Below, piece after piece: positions 1-64,000 of a stretch of DNA of 64,000 bases; the stretch's first letter is position 1; each line of letters begins with the position of its first letter. The stretch covers positions 232,388 to 296,387 of the forward strand of contig SJCO01000006.1 of the NCBI GenBank assembly GCA_005217565.1. Direction: 5' to 3'. A model generated the notes under the pieces. The model had not been told where the DNA came from. It saw only the letters and a list, made by a program, of their open reading frames with translations, and ran no database searches. Both the position numbers and the translations under genes were made by a program. The stretch comes from Puteibacter caeruleilacunae. Lineage in GTDB: Bacteria; Bacteroidota; Bacteroidia; Bacteroidales; Prolixibacteraceae.

Positions 1-1120
1 CTTCTTTTCTGTATCTTAACTTTAAGCGGTTAGCTTGATAGTCTACAAAGTTAGAGACCGAACTTACCTCAAGCCATCTTTCCTGAGCCGCAGAGTATAC
101 CTCGAAATCGAAAGTTAGGGCAGAAGTAAAACTTAAGTCACCACCACAAAGTCTAAGGATGCGGAAGTTTAAACCTAGTTTTTCAATCAAAGCACTAACG
201 TGAGCAACCATGTCATCAAGAATAGCATATGATTTCTCAGGAGTTGCAATTTGAACAATCTCTACTTTATCGAACTGGTGTAAGCGATTCAATCCACGTA
301 CATCCGATCCGTAAGATCCTGCCTCGCGACGGAAACATGGGCTATATGCTGTGTTCTTGATTGGAAGATCTTTCTCATTAAGAATCACATCTCTATAGAT
401 GTTGGTAACAGGAACCTCAGCAGTAGGAATCATATATAGATTGTCTTCTGTGATATGATACATCTGACCTTCCTTGTCAGGAAGCTGTCCGGTACCAAAT
501 CCTGAGTCTTCATTTACCATTAGTGGAGGCATAACTTCAACATAACCACCATCACGGGCCTGGTCAAGGAAGAAGTTAATCAATGCTCTTTGAAGTCTTG
601 CTCCTTTTCCTTTGTATACAGGGAATCCTGCACCAGTGATTTTATTTCCTAGTTCCCAGTCGATGATGTCATACTTAGTTGCAAGATCCCAGTGAGGAAG
701 TGCATTTTCAGGAAGATTAGGCATTTCTCCATGAGTTGAAACAACCTCATTATCTTCATCACTTTTACCTGCAGGAACAGATTCGTGAGGGATGTTTGGG
801 ATTTGAACTAGTAATTCATTCAATTGAACATCGATGTTACTGAATTCTTGTCCCAGGTCTTTAATATCTTCTTTTAATTGAGCTGTTTTATCTTTAGCAG
901 CATTTGCTTCTTGTACTTTCCCTTGCTTAAAAAGATTACCAATTTCCTTGGAAAGTGAGTTCATTTCTGCTTTTTTCTGATCCAACTCTTGCTGAATCTC
1001 ATTCTTACGAGTGTAGATTGTACATACTTTTTCTACAACCTCCTTGGCATCAAAGTTCTTGACTGCCAGCTTTTCAATCACAAACTCTGGATTGTCTTTT
1101 ATAAATTTTAGACTAAGCAT
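1..1120 (-). CDS. serS: Seryl-tRNA synthetase, 3' end outside the window
   Basis: Class II aminoacyl-tRNA synthetase that charges tRNA-Ser in the cytoplasm. I translated it by hand from the ATG at 1118-1120: it begins MLSLKFIKDNPEF and reads for about 373 codons to the window edge, where the family is usually about 425 residues long, so only the C-terminal tail is missing. The N-terminal long coiled-coil arm that grips tRNA-Ser is visible (residues about 30-105, rich in K, E and Q). It is followed by the catalytic core with the motif 2 region (FRREAGSYGSD). A TACCTTTG box lies 35 bases upstream of the start. It is separated from rpmA upstream by that gene's terminator, so it is probably its own transcript. 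No oddities seen. Identity is secure. Confidence 0.97.
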   Translation of the reverse strand, partial: MLSLKFIKDNPEFVIEKLAVKNFDAKEVVEKVCTIYTRKNEIQQELDQKKAEMNSLSKEIGNLFKQGKVQEANAAKDKTAQLKEDIKDLGQEFSNIDVQLNELLVQIPNIPHESVPAGKSDEDNEVVSTHGEMPNLPENALPHWDLATKYDIIDWELGNKITGAGFPVYKGKGARLQRALINFFLDQARDGGYVEVMPPLMVNEDSGFGTGQLPDKEGQMYHITEDNLYMIPTAEVPVTNIYRDVILNEKDLPIKNTAYSPCFRREAGSYGSDVRGLNRLHQFDKVEIVQIATPEKSYAILDDMVAHVSALIEKLGLNFRILRLCGGDLSFTSALTFDFEVYSAAQERWLEVSSVSNFVDYQANRLKLRYRKE

Positions 1121-1154
1121 TGGTTTTCTTTTTTTCTTAATTTTCAACGAAATG

Positions 1155-1162
1155 CAAAGGTA
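1155..1162 (-). promoter_or_regulatory. Probable serS promoter -7 box
   Basis: On the minus strand this reads TACCTTTG, which matches the Bacteroidota -7 consensus TAnnTTTG. It lies 35 bases before the serS ATG. No clear TTG is seen 19-21 bases further upstream, where the rpmA terminator lies. Confidence 0.5.
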
Positions 1163-1176
1163 ATAAATAAATAAAA

Positions 1177-1207
1177 AAAATCTCCTACTTCAGAAGCAGG
1201 AGATTTT
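1177..1207 (-). terminator. Terminator of rplU-rpmA
   Basis: Near-perfect inverted repeat (arms 1177-1191 and 1193-1207, one mismatch). On the minus strand it is followed by a run of eight T residues. It sits 22 bases past the rpmA stop and before serS. Confidence 0.85.
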
Positions 1208-1229
1208 AATATCGTTGACTGACTGAATA

Positions 1230-1493
1230 TTATTCAGCAGCAAATGGTTCAACAGATACGTAAGACTTGTTATTGCGTTTTTTCTGGAATACCACTTTAC
1301 CATCGATAAGAGCGAATAAAGTATGATCTTTACCCATTCCTACGTTAGTACCAGGGTGGTGTGAAGTACCTCTTTGACGTACTAAAATGTTACCAGCTTT
1401 CGCGTTTTGTCCTCCAAAAATTTTTACCCCAAGTCGTTTACTTTCCGACTCGCGACCGTTCTTCGAACTACCGACTCCTTTTTTATGTGCCAT
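1230..1493 (-). CDS. rpmA: 50S ribosomal protein L27
   Basis: Component of the large ribosomal subunit near the peptidyl-transferase centre. The 87-residue product has the conserved N-terminus [20 protein letters not shown] and the following GGQ[14 protein letters not shown] stretch, at normal family length. It lacks the cleavable N-terminal extension known from Firmicutes. It follows rplU by 22 bases in the usual L21-L27 order and ends at a strong terminator, so the two form a short operon. Identity is certain. Confidence 0.98.
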
Positions 1494-1515
1494 GGTAAAT
1501 TTCTTTTAAAGTTTC

Positions 1516-1827
1516 TTAAGCTTCAATTTCTTCAATTAGAATTTGGGTCAAGTACTGACGATGACCATTCTTCTTTTTGTAACCTTTTCTTCTTTTCTTT
1601 TTGAAAACGATTACTTTGTCATCTTTAAGATGATCAAGAACTTTGGCAGTAATTTTAGCACCCTCTACAACAGGAGTACCAACTTTTACTTCACCATTGT
1701 TGTCAACTAAAAGTACTTTTTCAAAATCAATGCTCGAGCCAACTTCGTTCTCTAAACGATGCACGAACAATTTTTTGTCTTTCTCAACTTTAAATTGTTG
1801 TCCAGCGATTTCAACAATTGCGTACAT
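1516..1827 (-). CDS. rplU: 50S ribosomal protein L21
   Basis: Large-subunit protein that binds 23S rRNA. The product starts [19 protein letters not shown], the hallmark L21 N-terminus. Residues about 70-90 ([16 protein letters not shown]) form the conserved basic rRNA-binding stretch. The ATG at 1827 was preferred over a TTG two codons upstream because L21 proteins usually begin at this methionine. That gives 103 residues, the normal length. It is the first gene of the rplU-rpmA operon and has a well-formed promoter about 90 bases upstream. Confidence 0.98.
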
Positions 1828-1912
1828 ATTCAACTTATTTCAAGTTAATTCCGGAAGGTGGGAAAAAACACATTCTCCACTTAGTCTGACCAACTCGGAA
1901 ATATTCGGAGTG

Positions 1913-1943
1913 CAAAAGTACATAAATTTGCATGATTACCAAA
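1913..1943 (-). promoter_or_regulatory. rplU-rpmA promoter (TTTG-N19-TACTTTTG)
   Basis: On the minus strand TTTG (1940-1943) is followed after 19 bases by TACTTTTG (1913-1920). Both match the Bacteroidota sigma-ABfr consensus with correct spacing. It faces rplU. Confidence 0.8.
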
Positions 1944-2049
1944 GTTTTATGAGAAAAACTGAGAATAATTACCGGTGTATATCCGTTTGATATTGTGCAA
2001 GATGTGTTATATGATTAAAAAATGACCTCCAGAATCAAAAAACAATTGT

Positions 2050-2057
2050 TATATTTG
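2050..2057 (+). promoter_or_regulatory. Probable -7 box for the bifunctional nuclease/nupC operon
   Basis: TATATTTG fits TAnnTTTG and lies 26 bases before the start codon at 2083. The -33 element is not clear. Confidence 0.5.
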
Positions 2058-2082
2058 TTATAATTAACTACAGAATTAGAGT

Positions 2083-2679
2083 ATGAAGAAGATAAGGCTA
2101 AATGTGTTGGGACTTTCTGTTAGTCAAACTCAAACAGGTGCCTACGCATTGGTACTGTCTGAAGATGATGGTGGAAGGCGGATTCCAATTATTATAGGTC
2201 CTGTTGAAGCTCAGGCAATAGCTATTCAGCTGGAGGGATTAAAACCGCCCAGACCATTAACCCATGATTTGTTTCGAAGTGTTGCAAATGCATTTGAAAT
2301 TGTGGTAAGGGAGGTGCTTATTCACAAGCTGGAGGAAGGAATCTTCTTTTCTGAGATTGTTTGTGTACAGCAAGGAAATGAAATGCGTATTGATTCGCGT
2401 ACTTCAGATGCTGTTGCTTTAGCCTTACGCTTTAATTGTCCGATTTATACTACAGATGAAATTATGAGTAAGGCTGGTATTATTATCGAACCAGAAGCTT
2501 CAGAGGAAGATCCTGTTGTAGATATGGAGCCTGAACTGAAAATCTCTTCAGGAGATAGTTTGGAAGAATATTCTGAGTTTAGTGTTCCTGAGCTGCAAGA
2601 GTTGCTTAATGAAGCTATTGAGAGTGAGGATTATGAACGGGCTTCACAAATTCGGGACGAAATAGATAAGCGAAAATAA
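2083..2679 (+). CDS. Bifunctional nuclease family protein (BFN/DUF151) with C-terminal UVR motif
   Basis: The N-terminal ~135 residues match the BFN/DUF151 family: KIRLNVLGLSVSQTQTGAYALVLSE, then GPVEAQAIAIQLEG and RPLTHDL, then the family-typical IDSRTSDAVALALR. The last ~40 residues (VPELQELLNEAIESEDYERASQIRDEID) form a UVR/UvrB-UvrC interaction helix pair. This architecture is common in Bacteroidota. Plant members have been described as DNases/RNases; the role of the bacterial members is poorly defined. The 198-residue protein is cytosolic. It is followed after 25 bases by nupC, so the two are probably co-transcribed. Confidence 0.9.
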   Translation: MKKIRLNVLGLSVSQTQTGAYALVLSEDDGGRRIPIIIGPVEAQAIAIQLEGLKPPRPLTHDLFRSVANAFEIVVREVLIHKLEEGIFFSEIVCVQQGNEMRIDSRTSDAVALALRFNCPIYTTDEIMSKAGIIIEPEASEEDPVVDMEPELKISSGDSLEEYSEFSVPELQELLNEAIESEDYERASQIRDEIDKRK

Positions 2680-2704
2680 CTAATCGACTAACATATTAGA
2701 CAAG

Positions 2705-4183
2705 ATGAGGCAAATTCTGATCGTTGTAGGATTAGTGATTTGTATGTTGTTTATATCTTCTGAGCTAAGTGCTCAAGTTGCAGATTCAATACAGATTTTA
2801 GAGAACACACAAGTATCAAATAGTGATGCGGGCAATTTAATTGTTGCTAACACGCAAGGTAATACTGGATCATCATCCTGGAGTTTTAATCTTTTATCAA
2901 TACTAAGAGGACTTCTTGGGATGGTTGCTTTAATTGCAATTGCCTGGGTGTTTAGTATGAATAGGAGAGCTGTAAATTGGCGACTGGTAGCGGTTGGATT
3001 CGGTCTCCAAGTTATTTTAGCGATAGGAGTATTGCAAGTAGAGTTTGTCCAGATGTTTTTCGAATTTGTTGGAAAACTGTTTAATCTGGTTCTTGATTTT
3101 ACCAAGGAGGGAACAACATTTTTGTTTAAACCGTTAGGTGGCGATAAAATAGCTTCACCTTTAATGTCGTTTGCGATAGTTGTTCTACCTACGATGATAT
3201 TTTTCTCTGCATTAACGTCTGTGTTGTTCTATTTTGGTATTATTCAAAAGATAATAAGTGCGATGGCATGGATTATGATTCGGTTGCTGCGCTTGTCGGG
3301 AGCTGAAAGTTTATCTGTTGCAGGTAATATTTTTCTAGGTCAGACTGAGTCTCCATTATTGGTTAAAGCTTATCTGGAAAAGATGAGTAAATCTGAAATT
3401 CTTTTGGTCATGTCGGGCGGGATGGCAACCTTAGCAGGAGGAGTCTTGGCCGTTTATATATCAGTGTTAGGAGGAGATGATCCAGCTCAGCGATTGTTGT
3501 TTGCAAAGCATTTGTTAGCCGCATCAGTTATGGCTGCTCCAGGGGTAGTTGTTATATCCAAGGTATTGTGCCCCCAAACGGAAGCTATCGATAAAAATGT
3601 TGATGTATCTCAAGAGGTGATCGGGGAGAATATATTAGATGCAATTTCAAATGGAACTACTCAAGGTTTGAAACTTGCTGTGAATGTTGCTGCGATGTTG
3701 TTAAGCTTTATAGCATTTATTGCTCTCGTAAATTACGTGCTCTTAAAGATAGGGATGTGGACTTCTTTGAATGATATTATTGCTAGTGCAACAGTAGGAC
3801 AATACAATGAATTGTCGTTACAGCTTATTTTAGGTTATGTCTTTGCTCCTGTGATGTGGCTAATAGGTGTTGCGTCGGAAGATGTAACATTAGTTGGTCG
3901 CGTGCTAGGAGAAAAGATTATTCTAACCGAATTCATAGGATACATTAGTCTTGCAGATTTAAAAAATGCAGGAGCTTTAGCACATGAAAAATCTGTGATT
4001 ATGGCTACCTATATGCTGTGTGGATTTGCTAATTTCGCCTCCATAGGAATTCAGATCGGAGGCATAGGATCATTGGCTCCTGGGAAAAAAGTTTTATTGT
4101 CACAATTTGGAATGAGGGCACTCTTGGCAGGAACTCTGGCATCGCTAATGTCGGCAGCTATTGTTGGAATGATCATGGGATAG
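2705..4183 (+). CDS. nupC: Concentrative nucleoside transporter (NupC/CNT family)
   Basis: Ion-coupled importer of nucleosides in the inner membrane. The 492-residue protein has the CNT core: an N-terminal membrane pair (about 70-120) and a large C-terminal membrane domain with the family stretches GNIFLGQTESPLLVKAYL (about 208-225) and VASEDVTLVGRVLGEKI. The first ~25 residues look like a cleavable signal peptide (ending SELSAQ) followed by a polar stretch before the first core helix. This extension is absent from the E. coli protein but frequent in Bacteroidota homologues. It follows the bifunctional nuclease gene and lies upstream of thyA, which fits nucleotide salvage. Substrate preference cannot be read from the sequence. 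Confidence 0.92.
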   Translation: MRQILIVVGLVICMLFISSELSAQVADSIQILENTQVSNSDAGNLIVANTQGNTGSSSWSFNLLSILRGLLGMVALIAIAWVFSMNRRAVNWRLVAVGFGLQVILAIGVLQVEFVQMFFEFVGKLFNLVLDFTKEGTTFLFKPLGGDKIASPLMSFAIVVLPTMIFFSALTSVLFYFGIIQKIISAMAWIMIRLLRLSGAESLSVAGNIFLGQTESPLLVKAYLEKMSKSEILLVMSGGMATLAGGVLAVYISVLGGDDPAQRLLFAKHLLAASVMAAPGVVVISKVLCPQTEAIDKNVDVSQEVIGENILDAISNGTTQGLKLAVNVAAMLLSFIAFIALVNYVLLKIGMWTSLNDIIASATVGQYNELSLQLILGYVFAPVMWLIGVASEDVTLVGRVLGEKIILTEFIGYISLADLKNAGALAHEKSVIMATYMLCGFANFASIGIQIGGIGSLAPGKKVLLSQFGMRALLAGTLASLMSAAIVGMIMG

Positions 4184-4354
4184 ATTGGTGAGAAATGTTT
4201 TGATGTTTAGTTTCTTGTCAGCAGATTAATTCGCATATTTGTGCGATGATTTAAGAAATAAGGACTTGGTTAAATTGGATGTTGAGGTGAAACTTCTCAG
4301 GATTCAGTGTCTGCCTGATCTTGGATCAAATAATTAAAATAATTGTTATAACAG

Positions 4355-5149
4355 ATGAAGCAATATAAGGATCTACTGCAACATATTCTTGATAACGGTA
4401 CACAAAAAGGTGATCGTACTGGAACAGGAACGATTAGTACTTTTGGGTATCAAATGCGATTTAATCTTGAGGAAGGTTTCCCTGTGGTGACCACTAAAAA
4501 ATTGCATTTAAAATCAATCATTCATGAGCTATTGTGGTTTTTGAATGGTGATACCAATGTAAAGTATTTGCAGGATAATGGTGTGCGCATCTGGAATGAG
4601 TGGGCCAATGAGGATGGCGATTTGGGGCATATCTATGGTTATCAGTGGCGCAGTTGGCCAACACCTGAAGGGGGGCATGTTGATCAGATTTCAGAATTAA
4701 TTGAACAGATAAAAACAAATCCTGATTCTCGACGATTGATCGTGAGTGCATGGAATGTTGGTGAGTTGGATAAAATGAACCTACCTCCTTGTCACTTGTT
4801 GTTTCAGTTTTACGTGAGCGATGGACGTTTGTCATGTCAGCTTTATCAGCGTAGTGCTGATACATTTTTAGGAGTGCCATTTAATATCGCATCATATGCC
4901 TTGTTGACTATGATGATGGCACAGGTGACAGGCTTGAAACCTGGAGATTTTGTACATACGTTTGGAGATGTACATATTTATAATGATCATCTGGAGCAGG
5001 TAAAACTTCAGTTGAGCAGGGAGCCATATAAACTTCCTCAAATGAAGATCAATCCAGATGTGAAAAGTATCTTCGATTTCAAATATGAGGATTTTGAATT
5101 GGTGAACTATGAAGCACACCCTCATATCAAGGGGAAGGTGTCGGTTTAA
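4355..5149 (+). CDS. thyA: Thymidylate synthase
   Basis: Converts dUMP to dTMP using 5,10-methylene-tetrahydrofolate and releases dihydrofolate. At 264 residues it has the same length as the E. coli enzyme. The catalytic cysteine is C146 in [10 protein letters not shown], and the phosphate-binding arginines lie in GDRTGTG (residue ~21) and [12 protein letters not shown] (126-127). The gene is immediately followed by dihydrofolate reductase, which regenerates tetrahydrofolate; the stop codon abuts the next reading frame. This is the classical thyA-folA pair. No irregularities. Confidence 0.98.
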
Positions 5150-5167
5150 TTGACTAAACAGAAAGAT

Positions 5168-5662
5168 ATGATTCAGGAAAATATTTCAATAATTGTAGCT
5201 GTGGCAAAGAACTTTGCTATCGGGAAGAATAATGATTTATTATTTCATTTACCTAACGACTTAAAGCGATTTAAAGCTATTACAACCGGACATCCTGTTA
5301 TAATGGGAAGAAATACTTTGTTATCGTTACCAAAGTGGCCTCTACCTAATCGCACAAACATTGTAATCAGTGATAATCCAGAAGATAATTTTGAAGGATG
5401 TGTGATGGTTGATTCAATTGAGGCAGCAATTGAGGCGGTTAAGGATGAGTCTGAAGCTTTTGTTATGGGTGGAGGAATGATCTATCGTCAATTCTATCCA
5501 ATTGCTGGAAAATTATATCTGACTTGGGTTGAGAAGGAATTTGAAGCAGATGTATTCTTCCCTGAGATTGATTTTGCAGAATGGACGGAATCAGCAAGAG
5601 AAGATTTGCATGATGAGAAGAATGACTTTGATTACGCTTATGTTGATCTTGTAAGAAAATAA
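5168..5662 (+). CDS. folA: Dihydrofolate reductase
   Basis: NADPH-dependent reduction of dihydrofolate to tetrahydrofolate. Conserved features: ISIIVAVAKNFAIGKNNDLLFHLPNDLKRFK (substrate acid in PNDLKRFK), GHPVIMGRNT (NADPH contact) and VMGGGMIYRQF. The ATG at 5168 gives 164 residues and starts close to the first strand as usual. An in-frame TTG at 5150, directly after the thyA stop, would add six residues; translational coupling from there cannot be excluded. It forms an operon with thyA and ends at a strong hairpin. Confidence 0.96.
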   Translation: MIQENISIIVAVAKNFAIGKNNDLLFHLPNDLKRFKAITTGHPVIMGRNTLLSLPKWPLPNRTNIVISDNPEDNFEGCVMVDSIEAAIEAVKDESEAFVMGGGMIYRQFYPIAGKLYLTWVEKEFEADVFFPEIDFAEWTESAREDLHDEKNDFDYAYVDLVRK

Positions 5663-5704
5663 TTAGTTAATAAGGATGTCTGATAGGGCATTAAGACAAT
5701 ATAT

Positions 5705-5738
5705 AAAGGGCAGATTGGTTGAGACTAATCTGCCCTTT
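5705..5738. terminator. Bidirectional terminator between folA and the sulfatase gene
   Basis: Arms AAAGGGCAGATT (5705-5716) and AATCTGCCCTTT (5727-5738) pair perfectly, and A/T runs flank both sides. It serves the convergent folA (+) and sulfatase (-) genes. Confidence 0.85.
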
Positions 5739-5743
5739 CGCTT

Positions 5744-7252
5744 TTATTTCGAGAAGTAATTCGGATATTCCCACTTGAAATTTTTGTCACGCTTGTAGCT
5801 ATGATTTGGATAGACCTCATTAATCCGGTCTACTTCCTTTGTAAACATGTCTAGTTTCTTTGGATCGGCAAATGGATCATTTGTCGTTAATTGCCATGTT
5901 GTTAATTTGCTTTTTAGTTGCTCTAAAGTGGAGGCGTATTGTGGATCATTAGCTAGATTCTTCCACTCCAGGGGATCATTATCTAAATCATAAAGCTCAT
6001 ACTCTGGTGGATTTTTCCAGGTTTTATAGGCATTTTTAATTTGATCGCTGGCATTTGTTATCTCCGATGGTTGTGTGCCAGCTGCAAAATGTCCTTGTTT
6101 ACTCAGGTAGAAGTGATAATGTGGATTATCTCTATCTTGTAAGATGTTGTGAATTAGTTTGAATCGTTCGGTACGAACGCTCCTTCTTGGGTAGTACATT
6201 AAAGATGAGGCACCAGCTCCTCCAGCATATACAGCATCTCTCCAGTTCTTTTTATAGGAGGTGTTAGCAACCTCCAGAAGTGACTTTCCTGGTAAGCTGT
6301 TTGATCCTTGAATATTGGCAGCATCAAGTATGGTTGGAACGATATCAATTGTTGAAATTAGGTTGTTGTTGATGGTGCCTGCTTTGATTTGTCCTTCCCA
6401 TTGCATTATAAAAGGAATGCGCAGAGCAGCTTCGTAGTTGCTGCATTTACCTCTGGAGAATTGAGCTCCGTGATCACCTAGGTAGATGATTAGGGTATTG
6501 TCTAATTTGTTGGCTTTCTCAAGTTTTGTCAAAAGCATACCAATCGATTCATCCAGACGATTCATGCAATTGTAATAATTGGCAGTAAACTCACGAAGCC
6601 TTTTGCTATCAGCTCCTGTAAAATCGATTGTGTGTTCAAGATCTTCTGAGGATATAGGCTTGGCAGGCATTCCCTGAACTTGTTTTTGAACAGGGAAATG
6701 TGCATCAGGGAAATTTACCATTAAGAAGAATGGTTGATCTGATTGGGTTGTAAATTTCTCTGCTTCTATAGCATATTGGGGAAGATCTTTCTTCGCAAAA
6801 TTGGAACCTTTAATTGGATGAAAGTCGAATGGAATTGCCGCTTCTGGATTTACATGTATTTTACCCAGGCATCCTGTTCTGTAGCCATGCTGCTTTAAAA
6901 TTCTAGGTAGTGTTTCAAAGTTCTTGTACATTCGGTACTTGTGGGTAGCAAGACCTATCTGTCCATTCTGATGTGGATATAATCCTGTGAAAATGGTACT
7001 TCTCGAAGGACTGCAAACAGAATAAGTTACAGAGGCTTTGTTGAACATCACACCATGGTTGGCAAGCTGATCTAGATTTGGAGTAGTAACATCTTTATTT
7101 CCATAACATCCTAAATCAGGACCGTTGTCTTCAGAGACAATTAGTAGAATGTTAGGTTGAACTTGCTGTGTGGTAGTTGATGTGCAGCTACTGGTTGCAG
7201 AAGCAAGTAATGCTAAGCCGAATGTGGTTAATGAAGAGATTTTTCGAAGCAT
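5744..7252 (-). CDS. S1-family sulfatase, probable lipoprotein
   Basis: Hydrolyses sulfate esters, most likely on a glycan. The 502-residue protein begins with a lipoprotein-like signal peptide (possible lipobox Cys23). It then has the arylsulfatase fold: NILLIVSEDNGPDLGCYG (metal-binding Asp residues, about 34-51), the formylglycine signature CSPSR with Cys80 as the residue to be oxidised, YLGDHGAQFSRGK and a C-terminal YELYDLDNDPLEW block. Formylglycine formation in the anaerobic Bacteroidota is done by anSME, and no such gene lies nearby. No SusCD pair or other sulfatase is adjacent, so the substrate is unknown. Identity of the family is secure. Confidence 0.93.
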   Translation of the reverse strand: MLRKISSLTTFGLALLASATSSCTSTTTQQVQPNILLIVSEDNGPDLGCYGNKDVTTPNLDQLANHGVMFNKASVTYSVCSPSRSTIFTGLYPHQNGQIGLATHKYRMYKNFETLPRILKQHGYRTGCLGKIHVNPEAAIPFDFHPIKGSNFAKKDLPQYAIEAEKFTTQSDQPFFLMVNFPDAHFPVQKQVQGMPAKPISSEDLEHTIDFTGADSKRLREFTANYYNCMNRLDESIGMLLTKLEKANKLDNTLIIYLGDHGAQFSRGKCSNYEAALRIPFIMQWEGQIKAGTINNNLISTIDIVPTILDAANIQGSNSLPGKSLLEVANTSYKKNWRDAVYAGGAGASSLMYYPRRSVRTERFKLIHNILQDRDNPHYHFYLSKQGHFAAGTQPSEITNASDQIKNAYKTWKNPPEYELYDLDNDPLEWKNLANDPQYASTLEQLKSKLTTWQLTTNDPFADPKKLDMFTKEVDRINEVYPNHSYKRDKNFKWEYPNYFSK

Positions 7253-7346
7253 ATCTTTATCTAAATTTACACATGTTTATACGCTACAAATATGTGTTGA
7301 TAATGTCGGTCTGATAGGGCAAAGATCTTTCGAAATAGGGGTATTA

Positions 7347-8129
7347 TTAGTCCGTTTGAATGATTCTAATTGCATTGTTTAATGTCTGTTTCTGTTTGGT
7401 TAGTAATTTATGCTTCACCTCTCTGAATTGTTGACTGCTGATTAATTTTTTATGCTTATTAAGAAAATAAAAAGTGGAGATTCGTTCGTCAAGAACAATC
7501 CAGTCGTGCCAGTTGCCTAATAATGTTTCGATATTCTTAAGTGTCTTTGGGGATTTTACAGACGAAATATCTTCCGTCTTGAGATTGAAGATTCGAAGAA
7601 TATAGAAAAGTTGTTTGATGTCTCTTCTTAATTGATGAAAATCGTCGTAACAGGTAATGTCGTTGAATTGAGATTTGATATCTTCAGATAGTTTAAGGAT
7701 ATACGATGTGATTGTTTTATTGAGTTTTTTTAATTTATATTCTTGAAGTTTCGGAGCAAGAAGAGTGGAGGTTTTTATGATGTTCGTAAATATGATATTT
7801 TGTGCTACAGAACAAGTATTCAATTCTTCCAGGAATAGAGAAGAGAACTTTTTAGGTTTGTTTTTTACCGTTTCCCATAGGTTTTGCTTTATGTGCAGAT
7901 CCCGAAGGGCTCCAGAAGACTTGAAGATCTGTTTTATATGCAGAGAATTAAGTTTTTGTTTCTGATTTAAGGCAAATTCAAGGAACCGATTTAAGGCACT
8001 TAGTTTTTTACAGCATAATCTGAATTGATGTAAATCTTCAGCAACTCCATCTTTTTGATAAAGCTCAAGATATCTGATTTGATCTTTTTGAAGCTCATAG
8101 ACGTATGTCGACAATTCAGCGCTCTTCAT
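7347..8129 (-). CDS. CHAD domain protein
   Basis: An all-helical protein of 260 residues with the CHAD repeat signatures: LHQFRLCCKKLSALNRF (about 33-49) and FHQLRRDIKQLFYILRIF in the second half. Each has the conserved His and basic residues. CHAD domains are known to bind inorganic polyphosphate. No CYTH/triphosphatase domain is fused and no polyphosphate kinase is nearby, so the partner is not evident. The gene stands alone between the sulfatase and tsaC. Confidence 0.85.
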   Translation of the reverse strand: MKSAELSTYVYELQKDQIRYLELYQKDGVAEDLHQFRLCCKKLSALNRFLEFALNQKQKLNSLHIKQIFKSSGALRDLHIKQNLWETVKNKPKKFSSLFLEELNTCSVAQNIIFTNIIKTSTLLAPKLQEYKLKKLNKTITSYILKLSEDIKSQFNDITCYDDFHQLRRDIKQLFYILRIFNLKTEDISSVKSPKTLKNIETLLGNWHDWIVLDERISTFYFLNKHKKLISSQQFREVKHKLLTKQKQTLNNAIRIIQTD

Positions 8130-8261
8130 CCTTGTGAGATTTTCAGATTAATAGAACTTGTTGATTCTTGAAATCGACGATTTTTTTTCAAGTTACGATT
8201 GCTTATCGGGTTGTCCAAATTTTAAGTGGTTGTTTTGTGAATAGGATTTCTTGTAAAATTG

Positions 8262-8269
8262 TATTTTTG
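8262..8269 (+). promoter_or_regulatory. Probable tsaC -7 box
   Basis: TATTTTTG fits TAnnTTTG and lies 29 bases before the tsaC start. No TTG is seen at the right distance upstream. Confidence 0.4.
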
Positions 8270-8297
8270 TGGAGGTTAACAACAGAATTATAATCGT

Positions 8298-8870
8298 ATG
8301 TCGACATTAAGAGAGGAAATACAAAAAGCAACCGAAGTATTGCAGCAAGGAGGGATTATCCTTTATCCTACGGATACCATATGGGGAATCGGTTGTGATG
8401 CGACCAATGCCGAAGCAGTGAAGCGAATTTATGAGATTAAGCAGAGAGAAGACTCAAAGAGTATGTTGGTGTTAATGAATAATCCCAATATGATTGAGCG
8501 TTTTGTGGAAGAAGTTCCTGAGGTGGCGTGGGATTTATTGGATGTAGCAGATAAGCCAATGACGATTATATATCCTGGGGCAAAGAATTTTGCTGCTAAT
8601 TTAGTTGCTGAAGATAGAAGCATTGGAATTAGGTTAACAGAGGAAGCTTTTTCTTCCGGACTGTTAAGTAGATTTAGAAAGCCAATTGTATCTACTTCTG
8701 CTAATATTAGCGGTGAACCATCTCCAAAGAATTTTGGGGAAATAAGCGAAGAGATTAAAGGTCTCGTTGATTATGTGGTTGATTTTAGAAGAGACGAAGT
8801 GAGTAATCCTGCTCCATCAAGTATTTTGAAGCTAGGAGTTGGAGGGGAGATTCAAATCTTAAGGAAATAA
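8298..8870 (+). CDS. tsaC: L-threonylcarbamoyladenylate synthase (YrdC/Sua5 family)
   Basis: Makes threonylcarbamoyl-AMP from threonine, bicarbonate and ATP for t6A37 modification of ANN-decoding tRNAs. The 190-residue single-domain protein shows the YrdC hallmarks: GGIILYPTDTIWGIGCDA (about 18-35), KQREDSKSMLVLM and the C-terminal STSANISGEPSPKNF. It lacks the extra Sua5 domain, which fits the TsaC type. It could also be a YciO paralogue, which is of similar length; the Lys-Arg and SxN motifs favour true YrdC. It ends at a bidirectional terminator. Confidence 0.88.
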   Translation: MSTLREEIQKATEVLQQGGIILYPTDTIWGIGCDATNAEAVKRIYEIKQREDSKSMLVLMNNPNMIERFVEEVPEVAWDLLDVADKPMTIIYPGAKNFAANLVAEDRSIGIRLTEEAFSSGLLSRFRKPIVSTSANISGEPSPKNFGEISEEIKGLVDYVVDFRRDEVSNPAPSSILKLGVGGEIQILRK

Positions 8871-8899
8871 AAAAAGGATGGTTAATACCATCCTTTTTT
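8870..8899. terminator. Bidirectional terminator between tsaC and the GIN-domain gene
   Basis: AAAAAAGGATGGT (8870-8882) pairs with ACCATCCTTTTTT (8887-8899). A short loop and A/T flanks make it work for both convergent genes. Confidence 0.85.
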
Positions 8900-8902
8900 G
8901 TT

Positions 8903-9607
8903 TTATTTTCTTTTAACGTTTCCAGAGCCTGTGACGCTTGAATCTAATTGTGGTTTTCCTGAGTAAACAACGTTACCAGCACCAATAATTCTTACCTTAA
9001 GTCGATCTGTTGCATTAACAAATGAGTCTCCGGAACCAACGGTTTTTATAGCAATACTTTTCGCTTGATATCCTGATGCTCTTAGATTACCAGAGCCAGA
9101 TATTGCAACTCCCATTTGTTCTCTACATGTGCCTGAAAGTAGTTCGATATCTCCAGAGCCTGAAATTGTACATTCAACCTGATCTGACTTTAACTCTTCA
9201 AGTTTGATGCCTCCCATACCGCTTACGAATAGTTTGATAATACGAGACTCAATAGGATTCTCTGCGTAGATATCTCCTGAACCGGAAACATTAATTGATG
9301 TAATGTCTGGTACAGTTACAAAGATTTTAATCTTCCCATGGTTGATAGGCTTAATAAATCGATCCTTGTTTTTGAATCGAATAATTAGTTTTCCATTCTT
9401 TACTTCGGTAATAATTTTACCTAAGGTGGAAGTTTCTGCCACTAGTTCAATGCTTTGGTCTTTATCTTGATCAAGATATACTTCAGCATCAATTCTTAAT
9501 GAAATCTCAGAAAAAGCAGCAACATGGCGTTCTTCATTCTCCGCCTTAAGGGTTGTGCTTAATACTGTAAAAAATAATAATGCAATAATTGATAATGTTC
9601 GTTTCAT
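8903..9607 (-). CDS. Secreted GIN-domain (DUF2807) putative adhesin
   Basis: A 234-residue exported protein with a clear signal peptide (MKRTLSIIALLFFTVLSTTLKAE). The rest is a GIN/DUF2807 beta-helix, with repeated turns of the type GSGDI, GMGGIK, GSGNLRA and GSGNVKRK that are characteristic of this family. Such proteins are abundant in Bacteroidota and are called auto-transporter adhesin head GIN domain proteins, without a firm function. No membrane anchor or partner gene is present. Transcription ends at the hairpin shared with tsaC. Confidence 0.88.
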   Translation of the reverse strand: MKRTLSIIALLFFTVLSTTLKAENEERHVAAFSEISLRIDAEVYLDQDKDQSIELVAETSTLGKIITEVKNGKLIIRFKNKDRFIKPINHGKIKIFVTVPDITSINVSGSGDIYAENPIESRIIKLFVSGMGGIKLEELKSDQVECTISGSGDIELLSGTCREQMGVAISGSGNLRASGYQAKSIAIKTVGSGDSFVNATDRLKVRIIGAGNVVYSGKPQLDSSVTGSGNVKRK

Positions 9608-9746
9608 CTTTATTTAAGATTAAATGATTTTTAGATTTGTTTTACACTGCTTTTATGTAATGACTCTTTCCGAGCAGTGAAGTTGCAAAAATCAGTCCAA
9701 AAAATCTGTTAAAGAATCTTAAATTGAACTTTAGGGAGGATCAATA

Positions 9747-10283
9747 TTAATCTTCCAAATCGAAAAGTCCTTCAGGACAGTTCATTATGAGTTGTTTTTT
9801 ATCCTGGTCAATTGCTTCAATAAATTCTTCGGTGAGGGGTACCATAACCTCTTGATTGTCCCGGTTGACCGATAATATCATATTACCAGAAAAGTCATGA
9901 AGGTCTTCGATAATTCCAATTGAACCTACTTGGGTATCGATTAGTTCGTAACCAATCAGAAGATTTGGATTTGTTTCATCCGTTTGTTGATTGATAAACT
10001 GTCGGGATATATACACAGGACATCCTTTGTATTCATTGGCTTTTTCTTGGGATGGTATATCATCAAAACCTATGGTTAAGGAATTGGCAGATCTTATTCT
10101 GAAGTTTTCATCTGAAAAGAAAAATGGAACGAGTAATTGATCGATTTCGAGGAAAAGATGATCTGGATCCTCAATAAGGTCAATAATTCCTTCTTCAGTA
10201 GTTAAAGTTAATTCTCCGTGGATCCCATGAGTTTTAAGGATCTTACCTATGTAAATACACTCTTGTCTGTTTATCGTTTCCAT
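9747..10283 (-). CDS. rimM: 16S rRNA processing protein RimM
   Basis: Ribosome maturation factor that helps assemble the 30S head and binds S19. The 178-residue product has the RimM N-terminal barrel (IYIGKILKTHGIHGELTL, about 8-25) and a C-terminal PRC-barrel (LIGYELIDTQVGSIGIIEDLHDF then VPLTEEFIEAIDQDKK). The ATG at 10283 was chosen. A longer frame starting ten codons upstream would lie inside the rpsP terminator hairpin and lacks similarity. It sits downstream of rpsP, the usual ribosomal neighbourhood. Confidence 0.95.
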   Translation of the reverse strand: METINRQECIYIGKILKTHGIHGELTLTTEEGIIDLIEDPDHLFLEIDQLLVPFFFSDENFRIRSANSLTIGFDDIPSQEKANEYKGCPVYISRQFINQQTDETNPNLLIGYELIDTQVGSIGIIEDLHDFSGNMILSVNRDNQEVMVPLTEEFIEAIDQDKKQLIMNCPEGLFDLED

Positions 10284-10297
10284 GGGTACAAAAATAA

Positions 10298-10329
10298 AAA
10301 AACGATCCGTCAATAGACGAATCGTTTTT
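10298..10329 (-). terminator. Terminator or attenuator between rpsP and rimM
   Basis: Arms 10298-10311 and 10316-10329 pair over 14 bases with one mismatch. On the minus strand they are followed by seven T residues. It lies between two genes normally read together, so partial read-through may set the rpsP:rimM ratio. Confidence 0.75.
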
Positions 10330-10362
10330 GATTATCTGTTTAAAAATAGTTATCAAACAGAA

Positions 10363-10914
10363 TTAAGCGTCTGCACCTTCTTCAGTTGCTTCAGGAGCAT
10401 CTTCTGCACCTTCTTCAGCAGCTTCTTCAGTTGCAGCAGCAGCTTCAGCTTCTAACTCAGACTTTTTAGCAGCAATTTCTTCTGCACGTTGCTGGTTAAT
10501 TTTTGCTTCAGCCTCCAAACGTTGCTTAAGATCTGCGTCAGCATCAGCACTAAGCTTGTCTTTTTTAGCTTGAATCTTAGCTGTCTTTTCAGTCATCCAA
10601 GCTTCAAATCTTTTTTCTGCTTCAGCTTCGTCGAAAGCACCTTTTTTAACACCGTCTAAAAGGTGTTTTTTCATCAAAACACCAGTGTAAGAAAGAATAG
10701 TTCTTACGGTGTCTGTAGGTTGGGCGCCTTTTTGAACCCAGTCAAGGGCTTTATCAAAATCGAGATCAATGGTAGCAGGATTTGTGTTTGGGTTATAAGA
10801 ACCAATCCTTTCAATATATCTACCATCTCGTGGTGCCCTGCTATCTGCCACAATTACGTGGTAAAATGGTCTTTGCTTACGACCATGTCTAGCTAATCTG
10901 ATTTTAGTTGGCAT
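10363..10914 (-). CDS. rpsP: 30S ribosomal protein S16 with long acidic-alanine tail
   Basis: Small-subunit assembly protein. Residues 1-80 are canonical S16 ([42 protein letters not shown]). The remaining ~100 residues form a predicted charged helix ending in a tail of Ala and Glu. Most bacteria have an S16 of about 80-90 residues; the 183-residue form with this tail is typical of Bacteroidota. A TAATTTTG box lies 44-51 bases before the start. Downstream is rimM after a hairpin. Confidence 0.97.
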
Positions 10915-10957
10915 GTTTCAATTTTTAAATTATAAAACCTACTTTTAATTGCGGATG

Positions 10958-10965
10958 CAAAATTA
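10958..10965 (-). promoter_or_regulatory. Probable rpsP -7 box
   Basis: The minus strand reads TAATTTTG, fitting TAnnTTTG. No convincing -33 TTG lies at 19-21 bases. Confidence 0.45.
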
Positions 10966-11056
10966 GTTATTTTTTTGAATAATTTCGGCATTCTTTTAAT
11001 TATTAGTCAGATATTTGCATTGTGAATTCAAAAAGGACTCAAAAAATATTATTGAT

Positions 11057-11752
11057 ATGAATTTTAAAAGCGTGTATTACTTGTTGGTGGTGTTATCTGT
11101 AATGTTAATTGCATGTGGGGAGACGGAAATTGAACGAGAAGAAGCTGTAGAGGTGTACTATGAGGTGAAGTCGGTTAATAACGAAACTGTTTATGCGCTT
11201 AATTATGCTGTCTCATCTGATTATCCAATTGCTTCGGTTACGGTAAAATCTCCATCTGATCAGCTGATTAACCTTGAGCCTTACGAGGAATTTAACACGT
11301 CGTATGTAAAATTGGCGGCTGATGCTGATTTCGCAACAACGGTGCCAGGGGCTGGTGTATTTACATTTACTTTAACTTATGCCGACGATGAATTACCAAC
11401 TGTTTTGACTGATAGATTAACTTCAGGATTATTGGCTCCAGTGGTTGTTACTGATGTAATGTGGAAGGATGAGAAAATGGTTATTGGTTGGGAAAATCAA
11501 GAAAATGCGAATAGCTATATTGTACGACTACTTGATGGAGATAATGTGGTATTTGAAAGTAGTAAGATTAGCTCTAACACCCTTTCTTTTGACGGAGAAC
11601 ATTCAGGGTGGGAAGATGTAACTCCAACAGCGAATAAACAATATAAGTTGCTCGTAACGGCGTTGTTGTTTGAGGAAGATAAGAATGATCAATTGCAGGC
11701 AATTGCGCGAGGTGATGCAAATATTACATGGGGAGTTGGATTAACGGAGTAA
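11057..11752 (+). CDS. Lipoprotein of unknown function
   Basis: I do not recognise a named family. The 231-residue product starts with a lipoprotein signal peptide (MNFKSVYYLLVVLSVMLIAC, lipobox LIAC) and is otherwise a predicted beta-rich, acidic periplasmic or surface protein. A C-terminal section (VGWENQENANSYIVRLLDGDNVV) resembles a fibronectin type III-like sandwich. The ATG at 11057 was preferred over a TTG at 11015 because only it places the signal peptide at the N-terminus. It stands alone between rpsP (divergent) and dnaE. Confidence 0.75.
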   Translation: MNFKSVYYLLVVLSVMLIACGETEIEREEAVEVYYEVKSVNNETVYALNYAVSSDYPIASVTVKSPSDQLINLEPYEEFNTSYVKLAADADFATTVPGAGVFTFTLTYADDELPTVLTDRLTSGLLAPVVVTDVMWKDEKMVIGWENQENANSYIVRLLDGDNVVFESSKISSNTLSFDGEHSGWEDVTPTANKQYKLLVTALLFEEDKNDQLQAIARGDANITWGVGLTE

Positions 11753-11929
11753 TTTGCAATCTTATTTTAATTGACTAAGCATTGAATGCATATGTTGCTG
11801 ATTGACATTGATGTGCGATCAGGTGATGTAGGATAAGCGAACTTTTGCTTTCTGACTTGTGTTATTTCAATTAAATTTACAGGATAATTTTAGAGGATTA
11901 TTGTTATTTCACTTTGAAATCTTTAGGAT

Positions 11930-14900
11930 ATGATTCCATTTACGCATATACACGTTCACTCTCAGTATTCCATCCTTGATGGAGCTGCAAGTGTACAGGG
12001 CTTAGTAACAAAAGCCAAAGATGATGGTATGACCGCATTGGCCATGACTGATCATGGATCGATGTTCGGAGTAAAAGAATTTTTTGACAAGTGTAAAAGC
12101 GGTGGAATTAAACCTATTCTAGGTTGTGAGACTTATGTGGCAGCCCGTGGAATGTCAGTAAAAAGTGAGAGAGTCGACAGATCGGGATATCACTTGATTC
12201 TATTGGCTAAGAATTACACGGGATATCAGAATTTGTTAAAGTTGGTGTCTGATGCCAATACGGTTGGTATGTACTATAAGCCACGTATCGACAAAGCATT
12301 GTTGAAGAAGCATAGCGAAGGGTTGGTTGTTACTTCTGCTTGTCTTGGAGGAGAGATTCCTCAGCGAATCATGAAAGGAGATATGCAGGGGGCTGAGGAG
12401 GCAATCCAGTGGCACAAAGATTTGTTTGGTGAAGACTTTTACCTGGAGATGCAGAGGCATCCATCTGCAGACCCTAGAATGAGAGCAGATGTTTATGAAA
12501 ATCAGGTATTGGTAAATAAAGAACTCGTTAAGCTGGCAAAAAAGTTTGATGTAAAACTGATTGCGACAAACGATGTTCACTTTATCAACGAAGAAGATGC
12601 AGATGCTCATGATCTTTTAATCTGTTTGAATACCGGGAAGGATCTGGATGATCCTACTCGAATGCGTTATACGAAGCAGGAGTGGTTTAAAACCACTGAA
12701 GAGATGAATCAGCTCTTTGCTGATATACCGGAAGCATTAGAAAATACCCAGGAGATTGCAGATAAAATTCAGATGTATGAATTGGATTCTGATCCAATTA
12801 TGCCTGACTTTCCATTACCTGAAGGATTTGACACAGAAGATTCTTATTTGAGGCACTTAACCTACGAAGGGGCAAAAGAACGATATGGAGATCCGATCCC
12901 TGAGGATGTGAAAGAACGACTGGATTTTGAGTTAGATACTATTATTGGGATGGGTTTCCCGGGGTATTTCCTTATTGTGCAGGATTTTATTAATGCTGCA
13001 CGTGATATGGGAGTTTTAGTAGGGCCGGGACGTGGTTCTGCAGCCGGAGCGGCAGTGTCGTACTGTTGTGGGATTACCAATATTGATCCGATCAAATATG
13101 ATCTGCTGTTTGAGCGATTCCTGAATCCTGAGCGTGTATCAATGCCCGATGTTGATATCGACTTTGATGATGATGGTCGTCAGATGGTACTCGATTGGGT
13201 TACCGAGAAGTATGGAAAAGATAAGGTGGCACATATCTGTACCTTTGGAACGATGGCTGCGAAGCTTGCTATTCGAGATGTTGCAAGGGTATTGAAATTG
13301 CCGTTGCCAGAGGCAGATCGTTTGGCTAAGATGGTGCCGGAAGCGCCAAAAATGACCTTGAAAAAGGCGTATAAGGAGAATCCCGAATTACTTAAGGAGA
13401 AGGAATCTGAGAATCCATTGGTGGCAAAGACAATTCGTTTTGCTGAAACTTTGGAAGGATCAGTTCGTCAGACAGGGGTGCATGCCTGTGGTATTCTTAT
13501 TGGAAAGAATCCACTGGAGGAACATATTCCAGTTATGCCTACAAAGGAAGAGGAACTTTTAACAACTCAGTATGATGGCCGTTTTGTGGAGGCTATTGGA
13601 TTGTTGAAGATGGACTTCCTTGGATTGAAAACATTATCGATCATAAAGGAGTGTTTAGACAATATTAAACTATCTCATAATATTGACATAGATATTGATA
13701 GCATTCCTCTAGATGACGAAAAAACATATGAGCTTTTTAGTCGCGGAGAAACAACTGCAATTTTCCAGTTTGAGTCTCCAGGGATGAAAAAGCACCTGCG
13801 AAATCTTCAACCTAACCAGTTTGAGGATTTGGTTGCAATGAATGCATTGTATCGTCCGGGACCAATGGAATATATTCCAACATTCGTTAACAGAAAGCAT
13901 GGGCGAGAAGATATCAAATATGACCATCCAATGATGGAGCCTTATTTGAAGAATACTTATGGAATTACAGTCTACCAGGAGCAGGTCATGCTCCAGTCGC
14001 GAGCTTTAGGAGGATTTACCCGTGGAGAATCAGATACCTTGCGTAAGGCGATGGGTAAGAAGAAGATGGACTTGATGGAAAAACTAAAGGTTAAGTTCAT
14101 TGACGGCTGTAAGGCGAATAAAGAATTCATGGAAGGTGTGCCGAAAGGTATGCAGGTTGAAAAGCTGATTATGAAGATCTGGAAAGACTGGGAAGCATTT
14201 GCCAGTTACGCATTTAACAAATCGCATTCGGTATGTTATGCATATATTGCCTATCAGACTGGATATCTAAAGGCTCATTATCCTGCAGAGTTTATGGCAG
14301 CCGTATTGAGTCGTAATCTTACCAATATGGATAAGATCTCCATTTTTATGGATGAGTGTAAGCGAATGGATTTTGATGTTCTTGGTCCTGATGTAAATGA
14401 ATCATTCCATAAGTTTACGGTGAATCAATCAGGTGCTATTCGATTTGGAATGGCAGGTATTAAGGGCGTTGGAGAAGCTGCCGTTGTAAGTGTTATCAAA
14501 GAGCGTGAAAAGAACGGACCGTATAAAGATATCTTTGAATTTGCTGAACGAGTAAATCTTCAGGCTGTTAATAAAAAGAACCTTGAAGGTCTGGCAATGG
14601 CTGGAGCTTTCGATGGATTTAATCAAGTAAAACGAAGTCAGTTCTTTGGACAGGACATGAATGCGGCTACTTTCATTGAAAACTTAATCAAATATGGTAA
14701 CCGGGTTCAACAAGAAAAGAATGAAGCTCAGCAGTCGTTGTTCGCAATGGCCGGTCCTGAGGCAGATATACAACCACCTACTATTCCTCAAATAGCAGAG
14801 TGGCCTAATATTGTAAAATTAGAGAAGGAAAAGAATCTTATTGGAATCTATTTGTCAGCTCATCCATTAGATGATTATAAGCTGGAGATGGATAACTTTA

Positions 14901-15475
14901 CTACGAAAGGATATAGTCTTTCTTCGTTGGGAGAAGATTTACAGCCGCTAAATGGGAAAGATTTGACTGTTGGTGGTATGGTTGTTGAAGCAAGAGAGGC
15001 CATGACTAAAATGGGGAAACCATTTAGTACACTAACATTGGCTGATTATAATGGAACTTATCAGTTCTTCTTTTTTGGACAAGATTATGTGCGTTTTGGA
15101 AACTTCTGTAAAAATGGATTGTTCTTATTGATAAAAGGGCAAATCAGACCTCGGTTTTTCTCGAAAAATAATAACGGGAATGAACAGTTGGAGTTTAAAG
15201 CCGACCATATTGAGTTGTTGTCGGAGGTGCGAAAGGAGAAGGTGAAGAGCTTAACATTACAAATTTCAGTAGAAAAAATCAGTAAAGATTTTATTTCAAA
15301 GTTGGAGGAACAGACCGCGAATAGCAAAGGCAATGCAACGCTAAAGTTCAATATTTACGATGCAAAGAAGAAGTTAAACGTGAATCTGTTTTCACGAAAC
15401 ACTCGTATAGATTTGACAGATGAGTTTGTGGACTTTATTCAAAATGACGAGGATATTACGTTTCGTATTAATTAA
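11930..15475 (+). CDS. dnaE: DNA polymerase III alpha subunit
   Basis: Replicative polymerase catalytic subunit. The 1181-residue protein has an N-terminal PHP domain (FTHIHVHSQYSILDG, metal-type histidines H6, H8, H10). The polymerase core follows: GPGRGSAAGA, the catalytic aspartates D407 and D409 in PDVDIDFDD, then AYRPGPMEYIPTF-like and KKMDLMEKLK blocks. After these come a helix-hairpin-helix region (FGMAGIKGVGEAAV) and a C-terminal OB fold. Length is normal for DnaE1. No intein or split is present. It is followed by trxA after 58 bases. Confidence 0.97.
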   Translation: MIPFTHIHVHSQYSILDGAASVQGLVTKAKDDGMTALAMTDHGSMFGVKEFFDKCKSGGIKPILGCETYVAARGMSVKSERVDRSGYHLILLAKNYTGYQNLLKLVSDANTVGMYYKPRIDKALLKKHSEGLVVTSACLGGEIPQRIMKGDMQGAEEAIQWHKDLFGEDFYLEMQRHPSADPRMRADVYENQVLVNKELVKLAKKFDVKLIATNDVHFINEEDADAHDLLICLNTGKDLDDPTRMRYTKQEWFKTTEEMNQLFADIPEALENTQEIADKIQMYELDSDPIMPDFPLPEGFDTEDSYLRHLTYEGAKERYGDPIPEDVKERLDFELDTIIGMGFPGYFLIVQDFINAARDMGVLVGPGRGSAAGAAVSYCCGITNIDPIKYDLLFERFLNPERVSMPDVDIDFDDDGRQMVLDWVTEKYGKDKVAHICTFGTMAAKLAIRDVARVLKLPLPEADRLAKMVPEAPKMTLKKAYKENPELLKEKESENPLVAKTIRFAETLEGSVRQTGVHACGILIGKNPLEEHIPVMPTKEEELLTTQYDGRFVEAIGLLKMDFLGLKTLSIIKECLDNIKLSHNIDIDIDSIPLDDEKTYELFSRGETTAIFQFESPGMKKHLRNLQPNQFEDLVAMNALYRPGPMEYIPTFVNRKHGREDIKYDHPMMEPYLKNTYGITVYQEQVMLQSRALGGFTRGESDTLRKAMGKKKMDLMEKLKVKFIDGCKANKEFMEGVPKGMQVEKLIMKIWKDWEAFASYAFNKSHSVCYAYIAYQTGYLKAHYPAEFMAAVLSRNLTNMDKISIFMDECKRMDFDVLGPDVNESFHKFTVNQSGAIRFGMAGIKGVGEAAVVSVIKEREKNGPYKDIFEFAERVNLQAVNKKNLEGLAMAGAFDGFNQVKRSQFFGQDMNAATFIENLIKYGNRVQQEKNEAQQSLFAMAGPEADIQPPTIPQIAEWPNIVKLEKEKNLIGIYLSAHPLDDYKLEMDNFTTKGYSLSSLGEDLQPLNGKDLTVGGMVVEAREAMTKMGKPFSTLTLADYNGTYQFFFFGQDYVRFGNFCKNGLFLLIKGQIRPRFFSKNNNGNEQLEFKADHIELLSEVRKEKVKSLTLQISVEKISKDFISKLEEQTANSKGNATLKFNIYDAKKKLNVNLFSRNTRIDLTDEFVDFIQNDEDITFRIN

Positions 15476-15533
15476 TTTTTAAATTTGTGAGTCTTTTAAA
15501 ATCGAAAATTCAAATAATAAATTCATAAGTATC

Positions 15534-15851
15534 ATGGCAATTGAAGTAACTGATGCAAATTTCGAAGAAGTTGTCTTGAAATCGGATAAGCCGGTTTTGG
15601 TGGATTTTTGGGCAGAATGGTGTGGACCATGTCGTATGGTAGCTCCTATTGTTGAAGAATTAGCTGCAGAATATGAAGGGAAAGCGGTAGTTGTAAAAAT
15701 GGATGTAGATACCAGTTCTGCAACTCCAGCTAAATTTGGAATCCGTAATATTCCTACAATCTTGTTTTTCAAGAATGGTGAAGTTGCTGACAAACAAGTT
15801 GGTGCTGTACCTAAAACTAGCTTAGCAGCTAAATTAGACGCCCTATTGTAA
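15534..15851 (+). CDS. trxA: Thioredoxin
   Basis: Cytosolic disulfide reductase of 105 residues. The active site is WCGPC with Cys30 and Cys33, followed by the conserved cis-proline region (IRNIPTILFFKNG). There is no signal peptide. It lies just after dnaE, an arrangement seen in several Bacteroidota, and ends at a strong terminator. Confidence 0.97.
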   Translation: MAIEVTDANFEEVVLKSDKPVLVDFWAEWCGPCRMVAPIVEELAAEYEGKAVVVKMDVDTSSATPAKFGIRNIPTILFFKNGEVADKQVGAVPKTSLAAKLDALL

Positions 15852-15870
15852 AAAGATATTATCTAAAGGA

Positions 15871-15899
15871 AAAGCTGGTCGTTGTACCAGCTTTTTTTT
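15871..15899 (+). terminator. trxA terminator
   Basis: AAAGCTGGT (15871-15879) pairs with ACCAGCTTT (15886-15894) and is followed by a run of T up to 15899. The next gene starts only eight bases later. Confidence 0.88.
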
Positions 15900-15906
15900 G
15901 CTGTTT

Positions 15907-16836
15907 ATGAAAAATATATTTGACATACAGGAACTGCAGCAGTTTGATCATGTAGAGATGATCGCTAAAGAAATAGTGGAAGGTTTTATAACTGGTTTAC
16001 ACCGGAGTCCCTTTCATGGTTTTTCTATTGAATTTGCTGAGCATCGTCAATATAATACAGGAGAGTCGGTGAAGCATGTCGATTGGAAGGTATATGCTCG
16101 AACTGATCGTTTATTTGTTAAACAGTATGAAGAGGAAACAAATTTGAGATGTCAATTGGTTATTGATACCTCCTCGTCGATGTTGTTTCCCTTCGATAAA
16201 AGCAAGGGCTTAAAAAAAAATAAGCTGGCTTTTTCTATTTATTGCGCTGCTGCATTGATTTATCTGTTAAGGCGTCAACGTGATGCTTCAGGTTTGTCTT
16301 TGTTTTCCGATGAGATAGAGTTTCATGTAGAACCTCGATTGTCGACAGTGCATGCGGAATTACTGTATGGAAAACTTGCTGGGTTACTGACAAAGGGCAG
16401 TGTTGAACTAAAGAAAGGAACAAATGCGGTAGATGTATTACATCAAATTGCCGAGAATATTCATAAACGATCTTTAGTGATTATTTTTAGTGACATGTTG
16501 GATAGTCAACCGTCGGAAGAATTATTCTCAGCTTTACAGCATCTACGCTATAATAAGCATGAGGTAGTATTATTTCATGTAACAGACAAAAAGCTTGAGA
16601 AGGAATTTGAATTTAGTAATCGACCACATAAATTCATAGATTTGGAAACAGGCGACTTAGTTAGATTTAATCCCTCTGATGTTAGGAAGACCTACAAAGA
16701 AACGGTCGAAAAGTATTTCCATGAACTAAAAGTAAAGTGTGGTCAGTTCCAGATAGACCTGGTAGAAGCCGATATGAACGAAGATTTTAAGGAGGTTCTA
16801 TCTAAATTCTTTGTCAAGCGTGAACGCTTGTTATAA
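15907..16836 (+). CDS. DUF58 domain protein
   Basis: Cytosolic protein of 309 residues of the DUF58 family, related to von Willebrand A folds. The DUF58 core is visible: GLHRSPFHGFSIEFAEHRQYNTGESVKHVDWKVYART (about 32-68), then LVIDTSSSMLFP, which carries the DxSxS MIDAS-like motif. Members usually sit between a MoxR ATPase and Bat genes; here none is adjacent, so this is a solitary copy. The ATG at 15907 was chosen because a TTG three codons earlier lies in the trxA terminator tail. It converges with the next gene, six bases away. Confidence 0.9.
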   Translation: MKNIFDIQELQQFDHVEMIAKEIVEGFITGLHRSPFHGFSIEFAEHRQYNTGESVKHVDWKVYARTDRLFVKQYEEETNLRCQLVIDTSSSMLFPFDKSKGLKKNKLAFSIYCAAALIYLLRRQRDASGLSLFSDEIEFHVEPRLSTVHAELLYGKLAGLLTKGSVELKKGTNAVDVLHQIAENIHKRSLVIIFSDMLDSQPSEELFSALQHLRYNKHEVVLFHVTDKKLEKEFEFSNRPHKFIDLETGDLVRFNPSDVRKTYKETVEKYFHELKVKCGQFQIDLVEADMNEDFKEVLSKFFVKRERLL

Positions 16837-16842
16837 TTCGAT

Positions 16843-17913
16843 TCACGATTTCTCTTTTAAATTTAAAAAGCAGGTTACTGGATAGTGATCAGAATAATCA
16901 ACCTTCAACCTATTATAACCTGAGGCTTCAAATTCTTTAGAGTGAAAAATGTAATCAATACGATAATTGGGTAAGGCTCCTTTATAAGTTACACTAATTC
17001 CAGAGCCAGATTCAATAAAAGAATCTTTTAAATATTCTGTCATTTCATTGTAGGTAAATGATAGAGGGGTGTCGTTGAAATCTCCGCAGACAATTACTGG
17101 ATAAGGAGAATCGCTTATATGTTCCTTTAACTTTGTAGTTTGGATTGTTCTCTTGATAAAGGCACCTTTTAATTTGGCACCAATTGATTTTACCTCCTGA
17201 AGCTGTTTTGCTTTCTGGTCAAGCTGTATTGAGTCTATAATACTATAATCTTGAGGTCTAATGCGATACGATTCTAGATGACAATTGTACACTCGTATAG
17301 TGTCGGTGTTAACCTTAATGTCAGAGAAGATGATCATATTGGATGTGTTCTTAAAACGTAATTCACCCATATTAATAATAGGAAACTTAGAGAATGTTAT
17401 CGGCCCAGACCATTTAGATGCATGTGCAAGTTGATAGTGTTTTATTCCTGGTAGTTCCGATTTTATTGATTTCGAGCTAAGAGGTCCATAATTTCTGTGT
17501 TTCATCTCCTGGAGACATATTATATCGGCCTCTTGTGATTTAAGAAAATCAATAATTTCTACGTTTTTTTTATCTTTCTGCTTAAAGTAAGAGATAAAAT
17601 ATTGAGAGTTATAAGTTAGTATTTTCATCCCTTTGGGAGGTATTTTTTTCTGACCAAATTGAATGTAGTGGCTGATAAATGAAAAACCTATGACTATACA
17701 GACTATTGAAAGCAATGCATACTTGGGTTTTGTAAGTATCCAGAAGAATGAAAATAGAATGTTGATAACTAATAGGTATGGATAAGCCAGTCCAAAAAAC
17801 GCAGGTAACCAAAATTTAGCAGGGCTAACATGGGGTGCAATATATGAAATGAGCAATCCTACCACAAAAATGAGGTTTAGGAAAAGAATTGTTTTTTTTA
17901 AAAGGTTCTTCAT
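16843..17913 (-). CDS. Endonuclease/exonuclease/phosphatase family membrane protein
   Basis: A 356-residue protein with three N-terminal membrane helices (about 5-27, 33-58 and 64-84) and a C-terminal EEP (DNase I-like) domain. Active-site landmarks are CLQEMKHRN, VVCGDFNDTP (Asp/Asn) and DYSDHYPVTC (Asp-His). The domain probably faces the periplasm. The fold supports nucleases, phospholipases and inositol phosphatases alike, so the substrate is open. Such membrane-anchored EEP proteins are common in Bacteroidota. Confidence 0.88.
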   Translation of the reverse strand: MKNLLKKTILFLNLIFVVGLLISYIAPHVSPAKFWLPAFFGLAYPYLLVINILFSFFWILTKPKYALLSIVCIVIGFSFISHYIQFGQKKIPPKGMKILTYNSQYFISYFKQKDKKNVEIIDFLKSQEADIICLQEMKHRNYGPLSSKSIKSELPGIKHYQLAHASKWSGPITFSKFPIINMGELRFKNTSNMIIFSDIKVNTDTIRVYNCHLESYRIRPQDYSIIDSIQLDQKAKQLQEVKSIGAKLKGAFIKRTIQTTKLKEHISDSPYPVIVCGDFNDTPLSFTYNEMTEYLKDSFIESGSGISVTYKGALPNYRIDYIFHSKEFEASGYNRLKVDYSDHYPVTCFLNLKEKS

Positions 17914-18226
17914 ATGATATGGACTTTACCCTTGTTGATCTGCTTATAACAATGTGTTATGCCGTGTCTTTATTTAGTTTGTTGAAATTAAACAGGATTT
18001 ATATTCAGCCTAATATTACCATAATATGAAAGGTATTTAGGGAGAATATCGACCTGATATTTCAGGTTTACGGAATCTAATATACATGTTAGTTCTATGA
18101 AATCAAAAACTCAACATGTTGTTAAGAGAAAAATTGGGAGGCATCTATCTCATTGTCATTCGAATAATTATTACCACCTTTGCGAAAAATTACAGCAAAC
18201 AACTAACGTTAAGTTAGAGAGATACA
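17914..18226. other. Divergent intergenic region without a recognised gene
   Basis: This 313-base spacer separates the EEP gene (-) from rluB (+). I see only a small perfect hairpin (ACCTGA at 18052-18057 with TCAGGT at 18062-18067) and AT-rich DNA. No open frame with coding character and no RNA gene were recognised. Confidence 0.5.
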
Positions 18227-19270
18227 ATGATGAGAAAGTCTGGAGGAAAATATAAAAAAGATGGTGGTAAAACACCAATTAGCGACCGAAAGCAACGTTT
18301 TATCGATGGAGATGAGCGTTTGTTAAATCCAAAGAGCAAGTCTTTTAGGAAGAAGAAAACGGATTCGGGAAGAACAGAGGAGGAAGAGTCTGGAAGAAAG
18401 AAAAGCTTTAAAGGAAAATTTCGTGGAGCTGATTTTAAAGAAGGATTGCGGGGCAGAAATCAAGGTGATCGAAGAAAAAAGCCAGCTGGTACAGATTATT
18501 CCAAATCTACCGCAAAACCTGCAACGACACCAAAGAAGACTGTAAAAAGAGAAGATGACGGAACTGTTCGATTGAATAGATATCTGGCAAATGCAGGAGT
18601 GTGTTCTCGTCGAGAGGCTGACAAGTATATTGAGTCGGGTATTGTTACTGTTAATGGTAAAACTGTAACAGAATTAGGAGTACGAGTGAAACGTACCGAT
18701 GTTGTATGTTTCTCAGGAGAGCGTTTATCTATTGAGGATAAGGTGTACTTGTTATTGAACAAACCAAAGGGCTTTGTGACAACCATGGATGATCCTCATG
18801 CTGAAAAGACAGTTATGGACCTGGTTCAGAATGCATGTGAAGAGCGAATTTATCCTGTTGGACGTCTTGATAAGGATACAACTGGACTATTGCTTTTTAC
18901 CAATGATGGTGACCTTGCAAAGAAATTAACACATCCTTCAGGTAATAAGCGTAAGATTTATCATGCATTCCTTGATAAGGAAGTTACCAAAGCGGATATG
19001 ATCACCATGTCTGAGGGGCTTGAGTTAGAAGATGGATTTATTGCTCCTGATGCCATTCAATATGTGAACAGAGAAATTAAGAATGAAATCGGTATTGAAA
19101 TTCATTCAGGGAAGAATCGTGTTGTTCGTCGTTTCTTTGCTCATATGGGGTATCATGTTGAGAAGCTTGATCGTGTATATTTTGCAGGATTGACAAAAAA
19201 GAATTTACCAAGAGGAAAATATCGTTTCTTATCGAAGAAAGAGATTAGTTTCTTAAAAATGGGAGGTTGA
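18227..19270 (+). CDS. rluB: 23S rRNA pseudouridine synthase, RluB/RsuA family
   Basis: Isomerises a uridine in rRNA (U2605 in E. coli 23S for RluB). The first ~115 residues are a low-complexity, Lys/Arg/Gly-rich extension. Then come an S4 RNA-binding domain (VRLNRYLANAGVCSRREADKYI) and the catalytic domain with GRLDKDTTGLLLFTNDGDLAKKL carrying the catalytic Asp. The motif HPSGNKRKIYHAFLDKE is also typical. The basic N-terminal extension occurs in Bacteroidota and probably adds unspecific RNA contact. Target position is inferred from family only; RluE/RluF are alternatives. Confidence 0.88.
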   Translation: MMRKSGGKYKKDGGKTPISDRKQRFIDGDERLLNPKSKSFRKKKTDSGRTEEEESGRKKSFKGKFRGADFKEGLRGRNQGDRRKKPAGTDYSKSTAKPATTPKKTVKREDDGTVRLNRYLANAGVCSRREADKYIESGIVTVNGKTVTELGVRVKRTDVVCFSGERLSIEDKVYLLLNKPKGFVTTMDDPHAEKTVMDLVQNACEERIYPVGRLDKDTTGLLLFTNDGDLAKKLTHPSGNKRKIYHAFLDKEVTKADMITMSEGLELEDGFIAPDAIQYVNREIKNEIGIEIHSGKNRVVRRFFAHMGYHVEKLDRVYFAGLTKKNLPRGKYRFLSKKEISFLKMGG

Positions 19271-19430
19271 TCCTTTCATTTTTAAGAATTAAAGAGGATT
19301 GTCTGGGGGAAAAAAGATAGGAGAGATTATGTCTGTGTTAAGTTTTTTTGTGTTTTTTTGAAGAAATGTTAAATACAGATTGATTTTTTATGTAATTTTT
19401 CGAACTCAATTAGGACTAATCATATAGAAA

Positions 19431-19919
19431 TTGAAAGAGGATTTTGTAAATATCATCACTGAAAACCAAGGTATAATACACAAAGTTTGTAGTATTTATT
19501 GTGATAATGAGGAAGATAGGAAGGACTTGTTCCAGGAGATACTAGCACAACTTTGGAAATCATACGCTTCGTTTCGGAGTGAATCAAAATTCTCGACCTG
19601 GATGTATCGGGTAGCTCTTAATACTGCTATTACGAGTTTTAAAAGAGGGAAGAGGCAACCAGATCGTACAAATCTACCGGAAGGAAACATTCAAATTCCT
19701 GACGAAGGATACGATATGGAGACTGAGGAGCAGATTAAGCATTTGTATAAAGCTATCAGTAAACTGACAGGAATTGAGAAGTCTATAATTCTTCTTTATC
19801 TCGAAAATCATCCTTATGAGGAGATTGCTGAGATTACGGGGATAACACAGAACTATGTTCGAGTAAAGATGAACCGTATAAAGAAGAAGTTGAAAAAATT
19901 GATGAACGTCAAAGACTAA
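19431..19919 (+). CDS. ECF-type RNA polymerase sigma factor
   Basis: A 162-residue sigma-70 family protein with region 2 (residues about 10-80, including DRKDLFQEILAQLWKSYASFRSESKFSTWMYRVALN) and region 4 (about 105-155, GIEKSIILLYLENHPYEEIAEITGITQNYVRVKMNRIKKKLK). There is no in-frame ATG before region 2, and an in-frame TAG lies two codons upstream of the TTG at 19431. The start is therefore a TTG. A membrane protein gene follows after 40 bases and is the likely anti-sigma or partner. The regulon cannot be told from sequence. Confidence 0.9.
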   Translation: MKEDFVNIITENQGIIHKVCSIYCDNEEDRKDLFQEILAQLWKSYASFRSESKFSTWMYRVALNTAITSFKRGKRQPDRTNLPEGNIQIPDEGYDMETEEQIKHLYKAISKLTGIEKSIILLYLENHPYEEIAEITGITQNYVRVKMNRIKKKLKKLMNVKD

Positions 19920-19959
19920 GCATGTGGGGGTAACAGTCTTTGAAGTAAATTGAGTGTAC

Positions 19960-20634
19960 ATGGAACTTGAAGATTTGAGATCGGTATGGCAGCAGGCATC
20001 TGATAGGGAAGCTGGTAAAAAAGCTTTAGATGCAGAGCAGATTAAGAATCTGTTAGGGAAGCAAACGAGAAGCATTGTTGATAAGATAGATTTAAATATC
20101 AAGATAAGTTTTGGTTTAATCTTTGCAATGATTGTTTATTTTTTCCTGGAACAGTATATCTTAACTCCGCAGTTTTCTACGTTTGTTCCTGTGGAGATTC
20201 CTAAATGGGTATCTGTATCAAACGCAGTTTCTTACGTATTGGTGATTGCTGTGTTTATTTACTTTTGGACTTGTTATCGGAAGATTGATACAAAATCCAT
20301 TAGTACCAAGAACCTGAAAGAATCATTAATTAGTCTGCTTAAGGCTCTTCATATATTTAATAAACTTTTCTATTTCACATTAGCTATCGTTTTGTTGCTA
20401 ATAGGAATAACTTTTACTGCAGGTATGTATTTAGGAATTGAGTATAACATGCAGGAGATGGAAATGGAATTATCAACAGGAAAAGTGTTATTAATGGTTG
20501 GCCTTGGATTAGCGGCTTTATCCTTCTTTTTATGGGTGTTTTACTCACTTTATAAATGGATATTTAATCGACTATATGGACGATATCTCGTGCAGCTTGA
20601 AGATACATTGAAAGAATTAAACGAAACAGAATAA
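19960..20634 (+). CDS. Membrane protein partnered with the ECF sigma factor
   Basis: A 224-residue protein with a cytosolic N-terminal helix region (about 1-45, MELEDLRSVWQQASDREAGKKALDAEQIKNLL) and four predicted membrane helices (about 45-66, 85-105, 130-155 and 168-195). It has no classical zinc-binding anti-sigma signature. The position directly after an ECF sigma gene, and the amphipathic N-terminal segment, suggest it holds the sigma factor at the membrane. That is inference. The ATG at 19960 was preferred over a GTG two codons upstream. A strong terminator closes the pair. Confidence 0.75.
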   Translation: MELEDLRSVWQQASDREAGKKALDAEQIKNLLGKQTRSIVDKIDLNIKISFGLIFAMIVYFFLEQYILTPQFSTFVPVEIPKWVSVSNAVSYVLVIAVFIYFWTCYRKIDTKSISTKNLKESLISLLKALHIFNKLFYFTLAIVLLLIGITFTAGMYLGIEYNMQEMEMELSTGKVLLMVGLGLAALSFFLWVFYSLYKWIFNRLYGRYLVQLEDTLKELNETE

Positions 20635-20640
20635 ATTATA

Positions 20641-20672
20641 AATCCCGGATATTTACTCCGGGATTTTTTTAT
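20641..20672 (+). terminator. Terminator of the ECF sigma operon
   Basis: AATCCCGG (20641-20648) pairs with CCGGGATT (20658-20665), followed by T residues. Confidence 0.88.
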
Positions 20673-20731
20673 GTCAAAATATTCGTATGTGTCTAAATTA
20701 TTACAACTTAGGAACTTCTACCTTTTATTCC

Positions 20732-20739
20732 TATCTTTG
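20732..20739 (+). promoter_or_regulatory. Probable era-der promoter -7 box
   Basis: TATCTTTG is an exact TAnnTTTG. It lies 118 bases before era, which implies a long 5' leader. No riboswitch was recognised in that leader. Confidence 0.55.
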
Positions 20740-20856
20740 CCGCGAAAAATAAAATCTTCTGACTTCATAAGTTAAAAAACAGACTTATAGAGAAGGAGGG
20801 TAATGTTGTGATTCTCAGTGGGAAAGCAGCATTTAACGCTTCATATAGAATAGGTA

Positions 20857-21741
20857 ATGGCACATAAATCAGGATTTGTAAATATTATAGGTAATCCTAA
20901 TGTAGGAAAATCAACTTTAATGAATGCGTTGGTTGGAGAGAAGCTTTCGATTATTACATCGAAGATGCAGACAACCCGTCATCGTATTAAAGGAATCGTT
21001 AGTGGGGAAGACTTTCAGATAGTTTATTCCGACACACCTGGTATTTTGAAGCCTAATTATAAGCTTCAGGAATCAATGATGAAATTTGTCGACACTGCTT
21101 TGACTGATGCCGATGTGATTTTGTATGTTACTGATATTTACGAAACAGCCGACAAGAATGAGGAATATTTGGAGAAGATTCAAAAGACAGATATTCCGGT
21201 ATTGTTGATCCTTAATAAGATTGATCAATCTACTCAAGAGAAAGTGGTTGAGAAGTATGATTACTGGAAGGAGAAACTACCTAATGCAACAATATTTCCT
21301 GTGTCGGCACTTGAAAAGTTTAACGTGGCTCCAATCTTTGATAAAATCATGGAGTCGCTACCCGAGGGACCTGCTTATTTTTCAAAAGATGATTTAACCG
21401 ATCGAAATGAACGATTCTTTGCTCAGGAAATTATAAGGGAAAAGATATTGCTTCATTATAAAAAGGAAGTCCCTTATTCTGTAGAGGTGGTAATTGAGTC
21501 GTTTAAAGAAGAGAAAAATCTTATTCGTATTGCTGGTGTAATTCACGTTAGTCGTGATAGTCAGAAAGGAATTATTATCGGACATCAGGGAAAATCTTTA
21601 AAGCGTGTGGGAACAGAGGCGCGAAAAGATATGGAAGAGTTCTTCGATAAGAAGGTGTTCTTAGAGATGTTTGTTAAAGTGAAAAAGGATTGGCGAGATA
21701 AAGAAAATAATCTTCGTCAGTTTGGATATGAGCAGCAATAA
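20857..21741 (+). CDS. era: GTPase Era
   Basis: Essential GTPase for 30S assembly that binds the 3' end of 16S rRNA. The G-domain motifs are GNPNVGKST (P-loop, about 12-20), DTPG, NKID and SA(L). The C-terminal KH domain includes GIIIGHQGKSLKRVGTEARKDMEEF. The 294-residue length is normal. It is followed by der after 36 bases, so two ribosome-assembly GTPases share one transcript. Confidence 0.97.
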   Translation: MAHKSGFVNIIGNPNVGKSTLMNALVGEKLSIITSKMQTTRHRIKGIVSGEDFQIVYSDTPGILKPNYKLQESMMKFVDTALTDADVILYVTDIYETADKNEEYLEKIQKTDIPVLLILNKIDQSTQEKVVEKYDYWKEKLPNATIFPVSALEKFNVAPIFDKIMESLPEGPAYFSKDDLTDRNERFFAQEIIREKILLHYKKEVPYSVEVVIESFKEEKNLIRIAGVIHVSRDSQKGIIIGHQGKSLKRVGTEARKDMEEFFDKKVFLEMFVKVKKDWRDKENNLRQFGYEQQ

Positions 21742-21777
21742 AGAATAGGTGTTAAAGAGAAAAATTAATTACAGAAT

Positions 21778-23085
21778 ATGAGCAATATAGTAGCCATAGT
21801 TGGTAGACCAAATGTAGGTAAATCGACTTTATTTAATCGATTTACAGAGACGAGGAAAGCCATTGTTAATGAAACTGCCGGAGTGACTCGTGATAGAAAT
21901 TACGGGAAAGTAGAGTGGAATGGTGTAGAGTTTTCATTGATTGATACCGGAGGTTATGTGGTTAATTCAGATGATGTTTTCGAAGAAGAGATTCGTAAGC
22001 AGGTTCATCTGGCTATCGATGAAGCTGATGTAATTCTTTTTGTTGTAGACGTAGAACTAGGTATCACTGATATGGATGATGCTGTAGCACAGATCCTTCG
22101 TCGCACACAGAAGAAGGTATTCCTTGTTGTTAACAAGGTTGATAATAATGATCGTCGCTATGAGGCAACAGAGTTTTATAGCTTAGGATTAGGAGATATC
22201 TTCTGTATTTCATCGATCAATGGTTCGGGTACTGGTGATTTATTGGATGATGTAGTTGAGGCTCTGCCTAAAAAGGTAGAGGAAGAAGATGTTACTAATA
22301 TTCCACGTTTTGCGATTGTTGGTAGACCAAATGTAGGGAAATCATCTTTCGTAAATGCATTGACTGGCGAAGATAGAAATATCGTAACAGATGTTGCTGG
22401 AACAACTCGTGATGCAATTAATACGCGATACAATAAATTTGGTCATGATTTTGTTCTTGTTGATACTGCAGGACTAAGAAAGAAAACCAAGGTTAAGGAA
22501 GATCTTGAGTTTTATTCTGTAATTCGCTCCGTGCGTACAATTGAAAGTGCCGATGTATGTATTTTGATGTTAGATGCAACAAGGGGGATCGAAGCTCAGG
22601 ATGTTAACATTTTCAACTTGGTATGGCGTAACCGTAAAGGTATTGTGATTCTTGTGAATAAGTGGGACTTAATTGAGAAGGATACTAATACGGTGAATAA
22701 GTTCACAAAGGATATTCTTGAGCGTTTAGCTCCATTTACAGATGTTCCAATTTTGTTTACATCAGCAATTACTAAGCAGCGTGTATTTCAGGCATTAGAG
22801 ACTGCTGTAGCAGTTTATGAGAACAGATCTACACGTATTAAAACATCGGAATTGAATGATGTAATGCTTAATGTTATTGAGGAATTCCAACCACCTGCAT
22901 ACAAGGGTAAGTATATTAAGATTAAGTTCGTGACGCAGTTGCCTACAGCAACGCCAACTTTCGCATTTTATGCTAACTTACCACAGTATATTAAGGATCC
23001 TTATAAGAGATATCTTGAGAATCAGTTAAGAGAGAACTTTAATTTGGAAGGTGTTCCAATTCAGATTTTCTTTAGAAAGAAATAA
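21778..23085 (+). CDS. der: GTPase Der (EngA)
   Basis: Double GTPase for 50S subunit assembly. Two G domains in tandem each start with GRPNVGKS (about 8-15 and 182-189) and each has DT(G/A)G and NK(V/W)D motifs. They are followed by a C-terminal KH-like domain ([25 protein letters not shown]). The 435-residue length is normal. Second gene of the era-der operon, which ends at a hairpin shared with recQ. Confidence 0.98.
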
Positions 23086-23111
23086 AAGCAGACAAAAGCA
23101 TATTGCAAAAA

Positions 23112-23147
23112 AAAACTCCTCACCAGATTATTCTAGTGGGGAGTTTT
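23112..23147. terminator. Bidirectional terminator between der and recQ
   Basis: AAAACTCCTCAC (23112-23123) pairs with GTGGGGAGTTTT (23136-23147), including one wobble. A and T runs flank it on the two sides. Confidence 0.82.
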
Positions 23148-23171
23148 TATTTTAATCCAGTTATTGAATAA

Positions 23172-25310
23172 CTAGTTCTCTTGTATCTTTAACCATGTTA
23201 AGATGATTCTGATCTTTCCGAAATCAACTTTACCATCCAGGTGGTCATAGTAGTGTTTTAATGGATCATCATATCCATAGATAAATGTTGCCTCTTCAAC
23301 TCCACTTATTTCTCTAGGAGTTGCTAGTTCATGTATGTTTATTTTTTCACCATTGGTCATTAGGTGGGCTATATGAGAATAGACTGTTGTTTCCTGCATA
23401 TTTCTCATTCGAGCTATCTCTGTTATTTTATAGCCTTCTTTAAATAAATCGGCAGTTTCTTTATAGGCATTGCCTTTTTGTTTTCCACTTAAATAACTAT
23501 CAATGGCATCAATGAATATATCTGCGTACTGATTTGCTTTATGTTCTCCTACTCCATGGATATCGAGAAATTCCCCATAGCTTTGTGGCGCTTTTGTAGC
23601 CATGTCGCGCAGACTGGCGTCGCTGAATACTACATAAGCAGGTCTGTTGATTTCTCCTGCAAGTGTATTTCGTAATTGTCGAAGAATTTCAAATAAAGAA
23701 GCGTCAACAGGTCCCGTGGATACCTCTTTCTTGATCTTCTTCTTCTGACTTTCCTGTCGCTCTTTAATGGTATCGGGAGTAACCAGTTTTACCTGCTTAC
23801 CTTCAAACAAGATAGCATTGCTAAGAGGTGTAAGCTTAAGGTTGTAATGGTCTTTATAGTCGAGTTCTACAATTCCTTGCTGTATAAATTGCTGGAAGAA
23901 TAATTGCCATCCAAAGGCCGTGATGTCACTTCCTGCTCCAAATGTCTTGATCTGGTGAAAACCAAATTGTTTTACGGTTGACGACATGCTTCCCTTAAGT
24001 ATGTCAATCAATGTTGAGATGTTGGCTTTTTGTTGTACCCTCATGACAGCTGATAGTGCTTTTTGGGCAAGTATCGTACCATCGAAATATCGAGGGGGAT
24101 TCTCACAAACATCACAGTTTTTGCAATCCTCTTCTGGTATCTCTCCAAAATAGGTCATTAATATCTTACGCCGACAGACCTGACCTTCTGCAAATTCCTG
24201 CATTCGCTCTAGTTTAGCCTTTTGGATTTCTTTGTATTTATTGTCTGAAATATCATCAATAAATTTCATGTGTGTCTGTACGTCTCGGTAGCTATAAAAA
24301 AGTATAGTCTCAGCTGGATCTCCATCCCTTCCTGCACGACCAATCTCCTGATAATAGCTTTCAAGATTACCAGGCATGTTGAAATGGATAACAAATCGTA
24401 CATCAGGTTTGTCAATTCCCATTCCGAAAGCTACTGTAGCGCAGATGATAGCTGTTCTTCCACTGATAAAATCATCTTGAACCTTACTTCTAGATTCAGC
24501 ATCAATACCTGCATGGTAGAAGTCGGCATTAAATCCTGCAACAGCAAGTTTTTCTGCTAATCTTTCGGTTGAGGCCCTACTACTGCAATAGATTATACCA
24601 CTACTATCTCTATGGCGTCTAATAATCTTAACGATCTGTTCGTATTTTTTCTGTCCTGGTAGAACCGCGAGTGATAAATTAGGGCGATCAAATGAAGAGA
24701 TGAAGTATTTAGGATTACGTAATCCCAATAGCTCGCCAATGTCTGATCTAACCGCTTTGTCGGCAGTAGCTGTTAATGCCACAACAGGTACATTCGGAAA
24801 CGAGCGCTTTAATGCAGATAATTTTTTGTATTCAGGTCGAAAATGATGTCCCCAACTACTAACACAATGCGCTTCATCAATTGCAAAAAGCTTTACATTT
24901 AATTCAGGAATAGATTGAAAAAATGATTGTGTGTATAGTCGCTCTGGGGAAACGTACAAAAGTTTTATTTTGCCTTGATTAAGCTTGATTCTGATGCTTT
25001 GTTCCTCCTCTGGTGTGAGGGATGAGTTAAGATAGGCAGCTTCAATGCCATTTGATTTGAGGCTTTCAACCTGATCTTTCATTAAAGCAATTAATGGTGA
25101 AACTACAAGTGTCAATCCATCTAATACCAGAGCAGGAAGCTGGTAACAAATGGATTTACCACCTCCGGTTGGCATAAGTACAACAGCATCTTTCCCTTCC
25201 AATAGATGCGTAATAACCTCGCGTTGTTGAGGTCTGAAGGTACTGTATCCAAAATGCCGGCGTAATGTTTTTTCCAAAGACCGATCGGTATTAGTTGCGA
25301 ATAATCCCAT
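23172..25310 (-). CDS. recQ: ATP-dependent DNA helicase RecQ
   Basis: 3'-5' superfamily 2 helicase used in recombination and fork repair. Domains: motif 0 (FGYSTFRPQQREVI), Walker A (MPTGGGKSICYQLPAL, about 45-60), DEAH box (AIDEAHCVSSWGHHFRPEY), helicase C-terminal motifs (GMGIDKPDVRFVIH, QEIGRAGRDG), a zinc-binding RQC region with cysteines (CRRKIL...CKNCDVCENP) and an HRDC domain (FEILRQLRNTLAGE). A helix-turn-helix-like tail follows. The ATG at 25310 (712 residues) was preferred over a GTG eight codons earlier. A good promoter lies 55-85 bases upstream. Confidence 0.96.
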   Translation of the reverse strand: MGLFATNTDRSLEKTLRRHFGYSTFRPQQREVITHLLEGKDAVVLMPTGGGKSICYQLPALVLDGLTLVVSPLIALMKDQVESLKSNGIEAAYLNSSLTPEEEQSIRIKLNQGKIKLLYVSPERLYTQSFFQSIPELNVKLFAIDEAHCVSSWGHHFRPEYKKLSALKRSFPNVPVVALTATADKAVRSDIGELLGLRNPKYFISSFDRPNLSLAVLPGQKKYEQIVKIIRRHRDSSGIIYCSSRASTERLAEKLAVAGFNADFYHAGIDAESRSKVQDDFISGRTAIICATVAFGMGIDKPDVRFVIHFNMPGNLESYYQEIGRAGRDGDPAETILFYSYRDVQTHMKFIDDISDNKYKEIQKAKLERMQEFAEGQVCRRKILMTYFGEIPEEDCKNCDVCENPPRYFDGTILAQKALSAVMRVQQKANISTLIDILKGSMSSTVKQFGFHQIKTFGAGSDITAFGWQLFFQQFIQQGIVELDYKDHYNLKLTPLSNAILFEGKQVKLVTPDTIKERQESQKKKIKKEVSTGPVDASLFEILRQLRNTLAGEINRPAYVVFSDASLRDMATKAPQSYGEFLDIHGVGEHKANQYADIFIDAIDSYLSGKQKGNAYKETADLFKEGYKITEIARMRNMQETTVYSHIAHLMTNGEKINIHELATPREISGVEEATFIYGYDDPLKHYYDHLDGKVDFGKIRIILTWLKIQEN

Positions 25311-25364
25311 GTAAAACTTTGTTGTTAAACTCACCCAGGAGGGTACATCAAATTTTAAAGCCTA

Positions 25365-25395
25365 CAAAAGTAACTATCCTTTTTGGAAACAACAA
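25365..25395 (-). promoter_or_regulatory. recQ promoter (TTG-N20-TACTTTTG)
   Basis: On the minus strand TTG (25393-25395) is followed after 20 bases by TACTTTTG (25365-25372), matching the Bacteroidota consensus. Confidence 0.7.
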
Positions 25396-25433
25396 TATGA
25401 AATGATTCTAGCTGCCTTGTTTTTACGAAATAA

Positions 25434-25463
25434 AAAAGAGGTTGTGCCCCAACAACCTCTTTT
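25434..25463 (-). terminator. Terminator of the secreted beta-protein gene
   Basis: AAAAGAGGTTGT (25434-25445) pairs perfectly with ACAACCTCTTTT (25452-25463). On the minus strand a T run follows. It lies 88 bases past the stop of the upstream minus-strand gene. Confidence 0.85.
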
Positions 25464-25550
25464 ACATCTCAAAATTACTCCACTTCTATTATCCCAATTT
25501 AGCCCCGATCCTTGTATTTTTCATATAGGTATAATAATGTCTTTCGTTGC

Positions 25551-26141
25551 TTATAATACTTCTCTTGCAGTAAACTTCACGTCAGTATTGTATGATCCTT
25601 TTTTCAAATCCTGGTTGAAGATTGATTCTTTCTTCATGGTATTTCTTTGAGTTCCCATTTCCCAGTAGATTGTGAATCGGTTTGTGTCATGATCACCAGC
25701 ATTCATATCTTTCCCATTGTAACCTAGAATTGTTGTCTCATTGCTCTTTTTAAGTGCAAGAGGACCATTGTCAGTGTAGTTGCTAATAGGATTACCCTGG
25801 AATTCTGCAGTAAGTCCTACGTTCGCAAGATCCATCTTGTCTTTCTGATTTGTATGAGTGAAATCTTTACTTGCTACAAATGTTAGAACCCAGTTGGTGG
25901 TTGAAGAAACAGAACCTGTTGAAGAGTATTCTCCTCCTTTTTGACCTAAACCATTCTTATAATGCTCAAGAGTTGTGAAATCGAATACGATATCTGATTG
26001 ATCTAATTTAAGTGCAATTGTAGTATTAAGATTGGCGGTAAGATTGATCGTTTTTGCATCATCTTTGGCTACCTGTGCTGAAACTGATGTTCCTACTAAT
26101 GCTACTAATACAACTGCGATTAAAGTTCTTAAAGTTTTCAT
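25551..26141 (-). CDS. Secreted protein of unknown function
   Basis: I do not recognise the family. The ATG at 26141 gives a 196-residue protein with a standard signal peptide (MKTLRTLIAVVLVALVGTSVSAQ). The mature part is rich in Thr, Asn, Lys and Asp with alternating beta pattern (INLTANLNTTIALKLDQSDIVFDF), like a single beta-sandwich such as pilin- or WxL-type surface proteins. That comparison is by appearance only. There are no cysteines in the mature part and no anchor. The frame upstream of 26141 (basic, KRKRRKK) lies in the leader and is not part of the protein. Confidence 0.65.
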   Translation of the reverse strand: MKTLRTLIAVVLVALVGTSVSAQVAKDDAKTINLTANLNTTIALKLDQSDIVFDFTTLEHYKNGLGQKGGEYSSTGSVSSTTNWVLTFVASKDFTHTNQKDKMDLANVGLTAEFQGNPISNYTDNGPLALKKSNETTILGYNGKDMNAGDHDTNRFTIYWEMGTQRNTMKKESIFNQDLKKGSYNTDVKFTAREVL

Positions 26142-26452
26142 GATATTCGTTTTTATAATTTTTTTTCGTCGTTTACGCTTAGGGTATATCAATAGGCGTG
26201 CCATAATTTATAAGTGTCACGATATCAGGGACGTAGTGGTGTTTTGTGATTGTCGAAGTATTGCAGTTGCTATTCGAAAATGAATAGATAAAAAGTGTCG
26301 TAGGATTGGATAGTTAAAGTATTCTGTATAAAGTGCAGATAGCTAGGGTGTTCTGTTGGTGTCTTCGAAAACGAACAGGCTTCTCCGAATAACGAAGAGG
26401 GGGGGGTATTGATAAAAGAAGTACAGCAAAACACTGTACTTCTGCCCTGTTA
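26142..26452. other. Spacer between the secreted protein gene and the GH15 gene
   Basis: 311 bases. The right end carries the GH15 terminator; the rest is the long upstream region of the secreted-protein gene. No consensus -7 box was found there, and no coding sequence is supported. Confidence 0.5.
26417..26443 (-). terminator. GH15 gene terminator
   Basis: AGAAGTACAG (26417-26426) pairs perfectly with CTGTACTTCT (26434-26443). On the minus strand TTTT follows, starting ten bases past the stop codon. Confidence 0.75.
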
Positions 26453-28264
26453 TTAATGAATTGTTTCAAGTATTATATCGTCGCTTGTCATTTCAATGTC
26501 AGAAATTGTCATAGCTGTCTCAATTAGCGCCAGGTGTGAGTAAGCCTGAGGGAAATTCCCAAGTAATCTCTTTGATTCAAAGTCAATGTCTTCACTAAAT
26601 AAACCCAGGTGATTTGAATATTTTAGTAGTTGATTGAACTTCTTTTTTGCTTCTTCTTTATGTCCGATTTTATAGAGACTATTAATTAGCCAGAAAGTAC
26701 AAATGGTGAACGATGATTTTGGTGTTCCAAAGTCGTCTTTGTTTTTGTACCTAAACATTAATCCATTATGTTCTAGTTCAGACTGAATAGCAAGTACTGT
26801 GCTTTTATATCGCTTGTCGCTTGCTTTAAGAAAACCGTAGGTTTCCATAAGGAGGACAGCTGCATCCATTTCGCAATTATCATATGACTGGGTAAATGCT
26901 TGTCGCGATTCGCACCATGCTTTTTCTAAGATATCTGCTTTGATCTTGTTGGCTAAGGCTACCCATTCTTTGATGTAGTCATGCTGTTGAAGAAGTTTGG
27001 CAATTTTGGCTGCTCTATCAACAGCTACCCAACATAGGACTTTACTAAAAGTGAAATGCTTTGATTCTCCTCTGATTTCCCAGATACCTTTGTCTGGTTT
27101 TGTCCAGTTTCGTTTAACAATCTTAACAACATTTCTAACGATGGTCCATAATTCCTCACTCTGAGCTAATGATGTATCAAAGAGTTTAAAATTCTGATAA
27201 ATAACATCGATGAGTATACCATAGATGTCATTCTGTTTTTGTTTATAGGCAGCATTACCAATTCTAACGGGTTTAGAACCATGATATCCACTAAGATGAT
27301 CTAGTTCTATTTCAGTAAGTTTTCGCTCACCATCTATTCCATACATGATTTGCATGCTATCTGCCTTGTCTTCCATTATCTCAGTAATGAAATTAAGGTA
27401 TCTACGCGCCACGTTAAAATGTCCAAGTGCGATTAGAATTCTCACAGCCATCGAGGCATCTCTAATCCAGCAAAATCGATAGTCCCAGTTCCTAACCTCT
27501 CCAATTGTTTCGGGTAGTGATGTGGTAAGTGCCGCAAGCATTGCTCCTGTCTTTTGCGAACTAAGCAGTTTTAGTACCAAAGCACTACGTGTTATCTGTT
27601 CATTGTAGTCTTTTAGTTTGGTAGTCCTTTCTGCCCAGTTTAGCCAGTAGACTTTTGTTCGTTGAAGTTTCAAATATGATCGCTCTATTGATTGAGTCAA
27701 CAGTTTTTGATGGTAACTGACCAAACAGTACTTATCCTTAGTCAGAGTTATAGTTTTCTTATTAAGAATATCCTTATGCTTAAAATCTGTATACAAATAA
27801 AGAGAATCATAAGTTCCTTTGGTGGTAGAGGCCTTAATATAGTCCTTATTGTCGACTATTTTAGTACTATATCTTGCGTATTCTAGTTTAGGTGTATAGT
27901 CTATGCTGAATTTAGGTTCTCCTGAGATATGTTTAAAATAACGTATCAAATCAGGAGGACAATAATAATCTTTTTCATTGATGTGATATCGAGGCATAAA
28001 ATCATGGATTTCAAAACAACCATCAGCCCCTTCAAATCTAGTAATTAGGATATTTGATCGAAAAGCATAAAACTGCTTTATAGAATATTTTGAATCAGGA
28101 ATAATCGAAAAGTGACCACCTTGTTTGTCATCAAGTATTTTTGCGAAGATCGAAGAAGAATCAAACTCAGGTAAGCACATCCAATCTATCGATCCATCCA
28201 TCGAAACCAGAGCAGCACTTTTACAGTTACCGATGATTCCATAATTTAAGTTGTTCAATTGCAT
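26453..28264 (-). CDS. GH15 family glycosidase (trehalase or glucoamylase type)
   Basis: Cytosolic inverting alpha-glucosidase of 603 residues without a signal peptide. An N-terminal beta domain (NYGIIGNCKSAALVSMDGSIDWMCLPEFDS, about 6-36) leads into the (alpha/alpha)6 barrel, with EVRNWDYRFCWIRDASMAVRI, the typical GH15 active-site block, and GIWEIRGESKHFTFSKVLCW with the candidate acid Glu. Characterised cytosolic GH15 proteins of this type include trehalases. The divergent neighbour makes trehalose, which favours trehalase here; a glucoamylase remains possible. Confidence 0.85.
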   Translation of the reverse strand: MQLNNLNYGIIGNCKSAALVSMDGSIDWMCLPEFDSSSIFAKILDDKQGGHFSIIPDSKYSIKQFYAFRSNILITRFEGADGCFEIHDFMPRYHINEKDYYCPPDLIRYFKHISGEPKFSIDYTPKLEYARYSTKIVDNKDYIKASTTKGTYDSLYLYTDFKHKDILNKKTITLTKDKYCLVSYHQKLLTQSIERSYLKLQRTKVYWLNWAERTTKLKDYNEQITRSALVLKLLSSQKTGAMLAALTTSLPETIGEVRNWDYRFCWIRDASMAVRILIALGHFNVARRYLNFITEIMEDKADSMQIMYGIDGERKLTEIELDHLSGYHGSKPVRIGNAAYKQKQNDIYGILIDVIYQNFKLFDTSLAQSEELWTIVRNVVKIVKRNWTKPDKGIWEIRGESKHFTFSKVLCWVAVDRAAKIAKLLQQHDYIKEWVALANKIKADILEKAWCESRQAFTQSYDNCEMDAAVLLMETYGFLKASDKRYKSTVLAIQSELEHNGLMFRYKNKDDFGTPKSSFTICTFWLINSLYKIGHKEEAKKKFNQLLKYSNHLGLFSEDIDFESKRLLGNFPQAYSHLALIETAMTISDIEMTSDDIILETIH

Positions 28265-28470
28265 AATCCTATCTTTTTGAAATATGGATGAACGTAAGTT
28301 AATAAATTATTGTTGCTGAAAATCATCAACTGTGTTTAATCTGTGAGAAATGTGTTCTGTAGAATATGTTTTAAGCTAATATTAACAAAACCAATACCCT
28401 ACTAATGATATGTATGGAGAGTCTCTTAATTATACTATATTTAAGAATACTCAATCAAACTATGTTTTTT

Positions 28471-30732
28471 ATGCCAAAGATTCACATTGTTTCTAATCGA
28501 TTACCACTAAGTATAAATAAAAATGATAACGAAATTTCAGCAGTTCCCAGTGTAGGAGGACTTGCTACAGGGATGCGTTCGATTTATAAAGACTATGGTG
28601 GGAAATGGATAGGGTGGACAGGAATAAATGAGGAAGATATATTGCCTGAAGATCAGGGGTATATTGATGATATTTTAGAGAAAAATAGCTGCATTGGAGT
28701 CTCCTTGTCATCCAATGAAGTAACCTTGTTTTACGAAGGTTTTAGTAATAATACTATATGGCCCCTATTTCATTATTTTACCCAATATACTGCCCATGAT
28801 CATGCAGCATGGGATGCTTATAAAGAGGTAAACCAGAAGTTTGCCGATAAAGCATTGGAAGTTGCAGAGGACGGTGATATTGTATGGATTCATGACTACC
28901 AGTTGTTGTTGGTGCCAGAGATGATTAAAGCTCGAAGGCCTAGTGTGACGGTTGGTTTCTTTCTGCACATTCCGTTCCCGTCATTTGAGGTATTTCGAAT
29001 ACTTCCATGGCGAAAGGAATTGCTACAAGGCGTGTTAGGTGCCGATTTGATAGGATTTCATACATACGATTATCAACGACACTTTTTTAGTTGTGTGCGA
29101 CGAATATTGGGGTATGAAATCTCGTTTAATAAGATTCACCTTGAAGATCGAATAATCCTAACAGATGCTTTCCCTATGGGGATCGACTATGAGAAGTTTC
29201 ATAAGTCAGCGATTGCTAATATTCAGAAGCCATTAAATGAGAAGTCAGACCTTTCGAAAGAGCTAGAAAAATACTTCTTACTTGGGGATAACCAACGATT
29301 GGTTTTATCTATTGATCGTATGGATTATTCCAAAGGAATTCCAAATCGTCTACGAGCTTTCGAGATGTTTCTTGAGAAATATCCTGAGTATATTGGCTGT
29401 GTTACGATGATAATGTTGGCGGTGCCATCGAGAGATGAAGTTGAGCGATATATTCAGTTGAAAAAAGAGGTTGATGAATTGGTCGGTCGTATTAACGGTC
29501 GATTTGGATCAATAAACTATACTCCGATATGGTATTTTTATCGCTCTTTACCATTTGATAATTTAATTGAGCTGTACAGTTCTTCTAGTGTCGCTTTAAT
29601 CACTCCAGTAAGAGATGGAATGAATTTAGTGGCTAAAGAGTACGTTGCTTGTAGAACGAGTAACACTGGAGTTGTAATTCTTAGCGAGATGGCAGGAGTT
29701 GCAAAAGAGATGGGTGAAGCCTTGATTATTAATCCTAATAATGAGGAGGAAATCGCAGAAGCTATCGCTCAAGCCTTGAAAATGTCAATTGAGGAGCAAC
29801 AAGAGCGTATGTTATTGTTACAGGATAGAATAAAGCGATATAATGTATTTAAATGGTCACAGGAATTCCTCGATGGCTTGCATCGCATAAAGGAATTTCA
29901 GCAGAATTTTCTGGCCAAAAAGATTACTGATAAGATCAATCAAAAGATCCAGTCGCAATATTCTTCCGCAGAGAAACGCATGATTTTTCTTGATTATGAT
30001 GGTACTTTATCTGGATTTAAAGCGAATCCTCAGGATGCGAAACCAGACCAGGAATTGCTTGATTTACTAGAGGACCTACAGCGCGATCCAAGAAATATTA
30101 TAACAATCATTAGTGGAAGAGATAGGGAGACGCTTGAAAAGTGGTTAGGCCACTTTAAGGTCAACCTTATTGTTGAGCATGGTGTGTGGTTGAAGACATA
30201 TGGAGAAGAGTGGGAACTTATAGCTAATGTTAACAATTCCTGGATGCCTCAGATTAGGCCTATTCTAGAAACCTTTGTTGATCGAACTCCTGGGACTAAC
30301 ATTGAAGAGAAGAATTATTCGTTAGTATGGCATTACAGGAAGGCTGAGCCAGAGCAGGGAGAATTGAGAGCTAATGAGTTGAAAGATAGTCTTCATACCC
30401 TTACAGCTAATCTTGACCTGGAGATCATGGAAGGGAATAAGGTAATTGAGGTTAAAAGTGGTGGAATTAATAAAGGTGTTGCAGCCTTGAGGTTTTTGCA
30501 AAATAAAGCATTTGATTTTGTTATCGCGATTGGAGATGACTGGACCGATGAGTATATGTTCCGCGAATTAGGTAATCATGAACAGACTAAAGATTGTGCA
30601 GTCACAATAAAAGTTGGATTGAAAAACACTTCGGCAGGTTATAAGTTAGAATCTGTTGGAGCTGTAAGAAAATTTCTGAAGGGACTTACAGTGTTAAACA
30701 CTACAAAGAATCAAGAAACTCAGGAAGTATAA
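28471..30732 (+). CDS. otsAB: Fused trehalose-6-phosphate synthase/phosphatase
   Basis: Makes trehalose in two steps: UDP-glucose plus glucose-6-phosphate to trehalose-6-phosphate, then dephosphorylation. Residues ~1-475 are a GT20 synthase (HIVSNRLPLS, GLATGMRSIYKDYGGKWIGWTG, VWIHDYQLLLVP, DRMDYSKGIPNRLRAFE). Residues ~500-745 are a HAD-type phosphatase (MIFLDYDGTLSGF with the nucleophile Asp, IGDDWTDEYMF). The ATG at 28471 gives 753 residues and puts the first strand at the N-terminus; an ATG three codons earlier is possible. It is divergent from the GH15 gene, so synthesis and breakdown are paired. It ends at a hairpin. Confidence 0.95.
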   Translation: MPKIHIVSNRLPLSINKNDNEISAVPSVGGLATGMRSIYKDYGGKWIGWTGINEEDILPEDQGYIDDILEKNSCIGVSLSSNEVTLFYEGFSNNTIWPLFHYFTQYTAHDHAAWDAYKEVNQKFADKALEVAEDGDIVWIHDYQLLLVPEMIKARRPSVTVGFFLHIPFPSFEVFRILPWRKELLQGVLGADLIGFHTYDYQRHFFSCVRRILGYEISFNKIHLEDRIILTDAFPMGIDYEKFHKSAIANIQKPLNEKSDLSKELEKYFLLGDNQRLVLSIDRMDYSKGIPNRLRAFEMFLEKYPEYIGCVTMIMLAVPSRDEVERYIQLKKEVDELVGRINGRFGSINYTPIWYFYRSLPFDNLIELYSSSSVALITPVRDGMNLVAKEYVACRTSNTGVVILSEMAGVAKEMGEALIINPNNEEEIAEAIAQALKMSIEEQQERMLLLQDRIKRYNVFKWSQEFLDGLHRIKEFQQNFLAKKITDKINQKIQSQYSSAEKRMIFLDYDGTLSGFKANPQDAKPDQELLDLLEDLQRDPRNIITIISGRDRETLEKWLGHFKVNLIVEHGVWLKTYGEEWELIANVNNSWMPQIRPILETFVDRTPGTNIEEKNYSLVWHYRKAEPEQGELRANELKDSLHTLTANLDLEIMEGNKVIEVKSGGINKGVAALRFLQNKAFDFVIAIGDDWTDEYMFRELGNHEQTKDCAVTIKVGLKNTSAGYKLESVGAVRKFLKGLTVLNTTKNQETQEV

Positions 30733-30737
30733 AAGAA

Positions 30738-30766
30738 TAAAGGGATGGTTTAAAGCCATCCCTTTA
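30738..30766. terminator. Bidirectional terminator between otsAB and the betaine-binding gene
   Basis: TAAAGGGATGG (30738-30748) pairs with CCATCCCTTTA (30756-30766) between convergent genes. Confidence 0.82.
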
Positions 30767-30785
30767 TCTATATAATGTCATATCT

Positions 30786-31640
30786 TTAATTAAACCAGGC
30801 GTCAACAAATGCCTTGTTTTCGTGATACCACTTACGTGCAGCTTCATCTTCTTTTCCAGGATTAGCTTCAATTGCAATCATCAAGCTTCCCAATTTTTCA
30901 TCAGTCATCTTGAAGTTCTTAAAGAACGTTGCCAATTCAGGATTTTTGGCTGACCATCCTTTGGTTGCTATAATCTCAATGGTTTCTGCATTTCCATAAA
31001 TCTTCTTAGGATCTTCAAGAATCTTTAAGTCGTATTTAGTGAATTTAGTGTGAGGTTTCCATCCTGTAAATACAATAAACTCTTTTTTATCGTAAGCTCT
31101 TTTCAGAGAAGCTAGCATCCCAGCTTCGCTGGAAGCCATAAGTTCATAATCAAGCTCGTAATCTTCAATAGCTTTTTGAGTGAGCTTCATCATTCCGGCA
31201 CCGGGATCGATACCAACAATTTTTCCCTGTACTTTATCCTTAATGGTATTTAGTTCGGCAAGAGAATTGATTGGTACATATTGAGGAACCACTAAGCCTA
31301 TTTTACCTTCGGTATAAACAATGCCAACATTTTCCAGCTTATCGCCAAACCTGTCGAGATAAGGCTTGTGTGTGACAGGTTTCCATACCTCCATGAATAG
31401 GTCGGCATTTCCTTTTGCTACTGCTGCAAAAACCGGAGCAACGTTTGCATTTATCAGATTCACTTTATATCCTTTCTCTTCAAGTACAACCTTTGCCAAA
31501 TGTGTATCAGCAATACATTCCAACCAGTTAACCATTGCAATGGTTACTTCTTTCTTTGCCTCTGCGTCTTTTTTCTTTCCTCCACATGCTGAAAGTAGTA
31601 TTGCACATGTAAAAAGAATGCTTATTGTAATATTTCTCAT
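30786..31640 (-). CDS. opuAC: Glycine betaine ABC transporter substrate-binding lipoprotein (OpuAC type)
   Basis: Captures quaternary-amine osmolytes outside the inner membrane. The 284-residue protein has a lipoprotein signal (lipobox LLSAC, Cys19) and then the OpuAC fold. Residues typical of the betaine cage are Trp in MVNWLECIADTHL, VWKP and FTGWKPHTKF. It is the last gene of a porin-ATPase-permease-binding protein operon. Proline betaine, carnitine or choline are also possible ligands; the Trp pattern supports a quaternary amine in general. Confidence 0.9.
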   Translation of the reverse strand: MRNITISILFTCAILLSACGGKKKDAEAKKEVTIAMVNWLECIADTHLAKVVLEEKGYKVNLINANVAPVFAAVAKGNADLFMEVWKPVTHKPYLDRFGDKLENVGIVYTEGKIGLVVPQYVPINSLAELNTIKDKVQGKIVGIDPGAGMMKLTQKAIEDYELDYELMASSEAGMLASLKRAYDKKEFIVFTGWKPHTKFTKYDLKILEDPKKIYGNAETIEIIATKGWSAKNPELATFFKNFKMTDEKLGSLMIAIEANPGKEDEAARKWYHENKAFVDAWFN

Positions 31641-31695
31641 CTTTCAATTTTTTTGTCCTATAGTTTTTGCGACTACGGGAATGTGGTAAATAATG

Positions 31696-32517
31696 TTATT
31701 TCTTTTTCGATTTCTTACCCAGGTTTTGAGTAATTCTATCGAGAATCATAGCCAATAGTACTACAGCTAAGCCACTTTCGAAACCAAGTCCGATTCTCAA
31801 TTGACTGATACCTTGTAGTACAATTTCTCCTAGTCCCTTGGCTCCAATCATGCTGGCAATAACGACCATTGATAGTGACATCATAATGGTTTGGTTAACT
31901 CCAGTAAGAATAGTTGGCATTGCCAATGGAAGTTCCACTTTTCGTAATAACTGCATAGGTGTTGCACCAAATGCTTTAGTTGCTTCTACGATATCTTCAG
32001 GTACTTGGGCTATACCAAGTGAAGTTAGTCGTACAACAGGAGGCATTGCAAAGATGATTGTGGCGAATGTTCCAGGAACAGTTCCTAGTCCGAAGAACAA
32101 TACGGCAGGGATCAAATATACAAATGCAGGCATTGTTTGCATGAAATCCAGGATAGGGCGAATAATACTGTTTGCTGTTTTATTCTTTGCTGACCATATA
32201 CCTAGAGGGATTCCTGTTGCTAGTGCAATGATTGTTGATCCTAACACCAGAGAAAATGTTTGCATTGTCTCTTCCCAAAAGCCCATCAAATAAATGAATA
32301 CCAAGCCTAGTAGGGTTAAAATTCCATTTTTAATTCCTGCTTTCCAGAAAGCCAATCCAGCAAACAAAGCGATGGTTATATAAAATGGTAACCATACCCA
32401 GAATGATTCAATAAGACCAATCATTGATGTCATACTCTCATTGATCCCATCAAATAATCCGGAGAAGTTATCGGTTAACCAGTTGATTCCTTGTTCTATT
32501 GTGTCTCCTATAATCAT
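31696..32517 (-). CDS. opuAB: Glycine betaine ABC transporter permease (ProW/OpuAB type)
   Basis: Inner-membrane channel subunit of 273 residues with about six membrane helices. The EAA loop that docks on the ATPase is EATKAFGATPMQLLRKVELPLAMP. The start codon overlaps the end of the ATPase gene by four bases (ATGA type), so the two are translationally coupled. The permease is separate from the binding protein, unlike fused OpuABC forms. Confidence 0.94.
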   Translation of the reverse strand: MIIGDTIEQGINWLTDNFSGLFDGINESMTSMIGLIESFWVWLPFYITIALFAGLAFWKAGIKNGILTLLGLVFIYLMGFWEETMQTFSLVLGSTIIALATGIPLGIWSAKNKTANSIIRPILDFMQTMPAFVYLIPAVLFFGLGTVPGTFATIIFAMPPVVRLTSLGIAQVPEDIVEATKAFGATPMQLLRKVELPLAMPTILTGVNQTIMMSLSMVVIASMIGAKGLGEIVLQGISQLRIGLGFESGLAVVLLAMILDRITQNLGKKSKKK

Positions 32518-33740
32518 AAATCGTAGGCTTTTTGAATGATGTCACTAATTTCGTCCTTATCTTTTCCAGTCATTTCTGCAATTACCGAAGTCTGACTAAC
32601 TGTTCCAAGTAAGTGATTTTCTTCATTTACTACAGGAATTGATCGGGTAGTCTTCGATAGTAACGGTAGAATGTCTTCAACTGTGGCCTCAGCAGTAACT
32701 GTCATTGCTTCTGGCTTGATAGCCTCCTCGATTGACTTAATCTCTTTTTTCTTGAGATTCACAGCATCCTCAATATTTATGAAGCCAAGAAATGTTCTGT
32801 TGGTTCGTACCACTGGCAATGAACTCAATCCTTTTTCTCGCATTTTGCGGACAACAACTGCAGGTCCATCCTTTTTCAGACGGGCAATAGTTGGTTTGGT
32901 AAACATGATGCTACCAGCAGTAACCACCTTACTTCTATCAACATTTTCAACAAATGAGGTAACATAGTCGTTGGCAGGATTGGTTATGATTTCTTCAGAT
33001 GTTCCAACCTGAACTATTTCACCATCTTTCATAATGGCAATGCGATCACCTAACTTAATTGCCTCATCAAGATCGTGAGTAATAAATACAATCGTTTTTT
33101 GCATTTTTTCCTGAAGTAACAATAATTCATCCTGCATTTGAGAGCGGATAAGCGGATCTAAGGCAGAAAAGGCCTCGTCCATAAGCAATACTTCAGGATT
33201 ATTTGCTAAACCTCTTGCCAGACCAACGCGCTGCTGCATTCCACCAGAAAGTTCACTTACCTTCTGATTCTCATATCCCTTCAGGTCAACCAATTCAATT
33301 GTTTCCATTGCTCTGGTTTCCCTCTCTTCTTTCGAAATGCCTTGTAATTCAAGACCGAAAGCAACATTACTTAGTACTGTGCGGTGAGGAAGTAGTCCAA
33401 AATGCTGAAAAACCATAGCCAGTTCTTTTCTACGGATTTCCAGTAGCTCTTTATCCGACATATTGGTAATGTCATCTTTGTTGATAAAGATTTTACCAAT
33501 TGTTGGATTGATCAAACGGTTAAGACACCTTAGAAGAGTTGATTTTCCACTTCCGGAGAGTCCCATGATCACAAAGATTTCACCTTCGTTGATCGTAAGG
33601 TTTGCATCTCTTACTGCTACCGTACATCCAGTTTTTTCAAGAATCTCCGATTTGCCTTGACCCTTTTTCAACAGGTCTATAGCTTTGGAACGATTCTTTC
33701 CAAAAACCAGCGATAAGTTTTCTATTTTGATTTTTTCCAT
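32514..33740 (-). CDS. opuAA: Glycine betaine ABC transporter ATP-binding subunit (ProV/OpuAA type)
   Basis: Energises betaine uptake. In order it carries Walker A (MGLSGSGKSTLLRCLN), Q-loop (VFQHFGLLPHRTVLSN), signature LSGGMQQRVGLARGL, Walker B (VLLMDEAFSALDPLIR) and the switch His (FITHDLDEA). Two C-terminal CBS domains (about 270-405) follow, which in OpuA sense ionic strength. The ATG at 33740 (408 residues) starts four bases after the porin stop; a frame 21 codons longer would overlap that gene and lacks similarity. Confidence 0.95.
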   Translation of the reverse strand: MEKIKIENLSLVFGKNRSKAIDLLKKGQGKSEILEKTGCTVAVRDANLTINEGEIFVIMGLSGSGKSTLLRCLNRLINPTIGKIFINKDDITNMSDKELLEIRRKELAMVFQHFGLLPHRTVLSNVAFGLELQGISKEERETRAMETIELVDLKGYENQKVSELSGGMQQRVGLARGLANNPEVLLMDEAFSALDPLIRSQMQDELLLLQEKMQKTIVFITHDLDEAIKLGDRIAIMKDGEIVQVGTSEEIITNPANDYVTSFVENVDRSKVVTAGSIMFTKPTIARLKKDGPAVVVRKMREKGLSSLPVVRTNRTFLGFINIEDAVNLKKKEIKSIEEAIKPEAMTVTAEATVEDILPLLSKTTRSIPVVNEENHLLGTVSQTSVIAEMTGKDKDEISDIIQKAYDL

Positions 33741-33744
33741 ATTT

Positions 33745-34932
33745 CTAGAAATAATATCCGATGTTAATATTGAAACGTTTGTTCCAATCAGCGTCTTCAT
33801 CACCTACACCTAGTCCTTTACCGAAGGAAGAAGTCAACCAAGGCTGATTTTTTCCAATGGCATAATCGATGTATGTGTAAACAGGTCCTGCAGAGATTAA
33901 AACTCCAGGAATTAAATGATGCATGTCGGCATATTCTTTTTTCACCTTGTCGATATACGAATAGTCAACATACGCCTGGATGCTTTTAATTGGTCCCAGG
34001 TCTACATCAAAGCTCTTTGCAATACCTGCAGAGTAAATGTCTGCTTTAGCAGCAACATCGTATGGAGTACCAAACGCTCCCATTTGAATAATGTCAAGTT
34101 TGGTACCATCATCAGCTTTCGCTTTATAATTGTAATTAATGTATGATCCTTTAAAGTTCCATCCTTTTCCCCAGTTACCTACCAAGTGTGCACAAAGCGC
34201 GGTACTTATCTCAGCTTTGTCTAATTCACTGTTGTAAATTCCGCCAACTTGACCGGAAAGTCCAACTTCAACATTATCACTGATATGATATGCACCTCTT
34301 ACATTAAATTGGTTTAATTCGCGAATGTGTGCATCAACTGTTTCTGTACCAACTTTTCCAACTCCTGGTGTTATGTCGTATGAATATCTTCCAGGGCCTG
34401 CGTTGCCATAGGTAACTCCACTTGCCGACGGGCCTTCAGGTTCTGCCTGACGGAAGTAAGCAAAGCTTAGATCAAGGTTGTCAATTCCAGAATAGTCGAA
34501 TTTAATACCGATGTCGTAATCATCTTCTAAACCAACGTAGTACTGTCCTTGGAACCACCATGAGTGGGATGCAAATTTTGTGATACCAAAAGGCACTTGC
34601 ATAACACCTAGTTTCATGTATAAGTTTTCGTTGAATTCATATCCGAGGTATCCATGGTGGATGAAGTGGGTGTCAAATGTTGGGTAGAAACGATATTCGA
34701 AGCTGAAGTCAATTCCTCCCTGTGTACCGTCTACATTTAAACGCCAAACATCCCATGTAAATTCAGGTTGTGTACCCTTGTCAACCCAGCTTTTTGCAAA
34801 AATGTTAAATCGAACGCAACCACCAAATTTGAAGTTATTCTGCTTCTCTTGTGCTGTGATTGTTGATGTTAGAAAAATAAAAAATAAAGAAATGAATAAG
34901 TTTTTTGTAAGTCTTCTTTTCAATGAACACAT
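33745..34932 (-). CDS. Outer-membrane porin-like protein heading the betaine operon
   Basis: A 395-residue exported protein with a signal peptide (ending STITAQ). The remainder looks like an outer-membrane beta-barrel: alternating aromatic strands, GYLGYEFNENLYMKLGVMQVPFGITKF, and a C-terminal aromatic end (FNINIGYYF) typical of BAM substrates. It resembles phosphate-selective porin O/P-like proteins. The opuAA gene starts four bases after its stop, so it is the first gene of the transporter operon. I infer that it passes betaine or related osmolytes through the outer membrane. A full promoter precedes it. Confidence 0.82.
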   Translation of the reverse strand: MCSLKRRLTKNLFISLFFIFLTSTITAQEKQNNFKFGGCVRFNIFAKSWVDKGTQPEFTWDVWRLNVDGTQGGIDFSFEYRFYPTFDTHFIHHGYLGYEFNENLYMKLGVMQVPFGITKFASHSWWFQGQYYVGLEDDYDIGIKFDYSGIDNLDLSFAYFRQAEPEGPSASGVTYGNAGPGRYSYDITPGVGKVGTETVDAHIRELNQFNVRGAYHISDNVEVGLSGQVGGIYNSELDKAEISTALCAHLVGNWGKGWNFKGSYINYNYKAKADDGTKLDIIQMGAFGTPYDVAAKADIYSAGIAKSFDVDLGPIKSIQAYVDYSYIDKVKKEYADMHHLIPGVLISAGPVYTYIDYAIGKNQPWLTSSFGKGLGVGDEDADWNKRFNINIGYYF

Positions 34933-34995
34933 AAATTTTTGTTTTCAACCTCTATCTCCCTGCTCTTTCAGATGTAGAAATTAGTTTCTATGCGA

Positions 34996-35026
34996 CAAAT
35001 ATATGAAGAAATGTACAGGTGACAAA
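34996..35026 (-). promoter_or_regulatory. Porin-opuABC operon promoter (TTTG-N19-TATATTTG)
   Basis: On the minus strand TTTG (35023-35026) and TATATTTG (34996-35003) are 19 bases apart, an exact match to the Bacteroidota consensus. It lies about 64 bases before the porin start. Confidence 0.8.
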
Positions 35027-35294
35027 TCGATATTGGTGTCTCCAGGTGAGTTAAAGTGCAGCTGTTTAGTGGTTTCGGTGTTGTTTTGGCGTGTCTGGGT
35101 GTTCATGCCCGATTTAACGATAGAATAACATGTTCTCCACGATTTAATCAATTATCTCATAAATTTGAGTGGTTAGAGTTAACTAAATATGCTAATTAAG
35201 TGATAAAAAATTATTAAAAGATAGAAATGTAGAGGGAATTCGTAAGGTTATACCCGATTGAAGGGTAAAAAGAAAAATCTATTGTATAGAACAA

Positions 35295-35344
35295 AATAAA
35301 CCATGTCGGAGATTTATCTAAAATCAATCCCAACATGGTTTATT
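35295..35344 (-). terminator. MarR-gene terminator
   Basis: AATAAACCATGT (35295-35306) pairs with ACATGGTTTATT (35333-35344) around a 26-base loop. A T-rich tail follows on the minus strand. Confidence 0.65.
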
Positions 35345-35378
35345 CAAATCTTATTACTTAAAAATAAGTGAAGAGCTA

Positions 35379-35903
35379 TTACATTGATTCTGAATGATCG
35401 TCCAATTCTTCTCGCGTAGGTGTCATAATGGTTTCCTCGCCAGTAAGCATAGGAGAAGCTTCCAAATGTTCAATTTCTAGCATTTCCACAAGTAAATCAA
35501 GTGCATCGTTAATATTTTCAAGGTCTTCATCTGATATTTTACTCAACTTCGAAGCCAATCGCTGTTGTAGCAAATCAGGTGTATTCTTTAGCATATCATC
35601 GCCCTTCGATGTTAGGGTGATATTCGTTGTTCGTCGATCTCCAATTTTAGGAAGACGTGCCAAAAGTCCTTTTTTCTCCAATCTGCTAATTATTCCAGTA
35701 ACTGTACTGGAATTTAGTTTCAGGTGATCTCTAATGCACTTTTGCGTTGCCTGATAATTTGGAGAAGATTTTAAATACTCCAAACACAGCATTTGGGGAA
35801 TACTAACCCCATAATCTTTTTGCACCTTCTTAGATTCAAGATTTATTGAGCGAACAATTCTTCTTACTTTAATTAAGATTGTTGTGTAATTCATATTCTG
35901 CAT
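35379..35903 (-). CDS. MarR-family transcriptional regulator
   Basis: A 174-residue winged-helix repressor type protein. The DNA-binding core is about residues 35-110: CLEYLKSSPNYQATQKCIRDHLKLNSSTVTGIISRLEKKGLLARLPKIGDRRTTNITLTSKG, with the MarR wing DRRTTNI. N- and C-terminal helices provide dimerisation. It is divergent from the membrane protein-regulator-creD operon 154 bases away and could control that operon, itself or the porin operon. No dedicated operator was identified. Confidence 0.9.
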   Translation of the reverse strand: MQNMNYTTILIKVRRIVRSINLESKKVQKDYGVSIPQMLCLEYLKSSPNYQATQKCIRDHLKLNSSTVTGIISRLEKKGLLARLPKIGDRRTTNITLTSKGDDMLKNTPDLLQQRLASKLSKISDEDLENINDALDLLVEMLEIEHLEASPMLTGEETIMTPTREELDDHSESM

Positions 35904-36032
35904 TCTTTGAAGGCAAAGTTAAATGAAATTTCCTAATGCATGAAGTAAGAGATGTGATGAAGTGCTTTTTCCTGAGCATGATATCATTAAAAATATAAGA
36001 TTGCCTGTTGCATATGTTAATTAAATAGTTTT

Positions 36033-36049
36033 ACTTTGCAGTACAAAGT
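36033..36049 (+). promoter_or_regulatory. Operator-like dyad ACTTTG-N5-CAAAGT, copy 1
   Basis: Perfect six-base arms (36033-36038 and 36044-36049) nine bases before the start at 36058. The same dyad occurs upstream of creD at 37005-37021. It is a likely binding site for the winged-helix regulator encoded between them. Confidence 0.6.
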
Positions 36050-36057
36050 TCTTTGCT

Positions 36058-36675
36058 ATGAAAACAGAAGATCAATATTTACAAGATTTAAAGGAGATAC
36101 GCACAATGATGGAGCGTTCATCTCGATTCCTGTCATTGAGTGGATGGTCAGGTGTATTTGCCGGATTATATGCCATTATTGGTGCAATTATAGCCTACTA
36201 TATTGTCTATATTCCAGGAACGTTTTTTGAATATAGAAGAGTCTATGTAAATGATCAGATAAAGGAGCTTGTTGTTATAGCATTTGCGGTTTTACTGCTT
36301 TCTATTGTTACAGGGTACTGGGCGACCTATATAAAGGCAAAGCGCCGTGGAGAAAAAGTATGGGGGGCGGGATCCAAGCAGATGTTGGTTAATATTGCCA
36401 TTCCTTTGGTTACCGGAGGTATTTTTTGTTTAGTCATGTTGATGCGTGGATACTATGGAATAGTAGCCCCTGCAATGCTCATCTTTTATGGTTTAGCACT
36501 CGTTAATGGAAGCAAATATACCTTGAATGAGCTCTTCTATCTAGGTATATTCGAAATCCTGCTAGGTTTAGTAGTAGCATTTTTACCTGGTTATGGATTA
36601 ATCTTCTGGACCATGGGATTTGGTATATTACACATCATTTATGGTTTATTAATGTATATTCGCCACGATAAATAA
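36058..36675 (+). CDS. Membrane protein of the creD operon, unknown function
   Basis: A 205-residue protein with an N-terminal cytosolic helix (MKTEDQYLQDLKEIRTMMERSSRF) and about six membrane helices grouped in pairs (about 22-45, 60-83, 105-150 and 160-200). I recognise it only as the conserved companion of a winged-helix regulator in Bacteroidota. The next gene starts eight bases after its stop. An operator-like dyad lies just ahead of the start codon. Confidence 0.75.
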   Translation: MKTEDQYLQDLKEIRTMMERSSRFLSLSGWSGVFAGLYAIIGAIIAYYIVYIPGTFFEYRRVYVNDQIKELVVIAFAVLLLSIVTGYWATYIKAKRRGEKVWGAGSKQMLVNIAIPLVTGGIFCLVMLMRGYYGIVAPAMLIFYGLALVNGSKYTLNELFYLGIFEILLGLVVAFLPGYGLIFWTMGFGILHIIYGLLMYIRHDK

Positions 36676-36683
36676 AATGAGTC

Positions 36684-36986
36684 GTGAAAGATAAATTACA
36701 ACATATCAATAAGGCTTTTGAAAGCAAGGTAAGGTTAGGGATCATGTCTGTGCTGATCACACAGCCTGAAGTGCCGTTTAAAACACTGAAGGAGATTCTT
36801 GGTCTTACCGATGGTAACTTGGCCAGTCACCTTAAAGCCTTGGAAAAACTGGAGTACATCCAGGTGAGTAAGACCTTTGTGGGGCGTAAGCCTCAGACGA
36901 CCTATCAGATCACTAAGCAAGGTGATGCTGACTTTAAGGCCCATATTCAGGCATTGGAGAATTTCCTGAATTCACAGCGACCTTAA
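36684..36986 (+). CDS. Winged-helix transcriptional regulator
   Basis: A 100-residue DNA-binding protein: KVRLGIMSVLITQPEVPFKTLKEILGLTDGNLASHLKALEKLEYIQVSKTFVGRKPQTTYQITKQG is a complete ArsR/HTH_34-type winged helix (about residues 14-80). No metal-binding cysteines are present. The start is GTG at 36684, because no in-frame ATG precedes the domain. It lies between a membrane protein gene and creD and probably represses both through the ACTTTG-N5-CAAAGT dyads. Confidence 0.85.
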   Translation: MKDKLQHINKAFESKVRLGIMSVLITQPEVPFKTLKEILGLTDGNLASHLKALEKLEYIQVSKTFVGRKPQTTYQITKQGDADFKAHIQALENFLNSQRP

Positions 36987-37004
36987 ATTTTTTTTTATCT
37001 GTAA

Positions 37005-37021
37005 ACTTTGAAATACAAAGT
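37005..37021 (+). promoter_or_regulatory. Operator-like dyad ACTTTG-N5-CAAAGT, copy 2
   Basis: Perfect arms at 37005-37010 and 37016-37021, 30 bases before creD. Identical arms and spacing to copy 1, and both are followed by a further CTTT. Confidence 0.6.
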
Positions 37022-37051
37022 ACTTTTTAAAATCTATTAACCTCAAATAAT

Positions 37052-38380
37052 ATGGAGAACAGACAAGGTTTTTTAGAATCGCATGGGATAACGTTTCATC
37101 AGAGTGTAACGTTTAAACTTTTCACTATTGGATTTCTTGTATTGCTATTATGGATTCCTTCTTCAATGATCTCTTCATTAGTAAGAGAACGCAGGGGAAC
37201 TCAAGTGGCAGCACGCAATGAAGTGATGAGTCGCTGGAGTGAGCAACAGACGGTAAGGGGGCCATTTCTTAGTATCCCTTTTAAAAAAGAAAGGATTGAT
37301 AAAGAAACCAAGGAGGTTTCATATGAGATACAAACGGCACACTTTCTTCCAAATGAACTAATGATATCAGGTGATGTAGAGCCACATACATTAAAGCGTA
37401 GTATTTATAAGATTATCGTTTACGAGAGTAAGCTAATGCTATCCGGACATTTTGATAAGCCTGATTTCTCACAATGGAACATTAAGCCTGAAAATATCTT
37501 GTGGGATAAAGCCCAGGTAAGTATCGGACTTTCTGATCCCCGAGGAATTCAAGAACAGGTAAAATTTACACTCGATGGGAAACAACAGGAGTTTGTCCCC
37601 GGATTAAATGAAGGCTTAGCAGGCAAGAAAGGAATACACTTGATTCAACCAATTGATCCAGAAAATTTCTCAGGAGAGTTTATTTGTGATTTAAGTGTGA
37701 AAGGATCGGAGAGTTTAATGTTTGCTCCAATCGGAAAAACTACTACTTGTGAGCTGAAGTCTCCCTGGAAATCTCCTAGTTTTGTTGGTGCTTTCACTAC
37801 AACCGATCGTCAGATTGATGAATCAGGCTTTAATGCAAAATGGAAAATTCTACATTTTAATCGCGACTTCCCACAACAATGGAGAGGAGACGACTATAGT
37901 CCGCGGAACAATGATTTCGGGGTTAATCTAATTGTTACAGCAGATGATTACCAGAAAAATATTCGTAGTTCGAAATATGCAATACTCATTATTTTGCTCA
38001 CGTTTCTGACCTTCTTTATGAGTGAAGTACTGGATAAAAATCGCATCCACCCATTACAATATATCATGGTCGGTCTGGCTGTTGTTATCTTCTATCTCCT
38101 ACTATTGTCTCTGTCGGAACATGCAGGCTTTAATCTGGCTTATCTGTTGTCGTGCTTCGCGGTGGTAGTGTTAATATTTTTCTACTCTAAGGCATTCTTA
38201 TCCAAAGTGAGAACTGCATTTATTTTAGCCGGATTACAGTGTGTTGTGTTTGGATTTATTTATGTGTTGTTGCAGATGGAAGACTACGCCTTGTTGATGG
38301 GAAGTATTGGTATGTTCAGTATCCTTTCTGTGATCATGATTTTCACAAGGAAAATGGATTGGTATAAAATAGGAAAGTAA
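37052..38380 (+). CDS. creD: Inner-membrane protein CreD
   Basis: A 442-residue membrane protein of the CreD family. It has one N-terminal membrane helix (about 24-46), a large periplasmic domain beginning ERRGTQVAARNEVMSRWSEQQTVRGPFLSIPF, and about six C-terminal helices (about 310-440, starting KYAILIILLTFLTFFMSEVLDKNRIHPLQYIMVGLAV). In E. coli creD belongs to the CreBC regulon and affects colicin E2 tolerance and envelope state. No creBC genes are here; control seems to be by the winged-helix protein. A small membrane protein gene follows after 21 bases. Confidence 0.92.
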   Translation: MENRQGFLESHGITFHQSVTFKLFTIGFLVLLLWIPSSMISSLVRERRGTQVAARNEVMSRWSEQQTVRGPFLSIPFKKERIDKETKEVSYEIQTAHFLPNELMISGDVEPHTLKRSIYKIIVYESKLMLSGHFDKPDFSQWNIKPENILWDKAQVSIGLSDPRGIQEQVKFTLDGKQQEFVPGLNEGLAGKKGIHLIQPIDPENFSGEFICDLSVKGSESLMFAPIGKTTTCELKSPWKSPSFVGAFTTTDRQIDESGFNAKWKILHFNRDFPQQWRGDDYSPRNNDFGVNLIVTADDYQKNIRSSKYAILIILLTFLTFFMSEVLDKNRIHPLQYIMVGLAVVIFYLLLLSLSEHAGFNLAYLLSCFAVVVLIFFYSKAFLSKVRTAFILAGLQCVVFGFIYVLLQMEDYALLMGSIGMFSILSVIMIFTRKMDWYKIGK

Positions 38381-38401
38381 AGACTTATAAATAAGAATAA
38401 G

Positions 38402-38617
38402 ATGAAACGAAATGTATTGGTTATTGTTTGGTTTGTATTGGCTCTTGTGTGCTATGCAATTTATAGAATCTATGGCGTTGAAGTGCAAGAAGATGGTACA
38501 TTGCAGGAATTATTTGTAATGATCCCTTTGGCTTATTTGTTTGTGATGGTAGGCGCGGTTACACTTGTCATTCGAGTTATTCACAGTAGAGGTGCTCGAA
38601 CAATTACATCAGATTAG
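38402..38617 (+). CDS. Small two-helix membrane protein
   Basis: A 71-residue product with two membrane helices (about 4-21 and 36-57) and a short charged linker (EVQEDGTLQE). Unknown family. It is the last gene of the creD operon, directly ahead of a strong terminator, which supports it as a real gene. Confidence 0.65.
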   Translation: MKRNVLVIVWFVLALVCYAIYRIYGVEVQEDGTLQELFVMIPLAYLFVMVGAVTLVIRVIHSRGARTITSD

Positions 38618-38644
38618 TCATTAAATTTTCAAAAGCAAAGTACG

Positions 38645-38683
38645 AGACCGCAATTGACATCCGTTTGTTGCGGTCTTATTTTT
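38645..38683 (+). terminator. creD operon terminator
   Basis: AGACCGCAA (38645-38653) pairs with TTGCGGTCT (38668-38676), followed by TATTTTTTT. Confidence 0.88.
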
Positions 38684-38690
38684 TTAATAT

Positions 38691-38771
38691 TGCACTCTTA
38701 GAGAGCATAAATCGATCTAAAATGCACTCAAGGAGAGCAAAAAAGAGCTTTAATTGCACTATTTGAGAGCA
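38691..38771. repeat. Three 17-base dyad repeats with exact 32-base period
   Basis: Copies at 38691-38707 (TGCACTCTTAGAGAGCA), 38723-38739 (TGCACTCAAGGAGAGCA) and 38755-38771 (TGCACTATTTGAGAGCA). The ends TGCACT and GAGAGCA are constant; the 15-base spacers differ. Each copy is an imperfect inverted repeat (TGCxCTC / GAGxGCA). The third copy runs straight into the ATPase remnant. Confidence 0.85.
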
Positions 38772-39059
38772 AAAATTTACCTTGACAATAGTAATCTGGC
38801 CTATACTCTTGTTGATGAAGTTGCGAATACTGGAATTATTAGGGAGACATTTTTTATAAACCAACTTCGAGTAAAATACATTATAGCAGAATCTACAGTT
38901 TCTGATTTTGTGGTGGAGGATATGACTTTTGAGGTTGGCGGCAAAAATAAAACGCAAAGACAAATACGTAATGTATCCGATTCTTATGTTGTTAAAGATG
39001 ATATTGAAAATGGCTTTGGTAACGTCATTCCACTTTGGCAGTTTGGTATGATGTACTAA
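38754..39059 (+). pseudogene. C-terminal remnant of an AAA-family ATPase
   Basis: The 101-codon frame matches, by recall, the last quarter of the ~390-residue AAA ATPases (DUF4143-linked) common in Bacteroidota: KIYLDNSNLAYTL, GIIRETFFINQL, FEVGGKNKTQRQIRNVSDSYVVKDDIENGFGNVIPLWQFGM. The ATP-binding half (Walker A and B) is absent, and no ATG opens the frame. The similarity begins at about 38772, exactly where the third 17-base repeat ends. I read it as a decayed gene whose 5' part has been lost, with its natural 3' end kept. Confidence 0.75.
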
Positions 39060-39103
39060 ATCAATATCAGCTGTTCTATTTAATTTCTAAAGAAGAGAAT
39101 ATT

Positions 39104-39694
39104 CTAGACAAACACTCTCTTCTTTGGATTAAATATATCCTCCATTTCGGGAGGAAGATCCACATGTTCGGTAAAGAAATCATCCATGATTTCCTGAGTC
39201 TCCTTTGATAATAGTTCGCTTAATTCATCCACTACCTCTCCAGATATCATATAAGGTAGGTCGTGAAAAAGCATATGTGGGCCGGCACAAATTGCACTGA
39301 CTTTAAAATCGTCTAATTCCTCAATGTTTTTTTGAGTAACAATACAATGTTGCAACCAAATGTTCACCTCAAACAATTTGTGCTTCTTTAAAGTCTCAGT
39401 GCGAGCTTTCATGTCCACCTTTTCAATGAAATACTTTTGCAGTGTTGCCTGTGATTTTTTCGATAATTGCTGTCGAAACTTCATGGCACAATCCCAGCAA
39501 ATGACCAGTTCATAGTCTAGCATTCGCTTGCCTGTTTTAATATCTTGTCGGTAGTGTTTTTCAATGAAATAAGTTTCTTCACTCTCGATTAACTCTCTGT
39601 CACAAACTTTACAGTGTTTGAATGGAGTTGTTTTGCCTTCCGGATAAAAAATATCGGGGATAGGGATAAAATCGTTAACTACTATGTTCGCCAT
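39104..39694 (-). CDS. Hypothetical protein with two CxxC pairs
   Basis: Unrecognised, 196 residues from the ATG at 39694 (an ATG five codons earlier is less likely). Two CxxC pairs, C28/C31 (FKHCKVCDREL) and C66/C69 (VICWDCAMKF), separated by ~35 residues could bind one zinc ion. The C-terminal half is acidic (SELLSKETQEIMDDFFTEHVDLPPEMEDIFNP). No membrane segments. It lies downstream of the higBA pair in the same direction, 67 bases from higA; a functional link is not evident. Confidence 0.65.
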   Translation of the reverse strand: MANIVVNDFIPIPDIFYPEGKTTPFKHCKVCDRELIESEETYFIEKHYRQDIKTGKRMLDYELVICWDCAMKFRQQLSKKSQATLQKYFIEKVDMKARTETLKKHKLFEVNIWLQHCIVTQKNIEELDDFKVSAICAGPHMLFHDLPYMISGEVVDELSELLSKETQEIMDDFFTEHVDLPPEMEDIFNPKKRVFV

Positions 39695-39761
39695 TGCCTT
39701 CACTTTCAAAAATCCTCATCTCAAAGATAAGATTTTCAGTGAAAGAACGATAGTGTTATAG

Positions 39762-40313
39762 TTAAGCCCATTCAATTTTTTTCAATTTTAATTTAGGCTT
39801 ATTCAATTTACGGATTGACTCTTTAATTTTGATGCTGGTCTCATCTTGAAGATAGATTGGGATTAGTGTTTTTAAACTGATTCCAAAGATGCGATGAATA
39901 ATAACCAGATCTTTCATGGTAAACTGTGAAATGCCATTCATTAATTCGCTCATGTATGACTTAGGATGTCCTAAAAGAATACCTAAATCTTGTTGGTTCA
40001 TGTCGAAATCCTTGAGTTTTTTGCGGATGGTTTCTTTGCGTTTGTTGATGAATTGTTGTTCAAAGTTAATGATTTTTTCAGCTTTATCTGACTCGACAAT
40101 TTGTTCGTCAGATATACTCTGTAAATCGGACCAATTGCTATTTTCGTATGCTTTGATTAGTTTGCGTAGTTTCTGTCGGAAAGGTTTAAGTGTTGGATCA
40201 TCCTTGATCATTAAGCGAAGTTTTCTTTCCAACAGAGATGCTTTTTGAAGATCATACTCATTCTCCAGCCTGTCTATGTGTTCAATTTCCTTTATTTCAA
40301 TCAAATCTCTCAT
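39762..40313 (-). CDS. higA: HigA-type XRE antitoxin
   Basis: A 183-residue protein with a C-terminal Cro/CI helix-turn-helix (about 105-155: FDMNQQDLGILLGHPKSYMSELMNGISQFTMKDLVIIHRIFGI) and a long helical N-terminus. It is encoded directly after a HigB toxin on the same strand, the reversed toxin-first order typical of hig modules. The ATG at 40313 follows the toxin stop by 11 bases; a TTG at 40334 overlapping the toxin is an alternative. It probably neutralises the toxin and represses the operon. Confidence 0.85.
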   Translation of the reverse strand: MRDLIEIKEIEHIDRLENEYDLQKASLLERKLRLMIKDDPTLKPFRQKLRKLIKAYENSNWSDLQSISDEQIVESDKAEKIINFEQQFINKRKETIRKKLKDFDMNQQDLGILLGHPKSYMSELMNGISQFTMKDLVIIHRIFGISLKTLIPIYLQDETSIKIKESIRKLNKPKLKLKKIEWA

Positions 40314-40324
40314 TACATCTACTT

Positions 40325-40666
40325 TTATATCCAACTATTGTCTTTCAACCACTTCTTAATGACATTTCGGTTGTTCTTAAAGGTCAACTCATATTCATCA
40401 TGACTTCCAGCCCAAACGATTGATACTTCTTCATCTTCATCAAATTCGATTAAGATGAGGGTTCTGTGAATATTTATATTAAAAAAATAAAATTCACCGC
40501 CATACACACAATCTGCATCAGGCCTGATGTTTATCAAATCATGAGGTGTTTTCCAGTGATTTAACTCTATATCTTTAATGAGTTGATCTATGGCCCTCAT
40601 AAGTTTGGTGTTTCCTCGGTTCTTTCGAATAAGTTTTTTTAATATGAATTTGTTAGTAATGTTCAA
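40325..40666 (-). CDS. higB: HigB-type mRNA interferase toxin
   Basis: RelE/ParE-superfamily ribosome-dependent endoribonuclease. Family signatures are the ELNHWKTPHDL block (about 35-45), the YFFNINIHRTLILIEF strand pair and WAGSHDEYE near the C-terminus. The start chosen is a TTG giving (M)NITNKFILKKL, because this matches the short N-terminus of HigB proteins and lies just downstream of a TACCTTTG box. That gives 113 residues. A longer frame reaches a TTG at 40726 upstream of the promoter and is less likely. Confidence 0.82.
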   Translation of the reverse strand: MNITNKFILKKLIRKNRGNTKLMRAIDQLIKDIELNHWKTPHDLINIRPDADCVYGGEFYFFNINIHRTLILIEFDEDEEVSIVWAGSHDEYELTFKNNRNVIKKWLKDNSWI

Positions 40667-40690
40667 CTTGTCAGGCTTCGGTATATACGA

Positions 40691-40698
40691 CAAAGGTA
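40691..40698 (-). promoter_or_regulatory. Probable higBA -7 box
   Basis: The minus strand reads TACCTTTG, an exact TAnnTTTG, about 25 bases before the chosen higB TTG. No -33 element at ideal spacing. Confidence 0.45.
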
Positions 40699-40888
40699 AT
40701 AAAAAGTTCTGAAAAAATAAGAACAAATATTTCTCCTCCTGTGCTGAATATTTCCCACTAGTTTAATCTAATGGTTGTTTTACATAGGCAATTATTTTAG
40801 TTGTTAACTCTTATTGTTTATTTCGCATAGGGATGTAGAATCCCTTGTCAATGTGCCTTTTGGATATTTCGTTTATGCATGTGACGCA

Positions 40889-40912
40889 GTTATTAACAAG
40901 ATTGTTAATAAC
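40889..40912. repeat. Perfect 11-base inverted repeat downstream of the GH92 operon
   Basis: GTTATTAACAA (40889-40899) and TTGTTAATAAC (40902-40912) with a two-base centre. It lies 31 bases past the stop of the second GH92 gene. A related set occurs at 61410-61460. Confidence 0.7.
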
Positions 40913-40942
40913 TATAGCTGTTGTTCATATGTTGGTTTGATA

Positions 40943-43189
40943 TTACCTTACATATACCTTGTGAGGTATACTGTCCATCTCAAACTCCAGTACTTTGGCG
41001 TTGACAAAATCACTGTGCTTTAAAAATGGTTTTTCAAGTTTACGTCCGTCAATGGATACTGATTTAACGTATCGGTTTTTTGCTGATAGCTTAGGAGCTT
41101 TAATGGTAAATACTTTCTCTCCTTTTCCCGGGAAATTGGTCTTTAGCTCAATGTGTTTAAATAATGGTTTGCCTAGAGCATAAACATCGCTGCCAGGAGT
41201 AACAGAATAAAAACCCATGGCACTGAGAATATACCAAGCCGACATTTGACCGCAGTCGTCATTCCCACATAATCCTACAGGTGAGTTTTGATATTTGGTT
41301 TTAAGAATTTCATCAATCAATTCTTGTGTCTTATGATTTTGTCCAATGTAATTGTACAGATAAGGATAGTGATGCCCCGGCTCATTGTCGTGGCGATAAT
41401 GTCCTTTCTCGAAATTCTCGTTCAGTTTCTGCAAGAAAATATCTTTGCCTCCTATTGTTCGAACCAATCCGTCGATATCCTGCATGGCACAGAAAAAGTA
41501 GGTCCAGTAGCTGCCTTCTGTGAACGGTCGGTTAGTGCGATCAGATACTTTTTCTGTAAAAGTACCATCGGAGCGGCGTGGATGCATAAAGCCAGATTCA
41601 GGATTGAATACATTCTTGTAATTTTTACTCCTTGAAAGGAATAATTCATAATCTTCTCTTTTTTCTAAGGCCTTTGCCATTTGTGCTACACAGAAATCAT
41701 CATAGGCAAATTCCAGAGTGCGGGAGACTGATTCAGAAGTCTTGTCAACGGGAACATATCCCAGTTGCTTATACCAGGTAAGTCCGGCTCTCCCTTCGTA
41801 GGAGCTCCAGGGTGCACGATCTCTCCATGTTTTGTCTTCATCTCCATCAGGAGGAGTCATGGCATTTTTGTACATGGCTTCATAAGCCGTTTGGGCATCG
41901 AAATCTCGAAATCCTTTCACATAGGCATCCGCAAGAATAGCATCAGCATGTGAACCAATCATGATGTTGGAATAGGTAGGATTGGGCCACTTGGGTAACC
42001 AGCCTCCCTCTTTATACATATTCACCAACGATTGCATCATTGGAGAAACGTGTTCAGGAGCAATGAACATCAATAGGGGATGCAATGCTCTGAAAGTATC
42101 CCAGAGTGAATAGTCATTGTAAGCCACCCCAGTGTGTATCTTATCGTCAAAGGCACTGTAATAACAACCGTATTCTGAGAAGATTCTAGGGTACAGCAAT
42201 GAATGATACATCGCTGTGTAGAAAATCGTTTTGTTATCATCATTTGAGTTATCAACCATTATTGTTGATAACTGTTCATTCCATTTCTGCTTTCCGGTCT
42301 CAATTAATCCTTTGAAATCCCAGTCTGGTGCCTCTTTATTCAGATTATCAAGGGCTTGCTTTATACTGATAAACGATGTTGATATCTTCACCATTACCTG
42401 TTTACAAGCCTGAAATGTGACGTATCCTCCCACTTGATCTCCCTGGTTCTCTTTGGAATATTTAACCACATCATAGTTATCATCCTGCCTCTGATAGGTG
42501 CCATATGACTTAAAATCAGTATCGAATTGTATAACAAAATAACCTTTAAAGTTCTTTAGATCGGGGCCCATTTTTTTACCACTTATTTCATTGTGATGGT
42601 CAGAATTGTAACCAATGATCTGGCGTTTTTCGGGTATGATTTTCAGGTAACCATTATAGTTTTTTGTACGACTGGCTTCGATGGAAATTGATGCCTCCTT
42701 GTCTTCTGGAAAGTTAAATTTGAACATGCCACAACGCACAGACGAGGTCATTTCTGCTTTTATGGTGTCATTGAGGTTGTTCATTGTTACGTTGTAATAG
42801 TGGGGATGTGTTTCCTCATCTTCATGAGAAAAAATCATACTTCTATTGGCAGCGCTAAATTGAGGCTCGCCAACCTGAGGCATGATTGATATATAACCAT
42901 AATCTCCCATCCATACAGCTGGTTGGTGAGATCCTATGAAGCCAATAATTTTTTTATCATCATAGTGATAGGCACTCTTGCTGATCTTATTCTCTCTGGT
43001 CATAGCCGTCCATTGGGTCATTCCAAAAGGACGAGTCACCACTGGTACTGTTCCTCCGTATTCTGTAACATGGTGACCGCTTGTGCCAATGTATGGATTG
43101 ACATAGTCGACTGGTGATTGCTGAGCCTGAGCAATGAAGCCCAGACTCAGTATTAATAGAAATCCGCAAATGTACTTGGTTATGGTCAT
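40943..43189 (-). CDS. GH92 alpha-mannosidase, secreted
   Basis: Calcium-dependent inverting exo-alpha-mannosidase of 748 residues with a signal peptide (ending GFIAQAQ). An N-terminal beta-sandwich (PVDYVNPYIGTSGHHVTEYGGTVPVVTRPFGMTQW) precedes the (alpha/alpha)6 barrel, with YSLWDTFRALHPL, the GGWLPKWPN stretch and NDDCGQMSAWYILSAMGFYSVTPGS (about residue 643), which holds the family's acidic catalytic region. Linkage preference cannot be read. It is the second gene of a pair of GH92 genes, 31 bases apart. Confidence 0.92.
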   Translation of the reverse strand: MTITKYICGFLLILSLGFIAQAQQSPVDYVNPYIGTSGHHVTEYGGTVPVVTRPFGMTQWTAMTRENKISKSAYHYDDKKIIGFIGSHQPAVWMGDYGYISIMPQVGEPQFSAANRSMIFSHEDEETHPHYYNVTMNNLNDTIKAEMTSSVRCGMFKFNFPEDKEASISIEASRTKNYNGYLKIIPEKRQIIGYNSDHHNEISGKKMGPDLKNFKGYFVIQFDTDFKSYGTYQRQDDNYDVVKYSKENQGDQVGGYVTFQACKQVMVKISTSFISIKQALDNLNKEAPDWDFKGLIETGKQKWNEQLSTIMVDNSNDDNKTIFYTAMYHSLLYPRIFSEYGCYYSAFDDKIHTGVAYNDYSLWDTFRALHPLLMFIAPEHVSPMMQSLVNMYKEGGWLPKWPNPTYSNIMIGSHADAILADAYVKGFRDFDAQTAYEAMYKNAMTPPDGDEDKTWRDRAPWSSYEGRAGLTWYKQLGYVPVDKTSESVSRTLEFAYDDFCVAQMAKALEKREDYELFLSRSKNYKNVFNPESGFMHPRRSDGTFTEKVSDRTNRPFTEGSYWTYFFCAMQDIDGLVRTIGGKDIFLQKLNENFEKGHYRHDNEPGHHYPYLYNYIGQNHKTQELIDEILKTKYQNSPVGLCGNDDCGQMSAWYILSAMGFYSVTPGSDVYALGKPLFKHIELKTNFPGKGEKVFTIKAPKLSAKNRYVKSVSIDGRKLEKPFLKHSDFVNAKVLEFEMDSIPHKVYVR

Positions 43190-43220
43190 GATAGTTTAGG
43201 TTTGTGGTTATGGTGTTGTA

Positions 43221-45257
43221 TTATGATTCAGTGGTTTTAATGACTAGTGTTCCTCCATTATAAATATCGGCATAATCAATGGATAAACTGTTGAGTTTTT
43301 TACCATTCAGTACCAGTTCGGTTATTTTGGCATTTACAGAGCGAGGTCCTTCTACTTTCATTGTAAATGTTTTTCCGTGCGGTAACTTGATTGTGCTTGA
43401 TGCATATAAAGGAATGGTTACCCAGAAATAGGTCTCTCCAGGACAGGTTTGATATAGTCCTAACGACGCCAAGAGGTACCATGCACTCATGGTGCCTGCG
43501 TCATCATCCATCTCAGTGATATAACCCTGAGGTGTTGCCTGGAAAATTTTACGGAACTCTGGCTTTTCTCTCTTACGGTGTGTGCCGTACCAGTTGTTAA
43601 GTTCTGCTGTTAATAATTGCTGTACCAACTGCTGTGACTTCCATGGAGAATCGGTATAGTTATACAGGAACGGTACCTGGATGTCTGGCTGATTACCCAC
43701 ATTGAATAATTCTTTTCCGAAGAATTCATCCAATTGTTTTTCAAAGATTTCTTTACCGCCAAGCATTTCCTGAATGCCACCAATATCGAAAGGAACAAAC
43801 CATCGATATTGCCATAATGTTCCTTCATAGATATCACGAGCATGCATCTTATCAGCATCATCCTCCAACTCCAAAAATACCTTTTTCCAGGTTTCTTTGT
43901 AATTCATCGCAATATCCATGTAATGTTTGTGATCCTCTTCATGTCCAAGCTCCTTTGCAATCTCTGCAAAGGCCCAGCTATCGTACGATGACTCAAGAAT
44001 GTGCCCTGGAGAATGCCATTCCAACTGGTTATCTATCTCATGTTTTATGGCATGGTATATTTCATTTAAATCGAAATCAAGTAATCCTTTTCTCAGACCA
44101 TCCAATAACAGTGCAACCGTATGTTCAGTTCTAATGGTTGGATAAGGCTCCGTTTCTGTTGCCCATGGTTGTTTTCCTTGCTGATACAAAGTACACATGC
44201 TTGTTAATATCTTTGAATATTGCTCAGGATAAAGCAAACTGAAAAGTGGGTGTTTCGAGCGGAAAGTATCCCATATCGACCATCCAAAATAGTGATTCTC
44301 TCCCTTAGGTAACTGATGAACTTTTTCATCACTACCACGGTACTGACCATTAAAATCCTGAACAACAAATGGAGATTGTGCAACATGATAGAGGTGTGTA
44401 TAGAATAGTTTCTTTTGCTCAATATCATTGGTCTCAACATCAATTACATCAACTAACTCAGCCCATGCTTTAAAAGCAGCCTTTCTCGACGCATTAAACT
44501 CAGGTTGTTCACTGATGAGTGTTTGATGTGCATTTTGTGGACTCACTGTAGATACCGATACATAGGTGTCGATGGTTTGCTTTTCCTTGTTGGCAAGTAT
44601 AGCAACCACTTTATTTCCCATTTTCTTAAGGATTACATCTCCTTCGACTTTGATAGCGAAATAGAATTTGTATTTTCCTTTATCGCAAACATTCGTACAT
44701 TTTACATCTCCAAGAATGACGTTTTCACTGATTGTAAAGTTTACATCAAGGGTTTTCATGAATGAGGATGCCAGATCAAACAGTATACCCTGCTGGGCAT
44801 TTCCAGGGAAGTGATAACGATGTATTGCTATCTGGCGTGTGGCGGTTAACTCTGCTTTTACACCATTAGTCATCTCTATAGCATAATAACCTGGCTCAGC
44901 TATTTCTGTAGATTTATCAACTTTAAATGATCCCGGATTGTCTATATTTATTGTACCAACAAAAGGAGTCATTAGTAGATTACCCCCAGTTCCCTTGCAG
45001 CCTACACCGCTGAAGCGTGTATTTGAGAACCCGAATATTTTATCACTTTCAAAGTTATATCCTGAGTGACCAATTGGATCACTATCGGGACAAGGTTTTA
45101 CCATTCCAAAAGGAACTGCTGCAGCTACATCAGTCTGTCCGTGATCACCTCCCGTACAAATAAACGGATCAATATAAACAGCATTTGACTTTTTTTGTTG
45201 TGGATTACATGATGCAAGTACGCATAAAATCAATACAAATACACTTCCTATCTTCAT
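43221..45257 (-). CDS. GH92 alpha-mannosidase, lipoprotein
   Basis: A second GH92 enzyme, 678 residues, with a lipoprotein signal (lipobox VLASC, Cys16), so it is likely anchored to a membrane. Family blocks include VYIDPFICTGGDHGQTDVAAAVPFGMVKPCPD, GWSIWDTFRSKHPLFSLLYPE and MDDDAGTMSAWYLLASLGLYQTCPG (about residue 582). The two GH92 proteins are divergent in sequence and probably split different mannosidic linkages. It is first in the operon, and a membrane-tethered regulator is divergent upstream. Confidence 0.92.
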   Translation of the reverse strand: MKIGSVFVLILCVLASCNPQQKKSNAVYIDPFICTGGDHGQTDVAAAVPFGMVKPCPDSDPIGHSGYNFESDKIFGFSNTRFSGVGCKGTGGNLLMTPFVGTINIDNPGSFKVDKSTEIAEPGYYAIEMTNGVKAELTATRQIAIHRYHFPGNAQQGILFDLASSFMKTLDVNFTISENVILGDVKCTNVCDKGKYKFYFAIKVEGDVILKKMGNKVVAILANKEKQTIDTYVSVSTVSPQNAHQTLISEQPEFNASRKAAFKAWAELVDVIDVETNDIEQKKLFYTHLYHVAQSPFVVQDFNGQYRGSDEKVHQLPKGENHYFGWSIWDTFRSKHPLFSLLYPEQYSKILTSMCTLYQQGKQPWATETEPYPTIRTEHTVALLLDGLRKGLLDFDLNEIYHAIKHEIDNQLEWHSPGHILESSYDSWAFAEIAKELGHEEDHKHYMDIAMNYKETWKKVFLELEDDADKMHARDIYEGTLWQYRWFVPFDIGGIQEMLGGKEIFEKQLDEFFGKELFNVGNQPDIQVPFLYNYTDSPWKSQQLVQQLLTAELNNWYGTHRKREKPEFRKIFQATPQGYITEMDDDAGTMSAWYLLASLGLYQTCPGETYFWVTIPLYASSTIKLPHGKTFTMKVEGPRSVNAKITELVLNGKKLNSLSIDYADIYNGGTLVIKTTES

Positions 45258-45334
45258 CTCATTCCTATTTGTGATTTAACTTAAAAAATAATTGATCCAT
45301 ACTAATCGCGCTATGGTGCAAGTCAGTGGATTTG

Positions 45335-45352
45335 AAGCAAGTTATGTTGCTT
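45335..45352. promoter_or_regulatory. Operator-like dyad in the GH92/regulator intergenic region
   Basis: AAGCAA (45335-45340) and TTGCTT (45347-45352) form a perfect dyad. Related GCAAGT and GCTTGT half-sites lie at 45318, 45349 and 45375. Possible site for the divergent winged-helix regulator. Confidence 0.35.
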
Positions 45353-45376
45353 GTCGTTATCGCACACGAAAAAAGC

Positions 45377-45407
45377 TTGTAACTCTGTAAACTAAGTGTT
45401 AATTTTG
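45377..45407 (+). promoter_or_regulatory. Promoter of the membrane-tethered regulator (TTG-N20-TAATTTTG)
   Basis: TTG (45377-45379) and TAATTTTG (45400-45407) are 20 bases apart, matching the Bacteroidota consensus. Its position rules out starts upstream of 45414 and supports the ATG at 45438. Confidence 0.65.
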
Positions 45408-45437
45408 TCGTTAACAAAACTAATAATCAGGAGCTTA

Positions 45438-46622
45438 ATGTTTAAGGATCAATTTGTCAATAAGCATCTTAAAAAGATCAGTCAAAGTCAATGTTTCTCG
45501 AAGTCAGTCGTGCTACGCGAGTTGTTGAACTACCTGGTTGTAAAGTCTCGTGCAGGAGAATCACCTAAGGAAGCAGAAATTGCCTATGAGATTTTTGGAG
45601 AGAAGTATGATAATGAGAAGGAGAAAAACATTAGAATCTACATCTATAACCTGAGAAAGAAGTTAAATGAGTATTATCAGCGGGAAGGACTCGATGATGA
45701 GATTATCTTCACGTTGCCTAAAGGTGCTTATAGAGTGGAGGCAAAAATAAACCGGAAGGTACTGATCCGAAAAAGAATGACCCAGGCAAGTCCGTATGTT
45801 CTTCTTTTTAGTGTATTGTTGGTTTTGTTGGCAGTGTTCGTATTTCCAGGAAAGAGAAAATCAGCATATTCCAATCAATTTATTTGGGGTGAACTGTATC
45901 AATCAGAATATCCACTTTTGATGGTTTTAGGGGATCATTACTTCGTGCAAGAGCGTAATGCTTTAGGAACGATGAGTCCGGTTCGTTACAATGCCATCAA
46001 TTCAGAATTTGATTATGATACTTTAATTAATAAGCGCCCTGAATTAGAGGAACGGTTATTAAAGACAGATCAAAAATACATTAACAAACAAGGACCATTT
46101 ACATTGTATCGTCTCATGAGTTTTCTTGGAGGAGGCGAGATAGAATCAGATATGTGTTATTCGAGCGAACTAACCTGGGAAAGGGTAAAAGGGCACAATG
46201 TATTGTTTATTGGTTCTTATAAAACGCAGTATATTTTAAAAGATATATCCGAGAAGCTGGGTATTCATTTTGATGTGTATGATGTTGATGTATTTTACCA
46301 ATCACAGGATTCAACATACCAGTATGACGGGAGTCCTGAAAACTTTCTTTATCGTGAGTATGCTACGTTTGTAAGGTTTAAGACTAATGATCAACGCGTT
46401 GTTACCTTTTTGTTGTGTAATCGTGACATTGGAAATATCGCTGTTGTGAAATATTTGAGTAATCCAGAGAATTTGAAGAAACTGGAAAAGCAGACAGCCA
46501 ATTTTCCTAATGAAAATTTCAAGGCTTTGTTTGAAGTAAGAGGGCAGGCAGAAACCGATTTTGAACTCCAACTCAAACACATCGATCCCATCCAAACAGA
46601 TATCAACATTATTTGGCCGTAG
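45438..46622 (+). CDS. Membrane-tethered winged-helix regulator, ToxR-like
   Basis: A 394-residue one-component regulator. Residues ~1-105 form an OmpR/ToxR-like winged helix: EIAYEIFGEKYDNEKEKNIRIYIYNLRKKLNEYY is the recognition-helix region and FTLPKGAYRVEA the wing. One membrane helix follows (about 117-137). The remaining ~255 residues would lie in the periplasm and contain no domain I recognise (for example LMVLGDHYFVQERNALGTMSPVRYN). The ATG at 45438 was chosen from the promoter position and the CAGGAG just upstream. It is divergent from the GH92 pair and is its likely regulator. Confidence 0.75.
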   Translation: MFKDQFVNKHLKKISQSQCFSKSVVLRELLNYLVVKSRAGESPKEAEIAYEIFGEKYDNEKEKNIRIYIYNLRKKLNEYYQREGLDDEIIFTLPKGAYRVEAKINRKVLIRKRMTQASPYVLLFSVLLVLLAVFVFPGKRKSAYSNQFIWGELYQSEYPLLMVLGDHYFVQERNALGTMSPVRYNAINSEFDYDTLINKRPELEERLLKTDQKYINKQGPFTLYRLMSFLGGGEIESDMCYSSELTWERVKGHNVLFIGSYKTQYILKDISEKLGIHFDVYDVDVFYQSQDSTYQYDGSPENFLYREYATFVRFKTNDQRVVTFLLCNRDIGNIAVVKYLSNPENLKKLEKQTANFPNENFKALFEVRGQAETDFELQLKHIDPIQTDINIIWP

Positions 46623-46653
46623 TGGGGTGAGCACGTTTGTTGCAATGAAATGG

Positions 46654-46679
46654 TGGAAAGAATAAGCTTATTCTTTCCA
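46654..46679. repeat. 26-base perfect palindrome at the end of the PIN pseudogene
   Basis: Perfect two-fold symmetric sequence, half TGGAAAGAATAAG, centred on AGCTT between 46666 and 46667. It covers the ancestral PIN stop codon and lies between two convergent genes. It may act as a terminator stem for either. Confidence 0.7.
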
Positions 46680-47171
46680 AAGCTTCAATCGTTTTTCCAC
46701 CTCTGACCTTGGAAGCCTTGGATTACAATTACGAAGCTTGGTAAGTTTCTCAAATGCTATATCATTATTGATAATGCCCTGTTGAACAAGTTGGTCAAGA
46801 ATAAAGAGAATTCCTCTAACACTAACACCTGATTATTTTGCAGTATTTCTGAGTTTTCCATCTCCCGTGATTAATGTGTATGATGTTTTATGCGCAAATA
46901 GAAGAACAGAGCAATCGGTGATTGAGACATTGCTTCCTATTTCCCCTTTAAATGAGACTATTTCTATAACCTCCTTTGCTGTGTGAGTTTTTACTTGTAA
47001 TTGCTTGCTTTTAATCCTAAGACCGTAAGCATCTCTTTGGTTGGTGTCAACGAGTTCATCGATTACGAAATCAGTTGTGTGGAAAGAGAAATTAAGGCAG
47101 AAGAATTCTTCAATAAGGTCAATGTCGTAAATGTCAATTAAGATGTTAGTATCATTAATAATGTAATCCAT
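46668..47171 (-). pseudogene. PIN-domain toxin gene broken by an in-frame TAA
   Basis: The start overlaps the ImmA/IrrE gene stop. The frame gives a PIN fold: NDTNILIDIYD (acidic residue 7), FVIDELVDT, SITDCSVLLFAHK and LITGDGKLRNTAK. It then meets TAA at 46833-46835, after 112 residues. Reading on in the same frame gives 54 more residues (SGVSVRGILFILDQLVQQ, then AFEKLTKLRNCNPRLP) ending at TAA 46668-46670. This second part looks like the normal C-terminus of such proteins. I therefore call one 167-codon gene with a single nonsense codon. The short form would keep the acidic residues listed above, so partial activity is not excluded. Confidence 0.75.
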
Positions 47172-48223
47172 TATACGAATTTCAGTTTCTTGATTTCAGA
47201 TAATGGTTGTATTGCTAACTCTGAAGCTTTAGAGTTGGAGATTAATTCTGAAGCTAATGCACGATATACCAGAGAGGTGAAGCGTTCAGTATTGACTTCT
47301 TGCACATACCTGCTTTTATTGATACTTTCTTTAAGGTTCGCATCCTGATTTTTCTTTATCCAGTAGTATTTATAACGAGATTCAGATATACAATTCAGAT
47401 CCTTAGCCTTATGCATTAAAGCATCAATGGAAATACCATAAGCTATTTGTAGTCGTTGAAGTTCCTGAAGCACTATATGATGTCTGTTATTGCCAATGTT
47501 TTCAATAAATACTTCATCAGCAATCAATATCTTGTTGGCAAATGCATTGCAGAGGTTTTCAATTTCTTTATGACTCAAAGACTCATCAATTGAAAGTAGA
47601 AGATGTCCTAATTCATGCAATGCAGTAAACCTTTTTCTTTCTGGAGTAAATTGCTTATTGATTACGATGATTGGAAAGGTGTTATCAATAAATGAACTTA
47701 AACCATCAAATTGATCATCTGCATGAATTTCAATTACTTTAATTCCCTTGTCTTCAAGGAGCTTTACCACGTTTGGAATGGCATTATATCCAATTTTCCA
47801 AGATTCCCTTAATTCACGAACAGCAAGATTGATATCTTCTGAGTTTTTGATAATTAAATGACTGATGGGATTTTTAAACCCAGATTTGATTGCTAGAATT
47901 TCTTCAATTTCAAGATAACGTTCAGTGTAATGTTTAACGATTTCTTTTATTCGATTTGCCTCTTTGCTTTTTAATGCGCTTCTTTTTCTAAACTCTATCT
48001 TCTCCAGATTAATCTTAACAGGTCTGAAAAAATAATCAATTGAGCAATCTAGTGCTTTTGCTAATGCAATTAAACGAGTACTATCGGGAGTCATAACTCC
48101 TTTCTCGTATTTGCTAATGGCATTTTTAGAGATTGCTCCCTTCATTTTATCAACAAGATTGTCCATCGATAATCCCTTCATAACACGGGCACTCTTTAGT
48201 CGTATGGCAAATATTTCATTCAT
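47171..48223 (-). CDS. XRE regulator with ImmA/IrrE peptidase domain
   Basis: A 350-residue protein with an N-terminal Cro/CI helix-turn-helix (about 7-65: LKSARVMKGLSMDNLVDKMKGAISKNAISKYEKGVMTPDSTRLIALAKALDCSIDYFF) and an ImmA/IrrE metallopeptidase domain with the zinc motif HELGH (in FTALHELGHLLLSID, about 203-217). This fusion (COG2856 type) is found as regulator-antitoxin with PIN-type partners and in mobile elements. It overlaps the PIN gene by one base (TAATG). The promoter is embedded in a GTTGACA/TGTCAAC inverted repeat, suggesting self-control. Confidence 0.9.
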   Translation of the reverse strand: MNEIFAIRLKSARVMKGLSMDNLVDKMKGAISKNAISKYEKGVMTPDSTRLIALAKALDCSIDYFFRPVKINLEKIEFRKRSALKSKEANRIKEIVKHYTERYLEIEEILAIKSGFKNPISHLIIKNSEDINLAVRELRESWKIGYNAIPNVVKLLEDKGIKVIEIHADDQFDGLSSFIDNTFPIIVINKQFTPERKRFTALHELGHLLLSIDESLSHKEIENLCNAFANKILIADEVFIENIGNNRHHIVLQELQRLQIAYGISIDALMHKAKDLNCISESRYKYYWIKKNQDANLKESINKSRYVQEVNTERFTSLVYRALASELISNSKASELAIQPLSEIKKLKFV

Positions 48224-48237
48224 TATTTTGTAATTAG

Positions 48238-48273
48238 GTTGACAAAACTACTTAAAGTTAATAAAATGTCAAC
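48238..48273 (-). promoter_or_regulatory. Promoter and operator of the XRE-ImmA/PIN operon
   Basis: On the minus strand TTG (48270-48272), 19 bases, TAGTTTTG (48243-48250) form a full Bacteroidota promoter. The arms GTTGACA (48238-48244) and TGTCAAC (48267-48273) lie symmetrically over the -7 and -33 elements, as expected for an autorepressor site. Confidence 0.7.
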
Positions 48274-48312
48274 ATAAAGCCAACTTGTTTAAGAGCATAT
48301 CTGGTGTTAGAA

Positions 48313-49254
48313 TCACAACTTCGTATCTACAATCCAGCTTTCAGGTTTCTTTTGCATACGTTTAGGAATATTATTCAATATCATCTTTTGTAGGGCAGAT
48401 ACTTGTCGCTGCTTAGCGTGGCGTTTTGAGGTAATCAGACTAATTTCTCTCACTGGTTGATCTCCTTTAAATTCTTTAATTAGCTCTTCCTGTTCTACAG
48501 GGATATTAATGGTTGCCAATTCAGGAATAAAAGTGATGCCGTTTTTATTTTCGACAATACGACGGAGTGATTCAATGGAGTTGGTGTGATATAATAATCT
48601 GTTGTCTGATGAAGTCTGCTGGTTAAGTTTACATATCGAGTTCACTTGATTTTGAAAGCAATTTCCCTCATTCAAGTACCATAGTTCATTTTCATCAATC
48701 AAATTCAGGTCTATTATATCTTCTTTAAATAATGGGTGATGTTCTGAAATGTAGATATAAAACTGCTCATAGAGCAGCGGGATCAAGGCTATATTTTTTG
48801 CCGATACCGGTGTTGAAATAATTCCACAATCAATATTTCCCAACTTGATACCAGTAATGATCTCTTCTGTTTTGATCTCCATAACTTCCAGTTGAAGTCC
48901 TGGATAATCACTGTGTAGTTGATGAATAAATAATGGAATAAGGTAAGGTGCTACTGTGGGAATTACGCCAATTCTTAGCGTTCCTCTAACCTCTTCTCCA
49001 ATCTCAAATGATAAATCTTTGAGTTCCTCCAGCTGCTTAAGAATATCTACCGATTTCTCATAAAACAAATGACCTTCATCTGTAAAGCGGAATGGTCGCT
49101 GCGTTCGATCAATAAGTTTGAAGTCTAATTCTTCTTCAAGTTTCTGTATTTGCAGACTCAAGGCAGGTTGTGTAATTCCCAAGCGTTCGGCCGCTATCGA
49201 GAAAGATCCACACTTGTAAAGTTCCCTAAGATATTCCAGCTGACTAATATTCAT
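48313..49254 (-). CDS. oxyR: Hydrogen peroxide-sensing regulator OxyR
   Basis: LysR-type activator of 313 residues: N-terminal winged helix (about 1-60, LRELYKCGSFSIAAERLGITQPALSLQIQKLE) and a LysR substrate domain. The two redox cysteines fall at C199 and C208 (GNCFQNQVNSICK), the same positions and spacing as in E. coli OxyR, so a peroxide-induced disulfide switch is strongly suggested. It is divergent from dps, a classical OxyR target, with repeat elements in the shared intergenic region. Confidence 0.95.
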   Translation of the reverse strand: MNISQLEYLRELYKCGSFSIAAERLGITQPALSLQIQKLEEELDFKLIDRTQRPFRFTDEGHLFYEKSVDILKQLEELKDLSFEIGEEVRGTLRIGVIPTVAPYLIPLFIHQLHSDYPGLQLEVMEIKTEEIITGIKLGNIDCGIISTPVSAKNIALIPLLYEQFYIYISEHHPLFKEDIIDLNLIDENELWYLNEGNCFQNQVNSICKLNQQTSSDNRLLYHTNSIESLRRIVENKNGITFIPELATINIPVEQEELIKEFKGDQPVREISLITSKRHAKQRQVSALQKMILNNIPKRMQKKPESWIVDTKL

Positions 49255-49312
49255 AGTATAAGTTCAATTAATACTACTATAAAAATAATAAATACTACTA
49301 ATAATATCTTTG
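49253..49312 (+). promoter_or_regulatory. oxyR-dps intergenic control region
   Basis: Direct repeats AATACTACTA at 49270-49279 and 49291-49300 are 21 bases apart (two helix turns), with an inverse half-site ATAGTAT at 49253-49259. The dps -7 box TATCTTTG (49305-49312) starts four bases after the second repeat. This layout suits activation by OxyR. Confidence 0.6.
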
Positions 49313-49346
49313 AAACAGAAAATTTAATCAACAAAAAATAAAAATC

Positions 49347-49793
49347 ATGAAAACAGAAAATCAAAACACAGTAGAGCAGTTGAATCAGTTATTGGCAGAC
49401 TATCAAATATATTATCAAAATCTAAGGGGATTACATTGGAATGTAAAAGGCCGATTGTTCTTCTCATTGCATGCCAAGTTTGAGTCTTATTATGATGAGG
49501 CATCGGAGGCAATTGATGAGATAGCCGAAAGAATATTGATGCTTGGAGGTAAGCCGCTTCATACTTTTGGCGACTATATCAACAAGGCACGTTTACCAGA
49601 GGTTGCTAATGTCTCTGATGGCATTGAATCGGTACAGGCTGTTCTTGACAACAATAAATACTTGTTGAGTAGTTTTAATGAGATTCTTTCAATTGCTGGA
49701 GAGGCAGGCGATGAGGGCACTGTAGGTATGATAAGCGGGTGGATTGGCGAAACAGAAAAACGCATTTGGATGCTTGAAGCATTTCTTGCATAA
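49347..49793 (+). CDS. dps: Dps-family DNA-binding ferritin
   Basis: Forms a 12-subunit shell that oxidises Fe(II) with peroxide and can protect DNA. The 148-residue product shows the ferroxidase residues shared between subunits: LRGLHWNVKG (His) and FESYYDEASEAIDEIAERILMLGG (Asp and Glu). The N-terminus (MKTENQNTVEQLN) has few lysines, so DNA binding may be weak. It has its own terminator and is divergent from oxyR. Confidence 0.95.
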   Translation: MKTENQNTVEQLNQLLADYQIYYQNLRGLHWNVKGRLFFSLHAKFESYYDEASEAIDEIAERILMLGGKPLHTFGDYINKARLPEVANVSDGIESVQAVLDNNKYLLSSFNEILSIAGEAGDEGTVGMISGWIGETEKRIWMLEAFLA

Positions 49794-49830
49794 TCGATTT
49801 TTTTATATCACGCGATATTTTGTTCTTAAG

Positions 49831-49859
49831 AAGGGAGCTACTAAGGTGGTTCCCTTTTT
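49831..49859 (+). terminator. dps terminator
   Basis: AAGGGAGCTAC (49831-49841) pairs with GTGGTTCCCTT (49846-49856) with two wobble pairs. T residues follow. Confidence 0.72.
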
Positions 49860-49974
49860 CCTGTACCATAAATCACCAATACAAGGCCAGTTATATGATA
49901 AGATTCATTATTTAAATCAATTCTAATTACCAAATTGCTGCTTTATTATAATCACTTAAAAATTAATAAACCTT

Positions 49975-51186
49975 ATGAGAATTTTTAAACATCACACCCT
50001 CAGATTGATGTTGTTGATCTTCTTTTCAACACAACTGGTGGTAACAGCAGTAGCAACGTCTGCAACAAATCCTGCATCGCAGGAAAGTAATGCTCAAGCT
50101 GAAGAAACCATCTTTCGCACCACACCATTTTTGCAGAATCCTATTGGTGGAGGTATCACCATTTCGTGGTTTACCAATGTGCCTTCACATGGCTGGGTAG
50201 AGTTTGGAGAAGACAAATCATTGGGACAGCAAGATGAAACAAGAATTGGCGGACAAGCTGTTGCCAATGTCAAACATCACAAAGTAAGATTAAAAGACCT
50301 TACTCCAGGTGGTACTTACTACTATCGTATCTGCTCTCGAAAGATCCTTGCTTACGGTCCGTACAATAAGAAATTTGGAGACGTTGAGAAGAGTGAGATC
50401 TTCACGTTTACCTTGCCTGATGAATCATCTAAGGATTTCACAGCAATTGTCTTTAATGATCTGCACAAAAGGAAAAAGACAATGGAGAATTTGATGGGGG
50501 CTATTGGTGAGACCAATTATGATTTTGTTATCTATAATGGCGACTGTATTGATGATCCAAAGGATGAAGATTCAGCAATCAAATTTATGACTTACTGTAA
50601 TGAGCAGGTAAATGCTCAGGAGAAGCCTGTGTTCTATCTAAGAGGTAATCATGAAATCCGTGGAGCATATTCCGTAGGATTGAACGATATTCTCGATTAT
50701 GTGGGAGGATTGACCTACAGTGCATTTAACTGGGGAGATACGCGATTTGTATTTGCTGACTGTGGTGAAGATAAACCCGACAGTCACCCTGTATATGGCG
50801 GATTAAATAGTTTTGAACAACTACGTAACGATCAGGTTGAATTCCTTAAAAAGGAAACAAAGAGTAAGGCCTGGAAAAAAGCATCAAAGCGCGTGCTTGT
50901 GCATCATATCCCATTGTACGGAATGTCTGATAAAGCTTATCAACCATGCACCGAACTGTGGGGTGATATTCTAAACCAAAGCAAGGTGTCGGTTGCAATT
51001 AACGGACATACTCATCGATATGCTTATCATGAAGTAGAAACAAAAGGAAACGCTTATCCTGTAGTCATTGGTGGTGGATATAAAGCAGGTGAAGCTACTG
51101 TAATGATATTACAAAAGAAAGGAAAGACATTGCAACTTAAGGTTTTGAATGATCAAGGCAAGGTGCTTGGAAGTTTTGAATATTAG
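49975..51186 (+). CDS. Secreted metallophosphoesterase, purple-acid-phosphatase-like
   Basis: A 403-residue exported protein with a signal peptide (about 1-29). A fibronectin-like N-terminal domain (about 50-140: GGGITISWFTNVPSHGWVEFGED, GGTYYYRICSRK) is followed by a calcineurin-type phosphoesterase domain with NDLHKRK, YNGDCIDD, RGNHEIRG, VHHIPLYG and INGHTHRY, the full set of metal ligands. It could act on phosphomonoesters or nucleotides outside the cell. It ends at a hairpin next to the hybrid regulator gene, which is convergent. Confidence 0.88.
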   Translation: MRIFKHHTLRLMLLIFFSTQLVVTAVATSATNPASQESNAQAEETIFRTTPFLQNPIGGGITISWFTNVPSHGWVEFGEDKSLGQQDETRIGGQAVANVKHHKVRLKDLTPGGTYYYRICSRKILAYGPYNKKFGDVEKSEIFTFTLPDESSKDFTAIVFNDLHKRKKTMENLMGAIGETNYDFVIYNGDCIDDPKDEDSAIKFMTYCNEQVNAQEKPVFYLRGNHEIRGAYSVGLNDILDYVGGLTYSAFNWGDTRFVFADCGEDKPDSHPVYGGLNSFEQLRNDQVEFLKKETKSKAWKKASKRVLVHHIPLYGMSDKAYQPCTELWGDILNQSKVSVAINGHTHRYAYHEVETKGNAYPVVIGGGYKAGEATVMILQKKGKTLQLKVLNDQGKVLGSFEY

Positions 51187-51207
51187 TCCGAAAATATATT
51201 CGACTCG

Positions 51208-51248
51208 AAAGAAGCGTATACATTCAAAGGTGTACGCTTCTTTTTTTT
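51208..51248 (+). terminator. Phosphoesterase gene terminator
   Basis: Arms 51208-51221 and 51230-51243 pair over 14 bases with one wobble. A run of T follows. It lies between convergent genes. Confidence 0.85.
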
Positions 51249-51255
51249 ATCGTTA

Positions 51256-54200
51256 TTACGACTGCTGTTTGTTGATATCCTGTAGGAATTCAACAGGTGT
51301 CATGCCAAATTCTTCTTTAAAGCATTTCGAGAAGTATGATGGACTTGAAAATCCAACCTTATAAAGCACCTCAGATACATTATATCTATTGGTCCGTAAC
51401 AAATTAGAGGCAGCTTTCAATCTTACTTTTCTCGTAAACTTGTTTGCCGTTAAACCAGTCAGACTCTTTATTTTTCGGTAATATTGATCATGTGTCATTT
51501 CTACTGATTTGGCAATATCTTCAACACACAGATCTTTATTCGAACTGTTTTCTTCAATAAATTTAATGGCACGCGTCAGAAAATCTTCATCCGGAGCCTG
51601 CTGGAGGGAGGCGTCATCACTGTTGAACTCAAGCATGGCATATTGTTTCCTCAAATGAGTTCGTTGCAAGATAAGATTCTGTATCCTGGTCTTTAATAGT
51701 TTTACACTAAAAGGTTTATAAATATAATCATCTGCTCCCTTCTCAAAACCTTCAATGGTGCTTTCTTCCGAGGTTTTTGAGGTTAAAAGAATTATCGGGA
51801 TATGCGAAGTGTTAATATCTTTTTTCAATAGCTCACATACCTCTGTCCCGTCGATGTCGTCCATCATGATGTCGCAAATAATCAATGCTGGCAATATTTG
51901 TTTTGCTTTCAGAAGTCCTTCGTTTCCATTTTCCGCTAATACTACCCGGTAATTGCTTGAAAGATTATCCTTTAAATATTCCCTGATATCTTCATTGTCG
52001 TCAATAACCAGGAGTGTGTCAAACCCTGATTTTTCGTGGATATTCAGTTGCTGATCTTCGAGATCTGCAGGTTGTGATTCTGAAGCCTTAACAGAAGAAG
52101 TGTTTTCCTGGAAAAACTCGCGACCAACAGGTAATTGGATCGTAAATGTTGTTCCACATTCTTCTTCGCTATTAACACTGATCGATCCGTTATGCAGTTC
52201 TATAATTTTCTGAGCTAATGCCAAACCTATACCCGTACCTCCCGACTTAGAATAACTTGATTGATAATATCGCTGAAAAATATTCGGGATATCTTCTGGC
52301 GCGATTCCCGAACCATCATCAGTAATATCAATGAATACATCATCTTTCTTCTGCCTGACATTCACTGTAATCATTCCTCCTGTCGAGGTAAACTTAACGG
52401 CATTTGATAAAAGGTTCATCATTACTTTTTCCAACTGTTCCTGATCGGCCCATATGTATGCTGTGTCATCGCATTCATTCAGTGTGATATCGATATCCTT
52501 TAACCATACGGCACTCTCGAACTGACCAATTATATCTTTAATCATATGAATAAGATCAACTTTGGCAGGATTTAGTACAAGCTTTTTGTTTTCAACCTTT
52601 CTGAAGTCCAGAATCTGGTTTACCAATCGCAGGAGTAATGACGCATTCTTGTGCATTACTTTGTGTTGTTTGTTTAGTCTGGTGCCAGTTTCTTCATTTG
52701 AAAGGATATCCTCAAGCGGTCCCAGTATCAATGTCAGTGGCGTACGTAAATCATGGGAGATATTGGTGAAGAATCTTAATTTCTGTTCATTTAACTCCTC
52801 CTCTTTTTCCTTTTTGATCGCATCAATCTTCTTCTGTTGCCTGCTTGCAATACGATGGTTGAATTTTAGTATCATTACATACGCAACTGTAAATAGTAAA
52901 ATCACATAAGCCAGGTAAGCCAAGGTTGTCTTCCACCAAGGAGGAAGAACAGTGATGTTAATTTTACGAATGGAAGGATTCCAGATATTATCCTTGTTAG
53001 CGGCTTTTACTTGTAGCGTATAGTTTCCTGGAGGAATATTGCGATAGTTAATATTCGTTGTGGCAGCAGTACGGGTATGCCATATCGACTCAAATCCATT
53101 TAGCTGATATTGTATTTTGTTCTTCTTCGGAGAAGCAAACGACAGCGTATTGATATCCATCGATATCGTGTTTGAAGAATAGGGTAATGTAAGCTGTTTG
53201 GTATAGTTAATATGTTTTTGAAGTAAAGGCTTTCCGTTGATTGAGTCACCAGGATTGACATCAAGATATTGCACCTGGAAATGATCAAAGAATATTTCAG
53301 GATAATAAGGATCAAGCGTGATGTTAGATGGATTGAATTCATAAAGCCCGCTATGAGATACCGAAAACATCTTTTCATGTACTTTGTCGTAGTACAACTT
53401 CATGAATATAGTGGTGGGGAAGAAACGATTGAAAGTACCTGTTGATGGAGTATACCGAATTAAACCAGAGTAGGTGGCAATCCACAGGTTATGGTCATCA
53501 TCTTCAGCCATATCCCATGTGTTGATATTTTCTCCCATCAAGATTGCGGAATAGCGGTTGCTGTCCGCTGCTTTATAAAGCAGTCCGTTGTCAGTGCCAA
53601 TATACATGTTGTTGGCATGATCCTTAAAGACAAATCTAAAGAAACTAAAACTCAAAATATCTTTAAAATTGACAGTATCATGAAGGTTTGAAATTTTCAG
53701 AATATTGCCTTTACTATCGGTCGTTGCTTCGTAGATTCCATAATTGTGCTTTACAATTACCAGTCTGTTTGGTTCATCTCCTAAAACTATTTGTCTGACT
53801 TCAGCCTTTGCTTGCTGCGTAGGTTCAATTGAATCACTAAGGGGAAAATGCTTAATTTCCGTCAGTCCGTTATTTAGGTTAACACTAAACACACCATTGT
53901 TGATCGTACCTAACCAGTATATTCCATGAGTATCTTTAACAATAGAATATACACGATCATGTTTTAATTTAGGGTGATCTGTAAGCTGCTGGTAAATCTG
54001 TTTCATTGAAGGTGTTTGAAAGATTTTCAAGCCGAATCCCCAACTACCAACTAATAAAAGATTACGTTCGTCATCTTTGTAAAGAGCCGATACTGAATTG
54101 TTTTCCTTCAGACTAATTGTTTCTTTAAAGGAATCTTGTTGGCGATTGTAAGAACAAATCCCACTTCCATAGGTCCCTAGCCAGTAACTGTTCTTGTCTT

Positions 54201-55305
54201 TACGGGCAATACATTTTACCATGTTCTCTGAAAGGATATTTGCTTTCTGATGATTTCTGACAATCTTAAATGACTGTGAGCGAAGGTCATATTTATTTAA
54301 TCCTCCATTCCATGTGCCAATCCAGATATTATCATACATATCCGCATATAGAGAGATGATTTTATTGGTACTCAGACTGGTAGTGTTAAACGGATCGCTT
54401 GTGAAATGTTTAATGTCAAAGCTTGTACCTGCTTTTTTTAGACAGTAAACTCCGTCTTCCTGAGTCCCAATCCAAATGTTGTTATGCCTGTCGCGTGTAA
54501 TCGCCCGAATAATATTGGTAGCATATTCCGGATCTTTAGGCTTTTGCAGTATACGCTTCGTTTGCCCTGTTTTAGGAAGTATTACATTCAATCCATTTTC
54601 AGTTCCGATATAGAGTGTATCGCTATATGACTTAAGACACCAGATATTTTCACTAGAGAGGTTTAATTTAGATTTATGAACAGTGGTGTTCCCTTTATTA
54701 TCGCTGGTTACATGGTATAGTCCGTTTTTTAGTGTTCCAATCCAGATATTATCCGGTGAAGAGCAGATCGCAGAGATCGAAACATTCAAAAGTTCAGAAT
54801 ATCTATGGCAGTAAATTGATCTTGAAAGATCTTTAGCATCTAACGAGTCGCTATGAAATGAATACAAGCCTTTGTGCTCAGTTCCTATCCATACAATTCC
54901 GGAACTGTCTTTGTACATCGATTTTATAGGAAGAATTACCTTCCCGCTTTCGGTTTTCAGGTGTAAAGGAACAACCTCATCGTAAGTCTTGTTTAATGCA
55001 AACAAGCCATTCTCCTCTGATCCAATCAAGGTGATGTGCTGATCTAATGGAAGAACACACACAATGTCGTTGCTTAGTGATGGAGTATTGGCCGTATTGT
55101 ATTGTTTAAATTGACTGCCATTAAATACATTCAAGCCATTGTAAGTTGCAGCATATATAAAGCCCTGCTCGTCCTGCGATATTTTTAAAACCTCGCTAAC
55201 CGATAATCCATCTTCAACCGTATACTTTTCAATTTCCTGTGCGTAAACAGCATTGAATGACAGGAAGCTGATGAGCAGTGTTGATAAAAACTCTAATCTT
55301 GGCAT
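51256..55305 (-). CDS. Hybrid two-component system regulator (HTCS)
   Basis: A 1349-residue one-polypeptide sensor-regulator. After a signal peptide (MPRLEFLSTLLISFLSFNAVYAQ) come about 14 propeller repeats (VWIGTEHKGLYSF, NIWIGTWNGGLNKYD and others), a Y_Y_Y domain, one membrane helix (about 800-820), HisKA (FFTNISHDLRTPLTLI, His about 850) and HATPase. A receiver domain (LLVIDDNEDIREYL, phospho-acceptor Asp about 1146 in LIICDIMMDDIDG) and an AraC-type helix-turn-helix (about 1250-1345) follow. The ATG at 55305 is the only start giving a signal peptide. HTCS proteins sense glycan fragments and control adjacent carbohydrate genes; here these are the plus-strand genes at 55.5-61.3 kb. Confidence 0.93.
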   Translation of the reverse strand: MPRLEFLSTLLISFLSFNAVYAQEIEKYTVEDGLSVSEVLKISQDEQGFIYAATYNGLNVFNGSQFKQYNTANTPSLSNDIVCVLPLDQHITLIGSEENGLFALNKTYDEVVPLHLKTESGKVILPIKSMYKDSSGIVWIGTEHKGLYSFHSDSLDAKDLSRSIYCHRYSELLNVSISAICSSPDNIWIGTLKNGLYHVTSDNKGNTTVHKSKLNLSSENIWCLKSYSDTLYIGTENGLNVILPKTGQTKRILQKPKDPEYATNIIRAITRDRHNNIWIGTQEDGVYCLKKAGTSFDIKHFTSDPFNTTSLSTNKIISLYADMYDNIWIGTWNGGLNKYDLRSQSFKIVRNHQKANILSENMVKCIARKDKNSYWLGTYGSGICSYNRQQDSFKETISLKENNSVSALYKDDERNLLLVGSWGFGLKIFQTPSMKQIYQQLTDHPKLKHDRVYSIVKDTHGIYWLGTINNGVFSVNLNNGLTEIKHFPLSDSIEPTQQAKAEVRQIVLGDEPNRLVIVKHNYGIYEATTDSKGNILKISNLHDTVNFKDILSFSFFRFVFKDHANNMYIGTDNGLLYKAADSNRYSAILMGENINTWDMAEDDDHNLWIATYSGLIRYTPSTGTFNRFFPTTIFMKLYYDKVHEKMFSVSHSGLYEFNPSNITLDPYYPEIFFDHFQVQYLDVNPGDSINGKPLLQKHINYTKQLTLPYSSNTISMDINTLSFASPKKNKIQYQLNGFESIWHTRTAATTNINYRNIPPGNYTLQVKAANKDNIWNPSIRKINITVLPPWWKTTLAYLAYVILLFTVAYVMILKFNHRIASRQQKKIDAIKKEKEEELNEQKLRFFTNISHDLRTPLTLILGPLEDILSNEETGTRLNKQHKVMHKNASLLLRLVNQILDFRKVENKKLVLNPAKVDLIHMIKDIIGQFESAVWLKDIDITLNECDDTAYIWADQEQLEKVMMNLLSNAVKFTSTGGMITVNVRQKKDDVFIDITDDGSGIAPEDIPNIFQRYYQSSYSKSGGTGIGLALAQKIIELHNGSISVNSEEECGTTFTIQLPVGREFFQENTSSVKASESQPADLEDQQLNIHEKSGFDTLLVIDDNEDIREYLKDNLSSNYRVVLAENGNEGLLKAKQILPALIICDIMMDDIDGTEVCELLKKDINTSHIPIILLTSKTSEESTIEGFEKGADDYIYKPFSVKLLKTRIQNLILQRTHLRKQYAMLEFNSDDASLQQAPDEDFLTRAIKFIEENSSNKDLCVEDIAKSVEMTHDQYYRKIKSLTGLTANKFTRKVRLKAASNLLRTNRYNVSEVLYKVGFSSPSYFSKCFKEEFGMTPVEFLQDINKQQS

Positions 55306-55353
55306 GTTGTTGATACATTTGTAGTTAGCGATTATATAGGGCAAGTTACAAAT

Positions 55354-55404
55354 TTTCCGAATTAGAGCAACTGCTTTCCGAATTTGTGGTAGGATTTCCG
55401 AAAA
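55354..55404. promoter_or_regulatory. Three phased TTTCCGAA repeats, candidate HTCS operator
   Basis: TTTCCGA(A) starts at 55354, 55375 and 55395, that is 21 and 20 bases apart, about two helix turns each. They lie in the divergent region between the HTCS gene and the secreted-protein gene. AraC-type dimers bind such direct repeats. Confidence 0.6.
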
Positions 55405-55453
55405 CCGACAATCCCTGGTGGAAAATAATGAAATGCAATTGGTGCTGTCGCGA

Positions 55454-55461
55454 TATTTTTG
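55454..55461 (+). promoter_or_regulatory. Probable -7 box for the secreted unknown protein gene
   Basis: TATTTTTG fits TAnnTTTG. It lies 50 bases downstream of the last TTTCCGAA repeat and about 65 before the start. No good -33 element is seen, as expected for an activator-dependent promoter. Confidence 0.45.
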
Positions 55462-55525
55462 ACAAACAAGATTTACTGAATCAAATACCAGTATGAAGAT
55501 GAACCTACAGCCATTATATATCAAT

Positions 55526-57289
55526 ATGAAGTACAAAATAATTTTAATTGCCCTGTTTATTAGCGTTGCCAGCTTTAAACATAAAGACGAGAAAAAATCG
55601 AATCAAGAGAAAGGGTTAAAATATATCATGGATATGGTATATAACAATCCAGGCCTCCCTCCGAGAGTTTCTAAATTTAATGATACTAAATATCTAAAAT
55701 CACTTGGATATAATGGAACAACACCTCATTGGTATGTACAGTGTGGAATTACGTATGACTCATTAGAGAAAGGTATTGTTCCCGAAGGTTCAGAAGAACG
55801 TGAATGGATATTGAACAATGCCGCCAGACTAAAAGAAAAGTTTAGGAAGGCAAAAAGAGCGGGTGTAGGTTTATATCCATTTACAGATTTTATGGTTGTT
55901 CCCAAATCAGTTTGGCAAAAGTATGGAACGCAAATGGTAGCTGATGAATATATTGATAAAGTCAAGAATGGCAACTTTCGCAAACCAGATATTCGTAAGG
56001 AAATGACCCGCAGAATACTCACAATACAAATTGATGAGATATTCAAAACTTTTCCTGAGCTGGATGGATTAATGCTGCGATTTGGGGAAACTTATTTGCA
56101 CGATACACCTTTCCATTTAGGGAATAGCCCGATAAGAAAAGGAAAACAATGTATTCCCGATCATATTGAACTTTTAAAGTTATTGAGGGAAGAGGTTTGT
56201 GTTAAAAGAAATAAAAAGTTGTTTTATAGGAATTGGGTACATGCAAGTTTTCAATATGATCCTAACACCTATTTAGCGGTTACGGATCAAATAGAACCAC
56301 ATCCCAATTTGGTTTTTGCGGTTAAGCATACGCAAGGCGATTTCTTTAGAACAGTAAGATTTAATCAGGTTCTTGGAAAAGGAAAGCATCAACAGGTTGT
56401 TGAGGTGCAGTGTCAAAGAGAGTATGAAGGCAAACAAGCTCACCCGAATTATATCGCACAATGCGTGATAGAAGGAGGTGAAGAATTAGAACGGATCATG
56501 ACGCCTGAAGAAAGTCGATGTTTGAATGATGTTAAAGCATTGCCACAGTTTGCAGGTGTATGGACCTGGTCACGCGGAGGTGGATGGTTTGGACCTCATT
56601 TGAAAGATGAATTCTGGTGCGAACAGAATGCCTATGTTATGACCAAATGGGCCGAGAATCCTAGTCGATCGGAAGAGGACATCTTCACTGAATTCGCAAA
56701 ATATAAAGGCTTCGCCGATGAAGATATTCCAAAATTCAGAGAGTTGAGTCTACTCTCAGCCAAAGCGGTACTAAGTGGCAAGTATACCCGCTATGGCGGT
56801 TATAATGTTACCTGGATGAGAGATCAATTTATTAATGGAGCTGCTAGTTTGAAAGGGTATTTCAACTATGCACAAAAAGAAGGTATTGTTGAAAAGGTAC
56901 TTGCCGAGAAAAAGGAAAGCGTAACGATGTGGTTGCGTATGGTTGAATTAGCCAAACAGATAAAAACCAAGGACCAAGCCCTGAATGAATTCTTGCTTAC
57001 ATCGACTGTATATGGAAGGATAAAGTATGAGATTATCGAGAAAGGCTGGATTGTAATGTTGCTTGGACACATTGGCGATCAAACAGGAGAATACGATAAG
57101 ACTAGAATTCGAGAAGCTATTGCGCGTTACGATGAGCTTTGGAAAGAGTGGAAAGAACTTGAAAAAAATAGTCCCTCGTGTGCCACTATTTATGAACCCA
57201 ATGGTTTCGCCATTAAAGGACATCTGGAGATATACGGGAATCCGCAAACAGGTATTGATGCATCAGTAAACAAGTACAGAGGTATTTAA
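55526..57289 (+). CDS. Secreted protein of unrecognised family, possible glycosidase
   Basis: 587 residues from the ATG at 55526, which starts a hydrophobic export signal (MKYKIILIALFISVASF). I do not recognise the family with confidence. The pattern suggests a TIM-barrel: LKSLGYNGTTPHWYVQCGITYD, AKRAGVGLYPFTDFMVVP, ELDGLMLRFGETYLHD, KKLFYRNWVH and FAGVWTWSRGGGW, with candidate acids in LRFGET. This recalls alpha-glucuronidase-like GH67 or other barrel enzymes, but that is appearance only. The helical C-terminal ~180 residues would be a second domain. It lies divergent from the HTCS and ahead of a beta-helix gene. Confidence 0.7.
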   Translation: MKYKIILIALFISVASFKHKDEKKSNQEKGLKYIMDMVYNNPGLPPRVSKFNDTKYLKSLGYNGTTPHWYVQCGITYDSLEKGIVPEGSEEREWILNNAARLKEKFRKAKRAGVGLYPFTDFMVVPKSVWQKYGTQMVADEYIDKVKNGNFRKPDIRKEMTRRILTIQIDEIFKTFPELDGLMLRFGETYLHDTPFHLGNSPIRKGKQCIPDHIELLKLLREEVCVKRNKKLFYRNWVHASFQYDPNTYLAVTDQIEPHPNLVFAVKHTQGDFFRTVRFNQVLGKGKHQQVVEVQCQREYEGKQAHPNYIAQCVIEGGEELERIMTPEESRCLNDVKALPQFAGVWTWSRGGGWFGPHLKDEFWCEQNAYVMTKWAENPSRSEEDIFTEFAKYKGFADEDIPKFRELSLLSAKAVLSGKYTRYGGYNVTWMRDQFINGAASLKGYFNYAQKEGIVEKVLAEKKESVTMWLRMVELAKQIKTKDQALNEFLLTSTVYGRIKYEIIEKGWIVMLLGHIGDQTGEYDKTRIREAIARYDELWKEWKELEKNSPSCATIYEPNGFAIKGHLEIYGNPQTGIDASVNKYRGI

Positions 57290-57405
57290 TAATCACAGTG
57301 AAGAAGCATATTGTATTAACCAGATTACTAAAGCTATGCAGAAATATATTAACTTAATGTCAGAATAAGATTGCATTAGACACAAACCATAAAAAAATTA
57401 GAATC

Positions 57406-59541
57406 ATGAAATCTTGTAAAAGGATACTCTTCTTTATTCTGACCATTTTACTTATTGGGGGGACTGCTGTTCATAGTATGGGGCACTCCACTAGCGATGA
57501 GGTCGTTTTTTATATCGCACCTAATGGCAATGATCAGAATAAAGGATCAAAGGATAGTCCGCTGGCATCGCTTACAGGTGCGAGAGATGCTATCAGGGAT
57601 TACAAACATAAACATGGATCAGATGTTAGTGTAATGGTCATCATTAAAGGTGGGACTTATGAAATGACCGAGCCATTGGTTTTGACTCCTGAAGATAGTG
57701 GCAGCTCACAGTATCCTGTAACTTATAAAGCAGAAGAGGGAAGTAATCCAGTATTTAGTGGCGGAAAAAGACTTTCAGGTTTTAAAGTCAACAGTAAAGG
57801 TATTTGGGAGACGCAGGTATCTGAATGTAAATACTACAACTGGCGTTTCGATCAACTATATGTAAATGGGAAAAGAGCAGTGCTTGCTCGCACTCCCAAT
57901 AAAGGATTTTTAACGATCGGTGGTGTAAAACAGAATATCTGGGAACGAGGTACAGGAAGAGTCGCAATACGAGCACAGCAGATTTTATCGTTCGATGATG
58001 AGAATTTCAAGTCGCTTAAACAAATAACAAATGAAGAGCTGGAGCATGTACGTTTCCGTGCTTACCATAAATGGGATTTTACCCTACGTTTTATTGATCG
58101 AATTGAAAAAGACAGTTCAAGAATCGTTACCTCGGGACAGGGAATGAAACCTTGGAATCCTTTATTTAAGAGTGGTCGAATCATCTTTGAGAATTATGCC
58201 GCTGCTATGGATGCACCAGGAGAATGGTATTTAAACAATAAGGGAACATTGTTTTATATTCCACGAAAAGGTGAGACTCCAGAGGATGCCGAAATTGTTG
58301 CTCCGGCATTAGAGAACATTATCTCAGTTGAAGGAGATGCAGCGCAGAATGAGCTTGTCGACAATATTCGGTTCGAAGGACTTGCTTTTACGCATTGTCA
58401 TTATCGCATGCCATATACTGGTTCAGAACCCAATCAGGCTGCAGCACTTATTAACGCGGCAGTGATGCTTGAGGGAGCTAGGAATATTTCCTTTGTTGAT
58501 TGTGAAATTTCACAAACCGGACAGCATGCATTGTGGTTTGGTAAAGGTTGTAGTCACTGTAATGTTGAGCGTTGCTACCTGAATGATTTAGGTGGAGGTG
58601 GTGTTTATATTGGCGATTTTGCTCCAAAACAAGGTGCTGAGCATACTTCTCATATTCGCTTGAATAACAATATTCTACAATCGGGCGGACAGGAATTTCC
58701 ATCGGCTGTAGGTGTTTGGGTAGGACATAGCTCTGATAATGAGATTACCCATAACGATATAGGTAACTTTTACTATTCAGGTGTTTCTGTTGGTTGGATA
58801 TGGGGATATGCCGATAGTAATGCGAAAAGAAATAAGATTACACACAATAATATTCACCATATAGGCTGGGCGCTGCTAAGTGATATGGCTGCTGTATATA
58901 CGTTAGGGAAATCTCAGGGGACCATTATCAGTAATAATATCGTTCATCATGTGCATGCCTATTCATATGGTGGTTGGGGACTATATCCCGATGAGGGATC
59001 TTCTGATATTGTGATGGAAAATAATCTTGTGTACAATACCAAAACCGGTGGTTTTCATCAGCATTACGGAAAGAATAACAAAATCAGGAATAACATTTTT
59101 GCTTTTGCTAAATTGTATCAGGCTCAATGTACACGGGTTGAAAAGCATCGCTCGTTCGACTTTGAGCATAATATTTTGCTTTTCGACGAAGGTGTTGTAT
59201 TGAAAGGAGCATGGGAAAAGATCGATATCCATATGGATAATAACCTCTACTGGAATGTTAATAATGATGAGTATATTTTTAATGGGAAATCATTTGATGA
59301 GTGGAAGAAAACGGGGCACGATATTAATAGTATCATTGCTGATCCTCAGTTTAAGGATCCCCAAAACTATGATTTTAGCTTAACTCGTAAGCGCAATGTG
59401 AAACGAATTGGTTTTAAGCCTTTTGATTTTTCAACAGTAGGTGTTTATGGAGATGCATCCTGGATCAATAAAGCAAAACTATCAGAGGCTATACTAAAGT
59501 CATTTGATGAAGAGGTGGAGATGAACATGGAGAAGAAATAA
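57406..59541 (+). CDS. Secreted right-handed beta-helix protein, GH141-like
   Basis: A 711-residue exported protein (signal peptide about 1-25). The N-terminal motif FYIAPNGNDQNKGSKDSPLASLTGARDAIRD is the usual opening of right-handed parallel beta-helix enzymes. An inserted domain with FDQLYVNGKRAVLARTPN follows. Many helix rungs then appear from about 340 (NISFVDCEISQTGQHALWFGKGCSHCNVERCYLNDLGGGGVYIGD and on). The layout resembles GH141, a family with characterised fucosidase and xylanase members; the substrate here is unknown. It lies 116 bases after the preceding gene, and both probably belong to the HTCS regulon. Confidence 0.82.
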   Translation: MKSCKRILFFILTILLIGGTAVHSMGHSTSDEVVFYIAPNGNDQNKGSKDSPLASLTGARDAIRDYKHKHGSDVSVMVIIKGGTYEMTEPLVLTPEDSGSSQYPVTYKAEEGSNPVFSGGKRLSGFKVNSKGIWETQVSECKYYNWRFDQLYVNGKRAVLARTPNKGFLTIGGVKQNIWERGTGRVAIRAQQILSFDDENFKSLKQITNEELEHVRFRAYHKWDFTLRFIDRIEKDSSRIVTSGQGMKPWNPLFKSGRIIFENYAAAMDAPGEWYLNNKGTLFYIPRKGETPEDAEIVAPALENIISVEGDAAQNELVDNIRFEGLAFTHCHYRMPYTGSEPNQAAALINAAVMLEGARNISFVDCEISQTGQHALWFGKGCSHCNVERCYLNDLGGGGVYIGDFAPKQGAEHTSHIRLNNNILQSGGQEFPSAVGVWVGHSSDNEITHNDIGNFYYSGVSVGWIWGYADSNAKRNKITHNNIHHIGWALLSDMAAVYTLGKSQGTIISNNIVHHVHAYSYGGWGLYPDEGSSDIVMENNLVYNTKTGGFHQHYGKNNKIRNNIFAFAKLYQAQCTRVEKHRSFDFEHNILLFDEGVVLKGAWEKIDIHMDNNLYWNVNNDEYIFNGKSFDEWKKTGHDINSIIADPQFKDPQNYDFSLTRKRNVKRIGFKPFDFSTVGVYGDASWINKAKLSEAILKSFDEEVEMNMEKK

Positions 59542-59671
59542 GTTGATTATCAAGAGATGATTTCGAAGACGAATATTACATATGAACAGCAATTTATTAA
59601 ACACAAACAAGAAACCCAGAATTAGATAATAAGAATAATTAATTGTTTGGTTTTGAAAGGGTAATCTAAGG

Positions 59672-59700
59672 GGGAGCTGCGTTCGTGGCTCCCTATTTTT
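59672..59700 (+). terminator. Terminator after the beta-helix gene
   Basis: GGGAGC (59672-59677) pairs with GCTCCC (59688-59693), followed by TATTTTT. Confidence 0.72.
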
Positions 59701-59723
59701 ATGGATATGATTAGGAAAATCAT

Positions 59724-59731
59724 TAGTTTTG
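59724..59731 (+). promoter_or_regulatory. Probable -7 box for the C69 dipeptidase gene
   Basis: TAGTTTTG fits TAnnTTTG, 24 bases before the start at 59755. No -33 TTG at ideal distance. Confidence 0.45.
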
Positions 59732-59754
59732 CAACACTAAAATCACAAACATAA

Positions 59755-61305
59755 ATGGATATGCGAATTTTGAAATTGAATCTTTTCGCGGTAATTGCTC
59801 TCTTACTGGCAAACATCAGTTTTGCTCAGACACAGAAGGTTAACGTTGATGCCCTCGATTGTTTTTCTATTCTTGTAGGAAAAGATGCGTCGGATGAAGG
59901 ATGTGTATACTTTGCACATAACGAGGATGACGGAGGACAGCAGGTGCTTAACTATTATCAGGTACCACGAATTGAACATGAGGACGGTGAGGTTGTAACA
60001 TTTAAGAATGGCGGAACCATTCCGCAGGCAAAGGTCACTTACAGTTATACTTGGTTACAATTGCCAGGAATGACAGTGTCTGATGGCTTTGTCAATGAGA
60101 ATGGTGTTGTAGTCGGATCAGATGGTTGTCCTTCACGCGAAGATAAGCCAGAACTTACTGATGGAGGTGTTGGTTACTGGATACGCCGTATTATTGCTGA
60201 GCGTGCGCGTACAGCTAAAGAAGGGGTAAAAATTGCAGGTCAGCTGGTCGACCAGTTTGGATACGATTCATCAGGAAGAACCTATGTTGTTGCTGATGCC
60301 AACGAAGGATGGATGATGTCGATTGTAAATGGTAAGCACTGGGTAGCACAGCGAGTACCTGATGATGCGGTTGCAGTTCTTCCTAATTACTATACCATTG
60401 AGAATGTTAATTTGGCCGATACTGTTAATTTTCTTGGATCGCCTGATATTATAGAATATGCCATTAAGCGTGGCTGGTATGATCCTGTAAAAGATGGCGA
60501 ATTCAATTTTGCCAAAGCTTATACCAATAAAGGATCAATTAATCATCCTGGTAACTACAAAAGAATATGGCGAGGTATTGAGATGATCTCAGGGGAGAAA
60601 TATAAAATGGAAGGACCATTTCCTTTTTCTTTCAAGCCTAAGCAGAAGGTATCACGCGAGCTGTTAATGTCGGTTTTGCGCGATCACTATGTAGGTACCG
60701 AATTGGATAAAACAGATGGCTATAAACTAGGAGCACCATACGGAAAAAACGGACCAACAATTTGTGCCAATTCAACACAGTTTAGTTTTGTTGCTCAGTT
60801 AAGAGATTGGATGCCTACTGAGGTGGGGACAGTTGTTTGGTTAACCACATTCCGTCCGGATCTGCAAGCTTATGTGCCATGGTATGCATGCAATGCTAAA
60901 GTTCCGCAGATCTTTGGATATGGAGATCACAACAGTGCATATGAATATCATTACAATCCTCCAAAGTCAATCTTTGAGACTTCTGATGATTTGGCTTACT
61001 GGTCGTTTGTTGCCCTTGCACAAATGGTAGACAAGGATTATTATAACGAAGCTCCAAAGGTTAAAAAGGTGTGGTCCGATTATCAGCAGATGCTTTTTGA
61101 CAATCAGCAGAGTATTGAAAATAAGGCATTAAAAGCCTTCAAAAAAGATCCATCAGCGGCGCAAAAGATATTAACAAATTATTCTAATAAGCAGGTGATG
61201 AAGGTCTTTAAGGAAGTGAAAAAGATGACTAAAAACGCCGAAAAAGCCAAGAAAGAGAAAGGTGAGCAAATGGGACATTGTTTGAACCCAGAGTTGGCGA
61301 AATAG
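59755..61305 (+). CDS. Exported C69-family dipeptidase
   Basis: N-terminal-nucleophile hydrolase of 516 residues. The signal peptide (ending ISFAQ) is followed at residue 36 by the likely nucleophile Cys in DALDCFSILVGKDASDEG, the position and context of C69 dipeptidases. GCVYFAHNEDDGGQQV, GFVNENGVVVGSDGCPSREDK and GRTYVVADANEGWMMSIVNGKHWVAQRV support the family. The helical C-terminus is lysine-rich. It has its own promoter-like box after a terminator, so it is a separate unit that happens to follow the carbohydrate genes. Confidence 0.9.
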   Translation: MDMRILKLNLFAVIALLLANISFAQTQKVNVDALDCFSILVGKDASDEGCVYFAHNEDDGGQQVLNYYQVPRIEHEDGEVVTFKNGGTIPQAKVTYSYTWLQLPGMTVSDGFVNENGVVVGSDGCPSREDKPELTDGGVGYWIRRIIAERARTAKEGVKIAGQLVDQFGYDSSGRTYVVADANEGWMMSIVNGKHWVAQRVPDDAVAVLPNYYTIENVNLADTVNFLGSPDIIEYAIKRGWYDPVKDGEFNFAKAYTNKGSINHPGNYKRIWRGIEMISGEKYKMEGPFPFSFKPKQKVSRELLMSVLRDHYVGTELDKTDGYKLGAPYGKNGPTICANSTQFSFVAQLRDWMPTEVGTVVWLTTFRPDLQAYVPWYACNAKVPQIFGYGDHNSAYEYHYNPPKSIFETSDDLAYWSFVALAQMVDKDYYNEAPKVKKVWSDYQQMLFDNQQSIENKALKAFKKDPSAAQKILTNYSNKQVMKVFKEVKKMTKNAEKAKKEKGEQMGHCLNPELAK

Positions 61306-61379
61306 TAGTGTTAATGCGGAAAATATAGATATGCACCTTGTTTTGTTAACAGGTCTATCGTTAAGAATATCAAATAAAT

Positions 61380-61409
61380 AAGCCTGAGTGAATTCTTCGC
61401 TCAGGCTTA
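61380..61409 (+). terminator. C69 dipeptidase gene terminator
   Basis: AAGCCTGAG (61380-61388) pairs with CTCAGGCTT (61400-61408) in an intergenic region between convergent genes. Confidence 0.75.
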
Positions 61410-61460
61410 CTTATTAACAATCGGTTGAAATTGTTAATAACTAGGGGTGTTGTTAATAAG
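61410..61460. repeat. Repeated TTGTTAATAA motif with inverted copy
   Basis: CTTATTAACAA (61410-61420) is the exact inverse of TTGTTAATAAG (61450-61460), and a further direct copy (TTGTTAATAAC) lies at 61431-61441. The same core forms the perfect dyad at 40889-40912. Located between convergent genes. Confidence 0.6.
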
Positions 61461-61474
61461 TGTGGATTGTTACC

Positions 61475-61891
61475 TTATGGTTGCTTTGTTCTATTTCTGT
61501 GGTAAAAGTTACTTATTAAGTATACAACAGGTATATAAGGAGAATAGACTAGATAAGTAATCATAGCTTTAAGTGGCCATCCTATTCCCATTAAACTTGT
61601 TTCTAGCTCTTTTACGCGAATTATGTTCTCAGGCAAAACTTTTGCATAGCGTTCTGTATAAGTCATTGCATCAAAGTTATATCCCAAATGCGATAATAAA
61701 AGTTCATCTGATAGGTTGCACCACCAACCGAATAGAAGGGTTATTGTTGCTGTTGATATTACTCCTAAAATCAAGTAAGTAATAAACTTATATTTTGCAC
61801 AGTGTCTATTGAGGTATTTTAATACTAAAAATGGAGATACGATCAATCCCCCTAATAAGACAAAAGATATTATTGTTACTAAGCTTTCCAT
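61475..61891 (-). CDS. Small membrane protein, unknown
   Basis: 138 residues from the ATG at 61891, with three membrane helices (about 5-24, 40-60 and 105-128) and a soluble loop (SDELLLSHLGYNFDAMTYTERYAKVLPENIIRVKE). Family not recognised. A longer frame to 62002 overlaps the preceding gene and has no start in context. It begins seven bases after the stop of the 118-residue membrane protein gene, the last of a compact minus-strand group. Confidence 0.6.
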   Translation of the reverse strand: MESLVTIISFVLLGGLIVSPFLVLKYLNRHCAKYKFITYLILGVISTATITLLFGWWCNLSDELLLSHLGYNFDAMTYTERYAKVLPENIIRVKELETSLMGIGWPLKAMITYLVYSPYIPVVYLISNFYHRNRTKQP

Positions 61892-61898
61892 TTTTGTT

Positions 61899-62255
61899 CT
61901 ATTTCGTTCCAGTCCAAAGAGCAATAGAAAAAATAAGGTAGGCAGCCGTAAGCAGATTTCCAACAATACTGGCAGTTCTACTTTCCGATGCTTCAAGCGC
62001 AACCATCCTGTTCGTTATTACAGGTCGTGAATAGATCCACCACCATAGTATTGCCCATGCAAGGAAACAACCTATTGATGTATATATAGAGAGTTGTGGT
62101 CTACTGATACCTTGAACCGTAACGATGGTATCAACATTAAAAAATATCACTGCAGCAAGCCATAGTCCTGGCCTGCTATATTTCCGATTATCTGGTGCAG
62201 GCAATAATCCTGCGAGCTTGTAGAATCTGTAGAGTATGTAGTAAAGTGGTTTCAT
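61899..62255 (-). CDS. Small membrane protein, unknown
   Basis: A 118-residue protein starting MKPLYYILYRFYKLAGLL, with about three membrane helices (31-48, 55-75 and 96-113). The N-terminus is of a kind seen in several small Bacteroidota membrane proteins of unknown role. It begins 11 bases after the stop of the HNH endonuclease gene, so co-transcription is likely. Confidence 0.62.
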   Translation of the reverse strand: MKPLYYILYRFYKLAGLLPAPDNRKYSRPGLWLAAVIFFNVDTIVTVQGISRPQLSIYTSIGCFLAWAILWWWIYSRPVITNRMVALEASESRTASIVGNLLTAAYLIFSIALWTGTK

Positions 62256-62266
62256 TGTAATAAGAA

Positions 62267-63226
62267 TTAAAAGCCAAAGCTTGTTCGATGATGTTTTAGT
62301 TTTTCCAATGAAGGATAAAATCGATCATCAGAAGGTAATAATATTTGTTTGTTCGAATATTGCTCAATACCTACATCTGGATTGTAGTCTTTCATTCGTT
62401 TGCTTATAACTACTCGATAGTTGTCATCAATAGCAATAAGTCCTCTGTCAAAAGCTCTATGAAGAGTTGGCGAAAGTGCAATACCATTGGTGATTGAACA
62501 GTCATAAGTTTCTGCATAAGGAATGATATGGCAAGCATCTATTATAGAAGTATTATTGAATTCCACTTTCATTTTGCTTATTGTACAGGTATTTTTGTAT
62601 TGTTCCAAGACTGCCTTACGAAAGATATGGCCTCGAACGAACTGTTCTTCTATCCATGTGTTGTCTTTTTTATTTCTTGGATTATGCTTTGCTGTGCGTA
62701 CGTAGTTTTCGTTAGGCTCATATAGAATTGATTGCCTAATTTGCTCAGAGTAAGGTGTTGAGATTGTTAATAACTTAGTTGAGGCTTCTGGGAAATATTT
62801 TTCTAAGATGGCTGATTTTAATTGCTCTCTAGAGTCGCGTGATAGCAATGAATAGAAAAGATCATCTGACAAATGAGCGGCAAAAACAGACTCCTTAAGG
62901 GCTTTAAAACTTTTAATGGAATTACTCTTTGTTTGCGGAATGATTTGCCCGAATTTGGGTTGTAATTGCCAAATTTCAGACCTTTCATTTCTCAAATGAA
63001 AGAATGGCAACGCAAAATTAGGATCATGTCCTGTATGAACCAGTAGTCTCCAATGATCGTGAAAACTTGTAACCAATTCCTCAGTAATAGTAATGGAGTT
63101 TCGAAAGAAATATCCTTTCTCAAAACAATCAATTACAGCAAGCAAAAGTATAGGCTTATGTGGAGCCTTACCATACTTTGTAGTTCCTTGCCGGAGTGAT
63201 GTTATATGATCTACAATTTGTTGCAA
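62267..63226 (-). CDS. HNH endonuclease with probable phosphorothioate-DNA-binding N-terminus
   Basis: A 319-residue putative restriction endonuclease. The C-terminal part (about 205-290) is an HNH nuclease of the HNH_2 type: DACHIIPYAETYDCSITNGIALSPTLHRAFDRGLIAID. The N-terminal ~150 residues (LRQGTTKYGKAPHKPILLLAVIDCFEKGY) resemble, by recall, the sulfur-binding domain of ScoMcrA-like type IV enzymes that cut phosphorothioated DNA. The start is a TTG at 63226: an in-frame TAA lies just upstream and no early ATG exists. It begins 11 bases after the stop of another HNH gene. Confidence 0.8.
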   Translation of the reverse strand: MQQIVDHITSLRQGTTKYGKAPHKPILLLAVIDCFEKGYFFRNSITITEELVTSFHDHWRLLVHTGHDPNFALPFFHLRNERSEIWQLQPKFGQIIPQTKSNSIKSFKALKESVFAAHLSDDLFYSLLSRDSREQLKSAILEKYFPEASTKLLTISTPYSEQIRQSILYEPNENYVRTAKHNPRNKKDNTWIEEQFVRGHIFRKAVLEQYKNTCTISKMKVEFNNTSIIDACHIIPYAETYDCSITNGIALSPTLHRAFDRGLIAIDDNYRVVISKRMKDYNPDVGIEQYSNKQILLPSDDRFYPSLEKLKHHRTSFGF

Positions 63227-63237
63227 GTTGGATTAAA

Positions 63238-64000
63238 TTATGCTTGTATTAACTCTGCTCTATGGCATTTAAGAAACTCCTGTCCTGGCAGATATTTATT
63301 GGGTGTTGATAACTGTTTACCTTCGAATTGGACAAACCATTGGTTGTAATATTCTTTGGTTTCGTTTTCTTTTAACTGAGGCGAAAGAATTAGTCGGTAG
63401 TCTTCATCAAATGAAATTAGATATTTGTCGAATGCAGTATCAAAATGAGTAGACAGACAAATACCATTTTCTGGATTTAGACGATGCTCTTGCGACTTGC
63501 TCCAGGGAATGATGTGACTTGCTACCAAAAGTTGAGAAACATCGATACCACTAATAGCGCATTTACTGTCATAGTTCGCCAATATCATTTTGCGAAAGAA
63601 ATTTTGATTGACACGAGTTTTAACGTATCTCTGACGCTCTTCACCCACCATATTGTTTAGTTCTGGCAGGATTGTTGAAAACTTATCTTCAATGGAAACC
63701 TCTTGTTGCTGTGCAATGCAGGTTTCACTTTGAAACGCTAGTGTTTCACGATCCTCATAAAACCTTTCAAATATCTCCTTATCCGCCTTAGAGGCATTTT
63801 TTAGTCCTTTGATACCCCGGGCTTTTAATTCTGGATCAAAACTTGCGAAGTTTGAAAGTTTCAGTGCAACTGCATTGGGAGATCTATTGATTAAAGTTGC
63901 AAGTGTTATAATATCAGGATTTCGATGGTGTATCTTACCAAATGGGATTTTACAATACAAGTTGAATGCGATGATCAGTTCATCATCACTCCAGTTGCGT
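63238..64000 (-). CDS. HNH endonuclease, 5' end at the window edge
   Basis: Reading the minus strand from 64000 gives RNWSDDELIIAFNLYCKIPFGKIHHRNPDI with no stop. The protein therefore starts at or beyond the window end rather than at the internal methionine at 63960. The N-terminal half (helix-turn-helix-like, NWSDDELIIAFNLY and LINRSPNAVALKLSNFA) is typical of a family of Bacteroidota putative restriction endonucleases. The C-terminal half has ASHIIPWSKSQEHRLNPENGICLSTHFDTAFDKYLISFD, an HNH_2 motif. At least 253 residues. First gene of the compact minus-strand group. Confidence 0.85.
   Translation of the reverse strand, partial: RNWSDDELIIAFNLYCKIPFGKIHHRNPDIITLATLINRSPNAVALKLSNFASFDPELKARGIKGLKNASKADKEIFERFYEDRETLAFQSETCIAQQQEVSIEDKFSTILPELNNMVGEERQRYVKTRVNQNFFRKMILANYDSKCAISGIDVSQLLVASHIIPWSKSQEHRLNPENGICLSTHFDTAFDKYLISFDEDYRLILSPQLKENETKEYYNQWFVQFEGKQLSTPNKYLPGQEFLKCHRAELIQA

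Follow-up and report, generated by a model that had tools for sequence, protein, structure and literature searches.

An array of three dyads beside an ATPase gene remnant in Puteibacter caeruleilacunae: a probable orphan operator from a family with a fixed 32/33-bp step

The array and the broken gene in the Puteibacter window

The window, a stretch of 64,000 nucleotides from Puteibacter caeruleilacunae, carries three 17-mers of the form TGCACT-N5-AGAGCA, set at two exact 32-base steps and separated by 15-base spacers that are mutually unrelated (Table 1); the first-pass annotation had placed these copies at 38691, 38723 and 38755, and the positions were confirmed. The dyads are imperfect, since the half-sites TGCACT and TGCTCT agree at 5/6 positions. 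A search of the whole 7.97-Mb genome with TGCACTN{3,7}GAGAGCA returned three forward matches, all in the window array, and none in reverse, and the reversed control pattern had no match across the genome. The expectation that the repeat occurs elsewhere in the genome held in part: the exact repeat is found nowhere else, while the genome's other close homologue (L005) has related dyads 32 bp apart. The general repeat search at default settings did not report the window array. To the left of the array lies a DUF3955 gene (Pfam), whose terminator-like hairpin and T run stop, as judged by eye, a few bases 5' of dyad 1.

Table 1. Features at and around the array (positions in the window)
Feature	Position	Strand	Basis
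Terminator-like hairpin GACCGCAA ... TTGCGGTC with T run, of the upstream DUF3955 gene	38646..38685	+	by eye
Dyad 1, TGCACTCTTAGAGAGCA	38691..38707	+	window letters, whole-genome pattern search
Dyad 2, TGCACTCAAGGAGAGCA	38723..38739	+	window letters, whole-genome pattern search
Dyad 3, TGCACTATTTGAGAGCA; its end is the deletion junction	38755..38771	+	window letters, whole-genome pattern search
In-frame AAA_14/DUF4143 ATPase C-terminal remnant, ~residues 295-389 plus stop	38772..39059	+	HMM E 3.5e-43
HigB-type toxin ORF and adjoining HTH_3 gene	39762..40726	-	PF09907, E 3.1e-12 (toxin ORF)
Two adjacent large ORFs, 748 and 678 aa	40943..45257	-	

Similarity to the ATPase family begins directly after the last base of dyad 3, as the first reading had it, and runs in frame to the stop codon at 39057-39059. 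The remnant covers profile positions 301-397 in the HMM search, corresponding to the last ~95 residues of homologues of ~389 residues. The earlier claim that the rest of the gene is missing was borne out: ~294 codons are absent, together with the promoter and the start codon, and the window copy has neither the ATPase domain nor the winged helix of complete members (domain limits from structure models). Pfam gave no match for the remnant alone; its identity as AAA_14/DUF4143 follows because full-length homologues, of which it is the C-terminal part, carry those domains (PF13173 and PF13635). AAA_14 was above the Pfam cut-off in 6/6 full-length homologues scanned, and four of the six reached the DUF4143 cut-off of 28.1 bits, L024 barely, with L013 and L006 below it. 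We take this family to be COG1373. A match to the C-terminal region that the remnant represents was present in 52 of the 61 genomes searched, its own genome counted. The gene of the window is broken but still open in frame and its probable operator is intact, a modest result for the window itself. Judged from the sequence comparison, dyad 3 is the counterpart of the promoter-proximal dyad in intact relatives. The motif TACCTTG, 6 nt after dyad 3, was considered as a remnant of the promoter and rejected, being coding sequence moved there by the deletion.

Beyond the remnant, the HigB-type ORF lies directly 5' of an HTH_3 gene that falls just below the Pfam cut-off, and the two likely form a toxin-antitoxin pair. 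By a motif, the two large ORFs that follow have the look of GH92-type mannosidases.

Arrays upstream of full-length ATPases

Two TGCAC-N7-GTGCA dyads, with a spacer of 5-25 bases allowed, were searched for in 396 related genomes. This revealed 18 pair sites in 17 arrays, every spacer being 15 or 16 bases long, and the reversed control pattern gave no pair site in the same 396 genomes. Ten of the 17 arrays lie directly upstream of a full-length ATPase, which is the arrangement that the first-pass annotation had proposed to look for in relatives; five lie at a remnant (L037, L039, L040, L041 and L044, the tail of the last being weak, E 0.012) and two at neither. Like the window, the intact relative L009, whose array is also that of L045, carries three dyads with both steps exactly 32 (32+32). 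The two arrays at neither a gene nor a remnant, L043/L298 (G065:C9:214278-214326) and L046/L299 (G054:C3:50936-50984), are perfect two-dyad arrays for which no ATPase or remnant of their own was found nearby; that of L046/L299 lies downstream of an intact member of the family, at a distance of 1.3 kb. At another locus (L015, G002:C30), a scrap resembling the C-terminus of another member was seen by eye just upstream of the array of the intact copy.

The spacing of the dyads extends to much more distant members of the family. Of 97 confirmed homologues, the best 80 (35-68% identity to the query L007) were taken first; going by record titles, most are from Bacteroidota, with some from Campylobacterota and a few others. 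In their upstream regions, the sequence of the repeat varies by clade and the step is constant. When 79 upstream regions were compared with themselves, an identity of at least 15/18 was reached at shift 32 in 12 loci and at shift 33 in 10, and at each of the other 40 shifts in 0 or 1 locus. We also retained the best tandem dyad per upstream region, with every step from 20 to 60 permitted. The best spacing was 32/33 in 55/80 loci of these best 80 of 97 homologues (shuffles: mean 4.0, maximum 9), as against 31/417 control regions upstream of other mechanical ORFs (at least 150 aa, same loci). Among the homologues with less than 50% identity, 32/33 was best in 42/57, and none of these had a TGCAC/GTGCA dyad. 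A validation set of 98 loci (96 full length) was picked by protein match irrespective of arrays and reduced to 57 by dropping those at least 80% identical to the first set of loci (set 1) or to one another; here 32/33 was best in 39/57 (shuffles: mean 3.3, maximum 7). The claim of a multi-site operator belonging to this ATPase family is thus supported by many full-length homologues with 32/33-bp arrays just upstream. Its extension to all intact homologues stood for most of them, and about 30% had no 32/33 array by the scan (25/80 of the best 80 of 97, and 18/57 in the validation set).

Clear arrays were found in 75 of 163 loci, with two (51 loci), three (21), four (2) or six copies (1), and steps of 32 (50 cases) or 33 bp (54 cases). 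The 75 seed steps were confined to 32/33, and the 29 extension steps were free over 31-34, with ties assigned to 32/33; all 29 were 32 or 33. L080 from Parapedobacter koreensis Jip14, for example, has three TGTTTA-type dyads, at -86, -54 and -21. Intact members carry two to four, rarely more, dyads of 17-18 bp, mostly with outer TG/CA bases. Half-site scoring demanded a G at position 2, so that the outer TG is partly imposed; without this demand, the half-site started with TG in 54/106 loci. A step of 32/33 bp is about three helical turns, so the dyads would share one face of the DNA.

The position of the arrays relative to the promoter was studied most closely in the TGCAC-type clade. In 27 of its 33 loci, which include one duplicate species (L016/L062), a TAnnTTT(G) box begins 5-9 nt after the last dyad, as a raw count; the six loci lacking the box are L051, L070, L071, L073, L013 and L029. 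This box corresponds to the consensus of the Bacteroidota -7 element. Therefore, the last dyad covers the spacer and the -33 region and overlaps the promoter of its own gene in this clade, which fits a repressor site, as expected. The other clades were judged by eye, and in certain of them the second dyad sits downstream of the -7 box, ahead of the start codon. From these positions, the dyads probably serve to repress their own gene, and they could activate it instead.

The half-sites also vary along with a residue of the ATPase itself. A clear half-site for this comparison was available in 52/106 loci of set 1 (48 non-redundant) and in 23/57 of the validation set. In set 1, residue 262 was the top column covarying with half-site similarity once overall identity was removed (partial r 0.379), followed by columns 293 and 219. 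In the validation set, it ranked third of 335 columns, behind 375 and 216, and the column window 201-229 outscored 261-289. The association of N262 with C at half-site position 3 in set 1 gave counts of 28, 3, 3 and 14 (Fisher test, phylogeny ignored; P = 7.4e-7), and 9, 3, 3 and 14 when CAC half-sites were excluded (phylogeny ignored; P = 0.006), and that of D/E262 with C at position 4 gave 4, 2, 1 and 41 (phylogeny ignored; P = 3.7e-4). The corresponding validation counts were 6, 2, 1 and 14 for N262/C3 and 5, 3, 0 and 15 for D/E262/C4 (Fisher test, phylogeny ignored; P = 0.0017 for each). Contrasts between closest pairs were drawn from 68 loci with both sets pooled, including set 1, where the rule arose. 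Pairs differing at base 3 were concordant with residue 262 in 24 cases, opposite in none and unchanged in 8, and none of the 286 columns did better than 262. The contrasts of base 4 with D/E262 gave 7 concordant, 0 opposite and 3 unchanged, with other columns nearly equal. Residue 262 opens the recognition helix predicted for the winged helix of the ATPase itself, and the preceding R261 is almost invariant.

This helix was placed with an AlphaFold2 model of L051 built from 48 sequences (pLDDT 91.2, pTM 0.89), which shows a winged helix with a predicted recognition helix at 261-273. The C-terminal half, modelled on its own (mean pLDDT 90), resembled MarR-type DNA-binding repressors in Foldseek (best E 3.1e-3, no hit under 0.001) and Fur, ArsR and CAP types in the VIA second look (Z of at most 9.3 over 87 residues), where ranks 2 and 3 were winged helices of plant NLR proteins. 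The modelled likeness to bacterial repressors is a resemblance of fold only, of middling strength. For the ATPase model, Foldseek against the PDB returned mixed AAA+ and STAND rows, and the second look put archaeal ATPases and STAND proteins on top, one Avs protein among them. Searching by sequence for relatives of solved structure turned up P-loop matches to RecA fusions and Bloom helicase, and a weak one to ORC4. The C-terminal domain that survives in the remnant was assigned no fold by these searches, the second-look rows covering mainly model residues 1-105; its D339 and E348-x-G-G-K may allow a nuclease-like reading.

Gene loss at the dnaK site and among other remnants

The combination of an array with a C-terminal tail recurs next to dnaK, at a site that still holds the complete gene in relatives, which agrees with the proposal of an operator whose gene was deleted. 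Just downstream of dnaK, G111 has an array and a full gene; in G094 the array is accompanied by a few codons of the N-terminus and a weak tail, and in G123 a tail is all that is seen. Of the 30 dnaK-downstream sites compared, a further two (L273 and L284) hold an ATPase that is distantly related, and nothing of the family is present at 25; the relatives are too divergent to place exact boundaries or an empty site. In another genus, the dnaK-linked locus has a full gene in G145 and an array plus tail in G112 (L040), with left flanks, the start of the array included, that align at 86% over 103 columns. The L040 junction is at GCAAAT, a hexamer also present there in the intact gene. The comparison of these two sequences points to a deletion through a short stretch of microhomology that ends within the last dyad. 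The junction in the window joins GAGAGCA to AAAATTTAC and would fit such a deletion, its intact relatives being distant ones. In the family of the window's organism, the site right after the dnaK terminator is repeatedly occupied by ATPases or remnants (L262, L263, L264, L040 and L183), intact in G111 and G145 and as remnants in G094, G112 and G123.

Array-plus-tail as a general rule for remnants was considered and rejected. We examined 19 left ends of remnants found by their C-terminus, with contig-edge matches excluded; L039 came from the array search alone, and L040 and L041 were found by both routes. As judged by eye, an array or dyad was present at eight of the 19 (window, L039, L040, L041, L131, L134, L139 and L151) and no array at seven (L132, L133, L135, L142, L145, L147 and L150), and L138, L141, L144 and L146 were left unclassified. 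Six of the seven array-less 3' remnants kept just the last 33-66 residues. Gene loss, given these remnants without an array, takes several routes.

A probable orphan operator and its alternatives

The array of the window is probably the orphan operator of an ATPase that binds its own operator and is likely to repress its own gene; the multi-dyad operator would have co-evolved with the protein, and in this copy the promoter and gene body have been deleted. Most likely, such an ATPase would bind its own dyads through the winged helix located between the ATPase domain and the C-terminal domain, and several copies would bind cooperatively and repress their own gene. The inner bases of the half-sites shift by clade along with residue 262, which would give each member its own address. 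In the window, the promoter was deleted together with the first ~294 codons, probably through microhomology of a few bases where the last dyad ends, and the array and the tail stayed.

In STAND proteins such as CED-4 and plant NLRs the winged helix is a structural element, and winged helices of this kind are among the fold neighbours of the ATPase model. The domain could be structural here too, and the array could be an operator for some other regulator that controls these ATPases in trans. Such a shared regulator should preserve the sequence of its sites; instead, homologues below 50% identity, which lack the TGCAC dyad, keep only the geometry, and from clade to clade the repeat varies along with a residue in the recognition helix of the ATPase. 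We consider this explanation unlikely. The array could also be a loading or assembly platform for a resting ATPase that is released or activated by invading DNA, with orphan arrays acting as decoys or sensors for surviving paralogues. Arrays that reach six dyads would suit it, as would L043 and L046, whose two-dyad arrays are intact but belong to no gene, the kinship of fold with STAND sensors, including the Avs protein, and the match of the family to the PADLOC phage-defence candidate PDC-S01. Nevertheless, L043 and L046 could be remnants of recent origin, the arrays of the examined clade sit at their own promoter, and autoregulation is simpler, which makes a platform quite improbable.

The first-pass annotation had offered an unrecognised mobile unit as its other possibility, the array being one end and the 3' end of the gene the other, and the array-plus-tail loci being non-autonomous, internally deleted copies. 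This is not supported, and we hold it to be very improbable: there is no inverted copy of the array at the far end (two inverted pairs in 38000-39600 exclude the array), the window array is single-copy in the genome, and the array-plus-tail arrangement is explained by deletion. Array-adjacent remnants do recur (window, L039, L040, L041 and L044), some of them right after the terminator of the upstream gene, but their extents vary, and intact and deleted alleles at the dnaK site have a common left flank. Some plasmids carry homologues too, but all 36 plasmid records with a match were typed as non-mobilizable, and viral matches are few (5 contigs). An array overlapping a promoter suits an operator.

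The fixed 32/33-bp geometry and the simple N262/C3 and D/E262/C4 rule would together predict a DNA target from the sequence of a member, name the binding module and make regulation and crosstalk between paralogues directly testable. A broader proposal, which we advance tentatively and with more doubt than conviction, is that PDC-S01 members are self-regulating, DNA-binding, STAND-like ATPases on rigid three-turn arrays, in which helix and operator have co-diversified to keep the addresses of paralogues private, the arrays perhaps being invader-triggered platforms and the orphans decoys. The PADLOC models of PDC-S01 were matched by 48/48 homologues, and by 10/10 in A1. PDC-S01 is reported to rank as the fourth most common defence-type system in prokaryotes, and most candidates like it still await experimental validation (PMC12988326). 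The PDC-S01 passages covered here deal with matters other than regulation, and no operator of AAA_14/DUF4143/PDC-S01 ATPases was found in the titles and opening lines of abstracts among the records listed from the open literature, subscription papers being outside this scope.

The closest solved folds are the archaeal AAA+ proteins SSO1545 (2fna) and PABY2304 (2qen), with Z of 15.8 and 15.7, a likeness by fold only. MalT is a STAND-fold ATPase regulator that binds tandem operator sites; it does so with a C-terminal LuxR-type HTH and activates other genes, whereas the winged helix of the window's family lies between the ATPase and C-terminal domains and the sites are at its own promoter. The operators of autorepressed toxin-antitoxin systems and of MarR/ArsR-type regulators have dyads over their own promoter that are bound by a winged helix, as would be the case here. 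They differ from the arrays described here, which hold two to six dyads with the step fixed at 32/33 bp and a sequence that diverges by clade, and in which the putative DNA-binding module is fused to an AAA ATPase. Autoregulation via dyads is already known, and the orphan operator of the window is an ordinary relic; the interesting part is the family rule behind it. As far as searched, the combination of a STAND-like ATPase that has a winged helix of its own with an array fixed at three turns and a specificity that varies by clade is new.
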